Source: Zobellia galactanivorans (lineage in GTDB: Bacteria; Bacteroidota; Bacteroidia; Flavobacteriales; Flavobacteriaceae). From it: a stretch of DNA of 64,000 bases. The stretch lies in NCBI RefSeq assembly GCF_000973105.1, contig NC_015844.1, positions 1,360,501 to 1,424,500 of the forward strand, given 5' to 3'. Both the position numbers and the translations under genes were made by a program. Numbering within the stretch: position 1 is the first letter of the stretch; each line of letters begins with the position of its first letter. Shown piece after piece: positions 1 to 64,000 of the stretch. A model generated the notes under the pieces. It had not been told where the DNA came from and did not search any database. It worked only from the letters and a program-made list of their open reading frames with translations.

Positions 1-1294
1 TGGCCAAATTCTTATTGGTCTGGGCATTCAAAAGATTGATCTGCGCCTGACGAAATTCTATAGACGTAATCCGCCCCAATTGAAACTGTTCTTTGGAGCG
101 CTCAAAATTGTTGCGGTTGGTGATTACGTTCTGCTCTTGGATCTCATAAATGTTCAAGCGGTTTTCATAGCTCGCCAAGGCATTGAGAATATCACGGTCG
201 ACTTCAAGCTCTACTTGTTCTTGAAGCAACTCTTGGTTTTCATAGCTTATTTTAGAATTCTTGAGCAAGGTAGTGGTCCTTCCCCCATCAAAGAGATTCC
301 AGGTCAGACTCGCCCCCAAACCGAAGGTAAGGCTAGACCGGTTACTCCCGGGAATAACTTGGCCCGGCAAAAACGAATTGGGCGCACTTTGGTTTAGGTT
401 CCATCCGTAGGAACCCGTCAGACCGATTTGCGGCAAATACCCCGAACGATTGACCTTGATATCGTATTCGTTAATGTTCAGGTTGCGTTCCGCCTGAAGT
501 ATGGATACATTGTTTTCCCGTGCCTGGGCGATCAATTCGTCCAATTGCAAACGCGGAATAAACTTGACAATGGTATCTACCTGAAAGTCCTCGCTCAGAC
601 TTTGATTGAGCACAACGTTCAAGTCGCGTTTTGTATTGGCCAGTTGCTGTTTGGTGTTCAACAGGTTGATACTGTCATTGGTAACATCGACCTGGGCATT
701 TAAAATATCCAATTTGGTATTTTGCCCGTATTCAAAAGCATATTCCGCCCGTGTAATACGGTCCAATGAAATTTCGAGGGCCTGCTTGAGCACATTTTCG
801 TTCTCGGTAAGTCGCGCCACCTCAAAATAGATGCTAAACAATTGCAACAAGGTATTCTCTACGGTTTCCCTGGCCTGAAGCTCGGTAAGCTGGTATTGTT
901 CTTTTAGCCTTTTGTAATTATACAACCTTCCTAGTCCATCAAACAAGGTATAATTCAAGTTCAACCCGGCATTATAGGTTTGCGATTCGGCATGATCGAT
1001 CTCTAGGTCTTCACGTGCGCCGCCCGACGTATCGAACTGCCCGGGGTATTCCGTGCTACTGTTCAGGTCATTGTAATTGGCTCCGGCAGTACCGGTCAAA
1101 CTGGGAAGGTATCCCGAATTCAGTATCCCTTGGTTGTTATCGGCAATTTTGGTCAGGTTTTTGGCCATCTTTATACCAAAATTGTGCTCGAGGGCCAAAC
1201 GTACGGCCTCTTCTTTAGACAAACGTTTTTCTTGGGCACTCAACCCAAACGTAAGGCAAAGAAAAATAAGGCTAGTTACAATTTTATGTATCAT
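1..1294 (-). CDS. TolC-family outer-membrane efflux channel (3' end outside window)
   Basis: Reading the minus strand from 1294 gives an open frame to the window edge (about 431 codons), starting MIHKIVTSLIFLCLTFG with a signal peptide ending near LSAQ. The body is rich in helical, Asn/Gln-containing stretches such as NLNYTLFDG and SLTWNLFDGGRTT, the duplicated pattern of TolC-like channels. Its ATG overlaps the stop of the upstream RND pump (ATGA, 1291-1294), so the two are translationally coupled. By family knowledge it would form the outer-membrane duct of the tripartite pump encoded with the next two genes. It is incomplete because the window ends, not because of a mutation. Substrate cannot be told from sequence. 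Confidence 0.9.
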   Translation of the reverse strand, partial: MIHKIVTSLIFLCLTFGLSAQEKRLSKEEAVRLALEHNFGIKMAKNLTKIADNNQGILNSGYLPSLTGTAGANYNDLNSSTEYPGQFDTSGGAREDLEIDHAESQTYNAGLNLNYTLFDGLGRLYNYKRLKEQYQLTELQARETVENTLLQLFSIYFEVARLTENENVLKQALEISLDRITRAEYAFEYGQNTKLDILNAQVDVTNDSINLLNTKQQLANTKRDLNVVLNQSLSEDFQVDTIVKFIPRLQLDELIAQARENNVSILQAERNLNINEYDIKVNRSGYLPQIGLTGSYGWNLNQSAPNSFLPGQVIPGSNRSSLTFGLGASLTWNLFDGGRTTTLLKNSKISYENQELLQEQVELEVDRDILNALASYENRLNIYEIQEQNVITNRNNFERSKEQFQLGRITSIEFRQAQINLLNAQTNKNLA

Positions 1295-4200
1295 TCTTGT
1301 TCTGGTTTCTTTGGATGGGTAGTCGTAGGTATATCCTCCCCAGTTTGTGTCGTTCCCGTTTTGTCTTCTGACGCCTCCTTCAACAAATGTTCTGGCCGTT
1401 CAGACATATGTTCTTCTTCCTTTTGTTCCTTTATGGCGCGCTCAACCTCTTCCTTGGTAATATCGTCACCCGTCTTCAGCCACTTGGCCGTCACTTTAAA
1501 CCTATTGCTAAAGGCCAAGAACAAAGGCAATAACAACAAGGTAAGCACGGTGGCAAATGCAATACCATAAGCAATGGATATGGCCATAGGCTTTAAGAAC
1601 TGCGCTTGCCTACTTTTTTCCAACAAGAGGGGAGCCAGACCTGCGATAGTGGTTATAGACGTCAAAAATATGGCCCTAAAACGAGAACGCCCTGCCTCGT
1701 AAATGGCATCGTCAAATTTCATTCCATCGCGCAGATTGCCATTGAACTTACTAATGAGTACAAGACCATCGTTCACCATAATACCGATAAGGGCGATAAT
1801 ACCCAACATGGATAAGATGTTTACGGGAAAATCATGGATCCAATGCCCCCAAGCCACCGCGGTCAAACTGAAAGGCACCAATAAAAGCAATAACAGCGGT
1901 TGACTAAAACTTCTGAAGGTAAATGCTATGGTAATATAAATCAATAACAAGACCGAAAGACCGACTACCCTTAAGGAACTCGTCATCTTATTGGCTTCCC
2001 TGTTCTGCCCTTCATAAGAAGCGCTAACGGTAGGGTATTTTGATTGTATCTCGGGCATTACCTCGGTACGGATTTCATCCATAATATCCGTAGCACTGGT
2101 GGTCTTAGCATCTTTAATATCGGCTGAAACCTGAATTTCACGCTGCCCTTCGAGGTGGTTGATCGCCACATCGCCCCGTTCGATGATATAGCTGGCGATT
2201 TCCTTTAAGGGTACGCGGTCACCACTTGGCGTAGCTATCCGCATTTCGTCAAGGTCGGTAATCGATGAGCGGTTTTCTCGATCGTACCGTACCCAAACCT
2301 TAATTTCGTCTTGCCCTCTCTGAAAACGTTGGGCCTGTGTACCAAAAAACCCAGCCCTGACCTGGTTCATTACGGTACGGAGGTCAAGGCCTAACAAGTA
2401 GGCATTTTCCTTTAGTTCAAGTCTTATTTCCTTGATTCCCGCAGGATCATTGTCCGCTACATCCTTCAACAAGGCATTATTTTCAAGTACCGCCTTAAGT
2501 TCCTTTTTGGCCGCCTTCAATTCGGCAATATTGTTTCCTAAAAGGGAAACCGACACAGGGTTGCCCCCAAAATTTCCTCCCGAACCATAGATAAGGCTTT
2601 CCACTCCGATTACCGGCCCCATCAATTCTTGCAGGCGGTTGGTCACCATATCCGAACTAATTTCATCAGGTCTTTCTTCACCCGGCAAAAGGTTGATATC
2701 CAATGATGCGGCCGCACTACCCGGACCAATTTTTCTAATGGTGTTCTCAAACAAGACCTTACCCGTTCCCTTTAAATACTTTTCGGTAAGCTCTTGATTG
2801 ACGATTATCGATTTCTCCTCAATTAACGAGATAATGGAATCGGTCACCTTTTCATTGGTTCCGTTGGGCATCAAGAGTTCTACGGAAACACGGTCACTGG
2901 CCACCCTTGGAAAAAAGGCGGTTCTAATGATCCCACCACCTACGGACCCCAAAGTAAGCACCAAGGCCATCACAAAAAAGGCAAACATCAGCACCTTGTA
3001 GCGCAATCCGAAGCGCAAGGCCGGACTGTATAACTTGTCTCGCATCCAGACCATAAAACGGTCTCCCATTTCGTTGATAACACGCAACTTTGCAAAAGCT
3101 TTCCCTACGGCCGTCGTAGGCTCCTTATCTATGGTCTTCAAGGCCTTTGAGTGGGCCAAATGCGCCGGTAGGATAATCAGGGCCTCAATTAGCGAAACTG
3201 CCAAGGTCAGTATAACAATAACCGACACCTCTCCAAAGAACTCCCCTATCCTTCCATCTAAAAACAGGAATATGGAAAAAGCCAATAATGTGGTGATAAT
3301 GGCCGAAACTATGGGAGGGATTACCTCCATGGTACCATCAATGGCAGCCTGTATAGGCGACTTGCCCTTTTCGTAATGCTGATAAATGTTCTCCGCAATT
3401 ACAATACCGTCATCGACCAGAATACCGATTACGATAATCATACCGAAAAGCGACAGCACATTGATCGTTACATCAAAATAACCGGCGAAAATGAACATTC
3501 CCAAAAAGGAAATAGGCAGGCCAAAGGCCACCCAAAACGCCAGGCGCGTATTTAAGAACAACGATAAGAAGATGAGCACCAAGATCATACCTACTATAGC
3601 ATTTTCGGTAAGCAGCTCGGTACGCTGGTTCAAGGTGATACTACGATCACTGACCACGCTCAATTTTATGTTGTTATGTTTATGGTTGAAATCTTCTATG
3701 TATTCTTTCACCTTTTCCGCAGAGCCCAAAAGATCTTCGGTATTGGTACTGGTGATAGAAGCATTAACGGAAAGGTTCCCATCAAAATAAGAAGCATTGG
3801 GCGATTCTTCAAAACGGTCGCGTATGATGGCCACATCCTTTAACCGCACTGTACTACCCGAAGCATCGGCCCGAATAATCAGATTGGAAAGCTCATCGCC
3901 ATAATAGGCCCTGTTATTGGCCCGTATCAAATACTCCTCGGCATCGGTCTTGATATTTCCCCCCGTTACCAAAATATTGGCATTGGCCACCGCTTGCGAA
4001 ACTTCGCTAAAGGACATATTATAGGCCAGTAAGCTATTTTCGTTAACGGCAATCTCTATTTCCTCCAAGGGATAACCGCTCATTTCTATCTGGGAAATGC
4101 CATCAATCGTCCGCAATTCGTTCTCGACCTGTCTACCGACTTCCTTTAATGTAGCCAATGGTATATGGTCGCCGCTTATGGCGAAGGTTATGGTCTCCCT

Positions 4201-4602
4201 TACGGCCTCAAGTTTTGAGACGATCAAAGGCTCCATCCCCGTAGGAAACGAAGGCACCCTATCTACCGCATTCTTTACCTCGAGAAGCATAAAATCGATA
4301 TCGCGACCCTTCTCGATCTCAACATTGATCACACCACTATTTTCCCGCGCCGTAGAGGTAACACGATCCACGCCCTCCAAGCCCTTGAGGTTATCTTCGA
4401 TCTTAAGTACGATACCCTCTTCCACCTCTTGAGGCGAAGCTCCCGGATAAGTTATATTGATGGTAATGTTCTTTGAGTCGGTAAGCGGAAAATAACTCGA
4501 TTTCAATGAAAGCGCCCCGACTACACCAAATATCATAAAGGCCAAGACAAAGACATCTACCGCAACATGGTACTTTATAAAATAAGAGATGATGTTCCTC
4601 AT
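1291..4602 (-). CDS. RND (AcrB/MexB-type) inner-membrane efflux pump
   Basis: A 1103-residue protein with the RND layout: one N-terminal membrane helix, a large periplasmic loop, six helices, a second loop, and five further helices. The proton-relay motif GILVDDGIVIAEN in the fourth helix carries the two adjacent aspartates that AcrB needs for proton coupling. The C-terminal tail (about residues 1050-1103) is charged and Glu/Lys/Thr-rich, longer than usual and presumably cytoplasmic. It sits between the adaptor gene (TAATG overlap at 4600-4604) and the TolC-like channel (ATGA overlap), a compact operon in the order adaptor, pump, channel. It would be a drug/amphiphile exporter of the HAE family rather than a metal pump, as no metal-site signature is seen; substrate is unknown. 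Confidence 0.95.
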   Translation of the reverse strand: MRNIISYFIKYHVAVDVFVLAFMIFGVVGALSLKSSYFPLTDSKNITINITYPGASPQEVEEGIVLKIEDNLKGLEGVDRVTSTARENSGVINVEIEKGRDIDFMLLEVKNAVDRVPSFPTGMEPLIVSKLEAVRETITFAISGDHIPLATLKEVGRQVENELRTIDGISQIEMSGYPLEEIEIAVNENSLLAYNMSFSEVSQAVANANILVTGGNIKTDAEEYLIRANNRAYYGDELSNLIIRADASGSTVRLKDVAIIRDRFEESPNASYFDGNLSVNASITSTNTEDLLGSAEKVKEYIEDFNHKHNNIKLSVVSDRSITLNQRTELLTENAIVGMILVLIFLSLFLNTRLAFWVAFGLPISFLGMFIFAGYFDVTINVLSLFGMIIVIGILVDDGIVIAENIYQHYEKGKSPIQAAIDGTMEVIPPIVSAIITTLLAFSIFLFLDGRIGEFFGEVSVIVILTLAVSLIEALIILPAHLAHSKALKTIDKEPTTAVGKAFAKLRVINEMGDRFMVWMRDKLYSPALRFGLRYKVLMFAFFVMALVLTLGSVGGGIIRTAFFPRVASDRVSVELLMPNGTNEKVTDSIISLIEEKSIIVNQELTEKYLKGTGKVLFENTIRKIGPGSAAASLDINLLPGEERPDEISSDMVTNRLQELMGPVIGVESLIYGSGGNFGGNPVSVSLLGNNIAELKAAKKELKAVLENNALLKDVADNDPAGIKEIRLELKENAYLLGLDLRTVMNQVRAGFFGTQAQRFQRGQDEIKVWVRYDRENRSSITDLDEMRIATPSGDRVPLKEIASYIIERGDVAINHLEGQREIQVSADIKDAKTTSATDIMDEIRTEVMPEIQSKYPTVSASYEGQNREANKMTSSLRVVGLSVLLLIYITIAFTFRSFSQPLLLLLLVPFSLTAVAWGHWIHDFPVNILSMLGIIALIGIMVNDGLVLISKFNGNLRDGMKFDDAIYEAGRSRFRAIFLTSITTIAGLAPLLLEKSRQAQFLKPMAISIAYGIAFATVLTLLLLPLFLAFSNRFKVTAKWLKTGDDITKEEVERAIKEQKEEEHMSERPEHLLKEASEDKTGTTQTGEDIPTTTHPKKPEQE

Positions 4603-5738
4603 TATTCCGCTGTTTTTACATTAGTCTCATCAAAGACCTTGACCAGCATACCGGCATACGCACCGACCACAGGTTTGGAAACAATGGTCAATCCGTCAGG
4701 GACATTTTTTAGTATTACCTTTTTTTCGGAGAAATAAACGGGCTTAACATCAATGACATCCAAAATGGTGTCCCTAACCACAAAAATCCTATCGTTCTCG
4801 AGCAAGAGCCCCCTGTCGATCTCTATGGCATCTTTTTCTTCCTTGGCATCGAGGCTGGCCTCAAGATACATTCCCTCCTTTAGGTTGGGATCTTTTACCT
4901 CAATAAAAGCCTTGATGGTCTGTGAAGCCTGATCTACCTTTCCATTGATTCGGGTTACCTTACCCGTATAAGTCTTCGTTCGGTTCAAGTTGACCAATTC
5001 TACGCTCTCACCTACCATCAGCAAGTCTCCATAGACCTTACCTATGGCCACTTCCAATTCGTAAACATCGGTATTGATAAACTCGCCCAGTTTTTGGCCC
5101 GACCTTACCAAGCTACCTTCGGTAACCAAGGCTTCGGTGAGCACCCCGTTGAAAGGGGCGGATATTCTGTATTTGTATAAGCGTTGCTCTAAATTCTTAA
5201 CATTGTAAAAACTGGTCAATACACCGCGTCCGGAAATAAAGTACTTTTCTTTCTCAGAAGTCATTTCGGGCAAAGCCGGCGTACTTTTATCCATATCGAA
5301 ATCACTGAGATATTTTTGCCACTTCGGAAAGACCTCAGGATAATCGAGTCTTAAATCGGGCATTATGGAAGTAATCAAATTGTACAAACTGCTTTTGGCC
5401 GATTGTACACTTGCGGCATATTCGGAAGCATCGATACCGATAATGGTCTCGCCCGACCGATACACTTGCCCGGCCTTGAATAGCTTATGTCCTCTTTTAA
5501 AGACACCTTGAACCTCGGAATAGAGCTCTACCCTTTGTTTTGCCCTAAGATTACCGTTAGCCGGAATGACTATGGAAACCGTTCCGTTTTTAACCGTATC
5601 TACAAAAACCGTTTTGACAATTTTTTCAGGTTGAGGCCTTGGTCTTTTCTTATTGTTTACAATGGTTATGGCTCCGTAGATAGAAACAATAATCAGTAAA
5701 ACACCAATAATGGATAAGATGATCTTTCTTGTATTCAT
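4602..5738 (-). CDS. RND periplasmic adaptor (HlyD/AcrA-type membrane fusion protein)
   Basis: A 378-residue protein with one N-terminal membrane anchor (IILSIIGVLLIIVSIYGAI), then a biotinyl-lipoyl-like domain (RVELYSEVQGVFKRGH and later YRISAPFNGVLTEALV), a helical hairpin between them, and a beta-barrel/membrane-proximal domain (KVTRINGKVDQASQTIKAFIEV). These are the parts of an AcrA-like adaptor that bridges pump and outer-membrane channel. It is the first gene of the efflux operon; its stop shares bases with the pump start. No regulator gene is adjacent, so control cannot be inferred here. Confidence 0.93.
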   Translation of the reverse strand: MNTRKIILSIIGVLLIIVSIYGAITIVNNKKRPRPQPEKIVKTVFVDTVKNGTVSIVIPANGNLRAKQRVELYSEVQGVFKRGHKLFKAGQVYRSGETIIGIDASEYAASVQSAKSSLYNLITSIMPDLRLDYPEVFPKWQKYLSDFDMDKSTPALPEMTSEKEKYFISGRGVLTSFYNVKNLEQRLYKYRISAPFNGVLTEALVTEGSLVRSGQKLGEFINTDVYELEVAIGKVYGDLLMVGESVELVNLNRTKTYTGKVTRINGKVDQASQTIKAFIEVKDPNLKEGMYLEASLDAKEEKDAIEIDRGLLLENDRIFVVRDTILDVIDVKPVYFSEKKVILKNVPDGLTIVSKPVVGAYAGMLVKVFDETNVKTAE

Positions 5739-5843
5739 AAGTGGTTGGGCTATTTGGCCAAAAATGCTTGGACTACAAAACTATTTAATAGTTTAAGCCC
5801 GTTAAGTTAAATGTATCTTAAAACATTGTTTTTTGCACTATGC

Positions 5844-5875
5844 ACAAAAAAAGGGATACTCTACAGTATCCCTTT
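5844..5875 (-). terminator. Rho-independent terminator after the LRR gene
   Basis: An 11-bp perfect stem (5850-5860 with 5865-5875, loop of 4) is followed on the minus strand by a run of seven T. It lies 38 bases past the LRR gene stop and separates it from the efflux operon. Confidence 0.9.
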
Positions 5876-5912
5876 AACCAAACTAACTAATAAATTATGG
5901 AAATCTATTTTT

Positions 5913-6785
5913 CTATTCTTCGTCTTCAAATTTTGTATCGGCCATTCTTGTTTTGCCATACTTTACATTTTTGAAATCGATTTTATCGTCTTCCCTATCG
6001 TAATCGAATACCAAGAATTCTTTCTCTTCCAACGATTTCAAGTTCTTGAACGAATCAAACTTATTGTTTTGTATCTGTAATACCTCTAGGCTGGCAAGCT
6101 GACCGAATTCTTCGGGTACATCTCCGCCTAATTGGTTATTGGCCAACACAAGCTCCTTCAATTTGGTCAGACCTCCAATTTCGGAAGGAATGCTTCCTTC
6201 CAAGGTATTTTCAAAAAGACCGAGGCTCTCCAATTGCGCCAAACCACCGACCGATTTAGGAATATTTCCCTTTAAACTATTACTGGAAAGGTTCAACACC
6301 TTTAAGTTCTTGATTTCCCCAATACTCTCGGGAATGCTTCCTGTCAAGAAATTATTGAATGCGGTAAATTCCCTAAGGCTTCGCATTCCACCCAATTCTT
6401 CGGGCAGTTCGCCCTTAATTCGGTTCATTTCCAATTTTAGCACTTGAAGTCTCGACAACTGGGCAATTTCTTTCGGAAGTTCGCCGGTAATCCCGTTAAA
6501 GGCCAAATTCAACTTCTCAAGCTTTTCAAGATTGGCAATACTGGCCGGGATCGTTCCTTGTAGGTTATTTTTAAACAAATTGATTTCTACCACACGATTG
6601 TTTCGCACGGTAATACCTTGCCATGTCTCTATATCAGCGGTCAAATCCCACTTCCTTTCCCACGAATCCCCATCTGTAGCATTGTAAAGATCTACAAGAA
6701 ATTCTTTCTCTTTGTTCGGTACTTCGGCCCATACCGTATGCACGGTAATGCAGAGAAGTATCAGACAACTAAATAGATTTTTCAT
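5913..6785 (-). CDS. Secreted leucine-rich-repeat protein with plant-type repeats
   Basis: A 290-residue protein with signal peptide MKNLFSCLILLCITVHTVWA and no lipobox, so probably periplasmic or exported. After a short N-terminal cap containing NATDGDSWERKWD it has about eight tandem 24-residue repeats, each reading roughly LxxLxLxxNxLxGxIPxxIGxL (for example LGLFENTLEGSIPSEIGGL). The G-x-(I/L)-P element is the plant-specific LRR signature, as in receptor kinases. The C-terminus is acidic and lacks an obvious T9SS sorting domain. Function is unknown; LRR proteins of this type are generally binding scaffolds. It is a single-gene unit between an ABC-F gene and the efflux operon, closed by its own terminator. 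Confidence 0.85.
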   Translation of the reverse strand: MKNLFSCLILLCITVHTVWAEVPNKEKEFLVDLYNATDGDSWERKWDLTADIETWQGITVRNNRVVEINLFKNNLQGTIPASIANLEKLEKLNLAFNGITGELPKEIAQLSRLQVLKLEMNRIKGELPEELGGMRSLREFTAFNNFLTGSIPESIGEIKNLKVLNLSSNSLKGNIPKSVGGLAQLESLGLFENTLEGSIPSEIGGLTKLKELVLANNQLGGDVPEEFGQLASLEVLQIQNNKFDSFKNLKSLEEKEFLVFDYDREDDKIDFKNVKYGKTRMADTKFEDEE

Positions 6786-6959
6786 ATCATGTTTTTTTCG
6801 ATTGACAGTAAGCTTGGGCGTAAGTCACTGAGAATTACCCTACAAAGTAAGACTAAACATGGTCGAAAAACAAAAAATATCGATTAAGTGCTTGAATATG
6901 TTGTGAAAACCCGATAATCTGTTGTAAGAACAAACACGGGCCCTAGATTGGACCTTTTT

Positions 6960-8870
6960 CTAGAAATTTTCAAGTTCCAAGGTAATATCTTCCCATTTGG
7001 CCATCAGCTGCTCCAATTGCTTTTTCTTCTTCTGATAGCCATCGAAAAAATTAGGCTTGGCAATGGTAGCGTCGTAATCCATCATCAACTGATGGTCTAT
7101 TTCGGCAATCTCCTTTTCAAGTCTAGAAATATCACTTTCTACATTGCTCAATTTATTCTTAAGTGATTTTAATCTCTTTTGATCCTTAAAATCGTTGCCA
7201 CTGGATTTAGGCGTTACGGCCTTTTTTTGTTGGTCCTGTTTTTTTTCAATGGCCCTAAAATCTTCGACCTTACGTTGCTCAAGGTAAAAATCGATATCGC
7301 CTAGATATTCCTTAATCCCTTTATCCTTAAACTCATACACCTTATTGGTCAGCCCTTGAAGGAAGTCCCTATCATGCGAAACCAGCACCAGGGTACCGTC
7401 AAAATTCTGCAATGCCTGTTTCAGCACATTCTTCGATTGTATATCCAAGTGGTTGGTAGGTTCATCCATAACCAACACATTAAAGGGTTGCAACAACATT
7501 TTGGCCAGAGCCAAACGGTTTCTTTCCCCTCCGGAAAGCACCTTTACATATTTTTCGACCTCATCTCCCCGAAACAGGAAGGATCCCAATATATCCCTTA
7601 CCTTACTTCGGTTCTTTTCGTTGGCGGCGTCGATCATGGTATCCAATATGGTTTTGTTCCCATCAAGGTACTCGGCCTGGTTCTGGGCAAAATACCCAAT
7701 TTGCACATTGTGCCCCAACTTCATTTTACCTTCGTAATCAAGATCCCCGACCATTATCTTGGCCAATGTGGATTTTCCTTGGCCGTTTTGTCCCACGAAA
7801 GCGGTTTTACTATCACGTTCCAACAGCAGGTTGATATCTTTTAAAACCTCTTTGCTTCCGTAGCTTTTACAAAGGCCTTCTAGCTCAGCTATCACCTTAC
7901 CGGGCGTTACCGAAACCGGAAAACGCAGGTTCATGACGGCGTTGTCATCTTGATCCACCTCAATGCGCTCCATCTTATCCAGTTTCTTGATAAGCGATTG
8001 CGCCATGGAAGCCTTGGTACTTTTGGCCCTAAACTTTTCGATAAGCCGTTCGGCCTGTTGAATTTCCTTTTCTTGGTTCTTTTGGGCATTGAGCTGTTGC
8101 TCTTTGATCTCGCCCCTAAGTTTTAGAAATTGTGAATACGGCTTATTGTAATCGTAGATCCGGCCCAACGAAATTTCTATGGTTCGGTTGGTCACGTTAT
8201 CCAAGAACATCTTATCATGCGAAACAATGACAACAGCCCCCGTATAACCGTTCAAGAACTGCTCTAACCAAATGATCGACTCAATATCCAAGTGGTTGGT
8301 AGGCTCATCTAAAAGCAGTACATCGTTGCTCTGTAGCAATAACTTGGCCAATTCTATTCGCATACGCCACCCCCCTGAAAAGGTATCGGTCTTTTTATCG
8401 AAATCCTCACGCTTGAAACCAAGGCCGAGCAAGATCTTTTCGGTCTCGCCCTGGTAATTATACCCCCCTAAAATTTCATACCGATGTGTAATATCGCTCA
8501 AATCGACCATTAACTGATGGTAGATCTCACTTTCATAATCGGTTCGTTCGGCCAATTGATGGTTGATATCATCGAGCTTGAGCTCCAATGCCTTTATTTC
8601 CTCAAACGCTTGATACGACTCTTCCAAAACGGTACGTCCCACGACAAAATCAATATCCTGACGAAGAAAACCGATCTTGATGTTCTTCTCCGTAGCGATC
8701 GTACCCGAATCAATAGGCATATCTTTTGACAGCAATTTTAAGAGTGTTGATTTACCCGCCCCGTTCTTGCCGATGAGACCTACCCGGTCGCCCCCGTTCA
8801 AACGAAATGAAATTTCTTCGAAAAGATATTCTCCGCCAAAGGATACGGAAAGATTATGAACGTTCAACAT
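6960..8870 (-). CDS. ABC-F family ATPase (duplicated ATP-binding cassettes)
   Basis: A 636-residue soluble protein with two ABC cassettes and no membrane segment. Cassette 1 has Walker A GKNGAGKST, signature FSGGWRMRIELAK and Walker B VLLLDEPTNHLDI; cassette 2 has GQNGQGKST, LSGGERNRLALAK and VLVMDEPTNHLDI. A charged linker of about 80 residues between them corresponds to the P-site tRNA-interaction region of ABC-F proteins, and the C-terminus is a Lys/Glu-rich coiled coil. This matches the Uup/YheS branch of ribosome-associated ABC-F factors, which act on stalled or non-standard translation; which of them is not decidable. It is divergent from the DUF983 gene. Confidence 0.93.
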   Translation of the reverse strand: MLNVHNLSVSFGGEYLFEEISFRLNGGDRVGLIGKNGAGKSTLLKLLSKDMPIDSGTIATEKNIKIGFLRQDIDFVVGRTVLEESYQAFEEIKALELKLDDINHQLAERTDYESEIYHQLMVDLSDITHRYEILGGYNYQGETEKILLGLGFKREDFDKKTDTFSGGWRMRIELAKLLLQSNDVLLLDEPTNHLDIESIIWLEQFLNGYTGAVVIVSHDKMFLDNVTNRTIEISLGRIYDYNKPYSQFLKLRGEIKEQQLNAQKNQEKEIQQAERLIEKFRAKSTKASMAQSLIKKLDKMERIEVDQDDNAVMNLRFPVSVTPGKVIAELEGLCKSYGSKEVLKDINLLLERDSKTAFVGQNGQGKSTLAKIMVGDLDYEGKMKLGHNVQIGYFAQNQAEYLDGNKTILDTMIDAANEKNRSKVRDILGSFLFRGDEVEKYVKVLSGGERNRLALAKMLLQPFNVLVMDEPTNHLDIQSKNVLKQALQNFDGTLVLVSHDRDFLQGLTNKVYEFKDKGIKEYLGDIDFYLEQRKVEDFRAIEKKQDQQKKAVTPKSSGNDFKDQKRLKSLKNKLSNVESDISRLEKEIAEIDHQLMMDYDATIAKPNFFDGYQKKKKQLEQLMAKWEDITLELENF

Positions 8871-8963
8871 ACTATAAAATTCTAGATTAAGATAGGCTTC
8901 GTGCCTAAAAGGTGGTTTACTCTGTTACTAAGAAAAAAACTATTATTTGTAATAATCGTTACG

Positions 8964-8992
8964 TTGAATGAAAAGTCAAAATTGTACTTTTG
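8964..8992 (+). promoter_or_regulatory. Bacteroidota-type promoter of the DUF983 gene
   Basis: TTG at 8964-8966 and TACTTTTG at 8985-8992 with an 18-base spacer fit the TTG / TAnnTTTG consensus. Transcription should begin near 8998, so a TTG start codon at 8990, which lies inside the -7 box, is excluded and ATG 9008 is chosen. Confidence 0.75.
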
Positions 8993-9007
8993 TCCAAAGT
9001 TTTGCAA

Positions 9008-9424
9008 ATGTTAAAAAAAGGAAACAAACTATACAGCATTTTAACAGGAAGTTGTCCCAAATGCCATGAAGAGAGTATGTACGAAGACAAAAACCCCTAT
9101 CATTTGGGTAAAATTTTCGACATGCACGAACGTTGCTCCCATTGCGGCACCAAATATAAGATAGAGCCCTCTTTCTTTTACGGGGCCATGTACGTTAGCT
9201 ATGCCGTGGGTATCGCCTTTGCCGTAGCCGCATTCGTCATCAGCTTTTTATTCGTAGGGACCAACTTGGTCAACACCTTTATTGCCATCGTCTGCACGAT
9301 GATCGTGTTTATGCCCCTGATCATTCGACTTTCAAGAAACATCTGGATCAATTTCTTTATTGGCTACGACCCCAATGCCGTGGCCGAATACCATAAAAAA
9401 GCTACCGAAAATACTTCTGCGTAA
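9008..9424 (+). CDS. DUF983 zinc-ribbon membrane protein
   Basis: A 138-residue protein. The N-terminal half has two Cys pairs, C16-P-K-C19 and C43-S-H-C46, which look like a small zinc ribbon, followed by two membrane helices (about 60-82 and 88-108). This is the DUF983 family, common in Bacteroidota and alphaproteobacteria and without an assigned biochemical role. The start at ATG 9008 is preferred to TTG 8990 because the -7 promoter element covers the latter. The last 23 bases overlap the end of the convergent FAD oxidoreductase gene. Confidence 0.85.
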   Translation: MLKKGNKLYSILTGSCPKCHEESMYEDKNPYHLGKIFDMHERCSHCGTKYKIEPSFFYGAMYVSYAVGIAFAVAAFVISFLFVGTNLVNTFIAIVCTMIVFMPLIIRLSRNIWINFFIGYDPNAVAEYHKKATENTSA

Positions 9425-10454
9425 AACGGGCTATATCGAGCTGTGGGTCTAAGGCCTCCCTGTTTTCGACAAAACCGTACAATTGCTTCGATGCCGATGG
9501 CCCTATTAGCACTCCTCGGGAACCAAAGCCGTTAAGCACATACATATGCTCCATTTTGGGATGTCTGCCCACCAAAGGCTTCCTATCCTCGACCGTAGGG
9601 CGTATACCCGCAACTTGGTCGATAAGTTCAAAATCGCATTTCAACACGGCCCGTAATTTATCCAATAGACCGTTCTTAGCGGCTTCGGTAGGCGTATTCG
9701 TCTTGTCGTTCCGCTCATAATTGGCCCCTACCCGATATACATCGCCCCCTTGGGGAATAATGAATATGGCCGACTTAATGGCCTTATCCTCTTTTAGGTC
9801 GGGTGCCTTGACCATTAAATATTCGCCTTTGGAACCTTGCAACGGCAAGTAGTTGAAAAAAGGATTGCTCTTTAAACCATAGCCCTCGGCAAAAACAATA
9901 CGTTTGGCCCTCAGGGTGCCATAGGCCACACCTTCTTCGGTATGCCGTAAGTTGTCAAAATCAAAAGTCTCCTCTAGCAGCAATGCTTTTTCAAGAAGGT
10001 ATTTTTTATAGGAAGACAAGAGCGCTTCGGTATCTATTCTTCCGGTATGTTTTACCTCGCCAAATCCGAAAGGGGCGTCTATTCCGGCATTGGTATTGGG
10101 TATGAGGTCCGTACTCAAAAACTTGCCCAAGCCTTTTTTATCGGAAGCTTCAAACCATTGGTTTTGCTCTTCCGCAGAGTGAAAGCGTCGATACACCGGA
10201 AGCCCGTAGTCAAGCCTCACCTTTAGTTTGGCCTCCAAATCGGCATAAAAGCTCTTTGCCTCCTTCAACTGTTCATCGGCCTGCCAGGCCAAAGTAAACC
10301 GCTTTAAGATAACAGGGTTATAAAGCCCTCCCGCAACCTTGGAAGAGGTTTGTGAATTATCGTTGATGACCTTAAAAGTCTTATTGTGCCCCTCTAACTG
10401 TTCACAAAATGAAATACCGGCCAAACCCAGGCCTACAATTATATAATCTACCAT
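9402..10454 (-). CDS. FAD-dependent oxidoreductase (DAO / D-amino-acid oxidase fold)
   Basis: A 350-residue protein starting MVDYIIVGLGLAGISFCEQL, with the GxGxxG dinucleotide-binding loop for FAD at the very N-terminus. Later regions such as LPLQGSKGEYLMV, a GAN-like strand VYRVGANYERND and RPTVEDRKPLVGRHP are typical of the DAO family (glycine/D-amino-acid/sarcosine oxidases); the substrate is unknown. A longer reading from TTG 10478 would add eight residues, but a TAnnTTTG promoter box at 10459-10466 lies between, so ATG 10454 is taken. The gene is transcribed towards DUF983 and their ends overlap by 23 bases. Confidence 0.85.
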   Translation of the reverse strand: MVDYIIVGLGLAGISFCEQLEGHNKTFKVINDNSQTSSKVAGGLYNPVILKRFTLAWQADEQLKEAKSFYADLEAKLKVRLDYGLPVYRRFHSAEEQNQWFEASDKKGLGKFLSTDLIPNTNAGIDAPFGFGEVKHTGRIDTEALLSSYKKYLLEKALLLEETFDFDNLRHTEEGVAYGTLRAKRIVFAEGYGLKSNPFFNYLPLQGSKGEYLMVKAPDLKEDKAIKSAIFIIPQGGDVYRVGANYERNDKTNTPTEAAKNGLLDKLRAVLKCDFELIDQVAGIRPTVEDRKPLVGRHPKMEHMYVLNGFGSRGVLIGPSASKQLYGFVENREALDPQLDIARFTQKYFR

Positions 10455-10458
10455 GTCC

Positions 10459-10466
10459 CAAAGGTA
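10459..10466 (-). promoter_or_regulatory. -7 box of the FAD oxidoreductase gene (near-leaderless)
   Basis: Minus-strand TACCTTTG ends only five bases before ATG 10454, so the transcript would start at or next to the start codon. No well-spaced TTG is seen upstream. Confidence 0.55.
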
Positions 10467-10480
10467 GAAAATTGACAATC

Positions 10481-10514
10481 AAAAAAGCGCCCCGACAAAA
10501 AATGTCGGGGCGCT
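10481..10514 (-). terminator. Rho-independent terminator of the gld operon
   Basis: A GC-rich 12-bp perfect stem (10486-10497 with 10503-10514) with a 5-base loop is followed on the minus strand by six T. It lies 31 bases beyond the gldN stop and closes gldKLMN. Confidence 0.93.
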
Positions 10515-10545
10515 AAATACTATTTGAATTGGAATGTTCTAGGGT

Positions 10546-11448
10546 CTAGTAAGCCCACATATCTTGTTCACGGTCTCTAATGACCTCTTGAATCCTAGTG
10601 GCTTCAAGCAATTGGAACAAGGCGTTGTCGGTGATATAATCGTTTACCTTTCGATCGCCATGAACGTTGTCTTCCCTATAGATTACACCGTTGAAACGTC
10701 TTGCGTTAAGCAACATATCAAAAGAGATAGGCTGTGCAGAGTTTCTTTGGTTGAAGACTTTGGCCTCATGCAATATCTGTCGGGCATCTGGGTACCATAC
10801 CCAAAAAAGCTCAACCTTGGCATCACTGGGATCCATAGAGTCATCATCAATAAAGTTAACATCCGGGGCAACCGGGGCTATACCTAACAAGCGGTACTTT
10901 AGCTCTCCCTGACGTTTATCAAAATACCACATACCTTTAATTCGGTATTCCTCAATATCGGCTGCGGTAAGGGTTCTCTTCATTACATACTCAGGAGACA
11001 ATTCCTCCCCAGCATTGATCTGTTCGTAACCGTAATCGGTAGTATCTACCTTTTGCAGTGTACTCTCAAGATCACTAAACTTTCGTTTATCGGTAAAATA
11101 AGAATCCGCATACACATCTTTCAGTCTACCATTTTTGATGTTCTTAATAAGCACATCGTACAATGATCTTCTGTCGTTGCCTATATCGATAGTGTCAGTA
11201 GGGTAGTATAAGGGGAAGTTCACCCTTTCGTCAAGATCAATAACTTCCCAAACGGTCTTAGACCAAAGGATATCACGATCATCAACATAACCATACTCAA
11301 GGGGAGCATCATTGTCCAAAGCTTTCTGAGCTTCGGTCTTGACACCTATTTCCTCGGGCTTTTTGGCGTTCAAGATGTTCGCCTGCGCCATCATGGAAAC
11401 CGGTAACAAAGTTACTGCACCAATTACTAAAGCATTTTTCCAATTCAT
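10546..11448 (-). CDS. gldN: Gliding motility / type IX secretion protein GldN
   Basis: A 300-residue protein with signal peptide MNWKNALVIGAVTLLPVSMMAQ, hence periplasmic. Its sequence (for example YGYVDDRDILWSKTVWEVIDLDERVNFPLYYP split over residues about 50-85, and FWVWYPDARQILHEAKVFN) belongs to the GldN/PorN family. In the type IX secretion system GldN pairs with the lipoprotein GldK to form the periplasmic ring beneath the outer membrane. It is the last gene of gldK-L-M-N, 59 bases after gldM, and is followed by a strong terminator. Confidence 0.95.
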   Translation of the reverse strand: MNWKNALVIGAVTLLPVSMMAQANILNAKKPEEIGVKTEAQKALDNDAPLEYGYVDDRDILWSKTVWEVIDLDERVNFPLYYPTDTIDIGNDRRSLYDVLIKNIKNGRLKDVYADSYFTDKRKFSDLESTLQKVDTTDYGYEQINAGEELSPEYVMKRTLTAADIEEYRIKGMWYFDKRQGELKYRLLGIAPVAPDVNFIDDDSMDPSDAKVELFWVWYPDARQILHEAKVFNQRNSAQPISFDMLLNARRFNGVIYREDNVHGDRKVNDYITDNALFQLLEATRIQEVIRDREQDMWAY

Positions 11449-11507
11449 GTTTGTAAAATTTTAAATTACCGAGCGATCAGAAGACCGCTCGGTTTTACTA
11501 GTTGTTA

Positions 11508-13067
11508 TTAGTTTGTTATCTCCACTACAACCGGAGATACTTTCTTCAATTTATAACTCTTGTTATTTGTAATGTAAGCTTGGATATCAAATATCTGAAC
11601 AGCATCACCTCTTTTGGCTCTTTTAAGGGCCGACTTGGCATTAGCGTTCAATCTGTTTCCGTTTACGCTTACGGTAGGCTGACCAGGAACCTTGAACTTA
11701 AATCCGCTAACGGCAAGGTTCAAGTCAAAATCAAAGTCCTCTAACATTGCACCGATAGTAGCGATTTCCATGTTGGCCCTAGGCATTTTAGCACTACCTG
11801 TCTGCTTACTTACAGAACCGGCAGGTCTTGGAATATCCTTAATCCTGAACTCAGATTTAGAAGATATGGTCTGACCATCGGGTAATTTACCAGATGCGGT
11901 AATCGTAACCGTTCTACCTGTACCAGGGTTCATAACATACTTGCTACCTCCTACTGATTTCAAACCAGGTGCAGAAGCGTTAACTTTGTTATTAGGTATA
12001 CCAGGTATAGAAATACTCATTGGGTTAGCTACACCACGATAAACAACGTTCATCTTATCGGCAGCGATCAAAGCAGCATTAGGCTTGCTAATAGTAGCAA
12101 AACTATTCTTAACCGGTACGGGAATCTCTTCGCCATCTTGCTTAAAGTACAATGTACCCTCTACAACGTGATCACCTGCAGCACCTGCACCGATCAACAT
12201 TTTAACACCACCGGCCTCTAATTTATAGTCGGTACCTTCAGAAAGTTTTCTTCCATCAAGGGTCAACTCAGCTTTTACTGGTGTAGAAGAATTATCGGTT
12301 TTACTAATGATAATCTTACCGTCGTACTTCTCACCGGCATAAAAGGCAGACTTACTAGCCTGTAGCGATGTTGCAAAATTCTTAAGTGATACTTGGCTGG
12401 TCAACTCACCTTCCAACATTCTTTTCAGAGCGTCTTCCTCAGTGGCCTTAACGTCTGCTTGAAGCGCAGTAATCTTGGCTAAAGAAGCTACTAAGGGATA
12501 TCCTTCGTAGTGGTAATTGATCCAATCTTGTTTTGTACCGTCCCTTTTTACTTCCTGACCGTTTTCATCACCGGTCTTGAAGCGGACATTTACAGATTCT
12601 TTCAAATCCTTTGGTACGATAGCCGCAACTTGTGTACGGTAATCATTGATTCTTTTCATAAACTCCTTTCCACCTTCGGAAAGATTATCGCCTTGAAAGA
12701 ATTTTTGATCTAAGAAATCGGAATTGTCCATTCGTGCATAATCTTTTGCATCTTCCAGACCTTCTGTCATTCCTTGTTTAAGACCCTCAAGATAGTCGTA
12801 ATAATCTTGCGACAATTGCTTGATTTTTTGGGCGTCTTGATAAAGCTTTCCGTATTTCTCCGAATCTTCGGAAGCTTTAGTTTCTAGACCATCTAAGAAA
12901 GCTAGGTTACTTTCTGTGGTCTTTGCGTTAGAAGCCTCCATCTTTTCGTTCATAATACCGAAAGCTGCAAGTACTTCTTTACTCATGTTTAACGCCAGCA
13001 TAGCGATGAAGATCAAATACATAAGATTGATCATCTTCTGACGTGGTGTTGCTTTTCCTCCTGCCAT
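11508..13067 (-). CDS. gldM: Type IX secretion motor shaft GldM
   Basis: A 519-residue protein with a short cytoplasmic N-terminus, one membrane helix (MINLMYLIFIAMLALNM) and a long periplasmic part. The helical region to about residue 220 is followed by beta-domains (VYRGVANPMSISIPGIPNNK, a GldM Ig-like region). In the family GldM dimerises, its helix threads the GldL pentamer, and it rotates to transmit proton-motive energy across the periplasm to GldK/GldN. The upstream spacer to gldL is 56 bases. Nothing is unusual in length or composition. Confidence 0.96.
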   Translation of the reverse strand: MAGGKATPRQKMINLMYLIFIAMLALNMSKEVLAAFGIMNEKMEASNAKTTESNLAFLDGLETKASEDSEKYGKLYQDAQKIKQLSQDYYDYLEGLKQGMTEGLEDAKDYARMDNSDFLDQKFFQGDNLSEGGKEFMKRINDYRTQVAAIVPKDLKESVNVRFKTGDENGQEVKRDGTKQDWINYHYEGYPLVASLAKITALQADVKATEEDALKRMLEGELTSQVSLKNFATSLQASKSAFYAGEKYDGKIIISKTDNSSTPVKAELTLDGRKLSEGTDYKLEAGGVKMLIGAGAAGDHVVEGTLYFKQDGEEIPVPVKNSFATISKPNAALIAADKMNVVYRGVANPMSISIPGIPNNKVNASAPGLKSVGGSKYVMNPGTGRTVTITASGKLPDGQTISSKSEFRIKDIPRPAGSVSKQTGSAKMPRANMEIATIGAMLEDFDFDLNLAVSGFKFKVPGQPTVSVNGNRLNANAKSALKRAKRGDAVQIFDIQAYITNNKSYKLKKVSPVVVEITN

Positions 13068-13123
13068 GTTTTTTTCTAATTAGATTTGATTAATTGTTCG
13101 ATTTGGGGTTAACTAATCTCTAA

Positions 13124-13780
13124 TTAGTTTCTGTTCATTGCAGTCAACATACCTCCGTAGACTCCGTTCAAAGAAGAAAGGTTGGTAGCCAATGACTCCA
13201 TTTGATCTTTTAGGGCAGATGCGTTCTGTACAACTTCTTCGTTTACCGAAGCTTGTTTGCTAGCGCTTTCCAACTGTACTTTGTACAAGCTGTTCAAAGA
13301 TTCCATCTGGGCTGCGGCCTGAACCATTTCCTCAGAATATTTTCTTGTAGACTCCATAGCGTCAACCGTTGGGGCAATACCTTTGGCAGCACCTTCAAAG
13401 TTGCGGATACTAGAACCAAGGCTCTCCATTAAGCTGGCATCAACACCGGCTTCTTTTAGCAAGTTGTCCAATTTAGCGGACAATGAAGCCTCAGCTTCCT
13501 TGATTTCCTGGGCTTCGTTACTTCTAGCAACTCCTGAAGAAGCACCACCGGCCAATTCTGGATATACTAAAGACCAATCGTACTCGTCATCTACAGGCTC
13601 AAATGCACTAATGGCAAAAATAAGAGCTTCAGTGATAAGACCTATCGCCAAAAGAAGACCACCTGTTAAAGGTCCGAATTCCCAGTGAAGTATCTTGAAT
13701 AACGCACCAATAATTACTACCGACGCTCCAAGACCGTAGGCCATGTTGAATAACTTTTTTGTTGATTTTGACTGTGCCAT
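13124..13780 (-). CDS. gldL: Type IX secretion motor stator GldL
   Basis: A 218-residue protein with two N-terminal membrane helices (about 12-32 and 38-60) and a long cytoplasmic helical tail. The residues reported as important for proton conduction in F. johnsoniae GldL have clear counterparts here: Lys29 and His32 in the first helix and Glu51 in the second (LITEALIF). With GldM it forms the proton-driven inner-membrane motor for T9SS and gliding. It is followed by gldM and preceded by gldK, with a 139-base spacer after gldK. Confidence 0.95.
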   Translation of the reverse strand: MAQSKSTKKLFNMAYGLGASVVIIGALFKILHWEFGPLTGGLLLAIGLITEALIFAISAFEPVDDEYDWSLVYPELAGGASSGVARSNEAQEIKEAEASLSAKLDNLLKEAGVDASLMESLGSSIRNFEGAAKGIAPTVDAMESTRKYSEEMVQAAAQMESLNSLYKVQLESASKQASVNEEVVQNASALKDQMESLATNLSSLNGVYGGMLTAMNRN

Positions 13781-13919
13781 AATTTAAGATTTAATTTGAA
13801 ATTTAATGTTAATAATAAAGATTTGGTTTACTGTTTGATTTGTTTTCGTCATTTCCAATGGCTTGAAAAATCCGAGGGTGTATTTGTGTATTTGAAATAA
13901 ACTATAAAACGTAGGTGTT

Positions 13920-15275
13920 CTATTGTGTTGAATCTTCTTCTCCCATATAATCCTGTACCGTTCTGAAACCGATGTAACTACGTGCCGAATCGGCATATTC
14001 GTAATCTCTTGTACTTACCTGTAGGAAGTAAGCAACATCTTTCCAAGAACCACCTCGTATTACTTTTCTAGCATTTGCCCCGTCGCCACCGTTGGGGTTC
14101 ATTGTAGAAACGAATTCGTAAGATGATGGATCATAGCTGGAGTTGGTCCATTCAGACACGTTACCGGCCATGTTGTAAAGGTTGAAGTCGTTAGGCTCAT
14201 ATGATTTCGCTTCTACAGTGTATAAAGCTGCATCGGCCGCATAATCGCCTCGTTGTGGTTTAAAGTTTGCCATAAAGCAACCTGTATCGCTTATCACGTA
14301 AGGTCCGCCCCATGGGTAGGTTCCTCCTTCGATACCACCTCTGGCAGCATATTCCCATTCAGCTTCGGTAGGTAACCTGAACTGGTTTACAAATTGCTTG
14401 CCTTTACTTTTTTGGTCATCGTTCTTGAACTTGGTCCTCCAGTTACAGAAGGCCCTGGCTTGCTGCCAAGACACCCCGACTACAGGATACTCGCTGTACG
14501 CATCGTGCCAAAAGTAATCGTTGTGCATCGGTTCATTGTACGAGTATTCAAAATCACGGATCCAAACGGTTGTATCTGGATAGATTTCAAGTTCTTCCTG
14601 ACGGATAAAATCTTTTCTGCTTCCGGTTCTAGAACGGGCGGCAGCTTCGATATCCATCCAGCTGTACTTGTACTTCAATTTGGTTACATCGATAGTACGC
14701 TGACCGTTATACGATTCCTCTTCGGGAATGTACAAGGAATCCATAACCTCGGTATAATACTCATCTGGATATTCAGAGATATCCCAGATCAAATCTTCTT
14801 CTTTGTTCAAAGCGCGACCTTCAAAACCAGTTTCGCCCATGCCGGCATAATTGTCCAACATGTACTTGTCGTAAGCTGAAAGTTTTGTTGTGTCCGCATC
14901 CTTGAACGCATACTCGCCAATACCTCCGTCTTCCGGCCCCAAACCTAGTTCGTCGGCCAATATGGCCAATCGCGTCCTGGTAATGGAATCCTGCACCCAT
15001 TCTACGAACTGACGATACTCGCTGTTCGTAATCTCGGTATCATCCATGTAGAACGATCTGACCGTAACGGTCTTTGTTGGTGCGTTCAGAACTTTAGCCT
15101 GGTCTTCTTCGGATTTACCCATGATAAAGGAACCTCTTGGAATGAGCTCCATACCATAAGGTTTCTCAGGGTACCATTTCTTTCCTTGGACCCCGACTAG
15201 CTCTCCTTTGGTTTTTGACCCGCAACTGCTGAGCAAAAAAACAAACGCTATAGATGATAACAATAGCTTTTTCAT
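13920..15275 (-). CDS. gldK: Type IX secretion lipoprotein GldK
   Basis: A 451-residue lipoprotein: MKKLLLSSIAFVFLLSSC places the lipid-bearing cysteine at residue 18. The rest has the formylglycine-generating-enzyme (SUMF1) fold, with IPRGSFIMGKSEEDQ, PVVGVSWQQARAFCNWR, FRLPTEAEWEYAARGG and MAGNVSEWTNSSYD, as expected of GldK/PorK. The family lost sulfatase-maturation activity and acts as an outer-membrane-tethered ring subunit with GldN. It is the first gene of gldKLMN; an arginase-fold gene lies 123 bases upstream on the same strand. Confidence 0.96.
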   Translation of the reverse strand: MKKLLLSSIAFVFLLSSCGSKTKGELVGVQGKKWYPEKPYGMELIPRGSFIMGKSEEDQAKVLNAPTKTVTVRSFYMDDTEITNSEYRQFVEWVQDSITRTRLAILADELGLGPEDGGIGEYAFKDADTTKLSAYDKYMLDNYAGMGETGFEGRALNKEEDLIWDISEYPDEYYTEVMDSLYIPEEESYNGQRTIDVTKLKYKYSWMDIEAAARSRTGSRKDFIRQEELEIYPDTTVWIRDFEYSYNEPMHNDYFWHDAYSEYPVVGVSWQQARAFCNWRTKFKNDDQKSKGKQFVNQFRLPTEAEWEYAARGGIEGGTYPWGGPYVISDTGCFMANFKPQRGDYAADAALYTVEAKSYEPNDFNLYNMAGNVSEWTNSSYDPSSYEFVSTMNPNGGDGANARKVIRGGSWKDVAYFLQVSTRDYEYADSARSYIGFRTVQDYMGEEDSTQ

Positions 15276-15398
15276 ACTTTAGGTTAAATTTCGATTCTGG
15301 TTACTAACTGCAAATACTATGATTTAATTCTACACTCTAAAACTGTGATTTGATCAAATTATTGTATTGAAGGCAATTATACTATATTTTTTTTCAAC

Positions 15399-16556
15399 TC
15401 AATTAAAACCTTTTTTATAGGCCTTGAACCACCGCTCAGGAATGTTTTGGTCGCATGCTTCCAGATAGTCCTTTTTGGTGCATGGTAATAACGCCACCGA
15501 ATTTGATTTAGTATGCGGCGTCAAAATAGAAGGGACCTCTACCCACCACCTATCGGTCAGGTGACTCTTGTGAAAGGTAAGCTCCTCGGTGTCTGTTGGA
15601 ACAATATACTTGGTAAAGTTTTCACTACTCTCAAATGGCGATTCGTTTCTTCGAAAATTATAACCTTCGATGAAATACCAAATTATCTGGGCCATCAGCT
15701 GACACGATTGATTGGTATTCTCCATTTCATAGAGTCCAAATATGTTTACTTTATCACTTATTCCCGCATATCTGGCAATGGCACATATCTCGCGCCCGGT
15801 AAAACCGTTGGGCGAAAAGTTATCAGACAATCCTATTTCACTTGCCCTTACGGCACGGGCATCCATACTGATCATATGGGCGTTGCGCAGCACCGGCTCG
15901 GCCAAGCTAATATCGGAACCCAGTTCACCCAAACGATAGGCATCAAAAAACAGACGCTCCATCAGATCGATTTCCTCTTGTGCGTTAAAATAGCTCTGAT
16001 AGCCGATATTGGAAAAGTTGAACAGGTTATTGGGCTTATCGGTAATGATCTTGCTCATGTACGAATGCGATGAAATCAGCTCGTCGTCCATTCCAAAATC
16101 GAACCTACTGTCTACCGCCACGAGATTGACCAAGTCGATAATACCGTCGAACGACCGGTAAGCCGGGTAGGTAATGTCTTGGGTCGCCCCTATTACTATA
16201 GGTATGATTTTCTTCTCGAGAAGGGCCGCCAAGGTATTCTTTACTACAAAATACGTATCCTCTACCGTTGCTCCTTCCTCAATATCGCCCATATCGGCCA
16301 ATTTTGAATCCCAGTTGCCCAACAACAACTTGTACAATTGAATCCGTATAGCCGAGACATCGAGCTTTTCGGTCTTCTTTTCAAAAGCGTTTCTCGATTC
16401 TTTCACACCTAGAATGGCAATAGACACCCCCTCTAGGTCGGGAATACCGTCCCTTGTGGTGTGCAACCTTGTATGCTTGCCCAAAGACTGGGCCGCAAAT
16501 AGTTCACAGTGGGCAATTACTTTATCTTCTACTGGAACCAAAAAATCAAATGCCAT
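15399..16556 (-). CDS. Arginase/ureohydrolase-fold protein with degenerate metal site
   Basis: A 385-residue soluble protein with the arginase-family topology, often labelled formimidoylglutamase in flavobacterial genomes. The three metal-binding motifs are recognisable but damaged. The usual GGxHS is GATQD (His replaced by Gln126), DAHxD is DSRFD (His replaced by Arg151), and SxDxD is SMDAR (second Asp replaced by Arg234); Asp149, Asp153 and Asp232 remain. Three of six Mn ligands are therefore missing, so hydrolase activity is unlikely. The gene lies between topA and gldK on the same strand. A structural or regulatory role is my inference from that placement; a divergent active enzyme is not excluded. 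Confidence 0.8.
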   Translation of the reverse strand: MAFDFLVPVEDKVIAHCELFAAQSLGKHTRLHTTRDGIPDLEGVSIAILGVKESRNAFEKKTEKLDVSAIRIQLYKLLLGNWDSKLADMGDIEEGATVEDTYFVVKNTLAALLEKKIIPIVIGATQDITYPAYRSFDGIIDLVNLVAVDSRFDFGMDDELISSHSYMSKIITDKPNNLFNFSNIGYQSYFNAQEEIDLMERLFFDAYRLGELGSDISLAEPVLRNAHMISMDARAVRASEIGLSDNFSPNGFTGREICAIARYAGISDKVNIFGLYEMENTNQSCQLMAQIIWYFIEGYNFRRNESPFESSENFTKYIVPTDTEELTFHKSHLTDRWWVEVPSILTPHTKSNSVALLPCTKKDYLEACDQNIPERWFKAYKKGFN

Positions 16557-16589
16557 TTATCTTGAAAGATTATTTGTGTTTAAACCATA

Positions 16590-16619
16590 GAGACGCATAT
16601 AATGCGCCTCCGTTTTTTT
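16590..16619 (+). terminator. Plus-strand hairpin with T-tract, no cognate plus-strand gene
   Basis: A 9-bp stem with one C·A position (16590-16598 with 16602-16610, which becomes a G·T pair on the minus strand) is followed on the plus strand by CG and seven T. No plus-strand gene ends nearby; it sits between two minus-strand genes. Confidence 0.45.
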
Positions 16620-16668
16620 CATTTTCGTTTATAAAACCCGCCCTAAAGGACGAAGCTATCGGCACAAG

Positions 16669-19161
16669 CTATTTCTTTTTGGCCTTGGGCTTAGCCTTTG
16701 CTTTTTTCTTCGGCGTTTTCTGTTCGATCATTTTTTTGGCCTCGTCCAAAGACATCTTGGCCGCATCAACGGTCTTGGCCAGCTCTACCTTTACCTTACC
16801 TTTTATAATGTTGTGCCTGCCCCAACGTGCCTTTTCGATACGTATACCTTCTTCAGGCCAGTTTTGCACTACCTTATCGATTTCTTTTTGTTTTTTAGCT
16901 TCAATCAACTCAATAAGGTCATCATTCGAAAGGTTATCGAAATCATATTTCTTATTAACGTTAATAAACATACCGTCCCATTTGATAAAAGGCCCGAACC
17001 TTCCGGTTCCTTTCGTTACCTCCTTACCTTCATAGGTATAGATGGGGGCATCGGCTTTTTGCTTTTGCTTTATCAACTCGACCGCACGGTCGAAGTTTAC
17101 GTCGAAGGCGCTCTCTCCCGCTTCCAGGGACACGAATTTCTTCCCAAAACGCACATAAGGTCCAAACCTACCTACATTCGCCTCGATTTCCTCTCCTTCA
17201 TAAACCCCTAGCTTTCGCGGAAGCTTGAACAACTCCATTGCCTCATCGTAAGTAATAGTGGTCAAGGACTGTTCGGGCAAAAGGCTTGCAAACTTGGGTT
17301 TTTCCTCATCATCAACGGTACCCATTTGAACCATAGGCCCAAAACGCCCCAAACGAACGGACACTTGACGGCCCGTTTTAGGGTCCTCGCCTAAAATACG
17401 TTCGCCACTGGCTCGATCGGCATTTTCTTGCACATCGAGTACATTCGGGTGGAAATCTTTGTAAAAATCCCTCATCACCTTCTGCCAATCTTCTTCTCCC
17501 TCGGCGATCTCATCAAAATCTTCCTCTACCTTGGCGGTAAAATTATAATCAAGGATCGTGGCAAAATGACTTACCAAAAAGTCGTTTACGATCATACCGA
17601 TATCGGTAGGCACCAGCTTACCTTTGTCGGAACCGACCATTTCAGAGAGTTTTTTCTCTTTTACGGCACCAGCTTCCAAAAGCAACTGCACATAATTTCG
17701 TTCCGTACCCTCAACCGTTCCTTTTTCTACATAGCCCCTATTCTGAATAGTGGAAATGGTCGGCGCATATGTAGACGGTCGACCAATACCTAGTTCTTCG
17801 AGCTTTTTCACCAAAGATGCTTCGGTAAAGCGGTATGGCGGCCTTGAAAAACGTTCGGTCGCGGTAATATAATTGTTTTTTAAAGCTTCGCCCACTTTCA
17901 TGGCAGGAAGCATTCCTTCTTGCTCTTCGGCCACATCTTCTTCATCAAGGCCTTCCATATACACCTTAAGGAAACCATCGAACTTAATGACCTCCCCATT
18001 GGCCGTAAATAGCTCTGAATGGGTACTTGCCTTAATTTTTACGTTCGTACGTTCCAATTGGGCATCGCTCATCTGCGAGGCTATGGTACGCTTCCAAATC
18101 AATTCGTATAATTTAGACTGGTCGCGCTCAAGTGATGGCGATTGATTGGTTATATCCGTGGGTCGAATGGCCTCGTGAGCCTCTTGTGCCCCTTTCGACT
18201 TCCCTTTAAAGTTACGGACGGTACTGTACTTTTCACCGTAGTTGTCTATAATGGCATCTTTGGCCGCCGCTATGGCTTCCCCCGAAAGGTTCACACTATC
18301 GGTTCTCATATAGGTGATAAGCCCCGCCTCGTATAGACGCTGTGCCACTTGCATTGTTCTACCAACCGAAAAATAAAGCTTTCTTGAAGCTTCCTGCTGT
18401 AAGGTAGAGGTGGTAAAAGGTGCCGATGGCGACTTTTTTGCGGGTTTTTTATCTAGGTTCCCAACTGAAAAATCAGCCCCTATGTTTTCGTTCAAAAAGG
18501 CCTGTGCCTCTTCTTTTGTAGGGAAGGTTTTGTTCAATTTTGCCGTAAACACACTACCCTCAAGGGTCTTGAACTCTGCCGACACCCTAAAGGACGCTTC
18601 TGCTGTAAAGGCCTCAATATCCCTTTCCCGTTCCACTATAAGACGAACGGCAACGGATTGTACCCTACCGGCCGAAAGTCCCGGTTTGATCTTTTTCCAT
18701 AACACGGGAGAAAGCTCGTACCCCACCAAGCGGTCTAACACCCTTCTGGCCTGTTGGGCATTGACCAAGTTATAATTGATCTCTCGCGGATTTTCTATCG
18801 CTTTCTGTATGGCAGACTTGGTAATGGAGTTAAAGACAATACGCTTGGTCTTATTTTTATCTAGGCCCAAGGTTTCCGCTAAATGCCAGGAAATGGCTTC
18901 TCCTTCGCGGTCTTCATCACTTGCGAGCCATATTGTTTCCGCTTTCTTGGCCAAATCCCCAAGTTTTTTCACCAAGGCTTTCTTGTCTTTATCGACAATA
19001 TATTTGGGCTTAAAATCATTCTCGACATCTACCCCTAGTTCTTTGGAAGGTAAATCGGCAATATGCCCGAAACTGGACTCTACCTTATAATCCTTTCCTA
19101 AAAACTTTTCTATCGTTTTTGCCTTTGCAGGTGACTCTACTATTACTAAATTCTTAGCCAT
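16669..19161 (-). CDS. topA: DNA topoisomerase I
   Basis: An 830-residue type IA topoisomerase. The Toprim domain is at the N-terminus (NLVIVESPAKAKTIEKFLG, then DEDREGEAISWHL with the acidic Mg site). The nicking tyrosine lies in GLITYMRTDSVNLS. Motifs KPGLSAGRVQSVAVRLIVERE and GIGRPSTYAPTI are typical. The C-terminus has no four-Cys zinc fingers; instead there are repeats with GRFGPMVQMG, GRFGPYVRFG and GRFGPFIKWD, and a Lys/Ala/Pro tail that should help DNA binding. It relaxes negative supercoils. The start ATG 19161 has a -7 box just upstream (19182-19189). Confidence 0.97.
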   Translation of the reverse strand: MAKNLVIVESPAKAKTIEKFLGKDYKVESSFGHIADLPSKELGVDVENDFKPKYIVDKDKKALVKKLGDLAKKAETIWLASDEDREGEAISWHLAETLGLDKNKTKRIVFNSITKSAIQKAIENPREINYNLVNAQQARRVLDRLVGYELSPVLWKKIKPGLSAGRVQSVAVRLIVERERDIEAFTAEASFRVSAEFKTLEGSVFTAKLNKTFPTKEEAQAFLNENIGADFSVGNLDKKPAKKSPSAPFTTSTLQQEASRKLYFSVGRTMQVAQRLYEAGLITYMRTDSVNLSGEAIAAAKDAIIDNYGEKYSTVRNFKGKSKGAQEAHEAIRPTDITNQSPSLERDQSKLYELIWKRTIASQMSDAQLERTNVKIKASTHSELFTANGEVIKFDGFLKVYMEGLDEEDVAEEQEGMLPAMKVGEALKNNYITATERFSRPPYRFTEASLVKKLEELGIGRPSTYAPTISTIQNRGYVEKGTVEGTERNYVQLLLEAGAVKEKKLSEMVGSDKGKLVPTDIGMIVNDFLVSHFATILDYNFTAKVEEDFDEIAEGEEDWQKVMRDFYKDFHPNVLDVQENADRASGERILGEDPKTGRQVSVRLGRFGPMVQMGTVDDEEKPKFASLLPEQSLTTITYDEAMELFKLPRKLGVYEGEEIEANVGRFGPYVRFGKKFVSLEAGESAFDVNFDRAVELIKQKQKADAPIYTYEGKEVTKGTGRFGPFIKWDGMFINVNKKYDFDNLSNDDLIELIEAKKQKEIDKVVQNWPEEGIRIEKARWGRHNIIKGKVKVELAKTVDAAKMSLDEAKKMIEQKTPKKKAKAKPKAKKK

Positions 19162-19181
19162 TCATGGTTTGTTTGATAAAA

Positions 19182-19189
19182 CAAAAGTA
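19182..19189 (-). promoter_or_regulatory. -7 box of topA
   Basis: Minus-strand TACTTTTG, 20 bases before the topA ATG, fits the Bacteroidota -7 consensus. No well-placed TTG -33 box is seen. Confidence 0.6.
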
Positions 19190-19232
19190 ATTGATTTTTT
19201 TAATTAGCTGCCATACCTTATATATTAGACAT

Positions 19233-19263
19233 AAAAAAAACACCCCGTAAATAGGGGCGTTTC
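19233..19263 (-). terminator. Terminator after the LVIVD-repeat lipoprotein gene
   Basis: On the minus strand AAACGCCCC pairs with GGGGTGTTT (one G·T) across a 7-base loop, followed by a run of eight T. It lies 20 bases past the stop at 19283. Confidence 0.88.
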
Positions 19264-19282
19264 AAATTCGTTTACCATAAAT

Positions 19283-20557
19283 TTACTTCAAATCGAAGGT
19301 ACTCAGCAATCGAATGCTATCGTTCAAATACACATATTGATACAGCACTTTATCACCTATCATCAACAGGGATTCCTCTAGGGGAATCACATCATAGGTC
19401 ACAATGTCCTTAAAGTGGCTTACCAATTTTAAATCATTTACATCGGTCTTGTCATACACCTTTAGGCCATCATCCCCATCACAAACAAAAAGCCAACTAT
19501 CTTTAAAACCTATACCATAAGGACCTTCCAACGGATAAAATTTCTCCAGTTCAGGACTCGCCAAATTTGAAACATCAACGATATAGAGTCCGCTCTCGGT
19601 GTTCCCACAGGAGTTTTCGCCCCTTAGGGTAACGAAGGCATAATCGCCATCGACCACTACAGGATCACAAGCCGTGCCATGGACAAATTCTGAAACGTAC
19701 TTCGGTTTTTCAGGCGATGAGATATCGTAGATATACATACCTTGGGTACCTCCTATAAACAATATATCCCCTTGATTATATATGGTCTCGATCGCCCCGT
19801 TTACATAAACATCCTCTAAGGTCTTGGGTTCACTCAAATCGGAAATATCAAAGACACTGATACTGGACCACTCTACCGCGTACAGATAATCGTCTACGAT
19901 CTTAAACCGCGCCAATGATCCACCCTGCCCCGTCTCGGAACTAGTGTTACTAAAGGCGACGTCGCCATTGGGACCGCCGACCCCGTATTTATCCTGAAGC
20001 TCTTCTTCCGAAAGGCGTTGCGACTTTACCTCCCATCCAACAATAGCTTCCTTACTGGCATCGAAACCCTCATAATCATAAAAATCGGCCTGTGGCCAAT
20101 CGACATCAAAACCTACGGTACACCAAAATTGCTGGTAGATGGCCCCTTCCATTCGCTTCACCATCTTAACTGCATTGATATCCGAAATATCCATAATGAC
20201 CAAATCGCCATAACTATCGGCATATAGGTGGTCATTTTTGATGGAGATATCATAATTCCCCTCCAACTTGATAAACGAAATGGCATGCGGGTTTACGGGA
20301 TTACTGTTATCGATTACATGAAAGCCCCGGTTTACATCGTTAACGAAAACATAATCTTTATAGGCGTAGATTTTACCCGATTCTTTGATGGGCACAGGCT
20401 CGGTAACGGCAACGGCCTCCTCTTTAAACTGTTTTAAATCGGCAGTAATGGGTGTTGCCACAAGATACTCGCCCCCTTGGGCATCGTCTTTATCATCGGC
20501 ACAGCCGATAAAGGCCAGCACAGCAATTACCCATACTAAACCTAGGGTCTTTTTCAT
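19283..20557 (-). CDS. LVIVD-repeat (beta-propeller) lipoprotein
   Basis: A 424-residue lipoprotein: MKKTLGLVWVIAVLAFIGC with Cys19, then ADDKDD, an acidic stretch of the kind that directs lipoproteins to the cell surface in Flavobacteriia. The body holds repeated blades of the LVIVD type: NVDRGF-like HVIDNSNPVNP, LVIMDISDINAVK, ISVFDISDLSEPK, MYIYDISSPEKPK, LYIVDVSNLASPE and LKVYDKTDVNDLK. These repeats are predicted to form a propeller. No enzymatic motif is seen and the ligand is unknown. It is a single-gene unit bounded by terminators on both sides. Confidence 0.85.
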   Translation of the reverse strand: MKKTLGLVWVIAVLAFIGCADDKDDAQGGEYLVATPITADLKQFKEEAVAVTEPVPIKESGKIYAYKDYVFVNDVNRGFHVIDNSNPVNPHAISFIKLEGNYDISIKNDHLYADSYGDLVIMDISDINAVKMVKRMEGAIYQQFWCTVGFDVDWPQADFYDYEGFDASKEAIVGWEVKSQRLSEEELQDKYGVGGPNGDVAFSNTSSETGQGGSLARFKIVDDYLYAVEWSSISVFDISDLSEPKTLEDVYVNGAIETIYNQGDILFIGGTQGMYIYDISSPEKPKYVSEFVHGTACDPVVVDGDYAFVTLRGENSCGNTESGLYIVDVSNLASPELEKFYPLEGPYGIGFKDSWLFVCDGDDGLKVYDKTDVNDLKLVSHFKDIVTYDVIPLEESLLMIGDKVLYQYVYLNDSIRLLSTFDLK

Positions 20558-20578
20558 AGTTTTTGGTTTGATTGGTTG

Positions 20579-20603
20579 AAAAACGGTCGATACCCTATCG
20601 ACC
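20579..20603 (-). terminator. Terminator after the membrane protein gene at 20671
   Basis: A perfect 8-bp inverted repeat (20585-20592 with 20596-20603, loop of 3) followed on the minus strand by GTTTTT, 68 bases past the stop. Its place just before the next minus-strand gene would also allow an operator role. Confidence 0.6.
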
Positions 20604-20670
20604 TATCTACCAATCAGATGCGCCAAGCAATGTAACGTTGCGTAGCTTCCTAAAAAGTTATATCGACAAG

Positions 20671-21402
20671 CTAGACCCCATCCTCTTTGAAACCGACACC
20701 ATTTTTATACATATAATAGGTAGGAATCTTAGAGAACATGGCGGTAAAGAATATTCCCACCCCACAAAGTACAATACCAAGCTCGGCCATTATACCCGAA
20801 AGAATGATCAATCCGAAAATAATGAACCAATTCTTGTTGCCCAATTTAAAGCAAGCCTTTAGTATATCTATCGAAGATAATTCTTCGTTAAACGCAAAAA
20901 ATGCCGGTAACAGGGACAGGGGTACCATGGCATATATTAATCCGACACCACAAAGCAACATTCCCGCTATGGCCACCAACAACATTAAAAGCCCCAGCCC
21001 CAAACTTTTCTTCCATCTGCCATTTTTCAAGTAATAAAAATAATCCTCGGGTTCTGAAATCCCTAGGTCTTTCATCCTACAAATTCTCATAAAGGCCGCA
21101 TTTAGGGCCACCGATATGGTCATAACCCCCAAGATCAACACAGGCATCAGAAGAAACATGGCCAAACCCATTACAGGTGCCATCACATCACTTTCGAACG
21201 TAGCGGGATTACTGACTCCCAGCACAATAAAGGGAACATAAAAAATCAGGTAAAGGGGAATCATTAGCACCAAAGTCAACAAGATCGTTATAAACCCTTG
21301 CAACCATACTTTTTTAAAAAGCTCAATAGCGCTACTAAAGACGGTGCCAAAATCGAGGATAGGGTTCTGTTCTATTTTTTCGGTAAGCTGGTTCAAGGTC
21401 AT
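20671..21402 (-). CDS. Integral membrane protein of unknown function
   Basis: A 243-residue protein with about five or six hydrophobic helices (for example LQGFITILLTLVLMIPLYLIF, VMGLAMFLLMPVLILGVMTI, FIIFGLIILSGIMAELGIVL). The soluble N-terminus reads MTLNQLTEKIEQNPILDFG. ATG 21402 is used because the in-frame extension to 21441 adds only a basic leader without support. No catalytic motif is seen; such multi-helix proteins in Flavobacteriia are conserved and uncharacterised. It is divergent from miaB and ends in a terminator-like dyad. Confidence 0.75.
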   Translation of the reverse strand: MTLNQLTEKIEQNPILDFGTVFSSAIELFKKVWLQGFITILLTLVLMIPLYLIFYVPFIVLGVSNPATFESDVMAPVMGLAMFLLMPVLILGVMTISVALNAAFMRICRMKDLGISEPEDYFYYLKNGRWKKSLGLGLLMLLVAIAGMLLCGVGLIYAMVPLSLLPAFFAFNEELSSIDILKACFKLGNKNWFIIFGLIILSGIMAELGIVLCGVGIFFTAMFSKIPTYYMYKNGVGFKEDGV

Positions 21403-21480
21403 AATTTTTAGTTTTCGCCTAAGATAAAAAGATCTTGACACGAGTACAGTTGTAAAATAATATTAAAATTCACTGTCAAT

Positions 21481-21512
21481 TTGTCACAAACTTGTATTAA
21501 GCCCTATATTTG
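21481..21512 (+). promoter_or_regulatory. Promoter of miaB
   Basis: TTG at 21481-21483 and TATATTTG at 21505-21512, spacer 21 bases, matching the Bacteroidota consensus; the miaB ATG follows 32 bases later. Confidence 0.7.
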
Positions 21513-21544
21513 CTGCCCGTTATATTAGAAAGGTAAGCTTAGAT

Positions 21545-22990
21545 ATGGAGAAAATTATAGACGAATCGCTTCAGGGAACTACCCTGACCATTGAAGATAA
21601 AAACGCCAATAGCAAAAAACTCTATATTGAAAGCTATGGGTGTCAGATGAATTTTTCAGATAGTGAAATCGTCGCATCGATATTGGCCAACGAAGGTTTC
21701 AATACCACACAAAACCTAAAGGAGGCCGACCTGGTATTGGTAAACACCTGTTCGATACGCGAAAAGGCCGAACTTACCGTTCGCAAGCGATTGGAAAAAT
21801 TCAATGCCATCAAGAAAGACAGGCCACATATGAAAGTAGGTGTACTGGGCTGTATGGCCGAACGCCTTAAACACCAATTTTTAGAGGAAGAAAAAATAGT
21901 GGACATGGTCGTAGGCCCCGATGCCTATAAAGACCTGCCCAATCTGATCCAAGAAATCGACGAAGGCCGTAGTGCCGTAAACGTTATTCTCTCTAAAGAC
22001 GAAACCTATGGCGATGTTGCCCCGGTGCGGCTCAACACCAACGGAGTAACCGCATTTGTATCGATCACAAGAGGCTGCGACAATATGTGTACGTTTTGCG
22101 TGGTTCCCTTTACCCGTGGCCGTGAACGCAGTCGTGACCCGCAGTCTATCATAGACGAGGTCAACGACCTTTGGAGCAAAGGTTTTAAGGAAATTACCTT
22201 ACTCGGACAAAACGTAGACAGCTACCTATGGTACGGGGGCGGTTTGAAAAAAGATTTCGAAAAAGCATCGGACATGCAAAAGGCCACCGCGGTAGACTTT
22301 TCACAATTGCTGGAAAGGGTAGCCTTGGCCCAGCCCAAAATGCGTATTCGTTTTTCAACTTCAAACCCCCAGGACATGACCCTTGACGTCATACATACCA
22401 TGGCCAAGTACGACAATATCTGCAACTACATCCACCTTCCGGTACAGAGCGGAAGCAACCGCATCTTAAAGGCCATGAACAGGCTGCATACCCGTGAGGA
22501 ATATTTTGAGCTTATAGACAACATTCGCAAGATCATTCCCGATTGCGCCATTTCACAGGATATGATCACCGGCTTCCCTACGGAAACGGAAGAAGATCAC
22601 AAAGACACCCTCTCATTGATGGAGTATGTAAAATACGATTACGGCTTCATGTTTGCCTATTCCGAAAGACCGGGAACATTGGCCGAACGCAAAATGGAAG
22701 ATGACGTTCCCGAGGAAATCAAAAAAAGAAGGCTTTCCGAAATCATCGCCCTTCAAAGACAACATTGCCAAGAGCGCACCGAACAGCATCTTGGTAAGGT
22801 TCAAGAGGTGTTGATCGAAGGCACTTCCAAGAAATCGGACGAGCATTTCATGGGCCGAAACTCACAGAACACCGTTGCAGTTTTCCCTAAAGAAAATTAT
22901 AAAGTAGGTGATTTTGTCATGGTACGAATGGACGATTGTACCTCGGCCACCCTCATTGGAGAGGCCGTGGGATATTCAGAAAACAACTAA
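21545..22990 (+). CDS. miaB: tRNA-2-methylthio-N6-dimethylallyladenosine synthase MiaB
   Basis: A 481-residue radical-SAM methylthiotransferase. The N-terminal UPF0004 domain supplies three cysteines for one [4Fe-4S] cluster ([21 protein letters not shown]). The radical-SAM triad is [25 protein letters not shown]-binding domain forms the C-terminus (residues about 410-478). It adds the 2-methylthio group to i6A37 of tRNAs reading UNN codons. It leads the plus-strand cluster; the sigma-54 activator starts 29 bases after its stop, so they are probably cotranscribed. Confidence 0.97.
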
Positions 22991-23019
22991 ATCCAACAGC
23001 CCACGAATTGCAGACTAAG

Positions 23020-24288
23020 ATGGAGAACATACAAGCCATAAAACAACGATTTGAGCTTATTGGCAACGACCCCAAGCTCAACCGTGCCATAGAGAAGGCC
23101 ATTCAAGTGGCCCCGACCGATATTTCCGTTTTGGTAACGGGCGAAAGTGGTGTGGGTAAAGAGGCCATTCCGAAAATAATCCATTCCCTTTCCCATAGAA
23201 AGCACGCAAAGTACATTGCGGTAAACTGTGGGGCCATACCCGAGGGCACGATCGACAGTGAACTCTTTGGACACGAAAAAGGGGCCTTTACCGGTGCCAC
23301 CCAAACCCGAAGCGGTTATTTTGAAGTTGCCGACGGGGGAACGATCTTTTTGGACGAGGTGGGCGAATTGCCGCTAACCACCCAAGTAAGGTTACTTCGC
23401 GTTTTAGAAAACGGCGAATTCCTAAAAGTGGGTTCTTCCCAGGTTCAAAAGACCAATGTGCGTATTGTAGCGGCCACGAACGTGAATATGCTCGATGCCA
23501 TAAAAAAGGAAAAATTCAGGGAAGACCTATATTACAGGTTGAGCACGGTTGAAATCAATATTCCTCCTTTGCGCGAGCGACAGGGCGACATTCATTTGCT
23601 TTTTAGAAAATTCGCCTCCGATTTCGGACAGAAGTACAAAATGCCCACCATACGCCTAGACGACGATGCCGTAGATCTTTTGTTAAAATACCGCTGGCCC
23701 GGAAACATCCGCCAACTAAGAAACATAGCCGAACAGATTTCGGTACTCGAAGAAAGCAGAAATGTATCGTGGGAAACCCTCAACGGTTACTTACCCAATG
23801 CCAGTAGCTCAAACCTACCCGCGGTCATAGGCCAAAAAAAATCGGAAAGCGACTTTAGCAACGAAAGGGAAATTCTCTACAAGGTCTTGTTCGACATGAA
23901 AAGTGACCTTAACGACCTGAAGAAACTCACCTTGGAGCTGATGAAGAACAGCGATGGTGAAAAGGTACAAGAGGAAAACGAAGGCCTTATCAAAAAAATC
24001 TATGGCGACAATGGCGAAGAAGTCGAGGAAGACGAACGCACCCCTTTAGAAGTACTACACTTGCCCGAATCACGAATGGAAAAGCACACTCCCAAGCCCG
24101 TGATGGAAGACAAGTATCATTTTGCCGAAGAAATTCAAGAAGAAGAAACCTTATCTTTACAGGAAAAGGAAGTTGAACTTATAAAAAAATCACTGGAACG
24201 CAATCGCGGAAAACGCAAGGCGGCCGCCGCCGAACTCGGCATTTCGGAACGCACCCTATACCGTAAAATAAAACAATACGACCTGTAG
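23020..24288 (+). CDS. Sigma-54-dependent activator without N-terminal receiver domain
   Basis: A 422-residue bacterial enhancer-binding protein. The AAA+ domain begins almost at the N-terminus: Walker A GESGVGKE (41-48), the sigma-54-contacting loop GAFTGA (88-93), Walker B IFLDEV (109-114) and the arginine-finger region RLSTVEINIPPLRERQGDI. A long acidic linker (about 290-380) follows, then a Fis-type HTH, RGKRKAAAAELGISERTLYR. There is no response-regulator, GAF or PAS domain in front, so its activity must be set by amount, by the linker or by a partner. ATG 23020 is chosen; the earlier in-frame TTG at 22936 lies within miaB and adds unrelated residues. Confidence 0.9.
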   Translation: MENIQAIKQRFELIGNDPKLNRAIEKAIQVAPTDISVLVTGESGVGKEAIPKIIHSLSHRKHAKYIAVNCGAIPEGTIDSELFGHEKGAFTGATQTRSGYFEVADGGTIFLDEVGELPLTTQVRLLRVLENGEFLKVGSSQVQKTNVRIVAATNVNMLDAIKKEKFREDLYYRLSTVEINIPPLRERQGDIHLLFRKFASDFGQKYKMPTIRLDDDAVDLLLKYRWPGNIRQLRNIAEQISVLEESRNVSWETLNGYLPNASSSNLPAVIGQKKSESDFSNEREILYKVLFDMKSDLNDLKKLTLELMKNSDGEKVQEENEGLIKKIYGDNGEEVEEDERTPLEVLHLPESRMEKHTPKPVMEDKYHFAEEIQEEETLSLQEKEVELIKKSLERNRGKRKAAAAELGISERTLYRKIKQYDL

Positions 24289-24334
24289 CACCCCTAAAGC
24301 GATACAGTTACAACCTTAATATTTAAACGAGACC

Positions 24335-24853
24335 TTGAAAAAAAACACATACACCATACTCTGTTTAGTTCTATGCTTAAGCCTAAGCGGCTGTGGCGTC
24401 TATAATTTTACAGGGGGCAACGTGGGTACCGCCACTACTTTTACGATACCCACCTTTCAGAACTACGCCACACAGAACCCCGGCTCTACGTTCGAGCCCG
24501 GACTCGAAAGAGACTTTACATTGGCACTTCAAGACCGTATCTTGAACCAGACCAGTCTTGACCTTACATCTTCCAATGGCGACCTGCTTTACGAAGGGGA
24601 AATTGTAGAGTTCCGCATTTCGCCCATGAGTGCCACGGCCCAACAGACCGCGGCCCAAAACCGCTTATCGATGGCAGTAAACGTCCGTTTCTATAATAAG
24701 ACAAAAGAAGATGCCGATTTCGAACAACGTTTTTCGTTTTTCTATGACTACCCGGCCAACTCACAACTCTCTGCGGTAAAGACGGAGGCCTTGGAAGTAA
24801 TTTTCGAAAGAATCACCCAAGATATATTCAACGCCTCATTGGCCGATTGGTAA
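24335..24853 (+). CDS. lptE: LPS-assembly lipoprotein LptE-like
   Basis: A 172-residue lipoprotein from a TTG start: MKKNTYTILCLVLCLSLSGC with Cys20, then GVYNFTGG. The sequence (TFTIPTFQNYA, a GLERDFTLALQDRIL helix, YEGEIVEFRISPMS) matches the Bacteroidota LptE family. LptE forms the plug of the LptD outer-membrane translocon for lipopolysaccharide. No ATG lies close by that would retain the signal peptide, so TTG is accepted. It follows the sigma-54 activator by 46 bases and precedes a TPR-like protein. Confidence 0.85.
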   Translation: MKKNTYTILCLVLCLSLSGCGVYNFTGGNVGTATTFTIPTFQNYATQNPGSTFEPGLERDFTLALQDRILNQTSLDLTSSNGDLLYEGEIVEFRISPMSATAQQTAAQNRLSMAVNVRFYNKTKEDADFEQRFSFFYDYPANSQLSAVKTEALEVIFERITQDIFNASLADW

Positions 24854-24908
24854 TTTTTTTCGCCAGGCACAAAGAATCAACAGTACCTTATATATAGTAC
24901 CCTTTAAA

Positions 24909-25829
24909 ATGAACGTACAAGATTTTACATACCTTTTACAGCACCCAGACAAGGTGGTCTCTCCGCTTCAGACCAAACAGCTGGAAGATGTGCTTAAAGA
25001 GTATCCGTACTTTCAGGCAGCACGGGCGCTGCACCTAAAGGGCCTAAAAAACCTCAACAGTTTTAAATACAACAATGCCCTAAAAGTAACGGCGGCCTAT
25101 ACCACAGATCGCGATGTTCTTTTTGATTTTATTACTTCGGAAGAATTTTTACAAAATACCATTGCCGATAAAATTTCGGGCAAGACGATGGGCCTAGCCG
25201 ACACCGAGACCATTTCGGAAGAAGTGGTTCCGGTCGAAAAAAGCGAAACCCCTATCCCACTAACATCGGCCGATGCCGAAAAACTCTTAGACCCTCAGCT
25301 CTTTCAATCGAAAGACCCTAAAATCGATGAGGAAATTGCGGAAGCAAAAAGAAATGCCTCCGAAAACCTGGAACTGGGCGAACCCCTACCCTTTACCAAA
25401 AGGGAAAAATACTCCTTCGCCGAATGGTTACAGCTTACCACCTTTAAATCGGTAAACCGCAACACCGACGAAACCGAAGCGGAAGAAAATACACCAACCT
25501 CTGCCAAGGAAGAGCCCAAGGCCATAGAATTCCCTTTGGAGGAAGAAATCTTAAAAAGAAAGAAGTTCGAGCTGATCGACAAGTTCATCGCCGAGAACCC
25601 AAAAATCAAACCCAAAAAAGACGTTCAAAAGATAGCCATTGAAACTTCGCTAACCCTTGACAAAAAGGAACTGATGACCGAAACCTTGGCCAAGGTTTAT
25701 TTGGAACAAAAAAAATATAAAAAAGCAATTCAATCTTACAAAATTTTAAGTTTGAAATATCCGGAAAAAAGTGGTTTCTTTGCAGACCGAATAAAAGCGG
25801 TGGAAAAATTACAACAAGAAAACAAGTAA
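24909..25829 (+). CDS. Conserved hypothetical protein with C-terminal TPR-like motif
   Basis: A 306-residue soluble protein with no signal peptide. The N-terminal 90 residues are helical (LLQHPDKVVSPLQTKQLEDVL), the centre is low-complexity and Glu/Lys-rich, and the end (LAKVYLEQKKYKKAIQSYKIL, slightly over one TPR unit) resembles a tetratricopeptide repeat. A related gene is commonly found beside lptE and secG in Flavobacteriia, so a role in envelope biogenesis is plausible, but no function is known to me. secG begins 7 bases after its stop, so the two share a transcript. Confidence 0.75.
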   Translation: MNVQDFTYLLQHPDKVVSPLQTKQLEDVLKEYPYFQAARALHLKGLKNLNSFKYNNALKVTAAYTTDRDVLFDFITSEEFLQNTIADKISGKTMGLADTETISEEVVPVEKSETPIPLTSADAEKLLDPQLFQSKDPKIDEEIAEAKRNASENLELGEPLPFTKREKYSFAEWLQLTTFKSVNRNTDETEAEENTPTSAKEEPKAIEFPLEEEILKRKKFELIDKFIAENPKIKPKKDVQKIAIETSLTLDKKELMTETLAKVYLEQKKYKKAIQSYKILSLKYPEKSGFFADRIKAVEKLQQENK

Positions 25830-25836
25830 GGTAGCT

Positions 25837-26199
25837 ATGAGTACGTTTACCATTTTTTTAATACTTATCATTATAGTTTGCTTTTTGCTGATATTGGTCA
25901 TCATGGTTCAAAACCCTAAAGGTGGCGGACTATCATCTTCTTTTGGTGGTGGCGGCAGTCAAATCGTAGGCGGTGTAAAAAAGACAGGGGATTTCCTCGA
26001 CAAAAGTACATGGACGTTAGCCATACTACTCGTTGTTTTAATTCTAGCCTCTAACGTTGCCCTTAAAGGCAACTATAGCGACATGGACTCTAAACTCTTA
26101 AACGGAGACGGCATTGAGACCGTTGTTCCAGAAGCTCTACCGGAAACTGTGCCACAAGAGGCACCTGCACCGACAAGTAGTCCTGCCGACAGCTTATAA
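25837..26199 (+). CDS. secG: Preprotein translocase subunit SecG
   Basis: A 120-residue membrane protein with two helices (FLILIIIVCFLLILVIMVQN and WTLAILLVVLILASNVALK) flanking the Gly-rich loop NPKGGGLSSSFGGGGSQIVGG, which is the SecG hallmark. It associates with SecYE in the inner membrane. The C-terminal 40 residues are an acidic/Pro-rich tail typical of Bacteroidota SecG. It follows the TPR-like gene by 7 bases and is ended by a strong terminator. Confidence 0.93.
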   Translation: MSTFTIFLILIIIVCFLLILVIMVQNPKGGGLSSSFGGGGSQIVGGVKKTGDFLDKSTWTLAILLVVLILASNVALKGNYSDMDSKLLNGDGIETVVPEALPETVPQEAPAPTSSPADSL

Positions 26200-26221
26200 A
26201 AACACACATAATCATATACGA

Positions 26222-26256
26222 AAATGCCAGCTTAGTGACAAGCTGGCATTTTTGGT
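26222..26256 (+). terminator. Terminator after secG
   Basis: A 12-bp perfect stem (26222-26233 with 26240-26251, loop of 6) with a T-rich tail separates the miaB-secG unit from groES. Confidence 0.93.
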
Positions 26257-26282
26257 TTAACAATGTGTCAGTTTTCAGCTAA

Positions 26283-26298
26283 TGGCATAATTTCTGCC
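26283..26298 (+). promoter_or_regulatory. Sigma-54-like -24/-12 sequence before groES
   Basis: TGGCATAATTTCTGCC has GG and GC separated by exactly ten bases, the spacing of sigma-54 promoters, with imperfect flanks. It lies 47 bases before the groES ATG. No exact TAnnTTTG box and no CIRCE element is seen in this gap. A chance match is possible. Confidence 0.35.
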
Positions 26299-26344
26299 CA
26301 ATAGGAATTCGAGAATATAATTTTTCAAACTAAAAACTAAAAAT

Positions 26345-26623
26345 ATGGCAAAAGTAAACATTAAACCATTGGCAGATAGGGTTCTTATCGAACCTATGGC
26401 TGCTGAAACCAAGACAGCATCGGGTATCTACATTCCAGATACGGCTAAAGAAAAACCTCAACAAGGCAAAATTGTTGCCGTAGGGCCTGGCACCAAAGAC
26501 GAAAAGGTGACAGTAAAAGTTGGCGATACTGTATTGTATGGTAAATATGCTGGTACAGAGCTTAAGCTTGAAGGCGTTGATTATCTTATGATGCGCGAAA
26601 GTGACGTTTTGGCCATTATCTAA
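26345..26623 (+). CDS. groES: Co-chaperonin GroES
   Basis: A 92-residue protein with the Cpn10 signature [26 protein letters not shown] and mobile loop. It caps the GroEL cage. The reading is full length and typical (about 10 kDa). It is the first gene of groES-groEL, but a terminator-like hairpin sits just after its stop (26635-26663), so groEL may be partly uncoupled. Confidence 0.98.
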
Positions 26624-26634
26624 TTTTTTTTGTC

Positions 26635-26663
26635 ATTCCTGTTGTTAACCACAGGAATTTTTT
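26635..26663 (+). terminator. Terminator-like hairpin between groES and groEL
   Basis: An 8-bp perfect stem (26635-26642 with 26651-26658, 8-base loop) is followed by TTTTT. It stands 12 bases after the groES stop and 67 bases before groEL. It may act as a partial terminator or as a processing/stability element. Confidence 0.7.
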
Positions 26664-26675
26664 ATGAAACAATAA

Positions 26676-28361
<1,686 letters not shown>

Positions 28362-28416
28362 TAGCGAGGCACCACAGCCGATTCCTAATTGGCCTGTGCT
28401 TCAATATTATAATATT

Positions 28417-28450
28417 AAACCGCTCTTGTACATTCAAGAGCGGTTTTTTT
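28417..28450 (+). terminator. Terminator after groEL
   Basis: Stem AACCGCTCTTG (28418-28428) with 28435-28445, loop of six, followed by at least seven T. Confidence 0.95.
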
Positions 28451-28466
28451 ATGCACCTATACAAAC

Positions 28467-28498
28467 AAAAAAACCATCCTTTTTTAAGGGATGGTTTT
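28467..28498 (-). terminator. Terminator of the 32-residue peptide gene
   Basis: A 10-bp stem (28470-28479 with 28489-28498) followed by T on the minus strand, 36 bases after the stop of the small ORF at 28534. Confidence 0.8.
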
Positions 28499-28533
28499 CC
28501 TGTCCGACATCTAGACCCTACCGGGTCGACCGA

Positions 28534-28632
28534 CTACTTCTTTCTAGGAGCAGCTTTCGGAGCAGCCTTTTTACCGGACTTTGCCGGTGAAGGCTTAGCA
28601 GATGGTTTACCTGCATTTTTTGCTTGTGCCAT
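28534..28632 (-). CDS. 32-residue Lys/Ala/Pro-rich basic peptide
   Basis: An ORF too short for usual gene callers: it starts MAQAKNAGKPSAKP and ends PKAAPRKK, 32 residues with ten Lys and one Arg and no acidic residue. Composition resembles the tail of histone H1 and the C-terminal tail of the topA product in this window, so nucleic-acid binding is a reasonable guess. It is flanked by a TAnnTTTG box (28653-28660) 20 bases upstream and a clean terminator downstream, both on its own strand, which is what a real transcription unit would show. It does not match ribosomal protein THX. Function is unknown. Confidence 0.6.
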   Translation of the reverse strand: MAQAKNAGKPSAKPSPAKSGKKAAPKAAPRKK

Positions 28633-28652
28633 AGTTTCTATAATTAAATAAG

Positions 28653-28660
28653 CAAATCTA
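28653..28660 (-). promoter_or_regulatory. -7 box of the basic peptide gene
   Basis: Minus-strand TAGATTTG fits TAnnTTTG, 20 bases before ATG 28632. No ideal TTG -33 box is seen. Confidence 0.5.
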
Positions 28661-28779
28661 AGGTAGATTACTTTTTGACTCGTGATATCCGCTTTGGGAA
28701 AAAATTAACCAAAAATAATTCGCATAGGTCAACCTTGCCCAACACCCGACATAAGAAACTAATTTACAACACCATAACT

Positions 28780-29136
28780 TTAGTGATGCCCACTATCATC
28801 GGTATTGTCTTCCCTATATCTACAACAAGGATGCACACTCTCGTAAGCCTCTTCCGTAGCCTTAAGCTCCTTGGTATCGTGTCCAACCGCCACGATAGCC
28901 GATTTAATTTTCATGGGGTCTGTTTTTCGTTCATCCATGATAAGGGACAATTGATGTGAAGCTATATCCCATGAAGCGTACTTGACCCCTTTTACATTAA
29001 GGGCCGCCTTTTCTATACGCGCCTTGCACATGGCACATTTTCCGTTGACATCAAAGGTCATTTTCTTGTTCTTGTCTTGTGCAAATGTCACCATGACCAT
29101 AAGGGTCATTACCATTGTTACGATCGTTGTCTTCAT
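28780..29136 (-). CDS. Periplasmic heavy-metal-associated (HMA) domain protein
   Basis: A 118-residue exported protein: signal peptide MKTTIVTMVMTLMVMVTFAQ, then an HMA domain with the CxxC site GKCAMCKARIEKA (Cys34, Cys37), and a C-terminal tail with HPCC and a final HH that could give further Cu ligands. Copper carriage in the periplasm is inferred from its place at the end of copA - TonB receptor - HMA, all minus strand; the receptor gene stops 24 bases upstream. No terminator is obvious after it. Confidence 0.85.
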   Translation of the reverse strand: MKTTIVTMVMTLMVMVTFAQDKNKKMTFDVNGKCAMCKARIEKAALNVKGVKYASWDIASHQLSLIMDERKTDPMKIKSAIVAVGHDTKELKATEEAYESVHPCCRYREDNTDDSGHH

Positions 29137-29160
29137 TTTACTTGTGTTTATTTATAGTCA

Positions 29161-31398
29161 TTAAATTTTAACCCTGAATCCGCCATAGAACATTCGGCCC
29201 ATTATAGGCGCGTATATGATAGTGGTATCAAAATTAGGGCCAAAAGGATTATCGGCACCCAACACCGGATTATCTTGCTGTACATTCGACAGGTTTTCAC
29301 CCCCTACATATATTTCAAACGTATTGGAGAACACTTTTGTTATCTGGGCATTCATATGGTTGTACGGCGATGAATATGCCGCCAGTTGATAGGCCACAGG
29401 GTTTGAGGCCGTGTTGGGCAATCTCTTTTCCCCCATACTGTGCAGGGTATAGTCAAATTTCCACTGCGAACCGTTTTCCTTTACCTTGGTCTTATACCCT
29501 AAATTGGCAAAAAGCCGATGCTGGGCCTGTAAAGGCTTTTGCAAATTACCGCTCTTGTAATCCGTGGATACATCGTAATACTTATAAGCCGTACGTAAAT
29601 CAAGTCCCGTCAAGAGTTCGTAATTCACCTCTACCTGAAAACTTTTCGCCTTGCTGCCGCCATCCAAATTGTAGAAGGACACCTCTTGTGGGTTTTCCCA
29701 ATCGACAACCACCTGGTTCTTAAAGTCGGTAATATAATAATCAAGGGCAATATTACCTTTCTTATTCAGAAAATTAAACCCTTGCAAAAAACTCACTCCG
29801 TAGTTCCAGGCATCTTCGGGCTCCAGCCCGTAAACCTCCCCTCCTTCGTTCAAGATATTGATTTGCCGCGACGATGCGAACAATTGTTGGTTTTCGGCAA
29901 AGATATTGGCCGCACGCTTGCCCCTTCCGAAAGAGCCCCTTAGGCTTCCTTGACCCCATGGCGTATAACGTATATGAAACCTCGGGGTTACAAAAGTGCC
30001 CAACCTATTATGGTTGTCTACACGAAGGCCCGCCGTCAAGCTTACCTTTTCCAGGTTCTCATAGCTGTACTCCATAAAAGCGCCGACGGACTTATCTTCC
30101 CGGGAATAATCCGTTGTATTCACCAACTCATCATATCCATCATAGGCAAAGGAGAGTCCTGTTTTAAACTTATTTCGGGTATCGCCGATAATCGAATTAA
30201 AAAGCAAATTGGTGTATATGCTCTCATGGTTGATATCATAGGTCCTAAATCCAAAGTACGAATCCTGCTTATGGAGGCTATAGGCCGTTTGAAAGCCGAA
30301 ACTCTGAAAAGGCAATTCCGGAAAAACGTAGCCCAGTTTCAAGGAAGTATCGAACCTTCGGGTATTGATTTCGCTACCCCATGCATGGGTCGTAAACTTA
30401 TCGGTATCGGGATTAAAATCTACCTGCCCGACCTGCTTCCCATCATTCAAAAAGCGCACGTTAAAGAAGCTCACCCATCCCTTTTCGGGATCTTGGTACT
30501 GCCATCGGTTCATTACATTGATCTGGTCGGCCAGGGGAGCATCGAGAAAGCCGTCTCCGTTATCATCTTCCTTTTGGGTTCTTTTGTTTCCGTGAATATA
30601 CAGTCCCGTACTCCACTTTTCGTTAAGCTTTTTATTGAAATGCGTATTCAGCTCATAGCGTCCGTTTTCATTCCCATACCCATTCACAAAAATGGCATTA
30701 TCGGTAAGGGGTTTTACCAACTCGGTATTGATCTGGCCCGAAATACTCTCATATCCGTTCACCACACTTCCCGCCCCCTTGGTAATCTGAATACTTTCGA
30801 TCCAGGTTCCGGGCGTAAAGGTGAGGCCATAGGCCTGCGAAGCCCCGCGGACCATGGGAATATTTTCTTGGGTAATCAACAAATACGGACTCGTCAACCC
30901 CAACATCTGAATTTGCTTGGTACCCGTTAAACCATCGGATAGGTTCACATCTATGGCGGGGTTGGTCTCAAAACTTTCGGCCAAATTACAACAGGCCGCC
31001 TTCAACAATTCGGCACTGTTTACCGTAACCACGTTCTGCGGACTAAAATAGGCTTTCTGAATATCGTCCCGTTTTTGCTGCACTACCACCTCATCCAAGG
31101 TATTGGAAGCCTTTAACCGCAACCGAAGCGTCTTGGGGGCGTTGACCGCTAAGGTATCGGACTCATATCCGACATAACTCACGATCAACTTATTGTACTC
31201 TTTTTTATAAGGAATGGAAAATTTTCCGTCAATATCGGTTACCACCCCGATTTGGGAATTCATCCAATACACGTTGGCACCCGGAAGCCCCTGTTCATTT
31301 GACGCCCCCGAATCGATGACTGTTCCTTCAACTTTTTCCTGTGAAAAAGCCAACCACGGCAACAGCGCCGCTACCCATACTACTATATATTTATTCAT
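29161..31398 (-). CDS. TonB-dependent outer-membrane receptor, copper-locus type
   Basis: A 745-residue receptor with signal peptide (to about LAFSQ), an N-terminal carboxypeptidase-D-like regulatory domain (VEGTVIDSG...GKFSIPYKKEYNKLIVSYVGYES), a plug (IQMLGLTSPYLLITQENIPMVRG) and a 22-strand type barrel ending GRMFYGGFRVKI. The plug entrance carries LLKAACCNLAESF, a CC motif often seen in receptors coupled to copper genes. It lies 17 bases after copA. By context it probably moves copper or a copper complex, but direction and ligand are not shown by sequence. There is no SusD partner, so it is not a glycan-uptake receptor. Confidence 0.85.
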   Translation of the reverse strand: MNKYIVVWVAALLPWLAFSQEKVEGTVIDSGASNEQGLPGANVYWMNSQIGVVTDIDGKFSIPYKKEYNKLIVSYVGYESDTLAVNAPKTLRLRLKASNTLDEVVVQQKRDDIQKAYFSPQNVVTVNSAELLKAACCNLAESFETNPAIDVNLSDGLTGTKQIQMLGLTSPYLLITQENIPMVRGASQAYGLTFTPGTWIESIQITKGAGSVVNGYESISGQINTELVKPLTDNAIFVNGYGNENGRYELNTHFNKKLNEKWSTGLYIHGNKRTQKEDDNGDGFLDAPLADQINVMNRWQYQDPEKGWVSFFNVRFLNDGKQVGQVDFNPDTDKFTTHAWGSEINTRRFDTSLKLGYVFPELPFQSFGFQTAYSLHKQDSYFGFRTYDINHESIYTNLLFNSIIGDTRNKFKTGLSFAYDGYDELVNTTDYSREDKSVGAFMEYSYENLEKVSLTAGLRVDNHNRLGTFVTPRFHIRYTPWGQGSLRGSFGRGKRAANIFAENQQLFASSRQINILNEGGEVYGLEPEDAWNYGVSFLQGFNFLNKKGNIALDYYITDFKNQVVVDWENPQEVSFYNLDGGSKAKSFQVEVNYELLTGLDLRTAYKYYDVSTDYKSGNLQKPLQAQHRLFANLGYKTKVKENGSQWKFDYTLHSMGEKRLPNTASNPVAYQLAAYSSPYNHMNAQITKVFSNTFEIYVGGENLSNVQQDNPVLGADNPFGPNFDTTIIYAPIMGRMFYGGFRVKI

Positions 31399-31415
31399 TT
31401 ATATTTTATTCAATA

Positions 31416-33911
31416 CTATTCATCTATTTTTTTGGTCCGCAAACGCAAGGCGTTCGCTATGACCGAAACCGAGCTAAAGCTCATGGCCAAGGCCGCAATC
31501 ATGGGTGATAACAACAAGCCAAATACCGGGTACAATACCCCAGCGGCTATGGGTATGCCCACCGTATTGTAGATCAAGGCGAAAAAGAGATTCTGCTTGA
31601 TATTTTCCATAACCGCACGGCTCAACCCATAAGCTTTTACAATACCGTGCAAATCGCCCTTTACCAAGGTAATCGCCGCACTTTCGATAGCCACATCGGT
31701 ACCCGTGCCCATGGCGATGCCCACATCGCTCTTGGCCAATGCAGGAGCATCATTGATACCATCTCCGGCCACGGCCACTTTTTTTCCTTGGGCCTGTAAG
31801 CGCTCTACCTCGGCAAGTTTGTCTTGCGGAAGCATACCCGCCTTAAAATCGGCCAGGTTCAACGCATCGGCAACAGCCTTCGCCGTATTCCAGTTATCAC
31901 CTGTCAACATAACCACGGCAATACCCGAATCCTGCAGCTTTTGAATGGCCTTTTTACTGGTCTCCTTGATCTTGTCGCCAATTACCACATATCCTGCCGC
32001 CTTATCGTTTACTGCCAGATACGACACCGTTTTACCTTGTTTTTGATATACCTCGACCTCGGATTTCAAGGCCTCGGAAATAGGGACTTCAGACCCGACC
32101 ATCATTTGCTCATTGCCCAAAACCACGGATTCATCACCAATTTTCCCCCGCACCCCTTTTCCGGTAACGGAATCAAAATCAAGCACCTTTAAGACAGCTA
32201 CGCCCTGGGCCTTACCGTATTGCACGGTAGCATCGGCCAGCGGGTGCTCACTGTATTGGTTCAAGGAAACGATATATTGCAACACCTTGTTGCTGTCAAA
32301 GTCGGCAACTGCATACAGCCCTTCCACCGAAGGTTTTCCCTCGGTAATGGTCCCTGTCTTATCTATGACCAGGGTATCTATCTTGGCCATACGCTCGAGG
32401 GCCTCGGCATTTTTTATCAAGACGCCCGATTGCGCCCCTTTGCCAACCCCTACCATTACCGACATCGGCGTAGCCAGACCCAAAGCACAAGGGCAGGCAA
32501 TGATCAATACGGCAATGGCATTTACCAAGGCGTAAACATAGACGGGTTCGGGACCAAAGATGACCCAAACAATAAAGGTAACCACCGAAACAAAGACTAC
32601 CGTAGGCACAAAATAACCCGAGATCTTATCGGCCAGTTTCTGAATGGGGGCCTGACTACGACTGGCCTTATTGACCATATCGATAATCTGTGAAAGCAAG
32701 GTCTCCGCACCCACTTTTTCGGCCTTCATTATAAAAGACCCCTTGCCGTTTATGGTTCCCGAATGCACCGTAGCGCCCTCCTCTTTTTGAACAGGTACCG
32801 GTTCACCCGTAATCATGGATTCGTCCACCACACTTTCACCTTCCGTAATAATTCCGTCCACAGGAATTTTATCCCCTGGTTTTACGCGAAGCAAATCGCC
32901 CTTTACGATCTGATCGATGGTAATGGTCTCTTCTTTTCCATCAACAACACGAACAGCTTTATTGGGCGCCAATTTGAGCAACTCTTTTACCGCACTGTTG
33001 GTTTTGCTATGGGCACGGGCCTCTAAAAGCTGACCAAAAAGAACTAGGGTCAAGATAACCGTGGCCGCCTCAAAATACACATGTACCGTACCTTGATCGG
33101 TTTTGAACTGGGGCGGAAAAAAATCGGGCACCAAAATGGCAAAAACACTGAACAACCATGCCACACCTGCGCCGATACCGATTAAGGTGAACATATTAAG
33201 GTTCCATGTTTTTACCGATCGGTAGGCCCGTTCAAAAAACATCCATGTAGCATAAAAAACCACTGGAAGCGAAAGACCGAACTGGATCCAATTCCAATAT
33301 TTCCGTCCCAAGACATCTTGTAACGGATTGCCCGGTATCATATCGGACATGGCAATGATAAAAATGGGCAAGGTAAAGGCCACGGCGACCTTAAACTTGT
33401 GCAACAATTTATTATAGCTCTTTTCCTCTGCGGATATATCGGCCTGTTTAGGCACCAAGTCCATCCCACAAATCGGGCAATCGCCCGGGGCGTCACGTAC
33501 AATTTCAGGATGCATGGGGCAGGTGTATTCTTGGGCACCGCTAGGCACCGCACTTACCTCTTCCACCAAATCCATTCCGCAAACCGGACAATCACCGGGT
33601 TCGGTATAGGTTTTATCGCCTTCACAGTGCATGGGGCAATAGAAAACCCCATTGCCATTTTCCACCTTCCTTGCTTTTTCAACTTCATGGTGGTGCGCCC
33701 CTAGCTCGTGAATGGAATAGTGTCCGCCATCCTTCTCCATAGCCACTTGTAAATCGGCCAAGGACAATTGATCGTCCATTTCCACGACCGCTTCGGCCTT
33801 TTTCAAATCGACCGACACCTTGGCCACCCCCTCGACGTTCGACAAGGTCTGCTCGACGTGGGCCCTACAGCCATTACAGCTCATTCCGTGTATATGATAG
33901 GTCTCTTTCAT
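31416..33911 (-). CDS. copA: Copper-translocating P-type ATPase CopA
   Basis: An 831-residue P1B-ATPase. From the N-terminus: an HMA domain with GMSCNGC (Cys12, Cys15); two heavy-metal-binding modules of the YCPMH...GDCPVCGMDLV and YTCPMHPE...GDCPICGMDLV kind; membrane helices with the CPC ion site (IACPCALGLATP); DKTGT phosphorylation motif; MLTGD; and GDGINDAPAL. CPC with this layout points to Cu(I) export to the periplasm. ATG 33911 is used because the in-frame upstream ATG at 33935 lies in the -7 box. A dyad (33945-33956) lies beside that promoter. Confidence 0.95.
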   Translation of the reverse strand: MKETYHIHGMSCNGCRAHVEQTLSNVEGVAKVSVDLKKAEAVVEMDDQLSLADLQVAMEKDGGHYSIHELGAHHHEVEKARKVENGNGVFYCPMHCEGDKTYTEPGDCPVCGMDLVEEVSAVPSGAQEYTCPMHPEIVRDAPGDCPICGMDLVPKQADISAEEKSYNKLLHKFKVAVAFTLPIFIIAMSDMIPGNPLQDVLGRKYWNWIQFGLSLPVVFYATWMFFERAYRSVKTWNLNMFTLIGIGAGVAWLFSVFAILVPDFFPPQFKTDQGTVHVYFEAATVILTLVLFGQLLEARAHSKTNSAVKELLKLAPNKAVRVVDGKEETITIDQIVKGDLLRVKPGDKIPVDGIITEGESVVDESMITGEPVPVQKEEGATVHSGTINGKGSFIMKAEKVGAETLLSQIIDMVNKASRSQAPIQKLADKISGYFVPTVVFVSVVTFIVWVIFGPEPVYVYALVNAIAVLIIACPCALGLATPMSVMVGVGKGAQSGVLIKNAEALERMAKIDTLVIDKTGTITEGKPSVEGLYAVADFDSNKVLQYIVSLNQYSEHPLADATVQYGKAQGVAVLKVLDFDSVTGKGVRGKIGDESVVLGNEQMMVGSEVPISEALKSEVEVYQKQGKTVSYLAVNDKAAGYVVIGDKIKETSKKAIQKLQDSGIAVVMLTGDNWNTAKAVADALNLADFKAGMLPQDKLAEVERLQAQGKKVAVAGDGINDAPALAKSDVGIAMGTGTDVAIESAAITLVKGDLHGIVKAYGLSRAVMENIKQNLFFALIYNTVGIPIAAGVLYPVFGLLLSPMIAALAMSFSSVSVIANALRLRTKKIDE

Positions 33912-33934
33912 TATTACAATCTTTAAATACACCA

Positions 33935-33942
33935 CAAAATTA
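33935..33942 (-). promoter_or_regulatory. -7 box of copA
   Basis: Minus-strand TAATTTTG fits TAnnTTTG and stands 23 bases before the CopA ATG; it excludes the longer start at 33935. Confidence 0.65.
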
Positions 33943-33944
33943 CA

Positions 33945-33956
33945 CCGTAAATACGG
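33945..33956. promoter_or_regulatory. Candidate copper operator at the copA promoter
   Basis: CCGTA-AA-TACGG, extended to an imperfect 18-base dyad when flanks are counted, sits directly upstream of the copA -7 box, between -7 and -33 positions. The adjacent HMA-AraC protein is a candidate binder. Confidence 0.45.
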
Positions 33957-33984
33957 AGTACTTTTGACTAGTTATGGTTAAGGC

Positions 33985-34551
33985 TTATACAATTTGGTCA
34001 AGGGATTTGCGCTCCCAATTCCCCATGTTCTTGTATTCCGTCATTGAATACCCCGTAACCGACTTAAACTGCCGGGCCAAATGGCTGCTACTTTTATAGC
34101 CCAGGGCATAGGCAATTTCAGAAAAGCTCAATTCGTTCATCTGGATCAATTCCTTGGCCTTTTCCGTTTTCAGGTGAATGACATACTTTTCTATGGAAAT
34201 ACCTTCCCTTCTACTAAAAAGCTTGCTTAAATAAGAGTATTCGCGGTTGAGCTTTCCCGATAGGAAAACGGAAACATTGATCTCGTCGCCCGACTTTTCG
34301 GAATCGACAAAATCGATAAGTGCGGCCTTGATCTGTTCGATTACAATATCGGTTTTATCGGCCATCAATTCAAAGCCCTTATTTTCCAAGACCTGGCGAA
34401 GTCGCCCGTGGTCGAAGGCCTTGTCGGAAGCAACGGTAACCGCGCCCAGCTCAACATCAACAAGTGTCGCGCCCAAGGCCTCAAACGACTGCGAAACAAT
34501 CATTTTGCACCGATCACAGACCATATTTTTAATATGAAAAACTGTTTTCAT
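33985..34551 (-). CDS. HMA-domain/AraC-type HTH fusion, candidate copper regulator
   Basis: A 188-residue protein. Residues 1-65 form an HMA domain with the metal site MVCDRC (Cys12, Cys15). Residues about 100-175 are an AraC-type double HTH (LSKLFSRREGISIEKYVIH, FSEIAYALGYKSSSHLARQFKSVTGYSM). Family knowledge suggests metal binding by the first part controls DNA binding by the second; the Cu target is inferred from the neighbours. ATG 34551 is used because it gives an HMA domain beginning MKTVFHIKNMVC, matching the CopA N-terminus. It lies 73 bases upstream of the copA start, on the same strand, and may share control with it. Confidence 0.85.
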   Translation of the reverse strand: MKTVFHIKNMVCDRCKMIVSQSFEALGATLVDVELGAVTVASDKAFDHGRLRQVLENKGFELMADKTDIVIEQIKAALIDFVDSEKSGDEINVSVFLSGKLNREYSYLSKLFSRREGISIEKYVIHLKTEKAKELIQMNELSFSEIAYALGYKSSSHLARQFKSVTGYSMTEYKNMGNWERKSLDQIV

Positions 34552-34648
34552 CAGAACTATTTTTAGCAAATTCAAAACAATTTGAAGCACATAGGCAGCT
34601 TGGCCATACTTACTTCGAGAATAGATTGGAAAGGAAACTAAAAATAAA

Positions 34649-35062
34649 TCAGATCAGAAAAACCTGGTCGAGCAACTGGATGTTCTCGACAATCTTAGGA
34701 GGATGATATTGTGCATAGGTCTGGTTCCTTTTTGTCAAAGGTTCAAACAAGCCAATATAAGAATATGTATAAGCGACCAAAAACACTTTTTGATCTAGCT
34801 GGAAGTCGTTAAAAGAAGGTTTTACATCGTTCTGCCCTTCCATGGCGATTACTTCGCTGGCACAGCATGACGATTTTTCAACAGATGCGGGCATGTCATC
34901 ACCCAATGGCATATCCATACCACAATCCTGGGCATCGACAAAAAAAGCAACATCTACCAAATGCCCCATACAATAGTGCTTCTCTACCTTGAACGAAGTG
35001 GTAGAAAGCAAGAGTACAATTGCCATAAGGCAAGAAAGACAACGATGTAGTTTTTCTTTCAT
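34649..35062 (-). CDS. HYC_CC_PP family small protein
   Basis: A 137-residue protein with a hydrophobic N-terminal segment (LSCLMAIVLLLSTTSFKV) that is a signal peptide or anchor, then the three short signatures that name the family: KHYCMGH, SSCCASE and YHPPKIV. An acidic-Met segment CGMDMPLGDDMP between them could bind metal. It is the first gene of the copper cluster and has a -7 box at 35068-35075. Its role is not characterised; periplasmic copper handling is inference. Confidence 0.8.
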   Translation of the reverse strand: MKEKLHRCLSCLMAIVLLLSTTSFKVEKHYCMGHLVDVAFFVDAQDCGMDMPLGDDMPASVEKSSCCASEVIAMEGQNDVKPSFNDFQLDQKVFLVAYTYSYIGLFEPLTKRNQTYAQYHPPKIVENIQLLDQVFLI

Positions 35063-35067
35063 TAACG

Positions 35068-35075
35068 CAAATTTA
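35068..35075 (-). promoter_or_regulatory. -7 box of the HYC_CC_PP gene
   Basis: Minus-strand TAAATTTG, six bases before ATG 35062, fits TAnnTTTG; the transcript would be nearly leaderless. Confidence 0.5.
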
Positions 35076-35299
35076 TGAAATAAACGACCTAGCCCGGCCC
35101 AAATAGCTCGCTTTAACTAAAATTTAGAGGTTTCACGACCTCTATCCTAAGACATAAACATTTAATTATTGCCGCAAAATAGCCTCTCATCGTATTTTTT
35201 TTACCACTTGACATACTTATAGTCCGTTTTTTGAGTTATGGCATGACGGATTAAACTCACTCCCCGAACAATTAGTATTAAAAAAGTAAAGCAATACAA

Positions 35300-36376
35300 A
35301 TGAAAAAAAAATTAAGATCAGTCGTAAAATCAGGATTTGCAGTATTTGCATTAGCCTTTCTAGCAACAAGCTGTAGCACGGATGAAGGCTCTGTTTTCGA
35401 CTCCCCAATAGATACAGGGGATGAATCCTCAATAGCCACCCTAGTAATTAACGAAAACGATGGTTCCAATGATATTTTGGTCGCCGAAGCATCCGGCGAG
35501 GTAGGTACGACCGTACCTGGGCGTATCATTTACACATCTACAAAGAACCAGAAGAGATTATACATCACGCAAAACATCTCCGGTAGCGGAGAAATGCCTT
35601 TCAACAACTTCAACATTGAAGGTAAAGACCTTAAAAAAGCCCTTAAAGGCGATGGTTCGGTAGATTTGGATGGAGATACCCAAAAAGCCATTGACTTTAC
35701 TTTTGAACTTCCTGTGCCCGATATTGACAACGGGGAAATCGTTTACCAATTCTGGACCACAACGGGAAAAGGAGATTTTAGGGATCCTACCAAAAGAAAA
35801 GCCCTAGGCGTAGGAACGATTACCGTTAAAGTTGGTAACGGAACCAACCCTACCGCTAACGTACGTGAATTTACAGATATCAAGCTATATGCCCCAGCTG
35901 AAGATGGTTCTACCGAAACATTCTTCTCCCTTCTAAACGGTTCCGCATACCGAATAGACAAAGGACCTGAATATAGAGCTTTTTGGGATTTCGGATACTA
36001 CTATGGCGCCTCAGGGGATTCGGCTGACGACAAAGCCTCATTTGCCTCTACCGCCACGTATAACGATGTATTCCCATTTGACGTTGAAGGACTTGAGGCC
36101 GATGCAACGGAAGAAAACGCTGCAACGGAAACGTTGAATAATTTTTACTTGGAACTCTCCAGCAAAACTGCGGCCGATTTTGACGCCATTACCTCTTCAG
36201 GAGACTTAAACAACATTGCCAAACCTAATTTTGAAAAGACAACCAACCTTAACGTTGGAGATGTTATCGAATTTGTTGATGAATACGGCAAAAAAGGCCT
36301 GATTAAAATTACAGAGATCAAAGCCGGATACGGCACTAAAGACTACATTGTCTTTGACGTAAAGATCCAACCTTAA
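35300..36376 (+). CDS. Putative surface lipoprotein of unknown function
   Basis: A 358-residue lipoprotein: basic N-terminus, hydrophobic core and lipobox LATSC (Cys25), followed by STDEGS, an acidic stretch resembling surface-export signals of Flavobacteriia. The remainder is beta-rich and acidic (LVINENDGSNDILV, YQFWTTTGKGDFRDPTK) and lacks known catalytic motifs. It is alone on its strand, between the divergent copper cluster and the GAF-protein gene, and ends with a strong terminator. I do not recognise the family; a surface adhesin or binding role is only a guess. Confidence 0.75.
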   Translation: MKKKLRSVVKSGFAVFALAFLATSCSTDEGSVFDSPIDTGDESSIATLVINENDGSNDILVAEASGEVGTTVPGRIIYTSTKNQKRLYITQNISGSGEMPFNNFNIEGKDLKKALKGDGSVDLDGDTQKAIDFTFELPVPDIDNGEIVYQFWTTTGKGDFRDPTKRKALGVGTITVKVGNGTNPTANVREFTDIKLYAPAEDGSTETFFSLLNGSAYRIDKGPEYRAFWDFGYYYGASGDSADDKASFASTATYNDVFPFDVEGLEADATEENAATETLNNFYLELSSKTAADFDAITSSGDLNNIAKPNFEKTTNLNVGDVIEFVDEYGKKGLIKITEIKAGYGTKDYIVFDVKIQP

Positions 36377-36393
36377 TCTTTTAAAAGCAATCG

Positions 36394-36428
36394 AAAAGGG
36401 ATGTCGTTGATTCGACATCCCTTTTTTT
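36394..36428 (+). terminator. Terminator after the lipoprotein gene at 35300
   Basis: A 13-bp stem (36394-36406 with 36413-36425) is followed by a T run. Confidence 0.92.
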
Positions 36429-36456
36429 GTTGCCCATAGTTTTGTTTCCAAAAGCT

Positions 36457-36464
36457 TATTTTTG
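36457..36464 (+). promoter_or_regulatory. -7 box of the GAF-protein gene
   Basis: TATTTTTG, 13 bases before ATG 36478, fits TAnnTTTG and argues against a start at 36427. Confidence 0.65.
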
Positions 36465-36477
36465 CACAAAAAATAGC

Positions 36478-36936
36478 ATGTTCAACGAATTACGCACCAA
36501 GGCCAGCGCCATCCTCAACACTACCGATCTAACCGTAGACCAACGCCTTCAAGAGCTTTGCGAGCTATTAAAGGAAACCGTACCCCACTATGATTGGGTA
36601 GGCTTCTATTTTAAGAACGGCGACAAGGAAGAGCTAAAACTCGGCCCCTATGCCGGCGCACCTACGGATCACACCATCATACCTTTCGGCAAGGGAATTT
36701 GTGGCCAAGTTGCCGTTTCAAACCAGAACTTCGTGGTTCCGGACGTACAGGCCCAAGACAATTATATTGCCTGCAGCATTACGGTCAAGGCCGAAATTGT
36801 TGTCCCCTTGTTCATTGACGGAGCGAATGTGGGACAGATCGACATCGACTCGAACACCCCTGACCCATTTACGGAAGAAGACGAGCGCTTTCTGGAATTC
36901 ATCAATGCCGAAGTAGCCAAAATCTACACTTTATAG
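36478..36936 (+). CDS. GAF-domain protein, free methionine-(R)-sulfoxide reductase-like
   Basis: A 152-residue single-GAF-domain protein. It carries FGKGICGQVA (Cys75) and NYIACS (Cys99), followed by KAEIVVPLFIDGANVGQIDIDS, the pattern of fRMsr (YebR/MsrC). That family has three conserved cysteines; the first (ten residues before Cys75) is His65 here. Two of three remain, so free-Met-R-SO reductase activity is likely but not certain. Start at ATG 36478 is supported by the -7 box at 36457-36464. It precedes purH by 173 bases; the methionine-sulfoxide link to the Msr cluster at 45444 is functional, not positional. Confidence 0.8.
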   Translation: MFNELRTKASAILNTTDLTVDQRLQELCELLKETVPHYDWVGFYFKNGDKEELKLGPYAGAPTDHTIIPFGKGICGQVAVSNQNFVVPDVQAQDNYIACSITVKAEIVVPLFIDGANVGQIDIDSNTPDPFTEEDERFLEFINAEVAKIYTL

Positions 36937-37066
36937 GCCTGTTGAACCAGCTCATTTTTGGTAAATTGCCCCAATTAGGCCTAAAGACCCCGTAATTTCG
37001 GCCTTATCGGTTCAAAACTTTAGAAGTTTTGTTGATAACCTCGCCTGTTTTTTCTTTCAAAAAAAT

Positions 37067-37074
37067 TACTTTTG
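37067..37074 (+). promoter_or_regulatory. -7 box of purH
   Basis: TACTTTTG, 35 bases before the purH ATG, fits TAnnTTTG. No purine riboswitch-like structure is apparent in the short leader. Confidence 0.55.
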
Positions 37075-37109
37075 CGTGTCTTTTAACCAAGTAACAACAT
37101 CCTATCAAA

Positions 37110-38639
37110 ATGAGCATCAAAAAAGCTTCTTCCGCACTTATTTCCGTATTCCATAAAGATGGATTGGAACCGATCATCAAAAAATTTCAAGAACTCGGTA
37201 TTACGATATACTCCACCGGGGGAACGGAAAAATTCATAAAAGAGCTTGGCGTTGATGTAATACCCGTTGAAGATGTAACCAGTTACCCTTCCATTTTAGG
37301 GGGTAGGGTAAAAACATTACACCCCAAAGTTTTTGGGGGAATCTTGAACCGACAAGACAACGAAAGTGATGTTGCCCAGTTGGAAGAGTTTGAAATACCC
37401 CAGATAGATATCGTTATCGTAGACCTCTATCCTTTTGAAAAAACCGTTGCCAGTGGTGCTTCGGAACAAGATATTATTGAAAAAATCGACATAGGTGGCA
37501 TTTCGCTTATCCGCGCAGCCGCCAAAAACTTCAAAGACGTACTCTGCGTTTCTTCCATGGAAGACTATTCAGACTTCCTAGAGGTCATCTCGAACGGCAA
37601 CGGAAGTACCAGTCTTGAAGACCGCAAACGATTTGCAGCCAAGTCGTTCAATGTTTCCTCCCACTACGATACCGCCATTTACAATTACTTTAACGGCGAG
37701 CAGCAAGAAGCTACGCTTAAAATAAGCGAATCTAAAGGCCAGGTATTGCGTTATGGGGAAAACCCCCACCAAAAAGGGTTTTTCTTTGGCGATTTCGACT
37801 CTATGTTCGACAAATTGCACGGAAAGGAACTTTCGTACAACAACCTCTTAGATGTTGATGCAGCCGTCAACCTCATGAGCGAATTCAAGAACGACGCCCC
37901 TACCTTTGCCATTTTAAAACACAACAACGCTTGTGGCCTTGCCCAACGCGAAACCATTCACCAAGCCTATGTAGATGCCTTGGCCGGTGATCCGGTATCG
38001 GCTTTTGGCGGCATCTTGATCAGCAATGTAGAGATCGACAAAGCTACGGCCGAAGAAATCCACGGCCTATTCTGTGAAGTGGTCATCGCACCGAGCTATT
38101 CTGCCGAAGCCCTTGAAATATTAAAAGGTAAAAAGAACAGGATCATTCTGATCCAAAACGACGTGGCCTTGCCAGAGACTTTGGTCAGGACATGCCTTAA
38201 CGGATATTTGGTTCAAGACAAAGATTACAGGACCGACACCCTTGACGAATTACAGTACGTAACCGACTCAAAACCATCGGAACGCGAATTGGAAGACCTT
38301 CTTTTTGCTTCAAAGTTGTGCAAGCACACCAAATCGAACACCATAGTGCTTGCAAAAAACAAACAATTATGTGCTAGCGGAACTGGACAGACCTCTCGCG
38401 TAGATGCCTTAAACCAAGCGATTCACAAGGCAAAAACATTTAATTTCGACCTTGAAGGGGCCGTAATGGCGAGCGATGCGTTCTTTCCTTTCCCAGATTG
38501 TGTAGAAATAGCCAATAAAAGTGGTATTTCTAGCGTTATACAGCCGGGCGGGTCTATAAAAGACCAATTAAGTATCGATTATTGTAATGAAAACAATGTA
38601 TCTATGGTAATGACGGGAACACGTCATTTCAAGCATTAA
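37110..38639 (+). CDS. purH: Bifunctional AICAR formyltransferase / IMP cyclohydrolase PurH
   Basis: A 509-residue enzyme doing the last two steps of purine synthesis (AICAR to FAICAR to IMP). The N-terminal MGS-like cyclohydrolase domain has STGGTEKFI and GGRVKTLHPKVFGGIL; the C-terminal transformylase domain has KHNNACGLAQ and ends with GGSIKDQLSIDYCNENNVSMVMTGTRHFKH. The length is typical of Bacteroidota PurH. It is monocistronic or runs into mreB 67 bases later; no terminator is seen between, so some read-through is possible. Confidence 0.98.
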   Translation: MSIKKASSALISVFHKDGLEPIIKKFQELGITIYSTGGTEKFIKELGVDVIPVEDVTSYPSILGGRVKTLHPKVFGGILNRQDNESDVAQLEEFEIPQIDIVIVDLYPFEKTVASGASEQDIIEKIDIGGISLIRAAAKNFKDVLCVSSMEDYSDFLEVISNGNGSTSLEDRKRFAAKSFNVSSHYDTAIYNYFNGEQQEATLKISESKGQVLRYGENPHQKGFFFGDFDSMFDKLHGKELSYNNLLDVDAAVNLMSEFKNDAPTFAILKHNNACGLAQRETIHQAYVDALAGDPVSAFGGILISNVEIDKATAEEIHGLFCEVVIAPSYSAEALEILKGKKNRIILIQNDVALPETLVRTCLNGYLVQDKDYRTDTLDELQYVTDSKPSERELEDLLFASKLCKHTKSNTIVLAKNKQLCASGTGQTSRVDALNQAIHKAKTFNFDLEGAVMASDAFFPFPDCVEIANKSGISSVIQPGGSIKDQLSIDYCNENNVSMVMTGTRHFKH

Positions 38640-38706
38640 TTTCACTACTTTTACCGATGAAATACACCCCTTATCAAGCTAGTAACATAACCAAAGAAGA
38701 TTACAA

Positions 38707-39735
38707 ATGGGATTTTTTGATTTCTTGACAGAGGAAATCGCCATCGATTTAGGTACGGCGAACACCCTAATCATTCACATGGACAAAGTAGTTGTTGACA
38801 GTCCGTCCATTGTCGCCCGCGACCGAATATCAGGCAAAATTATTGCCGTAGGGAAAGAGGCGAATATGATGCAGGGCAAGACCCACGAAAACATTAAGAC
38901 GATCCGTCCGCTAAAAGATGGGGTTATCGCAGATTTTGATGCATCTGAAAAGATGATCAATATGTTTATCAAAAACATACCTGCCCTAAAGAAAAAGTGG
39001 TTTCCACCTGCATTGCGCATGGTCATCTGTATTCCTTCGGGCATTACAGAGGTAGAAATGCGTGCGGTAAAGGAATCGGCCGAACGTGTGAACGGCAAGG
39101 AAGTCTATTTGATACACGAACCCATGGCAGCCGCCATCGGTATCGGTCTTGACATTATGCAGCCCAAAGGAAATATGATCGTCGATATAGGGGGTGGTAC
39201 TACCGAGATTGCCGTAATTGCCTTAGGTGGTATTGTTTGCGACAAATCAGTAAAGATTGCAGGTGATGTTTTCACCAATGATATCATATACTACATGCGT
39301 ACCCAACACAACCTTTATGTGGGCGAGGCTACCGCAGAAAATATAAAAATCGAAATAGGTTCGGCTACCGAAGACCTTCAGACCCCTCCGGACGAAAAAT
39401 CCGTACAAGGTCGAGATCTGTTGACCGGTAAGCCCAAACAAGTTCAGATTTCATACCGTGAGATCGCCAAGGCTTTGGACAAATCGATTCTTCGTGTAGA
39501 AGATGCGGTAATGGAAACGCTTTCGCAAACCCCTCCAGAATTAGCTGCCGATATTTACAATACCGGTATCTATCTCGCCGGTGGTGGTTCTATGTTACGC
39601 GGACTTGACAGAAGGTTATCGCAAAAAACGGATTTACCCGTATACATTGCAGAAGACCCCCTAAGGGCCGTAGTTAGGGGCACAGGTATTGCACTCAAGA
39701 ACCTAGAGCGTTACAAAAGTATCCTTATCAAATAA
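38707..39735 (+). CDS. mreB: Rod-shape actin homologue MreB
   Basis: A 342-residue actin-fold ATPase with phosphate-binding loops (IDLGTANTLIIH and VDIGGGTTEIAVIALGG) and adenosine motif GIYLAGGGSML. It directs lateral cell-wall synthesis by organising the elongasome. It heads mreB-mreC-mreD-PBP2-rodA, all plus strand with short gaps. A near-consensus -7 element (TACTTTTA, 38646-38653) lies upstream. Confidence 0.98.
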   Translation: MGFFDFLTEEIAIDLGTANTLIIHMDKVVVDSPSIVARDRISGKIIAVGKEANMMQGKTHENIKTIRPLKDGVIADFDASEKMINMFIKNIPALKKKWFPPALRMVICIPSGITEVEMRAVKESAERVNGKEVYLIHEPMAAAIGIGLDIMQPKGNMIVDIGGGTTEIAVIALGGIVCDKSVKIAGDVFTNDIIYYMRTQHNLYVGEATAENIKIEIGSATEDLQTPPDEKSVQGRDLLTGKPKQVQISYREIAKALDKSILRVEDAVMETLSQTPPELAADIYNTGIYLAGGGSMLRGLDRRLSQKTDLPVYIAEDPLRAVVRGTGIALKNLERYKSILIK

Positions 39736-39821
39736 AACCTAAAGATTTCGGGGCGATTTCAAGGGTTTTAATTTTATTTCCGTTCGGAATTGCTTCGCAG
39801 TTTTCACCAAACAACAAGTGA

Positions 39822-40643
39822 ATGCAGCAGATCATCAATTTTATCATTCGATATAAGAATTTCCTTCTTTATGTCTTTTTGATGATTGTTTCCCTGGGTT
39901 TCACTATTCAATCACATTCGTACCACCAATCGCGGTTCTTTAATTCATCAAACTGGATTACCGGAAACATATTAAGAACATCGAATAACGTTTCTACGTA
40001 TTTCGGCCTTGACCAAGAGAACCAAAAACTCATGGAGGAGAACACCTATCTCCGAAAATTGCTGTTCAACAGAACGCAAATCGATACGACCGTGCTTGAT
40101 TCGGTTCAACAAACCTATACCATTACTACCGCCAAGGTCATAAAAAACAGCTTTGCCGACCCCCGCAATTACATCACCATAGACAAGGGGCGAAAAGATA
40201 GCGTTCAACCCGATATGGGAGTAATTACCAGTAAGGGTATTTTAGGTATCATAGAGAACACCTCCAACAATTTCTCTACCGTACAATCTATCCTGAACGA
40301 GAAATCGAACATCAACGCCAAGATCAAGAACACCGACCATTTCGGCTCCTTGGTCTGGAATATGAAACAATACAACATAGTGCAATTGGTCGACATCCCA
40401 CGATTGGTACCGCTTACGATCGGCGATACCATTGTTACGGGCGGAATGAGCAGTATTTTCCCAGAAGGCATACCTATAGGGACCATTCGGAAGTTTGACC
40501 TCAACACCTCTAAAAGTTTTTACAATATAGACGTGGCCCTATTTAACGATATGACGAATATCAAAAATGTCTATATTGTAAAAAACACCTATCGCGAAGA
40601 AATTTTAGAACTCGAAAAACAAACGGAGACGAATGGTCAGTAA
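39822..40643 (+). CDS. mreC: Rod-shape-determining protein MreC
   Basis: A 273-residue protein with an N-terminal membrane helix (FLLYVFLMIVSLGFTIQSH), a coiled coil (about 70-95), and a periplasmic double beta-barrel (GVITSKGILGIIENTSNNFSTVQSIL). MreC connects MreB and the periplasmic wall enzymes. It follows mreB after 86 bases and overlaps mreD by 11 bases. Confidence 0.95.
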   Translation: MQQIINFIIRYKNFLLYVFLMIVSLGFTIQSHSYHQSRFFNSSNWITGNILRTSNNVSTYFGLDQENQKLMEENTYLRKLLFNRTQIDTTVLDSVQQTYTITTAKVIKNSFADPRNYITIDKGRKDSVQPDMGVITSKGILGIIENTSNNFSTVQSILNEKSNINAKIKNTDHFGSLVWNMKQYNIVQLVDIPRLVPLTIGDTIVTGGMSSIFPEGIPIGTIRKFDLNTSKSFYNIDVALFNDMTNIKNVYIVKNTYREEILELEKQTETNGQ

Positions 40644-41142
40644 CTACTATTTTTTAAATGTCGTTCGTTTTCTGCTTCTGGTACTCGTTCAGGTGCTGGT
40701 CTTCAACAAGCTGAACTTTTTCGGGTTTATCAACCCCATGGTGTACATTCTGTTTCTTTATTGGTACCCTATTAAAGAAAATAGGGCCGCCTTTATCGGA
40801 CTCGGTTTTTTACTCGGTATAGCCATAGATTTCTTTTCCGACACCATGGCCATTCACGCCGCATCGACCATTACGATCGCCTATATGAGACCGGCGATTA
40901 TGCGTTTTGTTTTTGGGGTGAATTTTGAATTTCAAAGTTTTAAACTAAGTAATACCACTAGGGTACAACAAATTACGTTTTTAGCGTTATTGATTATAGT
41001 ACATCACTTTGTTTTCTTTACGTTGGAAATTTTTAGTTTGGCCAATTTCCTCTTAATTTTGAAGAAAGTATTGGCTACAGGTACTGGAACCCTAATTCTT
41101 TGCTTGCTTTTTGGCTCACTTTTTAGTGTAAAGAAAGAATAG
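40633..41142 (+). CDS. mreD: Rod-shape-determining protein MreD
   Basis: A 169-residue membrane protein with five or six helices; KENRAAFIGLGFLLGIAIDFF and SDTMAIHAASTITIAYMRP are typical of MreD. It stabilises the MreC/PBP2 complex. The start ATG lies within the last codons of mreC, an overlap that implies coupled translation. Confidence 0.92.
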   Translation: MVSNYYFLNVVRFLLLVLVQVLVFNKLNFFGFINPMVYILFLYWYPIKENRAAFIGLGFLLGIAIDFFSDTMAIHAASTITIAYMRPAIMRFVFGVNFEFQSFKLSNTTRVQQITFLALLIIVHHFVFFTLEIFSLANFLLILKKVLATGTGTLILCLLFGSLFSVKKE

Positions 41143-41188
41143 ATCAAATCGCTAATTTGAACTTCTTTAATCATAAATTTCATCTTAG

Positions 41189-43057
41189 ATGAAAAAGTTG
41201 CTATTATCATCTATAATCGTAATCATTGGTATTACGTTTCTCGGCAGACTGTCTTATCTACAGATATTCAGTTTCTCGCCCGACCAGGTCTTGGAAGATC
41301 CCGCCATAAAAAGGGTCTACGATTATCCTGAGCGCGGCTATATTTACGATAGAAACGGAAAGCTACTTGTGGGTAACGATCCTGCTTATGATGTGATGGT
41401 AATTCCCAGGGAAGTAAGGGAACTCGACACCCTTGAATTCTGTGGCCTACTTGGCATCGACAAGGCCAAGTTCAAAAAAGAACTGCACAAAGCACGGGTT
41501 TATTCCCCTAGGTTGCCCTCAGTTTTTGTCCCCCAACTTTCAAAAGAAGATTACGCCAGGCTTCAAGAAAAAATGAGGCACTATCGCGGATTCTATATTC
41601 AAAAACGCTCCTTGCGCTATTACGACACCAAGAGTGCCGCCAATGTACTTGGATATATCAGTGAGGTAAACGATCGCGACCTGGCCAAAAACCCGTACTA
41701 CGTACAGGGTGAGCTCACCGGACGTACCGGCGTGGAAAAACAATACGAAGACATCCTTCGTGGCCGAAAAGGGGTGCAGTACATTCAGAAAGACCGCTAC
41801 AATCGCGATATAGGCAAGTATAAAGGGGGTATAATGGACACCCTTCCCGAACAAGGCCTAGAAATAAACATCACCATAGACAAAACCCTTCAAGAATACG
41901 GAGAACTTCTCATGAACGGTAAGCGTGGGGGCATTGTCGCTTTAGAACCTTCCTCTGGGGAGATTTTGGCCATGATATCCGGCCCTACTTACGACCCCTC
42001 CTTATTGGTAGGCAGGGAACGTTCAAAAAATTACAGCAAACTACATTACGATTCTATATCAAAACCTTTGTTCGACCGATCTATTTTGGCCGAAGGCTCG
42101 CCCGGTTCCCCTTTTAAGACCCTAAACGCCTTGGTCGCACTACAGGAAGGTGTGATTACCCCGAACACAACGGTACAATGCTACAACGGTTTTTATGTTG
42201 GAAGAAAAAAAAGAGGATGCCACTGTGGAGGCGGCCTGCGCAAACTGAACGACGGAATCTACAAATCCTGTAACGCCTATTTTGCCGCGACCTTCCGGAA
42301 GATATACGACAAATTCGAGACCACTGACGAGGGTATGGACGTCTGGGAAAAACACATGAAGAGTTTTGGCCTAGGCCAATACTTGGGCTATGATCTGCCG
42401 ACAGGAAAGAAAGGGAGGATCCCCAGCAAGGAGTATTACGACAAATGGTACGGAGACAACCGATGGTCTTCTTCATATATCATATCCAACTCCATAGGCC
42501 AGGGCGAGGTAGCCGCAACCCCCATACAATTGGCCAATATGACGGCAGCCATTGCCAACCGCGGACACTATTTTACCCCGCACATCCTAAAGAAAGTTGA
42601 CGGAAAAGACATTAGCATACCCGATTTTGTAGAGCCGAAACATACTACGATCGACAAAAAATATTTTGAACCGGTCGTTCAAGGTATGGCCGACGTTTAC
42701 GAAAAAGGAACGGCCCGATGGCTTCAGATTCCTGGTGTCAAAATTGCCGGAAAAACCGGTACGGTCGAAAATTATACCAAAATAGACAGTGTTCGCGTGC
42801 AGCTTACCGACCACTCGGTATTTGTTGCTTTCGCCCCAGTAGAAGACCCTAAGATAGCAATTGCCGTATACATCGAAAACGGCTACTACGGATCTCGGTA
42901 TGCGGGCCACATAGCTTCGCTTATGATCGAAAAATACATCAAGGGAGAAATTACTAGAAAAGACCTTGAAAAACGTATGTTAGAAAAAACTTTGGAAAAG
43001 GAATATGCCAAACCTTATAGCGGCAAAGAATTCAAGATAAACGAGTATGTCTGGTAA
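41189..43057 (+). CDS. mrdA: Penicillin-binding protein 2 (elongasome transpeptidase)
   Basis: A 622-residue class B PBP: N-terminal anchor, PBP dimerisation domain (RGYIYDRNGKLLVGNDPAYDV), and transpeptidase. The catalytic serine lies in EGSPGSPFK (usual PGS-x-FK), with SCN in KSCNAYFA and KTG in IAGKTGTVEN. It crosslinks lateral peptidoglycan with RodA. The next gene, rodA, overlaps by 11 bases. A loop between about 345 and 360 contains CHCGG, two cysteines that are unusual in this position but also seen in Bacteroidota homologues. Confidence 0.96.
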   Translation: MKKLLLSSIIVIIGITFLGRLSYLQIFSFSPDQVLEDPAIKRVYDYPERGYIYDRNGKLLVGNDPAYDVMVIPREVRELDTLEFCGLLGIDKAKFKKELHKARVYSPRLPSVFVPQLSKEDYARLQEKMRHYRGFYIQKRSLRYYDTKSAANVLGYISEVNDRDLAKNPYYVQGELTGRTGVEKQYEDILRGRKGVQYIQKDRYNRDIGKYKGGIMDTLPEQGLEINITIDKTLQEYGELLMNGKRGGIVALEPSSGEILAMISGPTYDPSLLVGRERSKNYSKLHYDSISKPLFDRSILAEGSPGSPFKTLNALVALQEGVITPNTTVQCYNGFYVGRKKRGCHCGGGLRKLNDGIYKSCNAYFAATFRKIYDKFETTDEGMDVWEKHMKSFGLGQYLGYDLPTGKKGRIPSKEYYDKWYGDNRWSSSYIISNSIGQGEVAATPIQLANMTAAIANRGHYFTPHILKKVDGKDISIPDFVEPKHTTIDKKYFEPVVQGMADVYEKGTARWLQIPGVKIAGKTGTVENYTKIDSVRVQLTDHSVFVAFAPVEDPKIAIAVYIENGYYGSRYAGHIASLMIEKYIKGEITRKDLEKRMLEKTLEKEYAKPYSGKEFKINEYVW

Positions 43058-44330
43058 AAGCGTCCTCAAACGTATCGATTGGCTCTCCGTTCTCTTTTAT
43101 GTATTGCTACTGACCATTGGATGGGTCAATATCTATTCGAGTACTTTTTCCGAAAGCGATTCGTCTATATTCGATTTCAGCACCCTTCACGGTAAACAAC
43201 TTTTCTTTATCCTTACCAGTTTTGCATCGATTGTAATCTTGCTGGCCCTTGAAGCTAATTTTTACGAACGCTTCTCCAGTGTACTCTATATCATCTCCAT
43301 GGTGCTGCTGCTCGGCCTTTTCGCTTTCGGAAAGACCATTGCCGGAGCTACCTCATGGTACGACCTCGGTTTTTTTAACCTTCAACCCTCTGAGCTCGCC
43401 AAAGTAGCTACGGCCTTGGCCTTGGCCAAATATCTCAGTGATATTCAAACCGACATCAAACGCAACAAAGATCAGCTCTATGCTTTCTTGATCATCTTGA
43501 TTCCGGCCATACTGATCATCCCTCAACCGGATCCCGGTAGTGCCTTGGTCTTTTTCTCCCTATCCTTTGTTATCTTTAGGGAAGGGCTTCCTATATACTA
43601 TTTGGGAATTGCCTTCTTTGCCATTCTTATTTTTGTGACGACCCTAATGTTCGGTACGATTTGGATCACCATCGGTATCGCCCTTATCTTAATACTCTTC
43701 TTTTTGCTCAAAAAGAAGAAATTCAAGGTTCCGGTCATCCCTACGGCCATAGCCGTGATGCTGACCATCTTGTTTTCGCTCTCCGTTGATTTTGTCTTCA
43801 ACAACGTTTTTGAACAACGTCACCGAGACCGATTCAGCCTGTGGTTACGATTGGAGAAAGACCCTGCTAAATTGGAGCAGATCCGAAAAACCATTGGCTA
43901 CAACACCTATCAATCTGAAAAAGCCATTGAATCGGGTGGTTTCTGGGGAAAGGGTTTCTTGGAAGGAACACGAACCAAAGGCGACTTCGTACCTGAGCAA
44001 CATACTGACTATATCTTCAGTACGGTTGGTGAAGAATGGGGCTTTTTGGGCACCGCTACCGTGGTATTGCTCTTTACCTTTCTATTATTACGGCTGGTCT
44101 ACCTTTCCGAACGTCAGAAAACGGGCTTTGCACGCATGTATGGTTACGGCGTTATATCCATCCTATTGGTACACTATTTTATAAACATCGGCATGGTGAT
44201 AGGCGTATTGCCTACCATTGGTATTCCCCTGCCCTTCTTTAGTTATGGTGGATCGGGACTCCTATTTTTTACGGCCCTACTTTTTATTTTCCTAAAATTG
44301 GATGCCAACCGTCTTAAGGAAGGTATCTAA
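43047..44330 (+). CDS. rodA: SEDS-family peptidoglycan glycosyltransferase RodA
   Basis: A 427-residue polytopic protein of the SEDS family, with LQPSELAKVATALALAKYLSD, FVPEQHTDYIFSTVGEEWGF and the final GIPLPFFSYGGSGLL. It polymerises glycan strands during elongation with PBP2. Its start overlaps PBP2. The convergent nuclease gene begins beyond a 45-base gap without a strong terminator. Confidence 0.96.
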   Translation: MSGKSVLKRIDWLSVLFYVLLLTIGWVNIYSSTFSESDSSIFDFSTLHGKQLFFILTSFASIVILLALEANFYERFSSVLYIISMVLLLGLFAFGKTIAGATSWYDLGFFNLQPSELAKVATALALAKYLSDIQTDIKRNKDQLYAFLIILIPAILIIPQPDPGSALVFFSLSFVIFREGLPIYYLGIAFFAILIFVTTLMFGTIWITIGIALILILFFLLKKKKFKVPVIPTAIAVMLTILFSLSVDFVFNNVFEQRHRDRFSLWLRLEKDPAKLEQIRKTIGYNTYQSEKAIESGGFWGKGFLEGTRTKGDFVPEQHTDYIFSTVGEEWGFLGTATVVLLFTFLLLRLVYLSERQKTGFARMYGYGVISILLVHYFINIGMVIGVLPTIGIPLPFFSYGGSGLLFFTALLFIFLKLDANRLKEGI

Positions 44331-44375
44331 GACGATAGGCCCATGCCTGTTTATTAGGACTATTGCTTTGGATGG

Positions 44376-45182
44376 CTAAAAACTGAACTTCCAGCTTCCG
44401 GTATCGACCTTGCTTTCCTTTTGATCTTGTAATTTTTTAGGAAGCTTCCGGAAAAAATCGATTCCCGTGCGTTTTTCAACTTCGTCGACGGAAACACTAA
44501 ATTGCTTCAAAGGTTTCGAAGACTCTTTTCCTTCCATCAAAAAAGCCAGCATCCTTATTTCATCACCATCGCCCCGGGCTATTACTTTATAATAGTACTT
44601 TGGCACATCTACATCTTCTTCACCGATCTCGTCAAGCCCTTCTTCCAAAACTCCCCCCGTAACTACAAAAATTTCCCCATGTCGCTTGGCCCATATACGA
44701 ACCTGCTTCTCCAATTCATTCCAAATCCCGGCATTGAAATCACGGTCTTGGGGACTGATATTACTCGTATAAAACGTCTCGTTATACGCTTGTTTGCTAA
44801 ACCTTCGATCACCTGCAGGGCACAAATGCCCCCTATCATATCCCGAACCTTTATAATTTCGCCAGTCGGCAGATTTGGTGCGCACCTTGGGGTCTTCGAT
44901 AAAGTAGGGCCTTTTACGATCATCGTTCGTCAGGTGCTCTTTTTTTAAAGTATAGGCCACCCATTCCGCCTGCTCATAAGGCTCGTTATAGGAAAGGGTA
45001 AAATGGCTGTGCTCGACAATTTCCCCCGTTGTGGAGCTGGGCATCAAACTGGAGGCAATCGCAGTTTTAGGCCCATCCCCTGACGTATCCGAATAGGTTG
45101 CGGGCGTATAAAAATTATCGAACAACCAAAAGCCGACCACGCAGCAGATGGTTAAAATGGTATAAATTGTTTTTCTATTCAT
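44376..45182 (-). CDS. Exported DNA/RNA non-specific endonuclease (NUC1/EndA type)
   Basis: A 268-residue protein. A single N-terminal hydrophobic segment (TIYTILTICCVVGFWLFDNFY) acts as a signal peptide or anchor. The nuclease core has YDRGHLCPAGDRR, with the catalytic His of the beta-beta-alpha-metal finger, and SNISPQDRDFNAGIWNELE, with the Mg-binding Asn. It would cut DNA and RNA outside the cytoplasm, for nutrient scavenging or defence. An in-frame ATG at 45275 adds a leader without features, so 45182 is used. Confidence 0.88.
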   Translation of the reverse strand: MNRKTIYTILTICCVVGFWLFDNFYTPATYSDTSGDGPKTAIASSLMPSSTTGEIVEHSHFTLSYNEPYEQAEWVAYTLKKEHLTNDDRKRPYFIEDPKVRTKSADWRNYKGSGYDRGHLCPAGDRRFSKQAYNETFYTSNISPQDRDFNAGIWNELEKQVRIWAKRHGEIFVVTGGVLEEGLDEIGEEDVDVPKYYYKVIARGDGDEIRMLAFLMEGKESSKPLKQFSVSVDEVEKRTGIDFFRKLPKKLQDQKESKVDTGSWKFSF

Positions 45183-45376
45183 GCACCTCAAAAATAGGGT
45201 AAATTTTAGGTTTAGACCGATAGAACGGACGCGCGATTCATTATGGACGCCCTTATACCCCAATACCGAAAACAAAACTTAGAACAGTAATCAAAGTAAG
45301 GCCAATACACCGGTCGGGCTTTTGGTACCCCAATGTAAGTAAGGGCTAAAAATTTCGACGAAGAAGAACATTTGCT

Positions 45377-45404
45377 ATAGTACAATGTATTTATTTTGTA
45401 CTAT
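45377..45404. promoter_or_regulatory. 28-base inverted repeat before msrB
   Basis: ATAGTACAA, ten bases, TTGTACTAT: a perfect 9-bp dyad 39 bases upstream of the msrB ATG. It contains a near -7 sequence (TATTTTG), so a bound dimer would block or shape the promoter. No adjacent regulator gene is seen. Confidence 0.6.
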
Positions 45405-45443
45405 CTAATTTAGAATGAATTAGTTTAAATAGAAAGGAACGTT

Positions 45444-45902
45444 ATGCTTACATGGAAAGATGTAATCAATTTTAGTGTAAAGGGAAATCCGGAGCCCGAC
45501 CGAAGGGTCGAGAAGACCGAGGCCGAATGGCGTGAGCTTCTCACGGCCGAACAATTTAGGATTACCCGTCAAAAAGGAACCGAACGTGCGCATTCCGGGG
45601 CCCTATGTAGTGCCCACGAAGCCGGAAAATACAACTGCATCTGTTGCGATACGCCTTTGTTCGACTCCACCATTAAATTTGAATCGGGCACAGGTTGGCC
45701 CAGTTTTACACAACCCATAAAGGAAAATGCCATCAAATACGAAAAAGATTCTTCCTTTGGTATGATACGGGTTGAAGTCATGTGCAATACTTGCGATGCG
45801 CATTTGGGCCATGTATTTCCAGACGGCCCTCCACCGAGTGGCCTCCGCTACTGTGTCAATTCGGAATCAATGCAACTACAAAAAGAAAGCGTTAAAAAAT
45901 GA
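45444..45902 (+). CDS. msrB: Peptide methionine (R)-S-oxide reductase MsrB
   Basis: A 152-residue MsrB. The structural zinc site is two CxxC pairs (C65-x-x-C68 in YNCICCDT and C114-x-x-C117 in MCNTCDAH), and the catalytic cysteine is Cys137 in LRYCVNSES; Cys55 in GALCSA is a candidate resolving cysteine. It reduces Met-R-SO in proteins. It overlaps msrA by 4 bases (ATGA), so the two enzymes are made together. There is no signal peptide, so it is cytosolic. Confidence 0.96.
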
Positions 45903-46456
45903 GCGAGAAAAATTTAGAAATTGCTACCCTAGGCGGTGGCTGTTTTTGGTGTATAGAAGCAGTATTACAAGAATTGAAAGGGGTTGAAAAACTCGTTTCT
46001 GGCTATGCCGGGGGCAATGCACCCGGAAAACCTACCTACAAAGAGGTCTGTTCGGGCCTTACAGGCCATGCCGAAGTAGTACAGGTCAGTTTTGACCCTT
46101 CGGTCATCTCATATCAAGATCTATTGATCGTATTTATGACAAGCCACGACCCCACCTCCCTCAACCGACAAGGCGGCGATGTGGGCACCCAATACCGTTC
46201 GGTAATCTTCTACCACAACGATACCCAAAAAACGGTGACCGAATCCGTAATACAGGAACTATCGTCTTACTTTGAAGACCCGATCGTTACCGAATTGAGC
46301 CCGCTTCCCACGTTTTACGACGCCGAGGATTATCACCAAGACTATTACCGCAACAATACCTCTCAAGGTTACTGTAGCGCCGTAATAACCCCAAAGTTGG
46401 CCAAGTTAAGAAAAATGCACGCCGACAAGTTAAAACAGGGGCAAACGAGCTCGTAA
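45899..46456 (+). CDS. msrA: Peptide methionine (S)-S-oxide reductase MsrA
   Basis: A 185-residue MsrA with the standard active site [11 protein letters not shown] (Cys15), [27 protein letters not shown] and AEDYHQDYY, with a C-terminal resolving cysteine in GYCSAV. It reduces Met-S-SO in proteins. It is coupled to msrB by an ATGA overlap. All usual residues are kept, in contrast with the paralogue at 47102. Confidence 0.97.
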
Positions 46457-46509
46457 CCAGATTCTTGCCATTAATCTACGGTAAATTGCAATTGAGCTAT
46501 CACACATAA

Positions 46510-46561
46510 GAAATTGGGTTTTAAGAAAGTAACTTCGGTAGACTCTCTTAAAACCCATTTC
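46510..46561 (+). promoter_or_regulatory. Long stem-loop ending just before the DoxX-like start codon
   Basis: GAAATTGGGTTTTAAGA (46510-46526) pairs with 46546-46561 as a 16-bp stem with one bulged T and a 19-base loop. It ends one base before ATG 46563. Without a T-tract it is not a terminator; it could hide the ribosome site or be a processing site. Confidence 0.5.
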
Positions 46562-46562
46562 T

Positions 46563-46976
46563 ATGAAAACCACAAAGCTTTACTACCGCATTGCCCTCTC
46601 CTTTTTTTCTTTGGCTATCATTTATGCCGTAGCCAATTCTTTCTTCAACTACGAGGCCGTAGTTCTCAAATTTGAAGAATTAGGATACCCACCCTACTTA
46701 ATATTTGTTTTAGGAAGCGCCCAATTATTGGGGCTGGCCGTTCTTGTTTTCAATAAAAGTGGCTGGGTCCGCGAATGGGCCTATGCCGGATTTTTCCTCA
46801 ACCTTACTTTCGGAATCATTGCCCACCTATTGGTCAAGGATGGCAATGGCGCAGCTGCCGTTTTCTGTATCGTAGCCCTTTATATAACCTACATACAGAA
46901 CAGAAAACTGAACGAACAAAACAAATTGGCCATAAACGCTATTCAAACTCGACCTAGGCTAGAAACTGTAGCATGA
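46563..46976 (+). CDS. DoxX-like four-helix membrane protein
   Basis: A 137-residue protein with four predicted helices (about 8-26, 45-65, 72-90, 98-114). The phrase LEELGYPPYLIFVLGSAQLLGLAVL is the DoxX/DoxX-like pattern. DoxX proteins are quinone- or oxidant-associated membrane proteins of poorly defined role. It stands between msrA and a second MsrA-like gene, behind a long leader hairpin, and is closed by a terminator; a place in the oxidant response is plausible. Confidence 0.8.
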   Translation: MKTTKLYYRIALSFFSLAIIYAVANSFFNYEAVVLKFEELGYPPYLIFVLGSAQLLGLAVLVFNKSGWVREWAYAGFFLNLTFGIIAHLLVKDGNGAAAVFCIVALYITYIQNRKLNEQNKLAINAIQTRPRLETVA

Positions 46977-47007
46977 TTTGGGCGCTACAGCTTTACATTC
47001 GCGATTT

Positions 47008-47036
47008 AAAGACCTACTTTCCCAGTGGGTCTTTTT
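47008..47036 (+). terminator. Terminator after the DoxX-like gene
   Basis: An 11-bp stem with one T·G pair (47008-47018 with 47024-47034) followed by T. Confidence 0.88.
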
Positions 47037-47101
47037 ATTTTAACCCCTAGCAAGTATTGGCCCCATACAGCGACAAAACAGGAACGATACAAATGTGTTA
47101 T

Positions 47102-47590
47102 ATGGAAAAAATAGCTTTGGGCGGAGGTTGCCACTGGTGTACGGAAGCCGTTTTTCGATCCTTAAGGGGAGTCGACAAGGTAGAGCAGGGCTTTGTGGCA
47201 TCAACGGGAAGCCATAGCACTTTCTCAGAAGCCATCATTGTACATTTCAAGCCAGAAAGCATTACTCTAAAAGACCTGGTCGAAATTCACCTCCACACCC
47301 ATAAAAGCACTTCGTACCATAGTATGCGCGATAAGTATCGCTCGGCAGTCTACAGCTTTTCGCAGCAACAGCACCGTGATGTCATCGGCCTTCTAAAACT
47401 ATTGCAAAAAGATTTTAGCGCCCCATTAATAACCCAGGTTCTACCTTTTGTTTCATTTAAACCTTCAGAAGCCCGCTTTCAAAATTATTACATCAGCAAC
47501 CCTGAAAAACCATTTTGTAAAGCGTATATCGCCCCTAAACTACAATTGCTCTTAAGCCAGTTTAGAACCTTGGTAACCTCGATCGACTAA
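47102..47590 (+). CDS. MsrA paralogue with altered active site (GCHWC)
   Basis: A 162-residue MsrA-fold protein. The active site reads GGGCHWCTEAVF (Cys10, His11, Trp12, Cys13): the otherwise near-invariant Phe after the nucleophile, part of the methyl pocket, is His. Other departures: GFVAST in place of GYAGG, RDKYRSAVY in place of GxQYRS, and PSEARFQNYY in place of AEDYHQ. A C-terminal Cys139 (KPFCKAY) could still resolve. This implies a different substrate or chemistry. Start at ATG 47102 gives an N-terminus aligned with MsrA; starts at 47057 and 47093 add unsupported residues. Confidence 0.82.
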   Translation: MEKIALGGGCHWCTEAVFRSLRGVDKVEQGFVASTGSHSTFSEAIIVHFKPESITLKDLVEIHLHTHKSTSYHSMRDKYRSAVYSFSQQQHRDVIGLLKLLQKDFSAPLITQVLPFVSFKPSEARFQNYYISNPEKPFCKAYIAPKLQLLLSQFRTLVTSID

Positions 47591-47922
47591 AAGGACTTAG
47601 ACCGAAAAACTCCTATTTACCTTTTCTAAAAACATACCCTCGTTCCGCTATTCTTAAAAGAAGTGTTGCTGCATATCAGTATCTACTCCTCACCCTCCCC
47701 TTCACTTTTCTTACAAGAAACCAAAAAAGAATACCCCCTTACAAAACATTGATTCCAAAGAAATTACCTACAAAATTAATCAACAAAACAAACAGACAAA
47801 ACTTTATCTTTTTATCGAATTTACCTACTAATATTTTGTTAATATGAAATTAATTTCTAACATTACACAACTGGTTAACCAAAGTGGATAACCAATAACC
47901 CTAAATTTAATATTGAACTATT
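47591..47922. other. 332-base non-coding gap before the alginate lyase
   Basis: A/T-rich. It holds no ORF I would call and no clear terminator for the gene at 47102. Near its 3' end are near-palindromic decamers (47872-47894). A TATCTTTT element is close to the -7 consensus but ends in T, not G. Confidence 0.6.
47872..47894. promoter_or_regulatory. Tandem near-palindromes before the alginate lyase
   Basis: TGGTTAACCA (perfect palindrome) and TGGATAACCA (one mismatch) start 13 bases apart, 28 bases before the annotated start at 47923. Likely the binding site of a transcription factor; the factor is not encoded nearby. Confidence 0.5.
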
Positions 47923-49263
47923 ATGAAAAAAAATGTATTTACGACGCTTCGCACGGTCGTCAACGGAGACATTATGTGGAAACTTATTCCCGTATTTTTC
48001 TTGGCCTTATGCCTAGGAAGTTGTTCGGAAGAACCAGTCGACCCAGAGGAAGAAGCGGTCCTTACCAAACTTTCCGCCAATTCAACGGCCATTGGAATTT
48101 CTTCGGTCTCGGCCAGCACCTCACAATCACCGAATGTAGCCAGTAATACCCTAGACGGATCTACGTCTACCCGTTGGTCAGGTTATGGTGATGGGGCTTC
48201 CATCACATACGACCTTGGCAGTTCGGCCAATATTGATTACGTGAAAATCGCTTTCTATAAAGGAGACAGCAGAAAGACCAAGTATGAAGTTTGGGTAGGT
48301 AATTCTACTTCTAGCCTAACGAAAATCAAATCGAAAACCAGTTCAGGTTCTACTTCAGATTACGAAACTATTGACCTCCCCAACTCTACCGCCCGTTATA
48401 TTAGGATTGTCGGTAAGGGCTATGTACTTAACAGCGGTGGAAGCACCGTTTTATGGAACAGCATTACCAAATTCCAAGCATGGGGCTCCGGTGGTTCGTC
48501 CACCCTTCCCATTAGCGGAAACTCACCTGCCTCAGTTCTAGGAATCACGGCAAACACTTGGAAAATAAACAGTTTTATAGGAAGTCCAGGCTCATCTGCC
48601 ACCTATTACGATGACATTACCGATGCCAGTGGCATTTCGTACAATACCTATTCCGATGACAATTACTTCTATACCGATGGCGAATGGGTATACTTTAAAT
48701 GCTACAGAGGTTTGGGCGGTTCGGCCAATTCACAAAACCCAAGGGTAGAGCTACGTGAGATGGACAACGGCAACTTGGCAAGTTGGACCGGCGATAGCGG
48801 CACCCATACCATGGAATGGACCGTACAGGTAAACCAGCTCCCACAAGATACCGACGGCGATGGCGGGGTACTCTGCTTTGGTCAAATACATGGGCCAAGT
48901 AAAAATTCAGACGGCGTTGAAGTCGATGATGTAGTAAGGGTTCAGTTCATTGGTGAAGAAAACCAATCATCGGGATCGGTAAAACTAAAGATCAGCGGCT
49001 ATGTTACCGAAGAACAAGGAGGCAGCCAAACCTTCAGCGGCTACAGTCTTGACACCACTTACAACTGTAAACTGGTATATTCCGGAGGTTACGTAGAACT
49101 CTTTATGAACGGCTCTAGCGTATTCAGAAAGAAAATGGAAGTTGACGATCTATCTGAAAACTATTTTAAAGTCGGTAACTACTTGCAATCCGTTAAAGGC
49201 GCAAGTTATACGGGATCCTACGGTTTGGTTCGTATCAAAAACCTAAGCGTAACCCACAATTAA
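47923..49263 (+). CDS. Alginate lyase: CBM32/F5-8C domain plus PL7 catalytic domain, lipoprotein
   Basis: A 446-residue enzyme. A lipobox LGSC (Cys34) follows a long n-region; ATG 47974 would give a more usual short signal MWKLIPVFFLALCLGSC, so the start is uncertain. After the Cys, SEEPVDPEEE resembles a surface-lipoprotein export signal. Residues about 55-188 are a discoidin/CBM32-like domain (TRWSGYGDGASITYDLG), a Gly/Ser linker, then PL7 from about 200 with RVELRE (274-279), QIH (321-323) and YFKVGNY (414-420), the family's catalytic strands. It cleaves alginate, preferring guluronate by analogy with QIH-type members. It has no polysaccharide-utilisation neighbours. Confidence 0.92.
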   Translation: MKKNVFTTLRTVVNGDIMWKLIPVFFLALCLGSCSEEPVDPEEEAVLTKLSANSTAIGISSVSASTSQSPNVASNTLDGSTSTRWSGYGDGASITYDLGSSANIDYVKIAFYKGDSRKTKYEVWVGNSTSSLTKIKSKTSSGSTSDYETIDLPNSTARYIRIVGKGYVLNSGGSTVLWNSITKFQAWGSGGSSTLPISGNSPASVLGITANTWKINSFIGSPGSSATYYDDITDASGISYNTYSDDNYFYTDGEWVYFKCYRGLGGSANSQNPRVELREMDNGNLASWTGDSGTHTMEWTVQVNQLPQDTDGDGGVLCFGQIHGPSKNSDGVEVDDVVRVQFIGEENQSSGSVKLKISGYVTEEQGGSQTFSGYSLDTTYNCKLVYSGGYVELFMNGSSVFRKKMEVDDLSENYFKVGNYLQSVKGASYTGSYGLVRIKNLSVTHN

Positions 49264-49288
49264 GAAGCTTTAACCCCCTTTGTTTGCG

Positions 49289-49327
49289 AGAGGTAGTAGC
49301 CCCAAAGCTACTACCTCTATTTTTTTA
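49289..49327 (+). terminator. Terminator after the alginate lyase
   Basis: A 12-bp perfect stem (49289-49300 with 49307-49318) followed by A and seven T. Confidence 0.94.
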
Positions 49328-49350
49328 CGATGGGCGGCCTACCCTTAAAT

Positions 49351-49385
49351 AAAAAAAGCCCTGATGTACTGACATCAGGGCTTTT
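49351..49385 (-). terminator. Terminator after the processing protease
   Basis: A 14-bp perfect stem (49354-49367 with 49372-49385, 4-base loop) with T on both sides, 18 bases past the minus-strand stop at 49404. It should work in both directions. Confidence 0.94.
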
Positions 49386-49403
49386 CAATATAAACTCTTC
49401 TTA

Positions 49404-51527
49404 TTATCCTTTTACAGCGGCCAATTTACCGTGCTCTATATTATTCTTTTGTAAGTCCTCCAAAACATTCACGGCTTCCTCAACATACACATCTTTAGCC
49501 AAGGCCTTGTGCCATCTGTCACGCTTTTCACGCAAGACCGAATCTTTTGTAAACAATTGCTCTTCATACTTCAATGACTCGAAAGCCAATTTAGAATCGT
49601 ATTCGCTTATCGCCTTAAAGTAATCGGACTTTTTCTTGTGTTCCTTTTCTTCTTCTCTGTACGCATCGTAGTTCAAAGAAATTTCGGTTTCATCACTTTC
49701 CAACTTCAACCATTTCGCATTTTCTTCGATCAACTTGATCTGTGGGTTGTTGGCCATTCTTTTGGTACTATTGGCAATGGTCTTCTCGTAATCGATATAA
49801 CCATCCCATGGCTTATAATCGGCCGGTGAGATCTTATCCCATTTCAATGGATTCGCTTGATCCCTTTCCCCTAGGTCGATATAGCTATATTTGTCCGGAA
49901 CCACCACATCACTCTTTACCCCTTCGAGCTGAGTAGAGCCTCCGTTGATACGGTAGAATTTTTGGGTCGTGATTTTTATGGCCCCTAAATCGCCATGCTC
50001 ATTACTGCGTACGATGTTATCAAGTGGAATGACGTTCTGTACGGTACCTTTTCCAAAGGTCTGCTTGCTTCCTATAACAATGGCCCTTTTATAATCTTGC
50101 ATGGCTGCGGCCAAAATTTCAGAGGCTGAAGCCGAAAGTTCGTTCACCAAGATAACCAAAGGTCCATCCCATTGAATACGTTCGTCTTTGTCATCATAAA
50201 CATCCTTGCCCTTGCCCGAAGACCTTACCTGAACGATCGGACCGTCTTTAATAAAGAGTCCGGCCATTTCAACTACGGTCTTTAGAGATCCGCCACCATT
50301 GTCCCTCAAATCAAGAATAAGTCCTTCTGCCCCTTCTTGTTTCAAGCGCTCAACTTCTTTGGCCACATCGGTAGCCGCGTTTCTCTCGGTATAATCGTCA
50401 AAATCTACATAGAACTTGGGCAAATCGATGATTCCGTACTTACGGTCGTCCTTGATAATATTCGCCGACTTGGCAAAAGACTCTTCAAGCTCTACCACAT
50501 CCCTGGTAAGTTGTACGGTTTCCAATGAACCGTCTATTTTACGTACTGTTAATTCAACCACGGTACCTTTAGGCCCCTTGATCAATTTAATGGCATCGTC
50601 TAAACGCATACCTACAATATTGATAGGCTCTTCACCTTCTTGACCCACTTTTATGATTTGGTCTCCGACTTCCAAACGTGCATCACGCCAGACAGGTCCT
50701 CCAGAGATAATGTCGACAATCTTGGCCCCTTCGGGCTTTTTTTGCAATCGTGCGCCTATACCTTCAAACTTACCCGACATACTGGTATCGAACTTATCCT
50801 TTTCATCGGGAGCAAAATAGTAGGTATGCGGATCGAACTCATCAACAATGGTATTGATGTATTGTACGAACCAATCTTTACGTTGTAGGTCGTTGACAAA
50901 ATCAAAAAACTCGTCCAAGGTTTTCTTGGTAGATTCCCTAGCGGACTTTTCAGCTTCCTTTTGTGTCAATGGCTTTCCGCCATCTTCCGGCTTTTCGCCT
51001 ACCAGTTTCATCTTAGAATCGTATGTTCCCAAGGTGGCGTACTTTAATTGTTGCCTCCAACGCTCCCTTAGTTCCTTTTTTGAACTGGCAAAGGTCATCT
51101 TCTCGTAATCGATATTGATGCTCTCATTTTTTGAATAGTCAAAAGGTTTCTCCAATACTTCCTTGTACAAAGCTTCCGCCTCGGTCATGCGTTGCCTTAA
51201 CCTTCCATAGACCAAATTGAAAAAAGAGATATCGGTACTCTTGATCTGGTCGTCAAGTTGAAATTTGTATTGCTCAAACTCCTTGATGTCTTCCTCCAAA
51301 AAATATCTTTTGGTAGGGTCAAGAACATCTATAAAATCCTCAAATACACTGACCGAAAAATCGTCATCGATGTTCTTAGGTTCGTAGTGCCCTTTTTCCA
51401 AGACATAGGTAATAAGATCTAAAAGCAATTTGTCTTTATCGTCATTCTCAAAAGACTTATTGGTAAAGCTACATGAGGCAACGGATATGAGCATTACCAA
51501 AAGTGAATAGGCAAGATTCCTTTTCAT
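49404..51527 (-). CDS. C-terminal processing peptidase (Prc/Tsp, S41)
   Basis: A 707-residue lipoprotein-type protease: start MKRNLAYSLLVMLISVASC (Cys19). A helical N-terminal domain (about 30-240) is followed by a PDZ domain (GARLQKKPEGAKIVDIISGGP), then the S41 catalytic core with the Ser of NELSASASEI and the Lys of TFGKGTVQ, and a C-terminal Prc extension (DUF3340-like). It trims the C-termini of periplasmic proteins. An in-frame start at 51638 is disregarded because it precedes the signal peptide by 37 unrelated residues. It is a single-gene unit with its own terminator. Confidence 0.93.
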   Translation of the reverse strand: MKRNLAYSLLVMLISVASCSFTNKSFENDDKDKLLLDLITYVLEKGHYEPKNIDDDFSVSVFEDFIDVLDPTKRYFLEEDIKEFEQYKFQLDDQIKSTDISFFNLVYGRLRQRMTEAEALYKEVLEKPFDYSKNESINIDYEKMTFASSKKELRERWRQQLKYATLGTYDSKMKLVGEKPEDGGKPLTQKEAEKSARESTKKTLDEFFDFVNDLQRKDWFVQYINTIVDEFDPHTYYFAPDEKDKFDTSMSGKFEGIGARLQKKPEGAKIVDIISGGPVWRDARLEVGDQIIKVGQEGEEPINIVGMRLDDAIKLIKGPKGTVVELTVRKIDGSLETVQLTRDVVELEESFAKSANIIKDDRKYGIIDLPKFYVDFDDYTERNAATDVAKEVERLKQEGAEGLILDLRDNGGGSLKTVVEMAGLFIKDGPIVQVRSSGKGKDVYDDKDERIQWDGPLVILVNELSASASEILAAAMQDYKRAIVIGSKQTFGKGTVQNVIPLDNIVRSNEHGDLGAIKITTQKFYRINGGSTQLEGVKSDVVVPDKYSYIDLGERDQANPLKWDKISPADYKPWDGYIDYEKTIANSTKRMANNPQIKLIEENAKWLKLESDETEISLNYDAYREEEKEHKKKSDYFKAISEYDSKLAFESLKYEEQLFTKDSVLREKRDRWHKALAKDVYVEEAVNVLEDLQKNNIEHGKLAAVKG

Positions 51528-51700
51528 ATATTCTATTTTCGTTTTATTTTTAATAACCAACCCTGGTAGAGGGTGAAGATTGTACTTTTCACACTTAAAA
51601 GTAATGAATTCCCTAAGATACTGAAAAAACCATGCCACCCTTTGAGCAAAGGCACTAATTTTTTGTTAAACGAACTTAGGCCGATATGTTCTGTAAAACG

Positions 51701-51708
51701 TATTTTTG
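51701..51708 (+). promoter_or_regulatory. -7 box of surE
   Basis: TATTTTTG, 18 bases before ATG 51727. It overlaps the alternative start at 51706, which is therefore rejected. Confidence 0.65.
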
Positions 51709-51726
51709 CGCTATAAAGTATTCCGC

Positions 51727-52506
51727 ATGAAAAAACCTTTGATTTTAGTAACGAACGACGACGGCATTACCGCTCCGGGAATACGGGCCTTAATTCGTTA
51801 CATGAAAGAACTGGGCGACGTAGTGGTGGTAGCTCCCGACGGCCCCCAATCGGGCCAAGGACACGCCATAACCATAGACAACACCCTATTTTCGGCAAAA
51901 ATTGTGGTCGACAAGGAGCATGGCGCCCGAGAAGAATACAGCTGTAGCGGCACCCCTGCGGATTGTGTGAAAATGGCACTTCAAGAATTGCTCGACCGCA
52001 AACCCGACATCTGTGTCAGTGGCATAAACCACGGATCCAACTCATCTATTAACGTAATCTACTCAGGAACCATGAGTGCTGCCATAGAGGCCGGAATCGA
52101 AGGTATTCCCGCCATAGGCTTTTCGCTCTGCGACTATTCATGGCATGCCGACTTTGAACCTGCCGGCGATATCATCAAAAAAATCGTGAGTGAATCTTTG
52201 GCCAACGGCATTCCTAAAGGTGTGGTTTTAAATGTAAACATCCCGAAAGCGAAGAAGGAGGATATCAAAGGAATAAAAATCTGCAGGCAGGCCCGTGCAA
52301 ACTGGAAAGAAAAATTCGATAAACGCAAAAGTCCCGGAGGCAAGGATTACTACTGGTTGACCGGTGAATTTGAATTGCTCGACAAAGGGGAAGATACCGA
52401 CGAATGGGCCTTGGCGCACAACTATGTATCGGTAGTGCCCACCCAATTCGACCTTACGGCCCACCATGTCATCCAGCAACTGAACGGCTGGCATTTTGAC
52501 CAATAA
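51727..52506 (+). CDS. surE: 5'/3'-nucleotidase SurE
   Basis: A 259-residue SurE. The metal site is in LVTNDDGITAPGI (Asp-Asp near the N-terminus), with NVIYSGTMSAAIEAGIEGIPAIGFS and INHGSNSSI as further family motifs. It is a cytosolic phosphatase acting on nucleoside 5'/3'-monophosphates. It is the first plus-strand gene of a run through lpxB and comEC; a small membrane-protein gene with its own promoter follows. Confidence 0.96.
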   Translation: MKKPLILVTNDDGITAPGIRALIRYMKELGDVVVVAPDGPQSGQGHAITIDNTLFSAKIVVDKEHGAREEYSCSGTPADCVKMALQELLDRKPDICVSGINHGSNSSINVIYSGTMSAAIEAGIEGIPAIGFSLCDYSWHADFEPAGDIIKKIVSESLANGIPKGVVLNVNIPKAKKEDIKGIKICRQARANWKEKFDKRKSPGGKDYYWLTGEFELLDKGEDTDEWALAHNYVSVVPTQFDLTAHHVIQQLNGWHFDQ

Positions 52507-52528
52507 CCAAAAGAACGTTAAAGAAGTA

Positions 52529-52536
52529 TACCTTTG
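52529..52536 (+). promoter_or_regulatory. -7 box of the small membrane protein gene
   Basis: TACCTTTG, 34 bases before ATG 52571; it indicates separate initiation after surE. Confidence 0.5.
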
Positions 52537-52570
52537 CACCACCGAAAAGAATCGACTAAACTAAACAAGC

Positions 52571-52855
52571 ATGAACGTTAAAAAAGAACTTGCCATAGGT
52601 TTTTTGGTAGGAATTATAGCTAATACCATCGGCACCTTGCTCTACATTCTACTGTTTTCAGATTTCGGTATAGCCGAAACTTTTGAGGCAGCAATACAAC
52701 AAGGCCACATTGGCAGCCTTTTGGCCTTGGGCGCTATTTTAAACCTTATCGCTTTTTTTGGTTTTCTTCGCATTAGGCGTGACAACAGGGCCAAGGGTGT
52801 TCTTATCGCCACGATCCTAACGGCACTGGCCATTCTTTACTATAAAGTTTTTTAA
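52571..52855 (+). CDS. 94-residue three-helix membrane protein
   Basis: A small hydrophobic protein: helices at about 7-29 (AIGFLVGIIANTIGTLLYIL), 46-67 (IGSLLALGAILNLIAFFGFL) and 76-92 (VLIATILTALAILYYKVF), with a basic loop RIRRDNRAKG between the last two. No known motif. Its gene sits between surE and lpxB, which I have seen as a common arrangement in Flavobacteriia. Function is unknown. Confidence 0.7.
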   Translation: MNVKKELAIGFLVGIIANTIGTLLYILLFSDFGIAETFEAAIQQGHIGSLLALGAILNLIAFFGFLRIRRDNRAKGVLIATILTALAILYYKVF

Positions 52856-52947
52856 ACGATAAAAATTACTCGGGCCAGGGTATACGAATTTTACCTTAAC
52901 CGAGTTCTCTCTTTTACAGGGCAGGTATTAACTGTATTCAATTTGTA

Positions 52948-54060
52948 ATGAAGTACTATATAATTGCAGGCGAGGCGTCGGGCGATCTTCACGGGTCGAA
53001 TCTGATGAAGGCCCTTAAGGCCAAAGACCCGAACGCGGACATCCGGTTTTGGGGAGGCGACCTTATGCAACAAGCCGGAGGCACTTTGGTGCGACATTAC
53101 AAGGAAATGGCCTTTATGGGGTTTTTAGAGGTGCTGATGAACTTAGGTACCATCGCAAAAGCCATTAAATTCTGTAAGGCCGACATCCAGGAATTTCAGC
53201 CCGACATCATTGTCTTTATCGACTATTCGGGTTTTAACCTTCGCATAGCCAAGTGGGCGAAAGCACTGGGCTTTAAGACCAATTACTATATTTCCCCTCA
53301 AATCTGGGCCTCTAGGGAAGGACGTATCAAAGACATCAAACGGGATATTGACGCCATGCACGTTATTCTTCCGTTTGAAAAAGATTTCTATGAAAAGAAG
53401 CACGGCTATCCGGTGAACTTTGTGGGACATCCACTTATAGATGCCATTAGCGACCGGAGCCCCGTTAACGAGCAAAATTTCCGAAAGGAAAACAATTTAG
53501 ATCCCGATAAACAGATTATCGCCCTATTGCCCGGAAGCCGGAAACAAGAGGTTCAAAAGATGCTGACCTTAATGTTATCGGTCATCAAGGATTTTTCCGA
53601 CTATCAATTCGTAATTGCCGGGGCGCCCAGTCTCGACCGCGATTTTTACCAGCCCTTTCTCAAAAACCCGAACGTAAGTTTTGTGGCCAATAAAACCTAC
53701 GACCTTTTGAGCATAGCCTATGCCGCCTTGGTCACCAGCGGAACCGCCACCTTGGAAACCGCGATTTTCAAAGTCCCCCAAGTGGTTTGCTATCGGGCCA
53801 ACTGGCTCTCCTATCAGATTGCCAAACGTATCATTACCCTTGAATACATTTCGCTCGTAAACCTGATCATGGGCAAAGAGGTCGTAAAAGAGCTGATCCA
53901 AAACGATTTGACCACCAAGAATATCCAAACCGAACTGAACAAAATACTTAAAGGGCCGGCCCGTACGGCACAAATTCAAGCCTATGATGAGCTTGAAAAA
54001 AAACTGGGCGGCAAAGGCGCAAGTGAGAATGCCGCTACCCGTATAATAGAAAATGTTTAA
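52948..54060 (+). CDS. lpxB: Lipid-A-disaccharide synthase LpxB
   Basis: A 370-residue GT-B glycosyltransferase of family GT19: GEASGDLHGSNLMKALK at the N-terminus, INYYISPQIWASREGR region, and LLPGSRKQEVQKML plus ALVTSGTATLETAIFKVPQVVCYR. It joins two acylglucosamine units in lipid A synthesis. It overlaps the frame of the following gene if that starts at ATG 54053, but the later start 54107 is favoured. It shows that this strain makes lipid A. Confidence 0.96.
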   Translation: MKYYIIAGEASGDLHGSNLMKALKAKDPNADIRFWGGDLMQQAGGTLVRHYKEMAFMGFLEVLMNLGTIAKAIKFCKADIQEFQPDIIVFIDYSGFNLRIAKWAKALGFKTNYYISPQIWASREGRIKDIKRDIDAMHVILPFEKDFYEKKHGYPVNFVGHPLIDAISDRSPVNEQNFRKENNLDPDKQIIALLPGSRKQEVQKMLTLMLSVIKDFSDYQFVIAGAPSLDRDFYQPFLKNPNVSFVANKTYDLLSIAYAALVTSGTATLETAIFKVPQVVCYRANWLSYQIAKRIITLEYISLVNLIMGKEVVKELIQNDLTTKNIQTELNKILKGPARTAQIQAYDELEKKLGGKGASENAATRIIENV

Positions 54061-54106
54061 ATTTGGGTATACCCTTGGTACCCCATCAAGAAAAGGATTT
54101 GTGTTC

Positions 54107-54661
54107 ATGCTTCGTAAAATTTTCTTCATTCTATTCATCTGTTTGCTTGCCAGTTGTGGCAGCTCAAAAAAGAAAGCCGCCCAAAGGGAGCCGCGCAAAA
54201 TAACCGTAGCGGCCAAAACCACGGAAGCCCCTAAAAGAGAATCTAGGCCCGTTAAAAAAACTGCTGCGTCCAAGCGCTCGAAAGCCGATGACATTATCGA
54301 CACGGCCCTTAAATTTTCAGGTGTCCGTTACAAATATGGCGGTACCACAAAAAAAGGAATGGACTGCTCTGGCCTGCTTTACGTGGCTTTTGGCGAAAAC
54401 GACATAAAACTGCCCCGTACCTCTTATCACATGGCCGAAGAAGGCAAGACCATACGTAAGGGCAATATTGAGAAGGGAGACCTCCTCTTTTTTAAGACCA
54501 GTAAGCGGAGCAAGCGTATTAACCACGTGGGCATGGTGGTTTCGGTAAAGAACAACGATATCAAATTTGTACATGCCTCGACGTCTAGGGGCGTAATCGT
54601 TTCCTCCCTCAGGGAAGGTTATTGGAGCAGTGCATTCATAAAAGCCAATCGAATTCTATAG
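54107..54661 (+). CDS. NlpC/P60 (C40) lipoprotein, peptidoglycan endopeptidase
   Basis: A 184-residue lipoprotein starting MLRKIFFILFICLLASC (Cys17), then a Lys/Arg-rich linker, and a C40 catalytic domain with Cys in GMDCSGLLYVAF, His in INHVGMVVSV and a third residue in KFVHAST. It would cleave peptide links in peptidoglycan (gamma-D-Glu-mDAP type). The in-frame ATG at 54053 overlaps lpxB but puts 18 unrelated residues before the signal peptide, so 54107 is preferred. comEC follows 10 bases later. Confidence 0.9.
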   Translation: MLRKIFFILFICLLASCGSSKKKAAQREPRKITVAAKTTEAPKRESRPVKKTAASKRSKADDIIDTALKFSGVRYKYGGTTKKGMDCSGLLYVAFGENDIKLPRTSYHMAEEGKTIRKGNIEKGDLLFFKTSKRSKRINHVGMVVSVKNNDIKFVHASTSRGVIVSSLREGYWSSAFIKANRIL

Positions 54662-54671
54662 TCTCTAAACG

Positions 54672-56690
54672 ATGAAGTTGCTTCGCTTCATACCCATTAA
54701 ACTGACACTGGTTTTGATTTTGGGTATTATAGTGGGCAATTATCTTCAGCTTCCCGTTCCTTACCCTATGGCAACTTGTCTAGCCCTTCTCGTGGCTTTA
54801 GGCATACTACGTTTCAATGATAAATGGAACGAATCGCATCTATTTGGCTATCTAGCTGTTTTGACCACACTATCCACCGGTATTTTCGCCACGTCACTGG
54901 CTCACCCTGAAAACCAGGCAAACCACTATCTCAACCACGATTTTAAGGGAAACCACACTTGGCACATCAAGATTTCAAGGGTATTGAAGCCCACGTCCTT
55001 TTCCGATAGATATATTGGCGAAATCCGAGGGCTCGACCAACAAAGGGCCACTGGTAAGGTATTGCTCAACCTTACTCCTGATTCCACTCTTCAAAAATTT
55101 CAAGTCGATGACGAATTGGTATGGTACGGAAGCATTACAAAAACAAGGGAGGCTTTGAATCCGCATCAGTTCAATTACAAAGCATACCTAAACGGACTGG
55201 GCATATCCCATCAAATACAGATGGCGCCCAAAGCATTTATCTCCCTTGAAAAGACCTCTTCAAGCCTATACGGTCTAGCCGCAAAGACACGTAACCACAT
55301 CATCTCCCAACTACGGAAAGCCCGTTTTGGCAAAGACGAACTAAGCATTATCCAAGCCTTGCTCCTTGGGCAACGCAACGATATTTCCGAAGAAACCTAC
55401 ACAGATTACAAAAACGCGGGCGCCGTTCATATTCTAGCGGTTTCAGGACTACACATTGGTATTTTGTTGCTATTGCTACAGTTTCTTTTACGCCCCATTG
55501 AGCGGCTTCCTAAGGGCAAAAGCGTAAAACTGGCCATGACCGTGATTTTACTATGGGGCTTTGCCTTTCTTTCGGGCCTATCGGCCTCGGTCGTAAGGGC
55601 GGTGACCATGTTTTCCTTCTTGGCCTATAGCATGTATCTCAACCGACCGAACAATACGTTCAACATTTTGGCCCTATCCATGTTCTTCATTCTATTGGCC
55701 ATTGACCCGAACCTGCTCTTTCAGGTAGGTTTTCAAATGAGCTATACGGCAGTGCTCGCCATCGTTTGGTTCTATCCACGGATACAGAAGTTGTGGCTCC
55801 CCAAAAACCTGGTCGTTCGCAAGGCCTGGGAGCTACTATCGGTAAGTATAGCCGCACAGTTGGGCGTTCTCCCGATAAGCCTATTCTATTTCCATCAATT
55901 TCCGGCTTTGTTCTTCATAAGCAACCTGCTGATCGTTCCTGCACTGGGCGCCCTATTGGGAATCGGTATCTTGATCATTCTATTGGCCTTGGCAGACGTC
56001 TATCCTAACCTACTGATCAGCTCTTACGACACCCTGATCGGGTGGATGAACTCCATCATTGCCTGGGTAGCACAACAAGAAGCCTTTGTTTTCAAGAACA
56101 TCCCATTCGACGGGGTTCAAATGGCACTGGCCTATGCCGGTCTTTTTTGCCTCGCCTTACTGATCGGCCGTCCAAATTTCAAAAAGGTGCTTGCCCTTGC
56201 CATGACGGTCATAACATTTCAGTTGTGGCTTCTATATTGCCATTACGAAGCTTCAGAAAAAAATGTACTGCTTCTGGTCCATCAAACCAAGAACACCGCC
56301 CTCATTCACCAAATGGGAAAAGAACTGCAGGGCATAAGCAGGGACACAGCCCGCCTAGGCACAATTATCCGCGATTACAGCGTTGCTGAGCGAATTTCCG
56401 ACATCTCCTACCCCAACCTCAAGAACAGCTATGTATGGAAGGATAAAAAGCTTTTGGTCATCGACAGTCTTGCCGTCTATCCCGGAAACAATAGGCAGGT
56501 CGATTACCTTATCCTTACCCAATCGCCCAAACTCAATCTTGAAAGGGTCATCGCCAAATTGGAGCCGCGGTGTATTATTGCCGATGGCAGCAACTACAAA
56601 AGCTATATCGACCGGTGGAAGCAGACCTGCCTAAAAAGAAAACTCCCTTTTCACGCTACTGGCGAAAAGGGAGCCTATTATTTCGATTGA
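54672..56690 (+). CDS. comEC: ComEC/Rec2 DNA-uptake channel without metallo-beta-lactamase domain
   Basis: A 672-residue polytopic protein. The N-terminal DUF4131 part is followed by the Competence domain (VHILAVSGLHIGILL, GFAFLSGLSASVVRAVTMFS, FQVGFQMSYTAVLAIVWF). The C-terminal 170 residues hold a compact soluble part, DSLAVYPGNNRQVDYLILTQSP, without the HxHxDH metal motif of the usual ComEC metallo-beta-lactamase domain. It should carry single-stranded DNA into the cytoplasm. The last codons hold a terminator for the convergent peptide transporter. Confidence 0.9.
   Translation: MKLLRFIPIKLTLVLILGIIVGNYLQLPVPYPMATCLALLVALGILRFNDKWNESHLFGYLAVLTTLSTGIFATSLAHPENQANHYLNHDFKGNHTWHIKISRVLKPTSFSDRYIGEIRGLDQQRATGKVLLNLTPDSTLQKFQVDDELVWYGSITKTREALNPHQFNYKAYLNGLGISHQIQMAPKAFISLEKTSSSLYGLAAKTRNHIISQLRKARFGKDELSIIQALLLGQRNDISEETYTDYKNAGAVHILAVSGLHIGILLLLLQFLLRPIERLPKGKSVKLAMTVILLWGFAFLSGLSASVVRAVTMFSFLAYSMYLNRPNNTFNILALSMFFILLAIDPNLLFQVGFQMSYTAVLAIVWFYPRIQKLWLPKNLVVRKAWELLSVSIAAQLGVLPISLFYFHQFPALFFISNLLIVPALGALLGIGILIILLALADVYPNLLISSYDTLIGWMNSIIAWVAQQEAFVFKNIPFDGVQMALAYAGLFCLALLIGRPNFKKVLALAMTVITFQLWLLYCHYEASEKNVLLLVHQTKNTALIHQMGKELQGISRDTARLGTIIRDYSVAERISDISYPNLKNSYVWKDKKLLVIDSLAVYPGNNRQVDYLILTQSPKLNLERVIAKLEPRCIIADGSNYKSYIDRWKQTCLKRKLPFHATGEKGAYYFD
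56633..56673 (-). terminator. Terminator of the peptide transporter, inside comEC's 3' end
   Basis: CTCCCTTTTC (56643-56652) pairs with 56664-56673. On the minus strand it is followed by TTTTCTTTTT. It lies 39 bases beyond the transporter stop at 56712 and overlaps the final comEC codons. Confidence 0.75.
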
Positions 56691-56711
56691 CATTACCCGT
56701 GTCTCAATTAC

Positions 56712-58082
56712 CTATGAAGCATCGGCACTTGTCATTTTCCTTTCGTTATCTTCCGCCCCATGTGTCAAAGCTTTTAGTTTGCTCAAAAACAACCATACCA
56801 AAGCACCGAATAGGATACAGAAAATAGCAATACCCGTAAACACCTTATATTCTCCAAATTGAGATGCGGACTCCCCTAAAATACCTGCCAATTTATTTCC
56901 AAAGCCCGTAGTTGCAAAGTATAGTCCCATCATTAAGGAAGCATATTTTGCCGGAGCCAATTTGGTCACGAATGAAAGCGATACCGGCGACAAGCTCAAT
57001 TCGCCAACGGTATGGAACAAATAGGCCAAAACCAACCAGTACATAGCTGATGATCCCGTACTTTGATATTGTGCCGTTGCCGCTGTCATAAACAAAAATC
57101 CCGTACCCATGATAATAAGACCCATTATCATTTTAAATAGCGAGGAAGCATGTTTGCCCTTCAACTTTCGTTTGGCCCAATAGCCGGCAACCGCAGTTCC
57201 GAGGGTAATAATAAAAAAGGAATTAGCGGCCTGAAACCATGAAGCCGGAACTTCCCATCCGAACAACATTCTATCCGTATAATCCTTGGCATACAGGTTC
57301 ATTAAGCCCCCTGCCTGCTCGAAGGCGCCAAAAAATACGATTACCATTAAGAAAGATATGATCAAAACGACAACCCTATCCTTTTCAATTTTGGTCAAGG
57401 GCCTTTTCAAGGACTCGCGATCCTCTACATTTTTCGATTTCCCTAAATAGTCACCAACGCCGTAGAGGTATTTTTGACCAAGAACGAATTGAACCAAGCC
57501 AAAGAACATACAAATTCCCGCCAGTCCAAAACCGTAGTGCCAGCCATAGACCTCGCCTACATATCCCACTATTAAACTAGAAAGAAATGCCCCGATATTG
57601 ATACCGATATAAAAAATGGTAAATCCCTTATCCCTTCTTATATCATCCTTTTTGTACAAGCCTCCTACCATAGTGGAAATATTAGGCTTTAGCATACCAA
57701 CACCTGAAATAATGAATCCCAGACCCGTGTAAAACGCCCACATTTCCTCAATAGCCAAAATACTATGGCCAATAACAAGAAGAATCGCCCCTAGAATTAC
57801 GGCCTTCTTTTGCCCAAGGATCCTATCCGCAATAATTCCGCCTGGTATAGAGGCCACATAAACCAACATGGTGTACCAACCGTAAAGCGCCAAAGCCTCA
57901 TTATTGGTCCAACCCAAACCAGGATTTACCTCAGAGGTCTTCGTTACCAGATACAAAACCAAAATAGCCCGCATTCCATAATACGAAAACCGTTCCCACA
58001 TTTCAGTGAAAAACAGGATGTATAAACCTACCGGATGCCCGAACAGCTCTTTTTCATGCGGTGCCTTTTCTACTAATGCCAT
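56712..58082 (-). CDS. Proton-dependent oligopeptide transporter (POT/PTR2)
   Basis: A 456-residue polytopic transporter. The proton-coupling ExxER motif is in TEMWERFSYYGMRAIL, the MFS loop is GGIIADRILGQKKAVILGA, and FYIGINIGAFLSSLIVGYVGE is a typical POT stretch. It imports di- and tripeptides with protons. It follows the dipeptidyl-peptidase gene by 127 bases on the same strand, which suggests that products of that enzyme are taken up here. Confidence 0.94.
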   Translation of the reverse strand: MALVEKAPHEKELFGHPVGLYILFFTEMWERFSYYGMRAILVLYLVTKTSEVNPGLGWTNNEALALYGWYTMLVYVASIPGGIIADRILGQKKAVILGAILLVIGHSILAIEEMWAFYTGLGFIISGVGMLKPNISTMVGGLYKKDDIRRDKGFTIFYIGINIGAFLSSLIVGYVGEVYGWHYGFGLAGICMFFGLVQFVLGQKYLYGVGDYLGKSKNVEDRESLKRPLTKIEKDRVVVLIISFLMVIVFFGAFEQAGGLMNLYAKDYTDRMLFGWEVPASWFQAANSFFIITLGTAVAGYWAKRKLKGKHASSLFKMIMGLIIMGTGFLFMTAATAQYQSTGSSAMYWLVLAYLFHTVGELSLSPVSLSFVTKLAPAKYASLMMGLYFATTGFGNKLAGILGESASQFGEYKVFTGIAIFCILFGALVWLFLSKLKALTHGAEDNERKMTSADAS

Positions 58083-58209
58083 AAAATTTGTTATTTGTTA
58101 AATTGATTTCTATCGAGATTAGCTTAAAAGTCGATTAAAATACTCTTTTTTTCGGGTCCTCCTTCTTGTCGAAAGAACTTCCTTCACTAATCTTTGTTGC
58201 TTTGGTCGT

Positions 58210-60390
58210 TTATTTTTTGGGGTGCAAAAGGTGCTCGCCCAAAAAGTTTGTCATTTTATTAAAAAGATGTACTCGGGTATTCCCTCCGTAAATTCCGTGG
58301 TTTTTATCGGGATAAATGGCCCAGTCAAACTGTTTGTTGGCCTGTACCAGGGCTTCTATCATACGCATTGAATTCTGCACATGTACGTTATCATCACCCG
58401 ATCCGTGAACCAACAAAAAATCACCTTTTAACATTTCAGGATAGTTCAACGGGGAGTTTTCATCGTAACCTGCCGGATTTTCCGCAGGCGTACGCAAAAA
58501 GCGCTCCGTATAAATGGTATCGTAAAAACGCCAAGTAGTAACGGGCGCTACGGCTATGGCCGTTTCAAAGACATCGTTTCCTTTCAGAATACAGTTCGTA
58601 GCCATGTGTCCCCCAAAGCTCCAGCCCCAAATTCCGGTTCTGTCTTCATCTATATAAGGCAATTTACTCAGCTCCCTAGCGGCTGCGATTTGGTCTTCCG
58701 TTTCATACTTCACCAAGTTTAGGTAGGTCGATTTTTTAAAGTCGGCCCCCTTAAAGCCTGTTCCCCTACCATCTACACAGGCCACCACATAACCTTGGGA
58801 AGCCAATTGTTGGTGCCATAGATCACGGGCATCCAACCAACTGTTGGAAACGCTCTGCGACCCTGGGCCACTGTACTGGTACATCAATAAGGGGTATTTT
58901 TTAGAAGGGTCGAAATCTTTTGGTTTCACCATATACATATTCAACTCGTTACCATTGATGTTTATGGTGGAAAACTCTTTCTCACTAAGTTCATAAGCCT
59001 TCAATTTTGTCATTAAGGCCTCATTGTTCTTTATTTCCTTCACCTCCTTACCGCTAAGTGCTTTTCGCAAGGTATATACAGGCGGGGTTTTGGCATTGGA
59101 ATAGGTATGGATAAAATAAGTGAAATCAGCACTGAAGTCGGCCGAGTTCGTACCAGCTTCGACAGCCAAGGCCTTTTTCTTCTTTCCATTACTTTCAATA
59201 CTGTAGACGCCCCTATTGATAGAACCGTTCTCGGTAGATTGATAATATACCTTGTCTTCCTTTTGGTCATACCCATAGTATCGGGTGACCTCCCACGGGC
59301 CTTTGGTTATCTGATTTACAAGACGCCCGTCTTGATCATGAAGGTAAATATGGTTATATCCGTCTTTCTCACTGGTCCAGATAAAGCTATCGTCCGCCAA
59401 AAAAGTAAGGTTATCGGTGATATCGACATAGGCCTTGTCTTTTTCTTCGAGCAAGACCGAAGCCGTATTGTTCTTTGCGTTTACCGAATAAAGCTTCAAA
59501 TCGTTCTGATGACGGTTCAGGGTCTGGACGCTAAGATAGTTCGGGTTGTTCATCCACTTGATACGCGGAATGTAATAGGGGTCGTTTAAATCTACCGCTG
59601 CCGTGCTTCCGGACTTCACATCGTACAAATGCAAACTCACCTTGGCATTGGCCTCACCGGCCTTAGGGTATTTGAACGTTTCTTGGCTTGGGTACAGGTC
59701 GGTTCCAAATACATCCATGGAAAACTCGGGCACCTCGCTTTCATCGAAACGCAAGAAGGCTATTTTGCTTCCATCGGTATTCCAATCAAAAGCACGGACA
59801 AAGGCAAACTCCTCTTCATAGACCCAATCGGTAACCCCGTTAATAATCTTGTTCTTCTCCCCGTCCGTTGTGAGTTGCTTTGTATTTCCCGAAAGCAAAT
59901 CGAACAAATACAGGTTGTTCTTGCTCACATAGGCCACTTTTGTTCCGTCAGGCGATAGCTTAGGCTCTTGTATCTTGGTATCTGAAACCTTGGTCAACTT
60001 TTTTGACTTTAGGTCATATACATAAAAAACACCAAGGGTAGAGCGTCTAAAAATGGACTCTAGTTCCGTAGCCAAGAGCACTTGTGATTCGTCATCACTA
60101 AACTGGTACGAGCTAAAACCATCTATTCCCGACAAATCCGCCGAACTGACGATGGTCTCCACTTTTTTCTGACTGGCATAATCAAACTTGTCAATGGTGG
60201 TAGCCCCATTCGCCCCTCTGTTCAAAATGGTGTATTGCTTCCCATTTTTCATTGACCTAAGGACATCAAGCCTTTCAATAGAAAATTCCCCACCATATAC
60301 TGCCTCTACTGTAATAACTTGTTTCTCTTGAGCATATGAAAACGCCAAAAAGGCGAAGACAAAAGAGACGCTTAAAACTAATTTCTGCAT
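58210..60390 (-). CDS. Dipeptidyl-peptidase IV (S9B)
   Basis: A 726-residue exported serine peptidase: signal peptide (LSVSFVFAFLAFSYAQ), N-terminal DPPIV beta-propeller with the FAFVRAFDWNTDGSKIAF-type Glu-containing helix EEEFAFV that holds the substrate amino terminus, and an alpha/beta-hydrolase domain. Catalytic triad: Ser591 (GWSFGGH), Asp666 (HGSGDDNV) and His698 (KNHGIYGG). It releases Xaa-Pro (and Xaa-Ala) dipeptides. It stands upstream of a POT transporter in a probable peptide-use operon. Confidence 0.95.
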   Translation of the reverse strand: MQKLVLSVSFVFAFLAFSYAQEKQVITVEAVYGGEFSIERLDVLRSMKNGKQYTILNRGANGATTIDKFDYASQKKVETIVSSADLSGIDGFSSYQFSDDESQVLLATELESIFRRSTLGVFYVYDLKSKKLTKVSDTKIQEPKLSPDGTKVAYVSKNNLYLFDLLSGNTKQLTTDGEKNKIINGVTDWVYEEEFAFVRAFDWNTDGSKIAFLRFDESEVPEFSMDVFGTDLYPSQETFKYPKAGEANAKVSLHLYDVKSGSTAAVDLNDPYYIPRIKWMNNPNYLSVQTLNRHQNDLKLYSVNAKNNTASVLLEEKDKAYVDITDNLTFLADDSFIWTSEKDGYNHIYLHDQDGRLVNQITKGPWEVTRYYGYDQKEDKVYYQSTENGSINRGVYSIESNGKKKKALAVEAGTNSADFSADFTYFIHTYSNAKTPPVYTLRKALSGKEVKEIKNNEALMTKLKAYELSEKEFSTININGNELNMYMVKPKDFDPSKKYPLLMYQYSGPGSQSVSNSWLDARDLWHQQLASQGYVVACVDGRGTGFKGADFKKSTYLNLVKYETEDQIAAARELSKLPYIDEDRTGIWGWSFGGHMATNCILKGNDVFETAIAVAPVTTWRFYDTIYTERFLRTPAENPAGYDENSPLNYPEMLKGDFLLVHGSGDDNVHVQNSMRMIEALVQANKQFDWAIYPDKNHGIYGGNTRVHLFNKMTNFLGEHLLHPKK

Positions 60391-60543
60391 AGAATGTTAT
60401 AAAAAGATTAAATCGCCCAAGTTTAGTGATAATTTTACAAAGATTTAAACTTTAAATCATAAAAATCCCTTGTTTTATCGTGCTTAATCTCAATCTCAGG
60501 TATAAACCATTATCATTATCTTTACCGACCGAAACCAAAAGCT

Positions 60544-61866
60544 ATGACCCAGCCCATAGAGGGATTCTCAAAACTGACGAAAGAGCAAAAAATAGATTGG
60601 CTAACGACCCATTACACAACAGACCCGGAAGCGGCAAAAGCACTGCTTAAAAGGTACTGGAATGTTGCCGAGGACGTTCAGCAATTGCACGACGAATTTA
60701 TAGAAAACACCATTACCAACTACTACCTTCCCCTTGGTATCGCCCCCAATTTTCTGATCAACAACAAGCTTTACGCCATTCCGATGGCCATAGAAGAAAG
60801 TTCGGTTGTAGCGGCAGCTAGCAAGGCGGCCAAATTCTGGCTCGACAAGGGCGGGTTTAAAACCCAGGTTCTAGGAACGGAGAAAATTGGACAGGTACAC
60901 TTTATGTACCACGGCAATAAGGAGCGGCTTACCGCTTTCTTTGAGCAGGTACGCCCAAAGCTTCTTTCCGATGCTTCGGCCATTACCAAGAACATGGAAA
61001 AAAGGGGCGGCGGCATCAACAAGATCGAGCTACGTGACAAAACCGAAGCCCTCGACCACTATTATCAGTTGCACTGCACCTTTGAGACCCTCGATGCCAT
61101 GGGGGCCAACTTCATCAATTCTTGCCTAGAGCAGTTTGCCAAGACCTTGAAGGCCGAAGCCCAATCCTTCCCTCTTTTTTCGGAGGAAGAAAAAGCGATT
61201 GAAATTGTGATGAGCATCTTATCGAACTATGTCCCCGATTGTTTGGTACGTGCGGAAGTAAGCTGCCCGGTAGACGAATTGAAAGGCGGAAGCAGCGAAT
61301 CGTCACGGCAATTTGCCGAAAAAATGGTGCAGGCCGTCAATATTGCCAAGGTAGAACCCCATAGGGCCGTGACCCACAACAAGGGTATTATGAACGGTAT
61401 AGATGCCGTTGTTCTTGCCACAGGCAACGATTTTAGGGCCGTTGAAGCGGGCATACACGCCTACGCCTCAAAAGACGGACCATACACAAGCCTTACCCAT
61501 GCCGCCATCGAAAACGGAACCTTCAAATTCTGGATCGAACTGCCCCTGGCACTCGGTACCATTGGCGGACTCACAAGCCTTCACCCATTGGTAAAATTGG
61601 CCATGGAAATATTAGGAAAACCATCGGCCCAAGAGTTGATGCAGATCGTGGCCGTTGCGGGCCTAGCGCAAAATTTTGCGGCAGTACGCTCTTTGGTCAC
61701 CACCGGTATTCAAGAAGGCCATATGAAAATGCACCTATTGAACATCTTGAACCAGCTAGGGGCCACAGAAGATGAAAAGAAAACCTTGACCCACCATTTT
61801 AAAAAACACTCGGCCACACACAATGCAGTAGTAGAGGCCTTTGAAAAGCTGAGGAGCACCAAATGA
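60544..61866 (+). CDS. mvaA: Hydroxymethylglutaryl-CoA reductase (class II-like)
   Basis: A 440-residue HMG-CoA reductase. The active-site Glu lies in AIPMAIEESSVVAAASKAAKF, the Lys/Asp region in HNKGIMNGIDAVVLATGNDFRAVE, and a C-terminal His in LTHHFKKHSAT. The gene-family name degradative comes from Pseudomonas mevalonii, but in Bacteroidota it is taken to work in isoprenoid synthesis. It overlaps the GHMP kinase gene by 4 bases (ATGA), supporting a mevalonate-pathway role. Confidence 0.93.
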   Translation: MTQPIEGFSKLTKEQKIDWLTTHYTTDPEAAKALLKRYWNVAEDVQQLHDEFIENTITNYYLPLGIAPNFLINNKLYAIPMAIEESSVVAAASKAAKFWLDKGGFKTQVLGTEKIGQVHFMYHGNKERLTAFFEQVRPKLLSDASAITKNMEKRGGGINKIELRDKTEALDHYYQLHCTFETLDAMGANFINSCLEQFAKTLKAEAQSFPLFSEEEKAIEIVMSILSNYVPDCLVRAEVSCPVDELKGGSSESSRQFAEKMVQAVNIAKVEPHRAVTHNKGIMNGIDAVVLATGNDFRAVEAGIHAYASKDGPYTSLTHAAIENGTFKFWIELPLALGTIGGLTSLHPLVKLAMEILGKPSAQELMQIVAVAGLAQNFAAVRSLVTTGIQEGHMKMHLLNILNQLGATEDEKKTLTHHFKKHSATHNAVVEAFEKLRSTK

Positions 61867-62777
61867 CAAAAGAGTTCTACAGTAACGGAAAACTGCTTTT
61901 AACCGGCGAATATGCCATACTTGACGGCGCATGGGGACTGGCCGTGCCCACAAAATTCGGACAGAGCCTAAAAATCAGTCCGAACACCACCCGTGAACTT
62001 TCATGGAAGAGTCTCGATGAAAAGGGAAACCCTTGGTTCAAAACCACCTTGGACATCGACAAAGTAATGAACCCTAAAAACAGACCATCTGACGAATCGG
62101 TAGATGGGGTATTGATCGGGCTTTTGCAGGAAGCAAATCAACTGAACCCTGATTTTCTTTCAGGAAGCCAAGGGTTTAAAGTAGAGACCCGACTGGATTT
62201 CCCAAGGGATTGGGGACTCGGTTCTTCGTCTACCCTAATCAACAACATAGCCCAATGGGCCAAAGTGGATGCCTTTCAACTGTTGTGGAATGCTTTTTCA
62301 GGAAGTGGATATGACATTGCCTGTGCCCAAAACAACAGTCCGATCCTCTACCAAGTAAAAGAAAAAAAAGCTACGGTGAAGCCCGTTGAATTCAATCCGA
62401 AATTTACCGACCGCCTTTTTTTCGTGCATTTGGATAAAAAACAGAACAGCCGCGAGGGGATCTCCCAATACCGAAAGATGGAATTCGACTCCCTTAGGCT
62501 GACCGAGAGCGTGACACGACTCACCCAAGAAGTATTGAAGTGCGAAGACTTAGCCACTTTTGAGACCCTTATGGAGCGCCATGAAGCCCTATTATCACGA
62601 ACACTTCAGACACCAACGATCAAACAACAACTTTTTCGCGACTATCCCGGAACCGTAAAAAGCTTAGGGGCATGGGGCGGTGACTTTGTTCTCGTATCGG
62701 GAAACCAAAACACTCCCGAATACTTCAAGAAAAAAGGATATCCTACGACCTTGACTTACGCCCAAATGGTTTTGTAA
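61863..62777 (+). CDS. GYDIA-family GHMP kinase
   Basis: A 304-residue GHMP-superfamily small-molecule kinase. Its ATP loop is GLGSSSTLINNIA and the name-giving motif GSGYDIACA follows; the N-terminus SNGKLLLTGEYAILDG is the usual GHMP entry. In Bacteroidota it is commonly coupled to HMG-CoA reductase, which suggests mevalonate or phosphomevalonate kinase activity, but the substrate is not shown by sequence. Its start overlaps mvaA. It ends in a two-way terminator. Confidence 0.88.
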   Translation: MTKEFYSNGKLLLTGEYAILDGAWGLAVPTKFGQSLKISPNTTRELSWKSLDEKGNPWFKTTLDIDKVMNPKNRPSDESVDGVLIGLLQEANQLNPDFLSGSQGFKVETRLDFPRDWGLGSSSTLINNIAQWAKVDAFQLLWNAFSGSGYDIACAQNNSPILYQVKEKKATVKPVEFNPKFTDRLFFVHLDKKQNSREGISQYRKMEFDSLRLTESVTRLTQEVLKCEDLATFETLMERHEALLSRTLQTPTIKQQLFRDYPGTVKSLGAWGGDFVLVSGNQNTPEYFKKKGYPTTLTYAQMVL

Positions 62778-62780
62778 TAC

Positions 62781-62815
62781 AAAAAAAAGGCCTTTCTTGA
62801 GAAAGGCCTTTTTTA
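62781..62815. terminator. Bidirectional terminator between GYDIA kinase and PpiD
   Basis: A 13-bp perfect stem (62784-62796 with 62801-62813, loop of 4) with A/T tracts on both sides, serving the plus-strand kinase and the minus-strand foldase. Confidence 0.94.
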
Positions 62816-62837
62816 TTATATCGATAAGCGTATTTTC

Positions 62838-64000
62838 TTAATAGAAAACCGCTCGGTTATCCTCAACTTCGGCAGCATCTTTCAAGGCTTGATAAACCGC
62901 TGTACTTACCCTAGCTTCACGAGAAGACTTTACAGCATTCGCATATGTACTATAGTTGTCCAATTTAGGCGCTTCGGTCCTTTTGGTCACGGTCAACATA
63001 TAAACCCCGGTATTGCCCTCTATCAAACCTGAAGTAGTTCCTTCTTTCATGGCAAAGGCGGTACCTACAACTGCCGGTTCCGAACCTGCACCTGGAATAG
63101 TCGGTGACTTTACGGTCAAAGCGGTAGCCGTTGAAACGCTCACATTGTTGTCCTTGGCCAAATCATCGATAGACTTGCCTTTATTAGCGGCGATAATTTG
63201 CTCGGCTTTTCTTTCTTTTCTGATTTTAGGCAGTACGATTGCCGATGCATCCTCTACCGACATCAAACCTTCGTCGTATGTCTTGGTCAATTGCACCACG
63301 GCGTATCCACCTACCAAATCAAAACGCTTGATATCACCAATTTGGGTTTCTTCATTAAAGGCCCATTGTACGATACTTCTTTGCTCACCAAGACCTGGCA
63401 AGTTTTCATCGGTAGCCTTGACCTTGTTCACTGGGCGAACAACGTATTTGTTTTCCTTTGCCAAATCACCAAAAGCCTTATCGGACTCTATTGAATTCAT
63501 TTCAAATTTGGTAGCATCGGTAAACAATTTGCTGGTCGTTTCTTCAGATGGCTCGATTTCACGGGCCAAGGTAGCTATCTGAACAATATCTTGCTTATCG
63601 TCGATTTTTATCACGTGAAAACCAAAGCTGGTTTCTACCATACCAATGGTTCCTACGCTGTTCTGAAAGGCGAAATCATTAAACTCAGGCACCATTCTTC
63701 CTTCTTGGAAATATCCAAGATCGCCACCGTTGGGCGCTGAAGGACCATCAGAGTTATCGCGGGCCAACTCAACAAATTTGGCATCTTTCTTTCGGGCTTC
63801 CGCAAGCAAACGCTTGGCTTCAGCCTCAGCTTCCTCTTTGGTACGGGTAATATCAGGATTGGCACGATCCGCCCCTTCGTATGTAATAAGAATGTGGCTG
63901 GCCTTTACCGACCCATTAGGTTTTCTTCCCACCATTCTGGAAACCTTGAAGTAATCGCCATCCCTATACGGACCATAAAGATCGCCAACCTTTAAACTCA
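62838..64000 (-). CDS. Parvulin-type peptidyl-prolyl isomerase / PpiD-like foldase (5' end outside window)
   Basis: The frame is open from the stop at 62838 to the window edge. The internal start at 63935 is not real: codons upstream (LKVGDLYGPYRDGDYFKVSR) continue the same protein. The first part is a parvulin domain (ASHILITYEG, FVELARDNSDGPSAPNGGDLGYF, FGFHVIKIDDKQ) and a second, more degenerate domain follows, as in PpiD/SurA-like periplasmic foldases of Bacteroidota. It helps fold outer-membrane and secreted proteins. The missing N-terminus should carry the membrane anchor. Confidence 0.88.
   Translation of the reverse strand, partial: SLKVGDLYGPYRDGDYFKVSRMVGRKPNGSVKASHILITYEGADRANPDITRTKEEAEAEAKRLLAEARKKDAKFVELARDNSDGPSAPNGGDLGYFQEGRMVPEFNDFAFQNSVGTIGMVETSFGFHVIKIDDKQDIVQIATLAREIEPSEETTSKLFTDATKFEMNSIESDKAFGDLAKENKYVVRPVNKVKATDENLPGLGEQRSIVQWAFNEETQIGDIKRFDLVGGYAVVQLTKTYDEGLMSVEDASAIVLPKIRKERKAEQIIAANKGKSIDDLAKDNNVSVSTATALTVKSPTIPGAGSEPAVVGTAFAMKEGTTSGLIEGNTGVYMLTVTKRTEAPKLDNYSTYANAVKSSREARVSTAVYQALKDAAEVEDNRAVFY

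Follow-up and report, generated by a model that had tools for sequence, protein, structure and literature searches.

A widespread family of arginase-fold proteins in the Bacteroidia that has probably lost hydrolytic function, encoded in Zobellia between topA and gldKLMN

Overview

The 64,000-nucleotide stretch of Zobellia galactanivorans DNA analysed here (the window) carries, at 15399–16556 on the reverse strand, a gene of 385 codons with an ATG start, here called ARG, whose product has the arginase fold and only three of the six Mn ligands of that superfamily. Our preferred reading, to which we give a probability of roughly 0.6, is that ARG belongs to a Bacteroidia-wide family of pseudo-ureohydrolases of HutG-like descent that act as cytoplasmic, non-hydrolytic binding proteins, and that the gene is often the downstream mate of topA, with gldKLMN as a separate unit. 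The loss of the site, the gain of a domain and the retention of the gene point to a job other than that of an arginase in many Bacteroidia, and the place of ARG beside secretion genes looks more like neighbourhood than partnership.

The ARG protein and its fold

Re-reading of the sequence found the reading frame, the motif readings and the 123-base spacer to gldK that were given in the original prediction all to be correct. The arginase assignment holds, yet by sequence it is weak. ARG matches the Pfam Arginase family (PF00491) over residues 63–278 with 28.8 bits (cut-off 22), and its 27.7 bits with the NCBIfam model for hutG (TIGR01227) lie far under the cut-off of 229 and leave it outside the HutG family; in a search of PDB sequences the top match is the agmatine ureohydrolase 3pzl (E = 7e-7). 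Among 28 members of the ARG family (set A1), 27 match PF00491 at E 0.01 and "Arginase" is the only family match, so names based on PF00491 or hutG are probably wrong in substance for these proteins.

An AlphaFold2 model of ARG (81 sequences; mean pLDDT 82.6, pTM 0.87) supports the arginase-fold assignment. In a Foldseek search with this model the best 50 of 190 matches (E 0.001 or better) all belong to the ureohydrolase superfamily, the first being metformin hydrolase (8ryi, E = 2.1e-12); further matches are the Bacillus subtilis formimidoylglutamase 3m1r and the Trypanosoma cruzi formiminoglutamase 4myl (target TM 0.76). The PF00491 match and the structure matches thus place ARG in the ureohydrolase superfamily by fold. 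The strongest 19-residue hydropathy window of the protein reaches only 1.29, so by hydropathy it is probably cytoplasmic. The nearest named relatives among the matches listed are from Zobellia, with 95 and 93% identity.

Loss of the metal-binding site

In the arginase literature, active ureohydrolases carry six Mn ligands in the motifs GGDH, DxHxD and SxDxDxxDP, and we name the corresponding ARG columns, and position 277 as that of the catalytic Glu, accordingly. Motif 1 (residues 123–127, GATQD; 16176–16190, reverse strand) has Gln126 in place of His, motif 2 (residues 149–153, DSRFD; 16098–16112, reverse strand) has Arg151 in place of His, and motif 3 (residues 230–234, SMDAR; 15855–15869, reverse strand) has Arg234 in place of Asp. 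D149, D153 and D232 are kept. These are the replacements that had been reported for the Zobellia protein, and we confirm them.

To follow these positions through the class we aligned 108 sequences (Zobellia ARG plus 107 hits, one to several per family) from 65 GTDB families, and compared them with 22 intact relatives, 16 of which come from other classes of Bacteroidota and the rest of which are paralogues within Bacteroidia. Column 126 is Gln in 71, His in 12 and Asn in 8 of the 108, column 151 is Arg in 27, Lys in 22 and His in 4, and column 234 is Ser in 57, Asp in 3 and Arg in 3; the retained acidic residues are found in 89 (D149), 87 (D153) and 94 (D232). The same columns in the 22 intact relatives have H126 in 19, D153 in 21 and D149, H151, D232 and D234 in all, and 18 of these proteins have all six ligands, the remaining four keeping five. 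No aligned family member has five or six ligands; 13 keep four, 65 three, 15 two, 12 one and 3 none. The earlier statement that half of the ligands are lost is therefore right for Zobellia ARG and not for the class, in which D149, D153 and D232 vary as well. Nearer to Zobellia (ARG itself and 80 named Flavobacteriaceae among the matches listed) Q126, D149, D153 and D232 are present in 81 of 81 sequences, position 151 is Arg in 72 and Lys in 9, and position 234 is Arg in 73, Asn in 4, Thr in 3 and His in 1.

The rest of the pocket has not been spared. Column 277 is Glu in 61 of the 108 family members (another residue in 47) versus 22 of 22 intact relatives, and the Gly found at position 164 in 21 of the 22 is lost in the ARG family; overall, the old pocket positions are more variable than the family's new conserved positions (see below). 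Intact motifs at shifted positions were sought in the 108 unaligned sequences, where GG-x-H occurs in 13, DxHxD in 3 and SxDxD in 11, and none has all three. Only one of the three with DxHxD has it at motif 2, and neither DxHxD nor SxDxD occurs anywhere in Zobellia ARG. The substitutions are thus no alignment slip, and the ligand loss is real and not a matter of chance. A salt bridge made by Arg or Lys151 in place of the metal was considered and is not established, all three Asp being present in 39 of the 49 sequences with R/K151 versus 37 of the 59 with other residues there (P = 0.06).

Family-specific residues and an added C-terminal domain

Judged by the alignment, constraint in the ARG family is shifted from the metal site to other residues. 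E220, W293 and F328 are invariant in all 108 members, Q187, R224, G251, G265, W337 and C359 are present in 107, R208, W338 and Y364 in 105, D363 in 103 and R336 in 99; F328 is replaced by Tyr in 11 of 81 close sequences (Zobellia ARG and 80 Flavobacteriaceae among the matches listed). The counterparts of Q187, G251 and G265 are conserved in the intact relatives too (the Flavobacteriaceae were fetched by patterns over residues 175–189, and the Q187 count among those 80 is not independent). For R208, E220, R224 and the C-terminal residues the 22 intact relatives show no conserved equivalent.

The last of these residues (F328, R336, W337, W338, C359, D363 and Y364) lie in a family-specific C-terminal domain of 83 residues (residues 303–385; 15402–15650, reverse strand), for which AlphaFold2 predicts strands and two helices; modelled alone it has a pLDDT of 74.7, a moderate confidence. 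All 22 intact relatives have gaps at R336, W337 and C359, the domain being missing there. A profile of the domain gave nothing significant against PDB sequences (best E 0.077) or Pfam (best E 0.0087, in 1 of 32 members), and Foldseek with the domain model found no PDB match at E 0.001 or better. Thirteen genomes were scanned for it: it was found within ARG in all seven carriers, no convincing copy was seen outside the ARG gene, and the six genomes that lack ARG gave no match better than E 0.18.

The original prediction of a non-hydrolytic member is thus well supported at the level of sequence (none of 108 members with six ligands, no Glu at 277 in 47, constraint moved elsewhere), and the ARG family is probably one of conserved, non-hydrolytic pseudo-ureohydrolases. 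Some residual activity, or a site for a single metal ion, is conceivable, since D149, D153 and D232 are mostly retained and 13 members keep four ligands.

Distribution, ancestry and selection

A single-protein search found an ARG match at E ≤ 1e-5 in 276 of 295 Bacteroidia genomes, the weakest few of which are uncertain (e.g. G061 and G098, both at E 4e-8). About 7 kb on each side of chosen hits was fetched, giving 120 stretches, of which 13 were left out of the family alignment: a broken copy (L171), three intact paralogues (L172–L174) and nine T9SS loci (L175–L183), eight of the latter coming from genomes with no ARG match. The ninth is from G061, a genome whose highly divergent ARG is itself aligned as L147.

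In a tree the 111 family tips fall together with none of the 22 intact sequences inside, on a stem of length 0.97, with a node support of only 0.31. Four intact relatives from outside Bacteroidia match the hutG model with 183–210 bits, just below its cut-off of 229, so the ancestor of ARG was probably formimidoylglutamase-like (HutG-like). No viral relatives of ARG were confirmed.

ARG is under strong purifying selection, with a dN/dS of 0.02–0.03 against two other Zobellia genomes, a value that is only approximate because dS (1.1–1.5) is near saturation. A pseudogene or decaying gene is ruled out for Zobellia ARG by this ratio of about 0.03. By construction the alignment contains open frames only, and the group reads as a pseudoenzyme family and not as a failing gene. 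The broken copy comes from genome G057 (GTDB family f15), a single-contig assembly in which ARG (L171:6995–8182) is spread across three reading frames and interrupted by TAG stops, through either sequencing error or decay.

The topA-ARG-gldK locus

In Zobellia, ARG lies between topA and gldKLMN, all on the same (reverse) strand. Upstream is topA (16669–19161; TIGR01051, 718.6 bits, cut-off 456.4), which encodes a type I DNA topoisomerase and is the likely operon mate of ARG, and downstream are gldK (13920–15275; TIGR03525, 611.2 bits), gldL (13124–13780; TIGR03513, 228.6 bits), gldM (11508–13067; TIGR03517, 436.9 bits) and gldN (10546–11448; TIGR03523, 277.4 bits). Conservation of the order topA-ARG-gldK was borne out in close relatives: among the Flavobacteriaceae matches listed, gldK is downstream in 80 of 80 and topA upstream in 79 of 80, the remaining one being ended by a contig edge. 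Class-wide, 53 of 108 loci, representing 35 of 65 families, have a same-strand gldK downstream of ARG, and topA is upstream in 50 of those 53. The claim that ARG is kept next to the T9SS core operon thus stands for these loci and not for the remaining sampled ones, four of the 55 without gldK having <3.5 kb of contig remaining.

The short gap is on the topA side. Between topA and ARG it has a median of 6.5 nt (quartiles 1 and 68) in Zobellia and 79 close relatives among the matches listed, and a median of 26 nt in 55 loci across the class, at most 30 nt in 28 of them and above that in 27; on the gldK side the gap between ARG and its neighbour is ≤30 nt in 0 of 49 loci, with a median of 142 (gene starts in the class-wide figures were taken by alignment or as the first Met). 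These gap sizes suggest that ARG is probably co-transcribed with topA in many lineages. This coupling is not universal, because 49 of 108 loci place ARG next to neither topA nor gldK, 27 of the 55 gaps exceed 30 nt and that of Zobellia itself is 112 nt.

The 123-base spacer between ARG and gldK (15276–15398, reverse strand) is well conserved. Its mean commonest-base frequency is 0.76 over 118 columns in 81 Flavobacteriaceae loci among the matches listed, whereas 44 fourfold sites within ARG average 0.43 in 80 such loci; 37 of the 118 columns stand at ≥90%, and a conserved run, ATcGAAATTTAACCTAAagT, lies immediately 5′ of the gldK start. Such conservation is as expected of a control region, and the spacer is probably the control region or leader of gldKLMN. 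Two papers treat gldK–N as an operon of its own (PMC5790014; PMC5879114, where it is predicted by software).

A scan for sigma70-type promoters gave no candidate; Bacteroidetes use another type of promoter, with a −33/−7 pattern. This pattern occurs in 1 of 81 ARG-gldK spacers (0.93 expected) and in 7 of 27 longer topA-ARG spacers (0.27 expected), in both cases in loci among the matches listed. The topA-ARG gap of Zobellia, longer than in most close relatives among the matches listed, holds a palindrome (16590–16610) that is single copy in the whole genome and has a like sequence in two Zobellia relatives. An Rfam scan of 15000–17000 gave nothing at E 0.1.

Elsewhere ARG has other neighbours. 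Of the 55 loci in which gldK is not adjacent, 20 have a gene resembling NAD-dependent epimerases/dehydratases on the opposite strand, no more than 2.6 kb from ARG and in 18 of them directly adjoining it (e.g. L131:5958–6980; two were tested against Pfam). In GTDB family f36, ARG runs directly into a same-strand D-Ala-D-Ala carboxypeptidase-like frame in four of six loci (L120, L123, L124 and L125), identified by PF02113 in L120 and by similarity to L120 in the others; three of these four have open frames that overlap. Among 58 loci, murF-like genes are near ARG in five and gldJ-like genes in three (each count includes two extra loci); the gldJ label is our presumption, from resemblance to GldK, a Pfam match to FGE-sulfatase and the gldJ-murF pairing. 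We found no theme common to these alternative neighbours (epimerase, carboxypeptidase, murF). Since the contexts differ and 49 loci have neither topA nor gldK, the job of ARG needs no one fixed neighbour.

Relationship to the T9SS

The original prediction had also suggested a possible role with the T9SS or in control. In its most specific form ARG would be an accessory or regulatory protein in the cytoplasm that serves the type IX secretion (T9SS) and gliding machine, for instance through the cytoplasmic portion of GldL or through the expression of gldKLMN, and we regard this as possible though rather unlikely. Speaking for it are the downstream gldK of the 53 loci and of all 80 listed close relatives, the gldJ-like and murF-like neighbours just described, and co-occurrence: among 295 genomes ARG and GldM are both present in 268, ARG only in 8, GldM only in 12 and neither in 7 (Fisher P = 7e-6, with kinship ignored and several of the absences representing one lineage or incomplete genomes). 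Two of the seven genomes with neither protein (G130 and G259) carry SprA_N.

A core component would be present wherever the T9SS is, and ARG is not. Seven GldM-positive genomes that are 99–100% complete (G017, G107, G170, G199, G226, G242 and G290) lack ARG: BLAST gave no match at E 1e-5, and the A1 profile none better than E 0.04; conversely, ARG is present in G256 (99% complete), G059 (95%) and G206 (70%), in which searches for GldM and SprA_N found neither. Nor does ARG co-evolve with the T9SS core as its members do with each other. In 48 loci with all six proteins, the partial correlations of tree distances (corrected for TopA) between ARG and GldK, L, M and N are 0.25, 0.17, 0.16 and 0.23, compared with 0.56–0.76 among the four Gld proteins. 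Weak as they are, these values were matched in only 9, 32, 37 and 3 of 500 label shuffles, respectively, which counts in favour of some T9SS connection.

The neighbourhood itself tells a similar story. The conserved block is wider than ARG and gldKLMN: of 107 loci, 36 also have miaB and 35 a sigma54 activator. With Zobellia as reference, the two genes directly beyond topA are kept in 0 and 0 of these loci and the gene beyond gldN in 4. Because miaB and the sigma54 activator are also kept, conservation of the block does not prove a common function. In 45 of the 53 loci with gldK one extra ORF lies between ARG and gldK, the single one tested against Pfam being porP/sprF. The two Zobellia genes beyond topA (19283–21441; 424 and 256 aa) have no NCBIfam match at E 0.01 and were found in 0 of 107 loci at E 1e-20.

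Adjacency to gldK is thus not evidence that ARG is part of the T9SS, as the whole block is conserved and the short gap is to topA. Set beside the weak correlations and the mismatches in presence, this leaves the T9SS role weakly supported; it is possible and not favoured, binding in the cytoplasm, often in coupling with topA, being likelier on the present comparisons. No paper on an ARG-type gene beside gldK was found in a search of mostly open-access literature; in the accessible parts of PMC9169529 and PMC4755523 both words occur, but "arginase" means something else.

Possible function of ARG

The history that we favour would begin with a HutG-like enzyme that lost its Mn pair, and often the catalytic Glu too, and that acquired a C-terminal beta-alpha domain. 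ARG most likely acts in the cytoplasm by binding, without hydrolysis. The degenerate pocket (Q126, D149, D153 and D232) could at best accommodate a cationic ligand, and the working surface would be formed by R208, E220, R224 and W293 together with F328, R336, W337, W338 and C359 of the C-terminal domain; these residues probably make up the interface of the arginase domain with the added domain, and through it would contact a putative partner. In many relatives topA has ARG as its apparent downstream mate, and gldKLMN would start as a separate unit beyond the conserved spacer. What the comparisons show is the ligand loss, the conservation throughout the family, the extra domain, the purifying selection and the gap sizes; we infer the place in the cytoplasm, the lack of catalysis, the binding of a ligand or partner and the joint transcription with topA.

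Three other readings keep more of the ureohydrolase or enzyme character of ARG, and we consider each of them improbable. An enzyme with one metal ion or none, acting on a different substrate, would fit the frequent retention of Q126 (71 of 108), D149 (89), D153 (87) and D232 (94), but it is hard to square with three members that have no ligand at all and 27 that have one or two, with Glu at 277 in only 61 of 108 and the loss of Gly at 164, and with a pocket that varies more than the new conserved positions. It is similarly doubtful that ARG has been re-tooled around a new catalytic or allosteric site at the domain junction (Cys359, Glu220, Arg208, Arg224, Arg336 and Asp363), making it a topA-coupled switch by which a metabolite or thiol state would be linked with DNA supercoiling, and perhaps with gldKLMN transcription.

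ARG could also serve as an inactive subunit within a mixed ureohydrolase, where it would stabilise or tune an intact paralogue encoded elsewhere in the genome, as suggested by metformin hydrolase chains being its best structural matches (among the best 50 of 190), by the precedent of MetCb, the metal-free partner of MetCa (PMC11271267), and by a further PF00491 match in about 73 of 76 genomes, the one in Zobellia being of agmatinase type. Yet ARG is the sole PF00491 match in G231 and G256 at E up to 10, so a helper-subunit role cannot be general; G251 likewise has a single PF00491 match (position not listed), and neither the new domain nor the new invariant residues are needed for such a role. 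We hold it to have little chance of being right.

Comparison with known systems

HutG (TIGR01227; PDB 3m1r, 4myl and 1xfk) shares the fold of ARG and is among its nearest relatives by profile and structure. The intact HutG-like relatives retain the ligands as well as the catalytic Glu and have no extra domain, whereas ARG has lost three ligands and scores 27.7 against the required 229 bits. The agmatinase SpeB (TIGR01230) encoded in the same genome (G000:C1:2352190–2352963) belongs to the same superfamily as ARG, but has all six ligands and no C-terminal domain.

A parallel in kind is the MetCb subunit of metformin hydrolase (MetCb/MfmB; PDB 8ryi, 8snf and 8x3g), like ARG a bacterial arginase-fold pseudoenzyme. 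According to PMC11271267, MetCb has no bound metal, makes its partner MetCa active and is encoded beside it; ARG, in contrast, has no second PF00491 gene nearby in the 64-kb window and has a C-terminal domain of its own. The same source describes a Trypanosoma brucei arginase-like protein (Hai et al. 2015), a mammalian agmatinase-like protein and the arginase domain of a Fusobacterium ornithine decarboxylase/arginase as being without the normal binuclear site, and by that description they resemble ARG in metal-site loss, in other lineages. Metal-free arginase-fold proteins have thus become known one by one, mostly without a function, and ARG would represent a whole widespread family of them.
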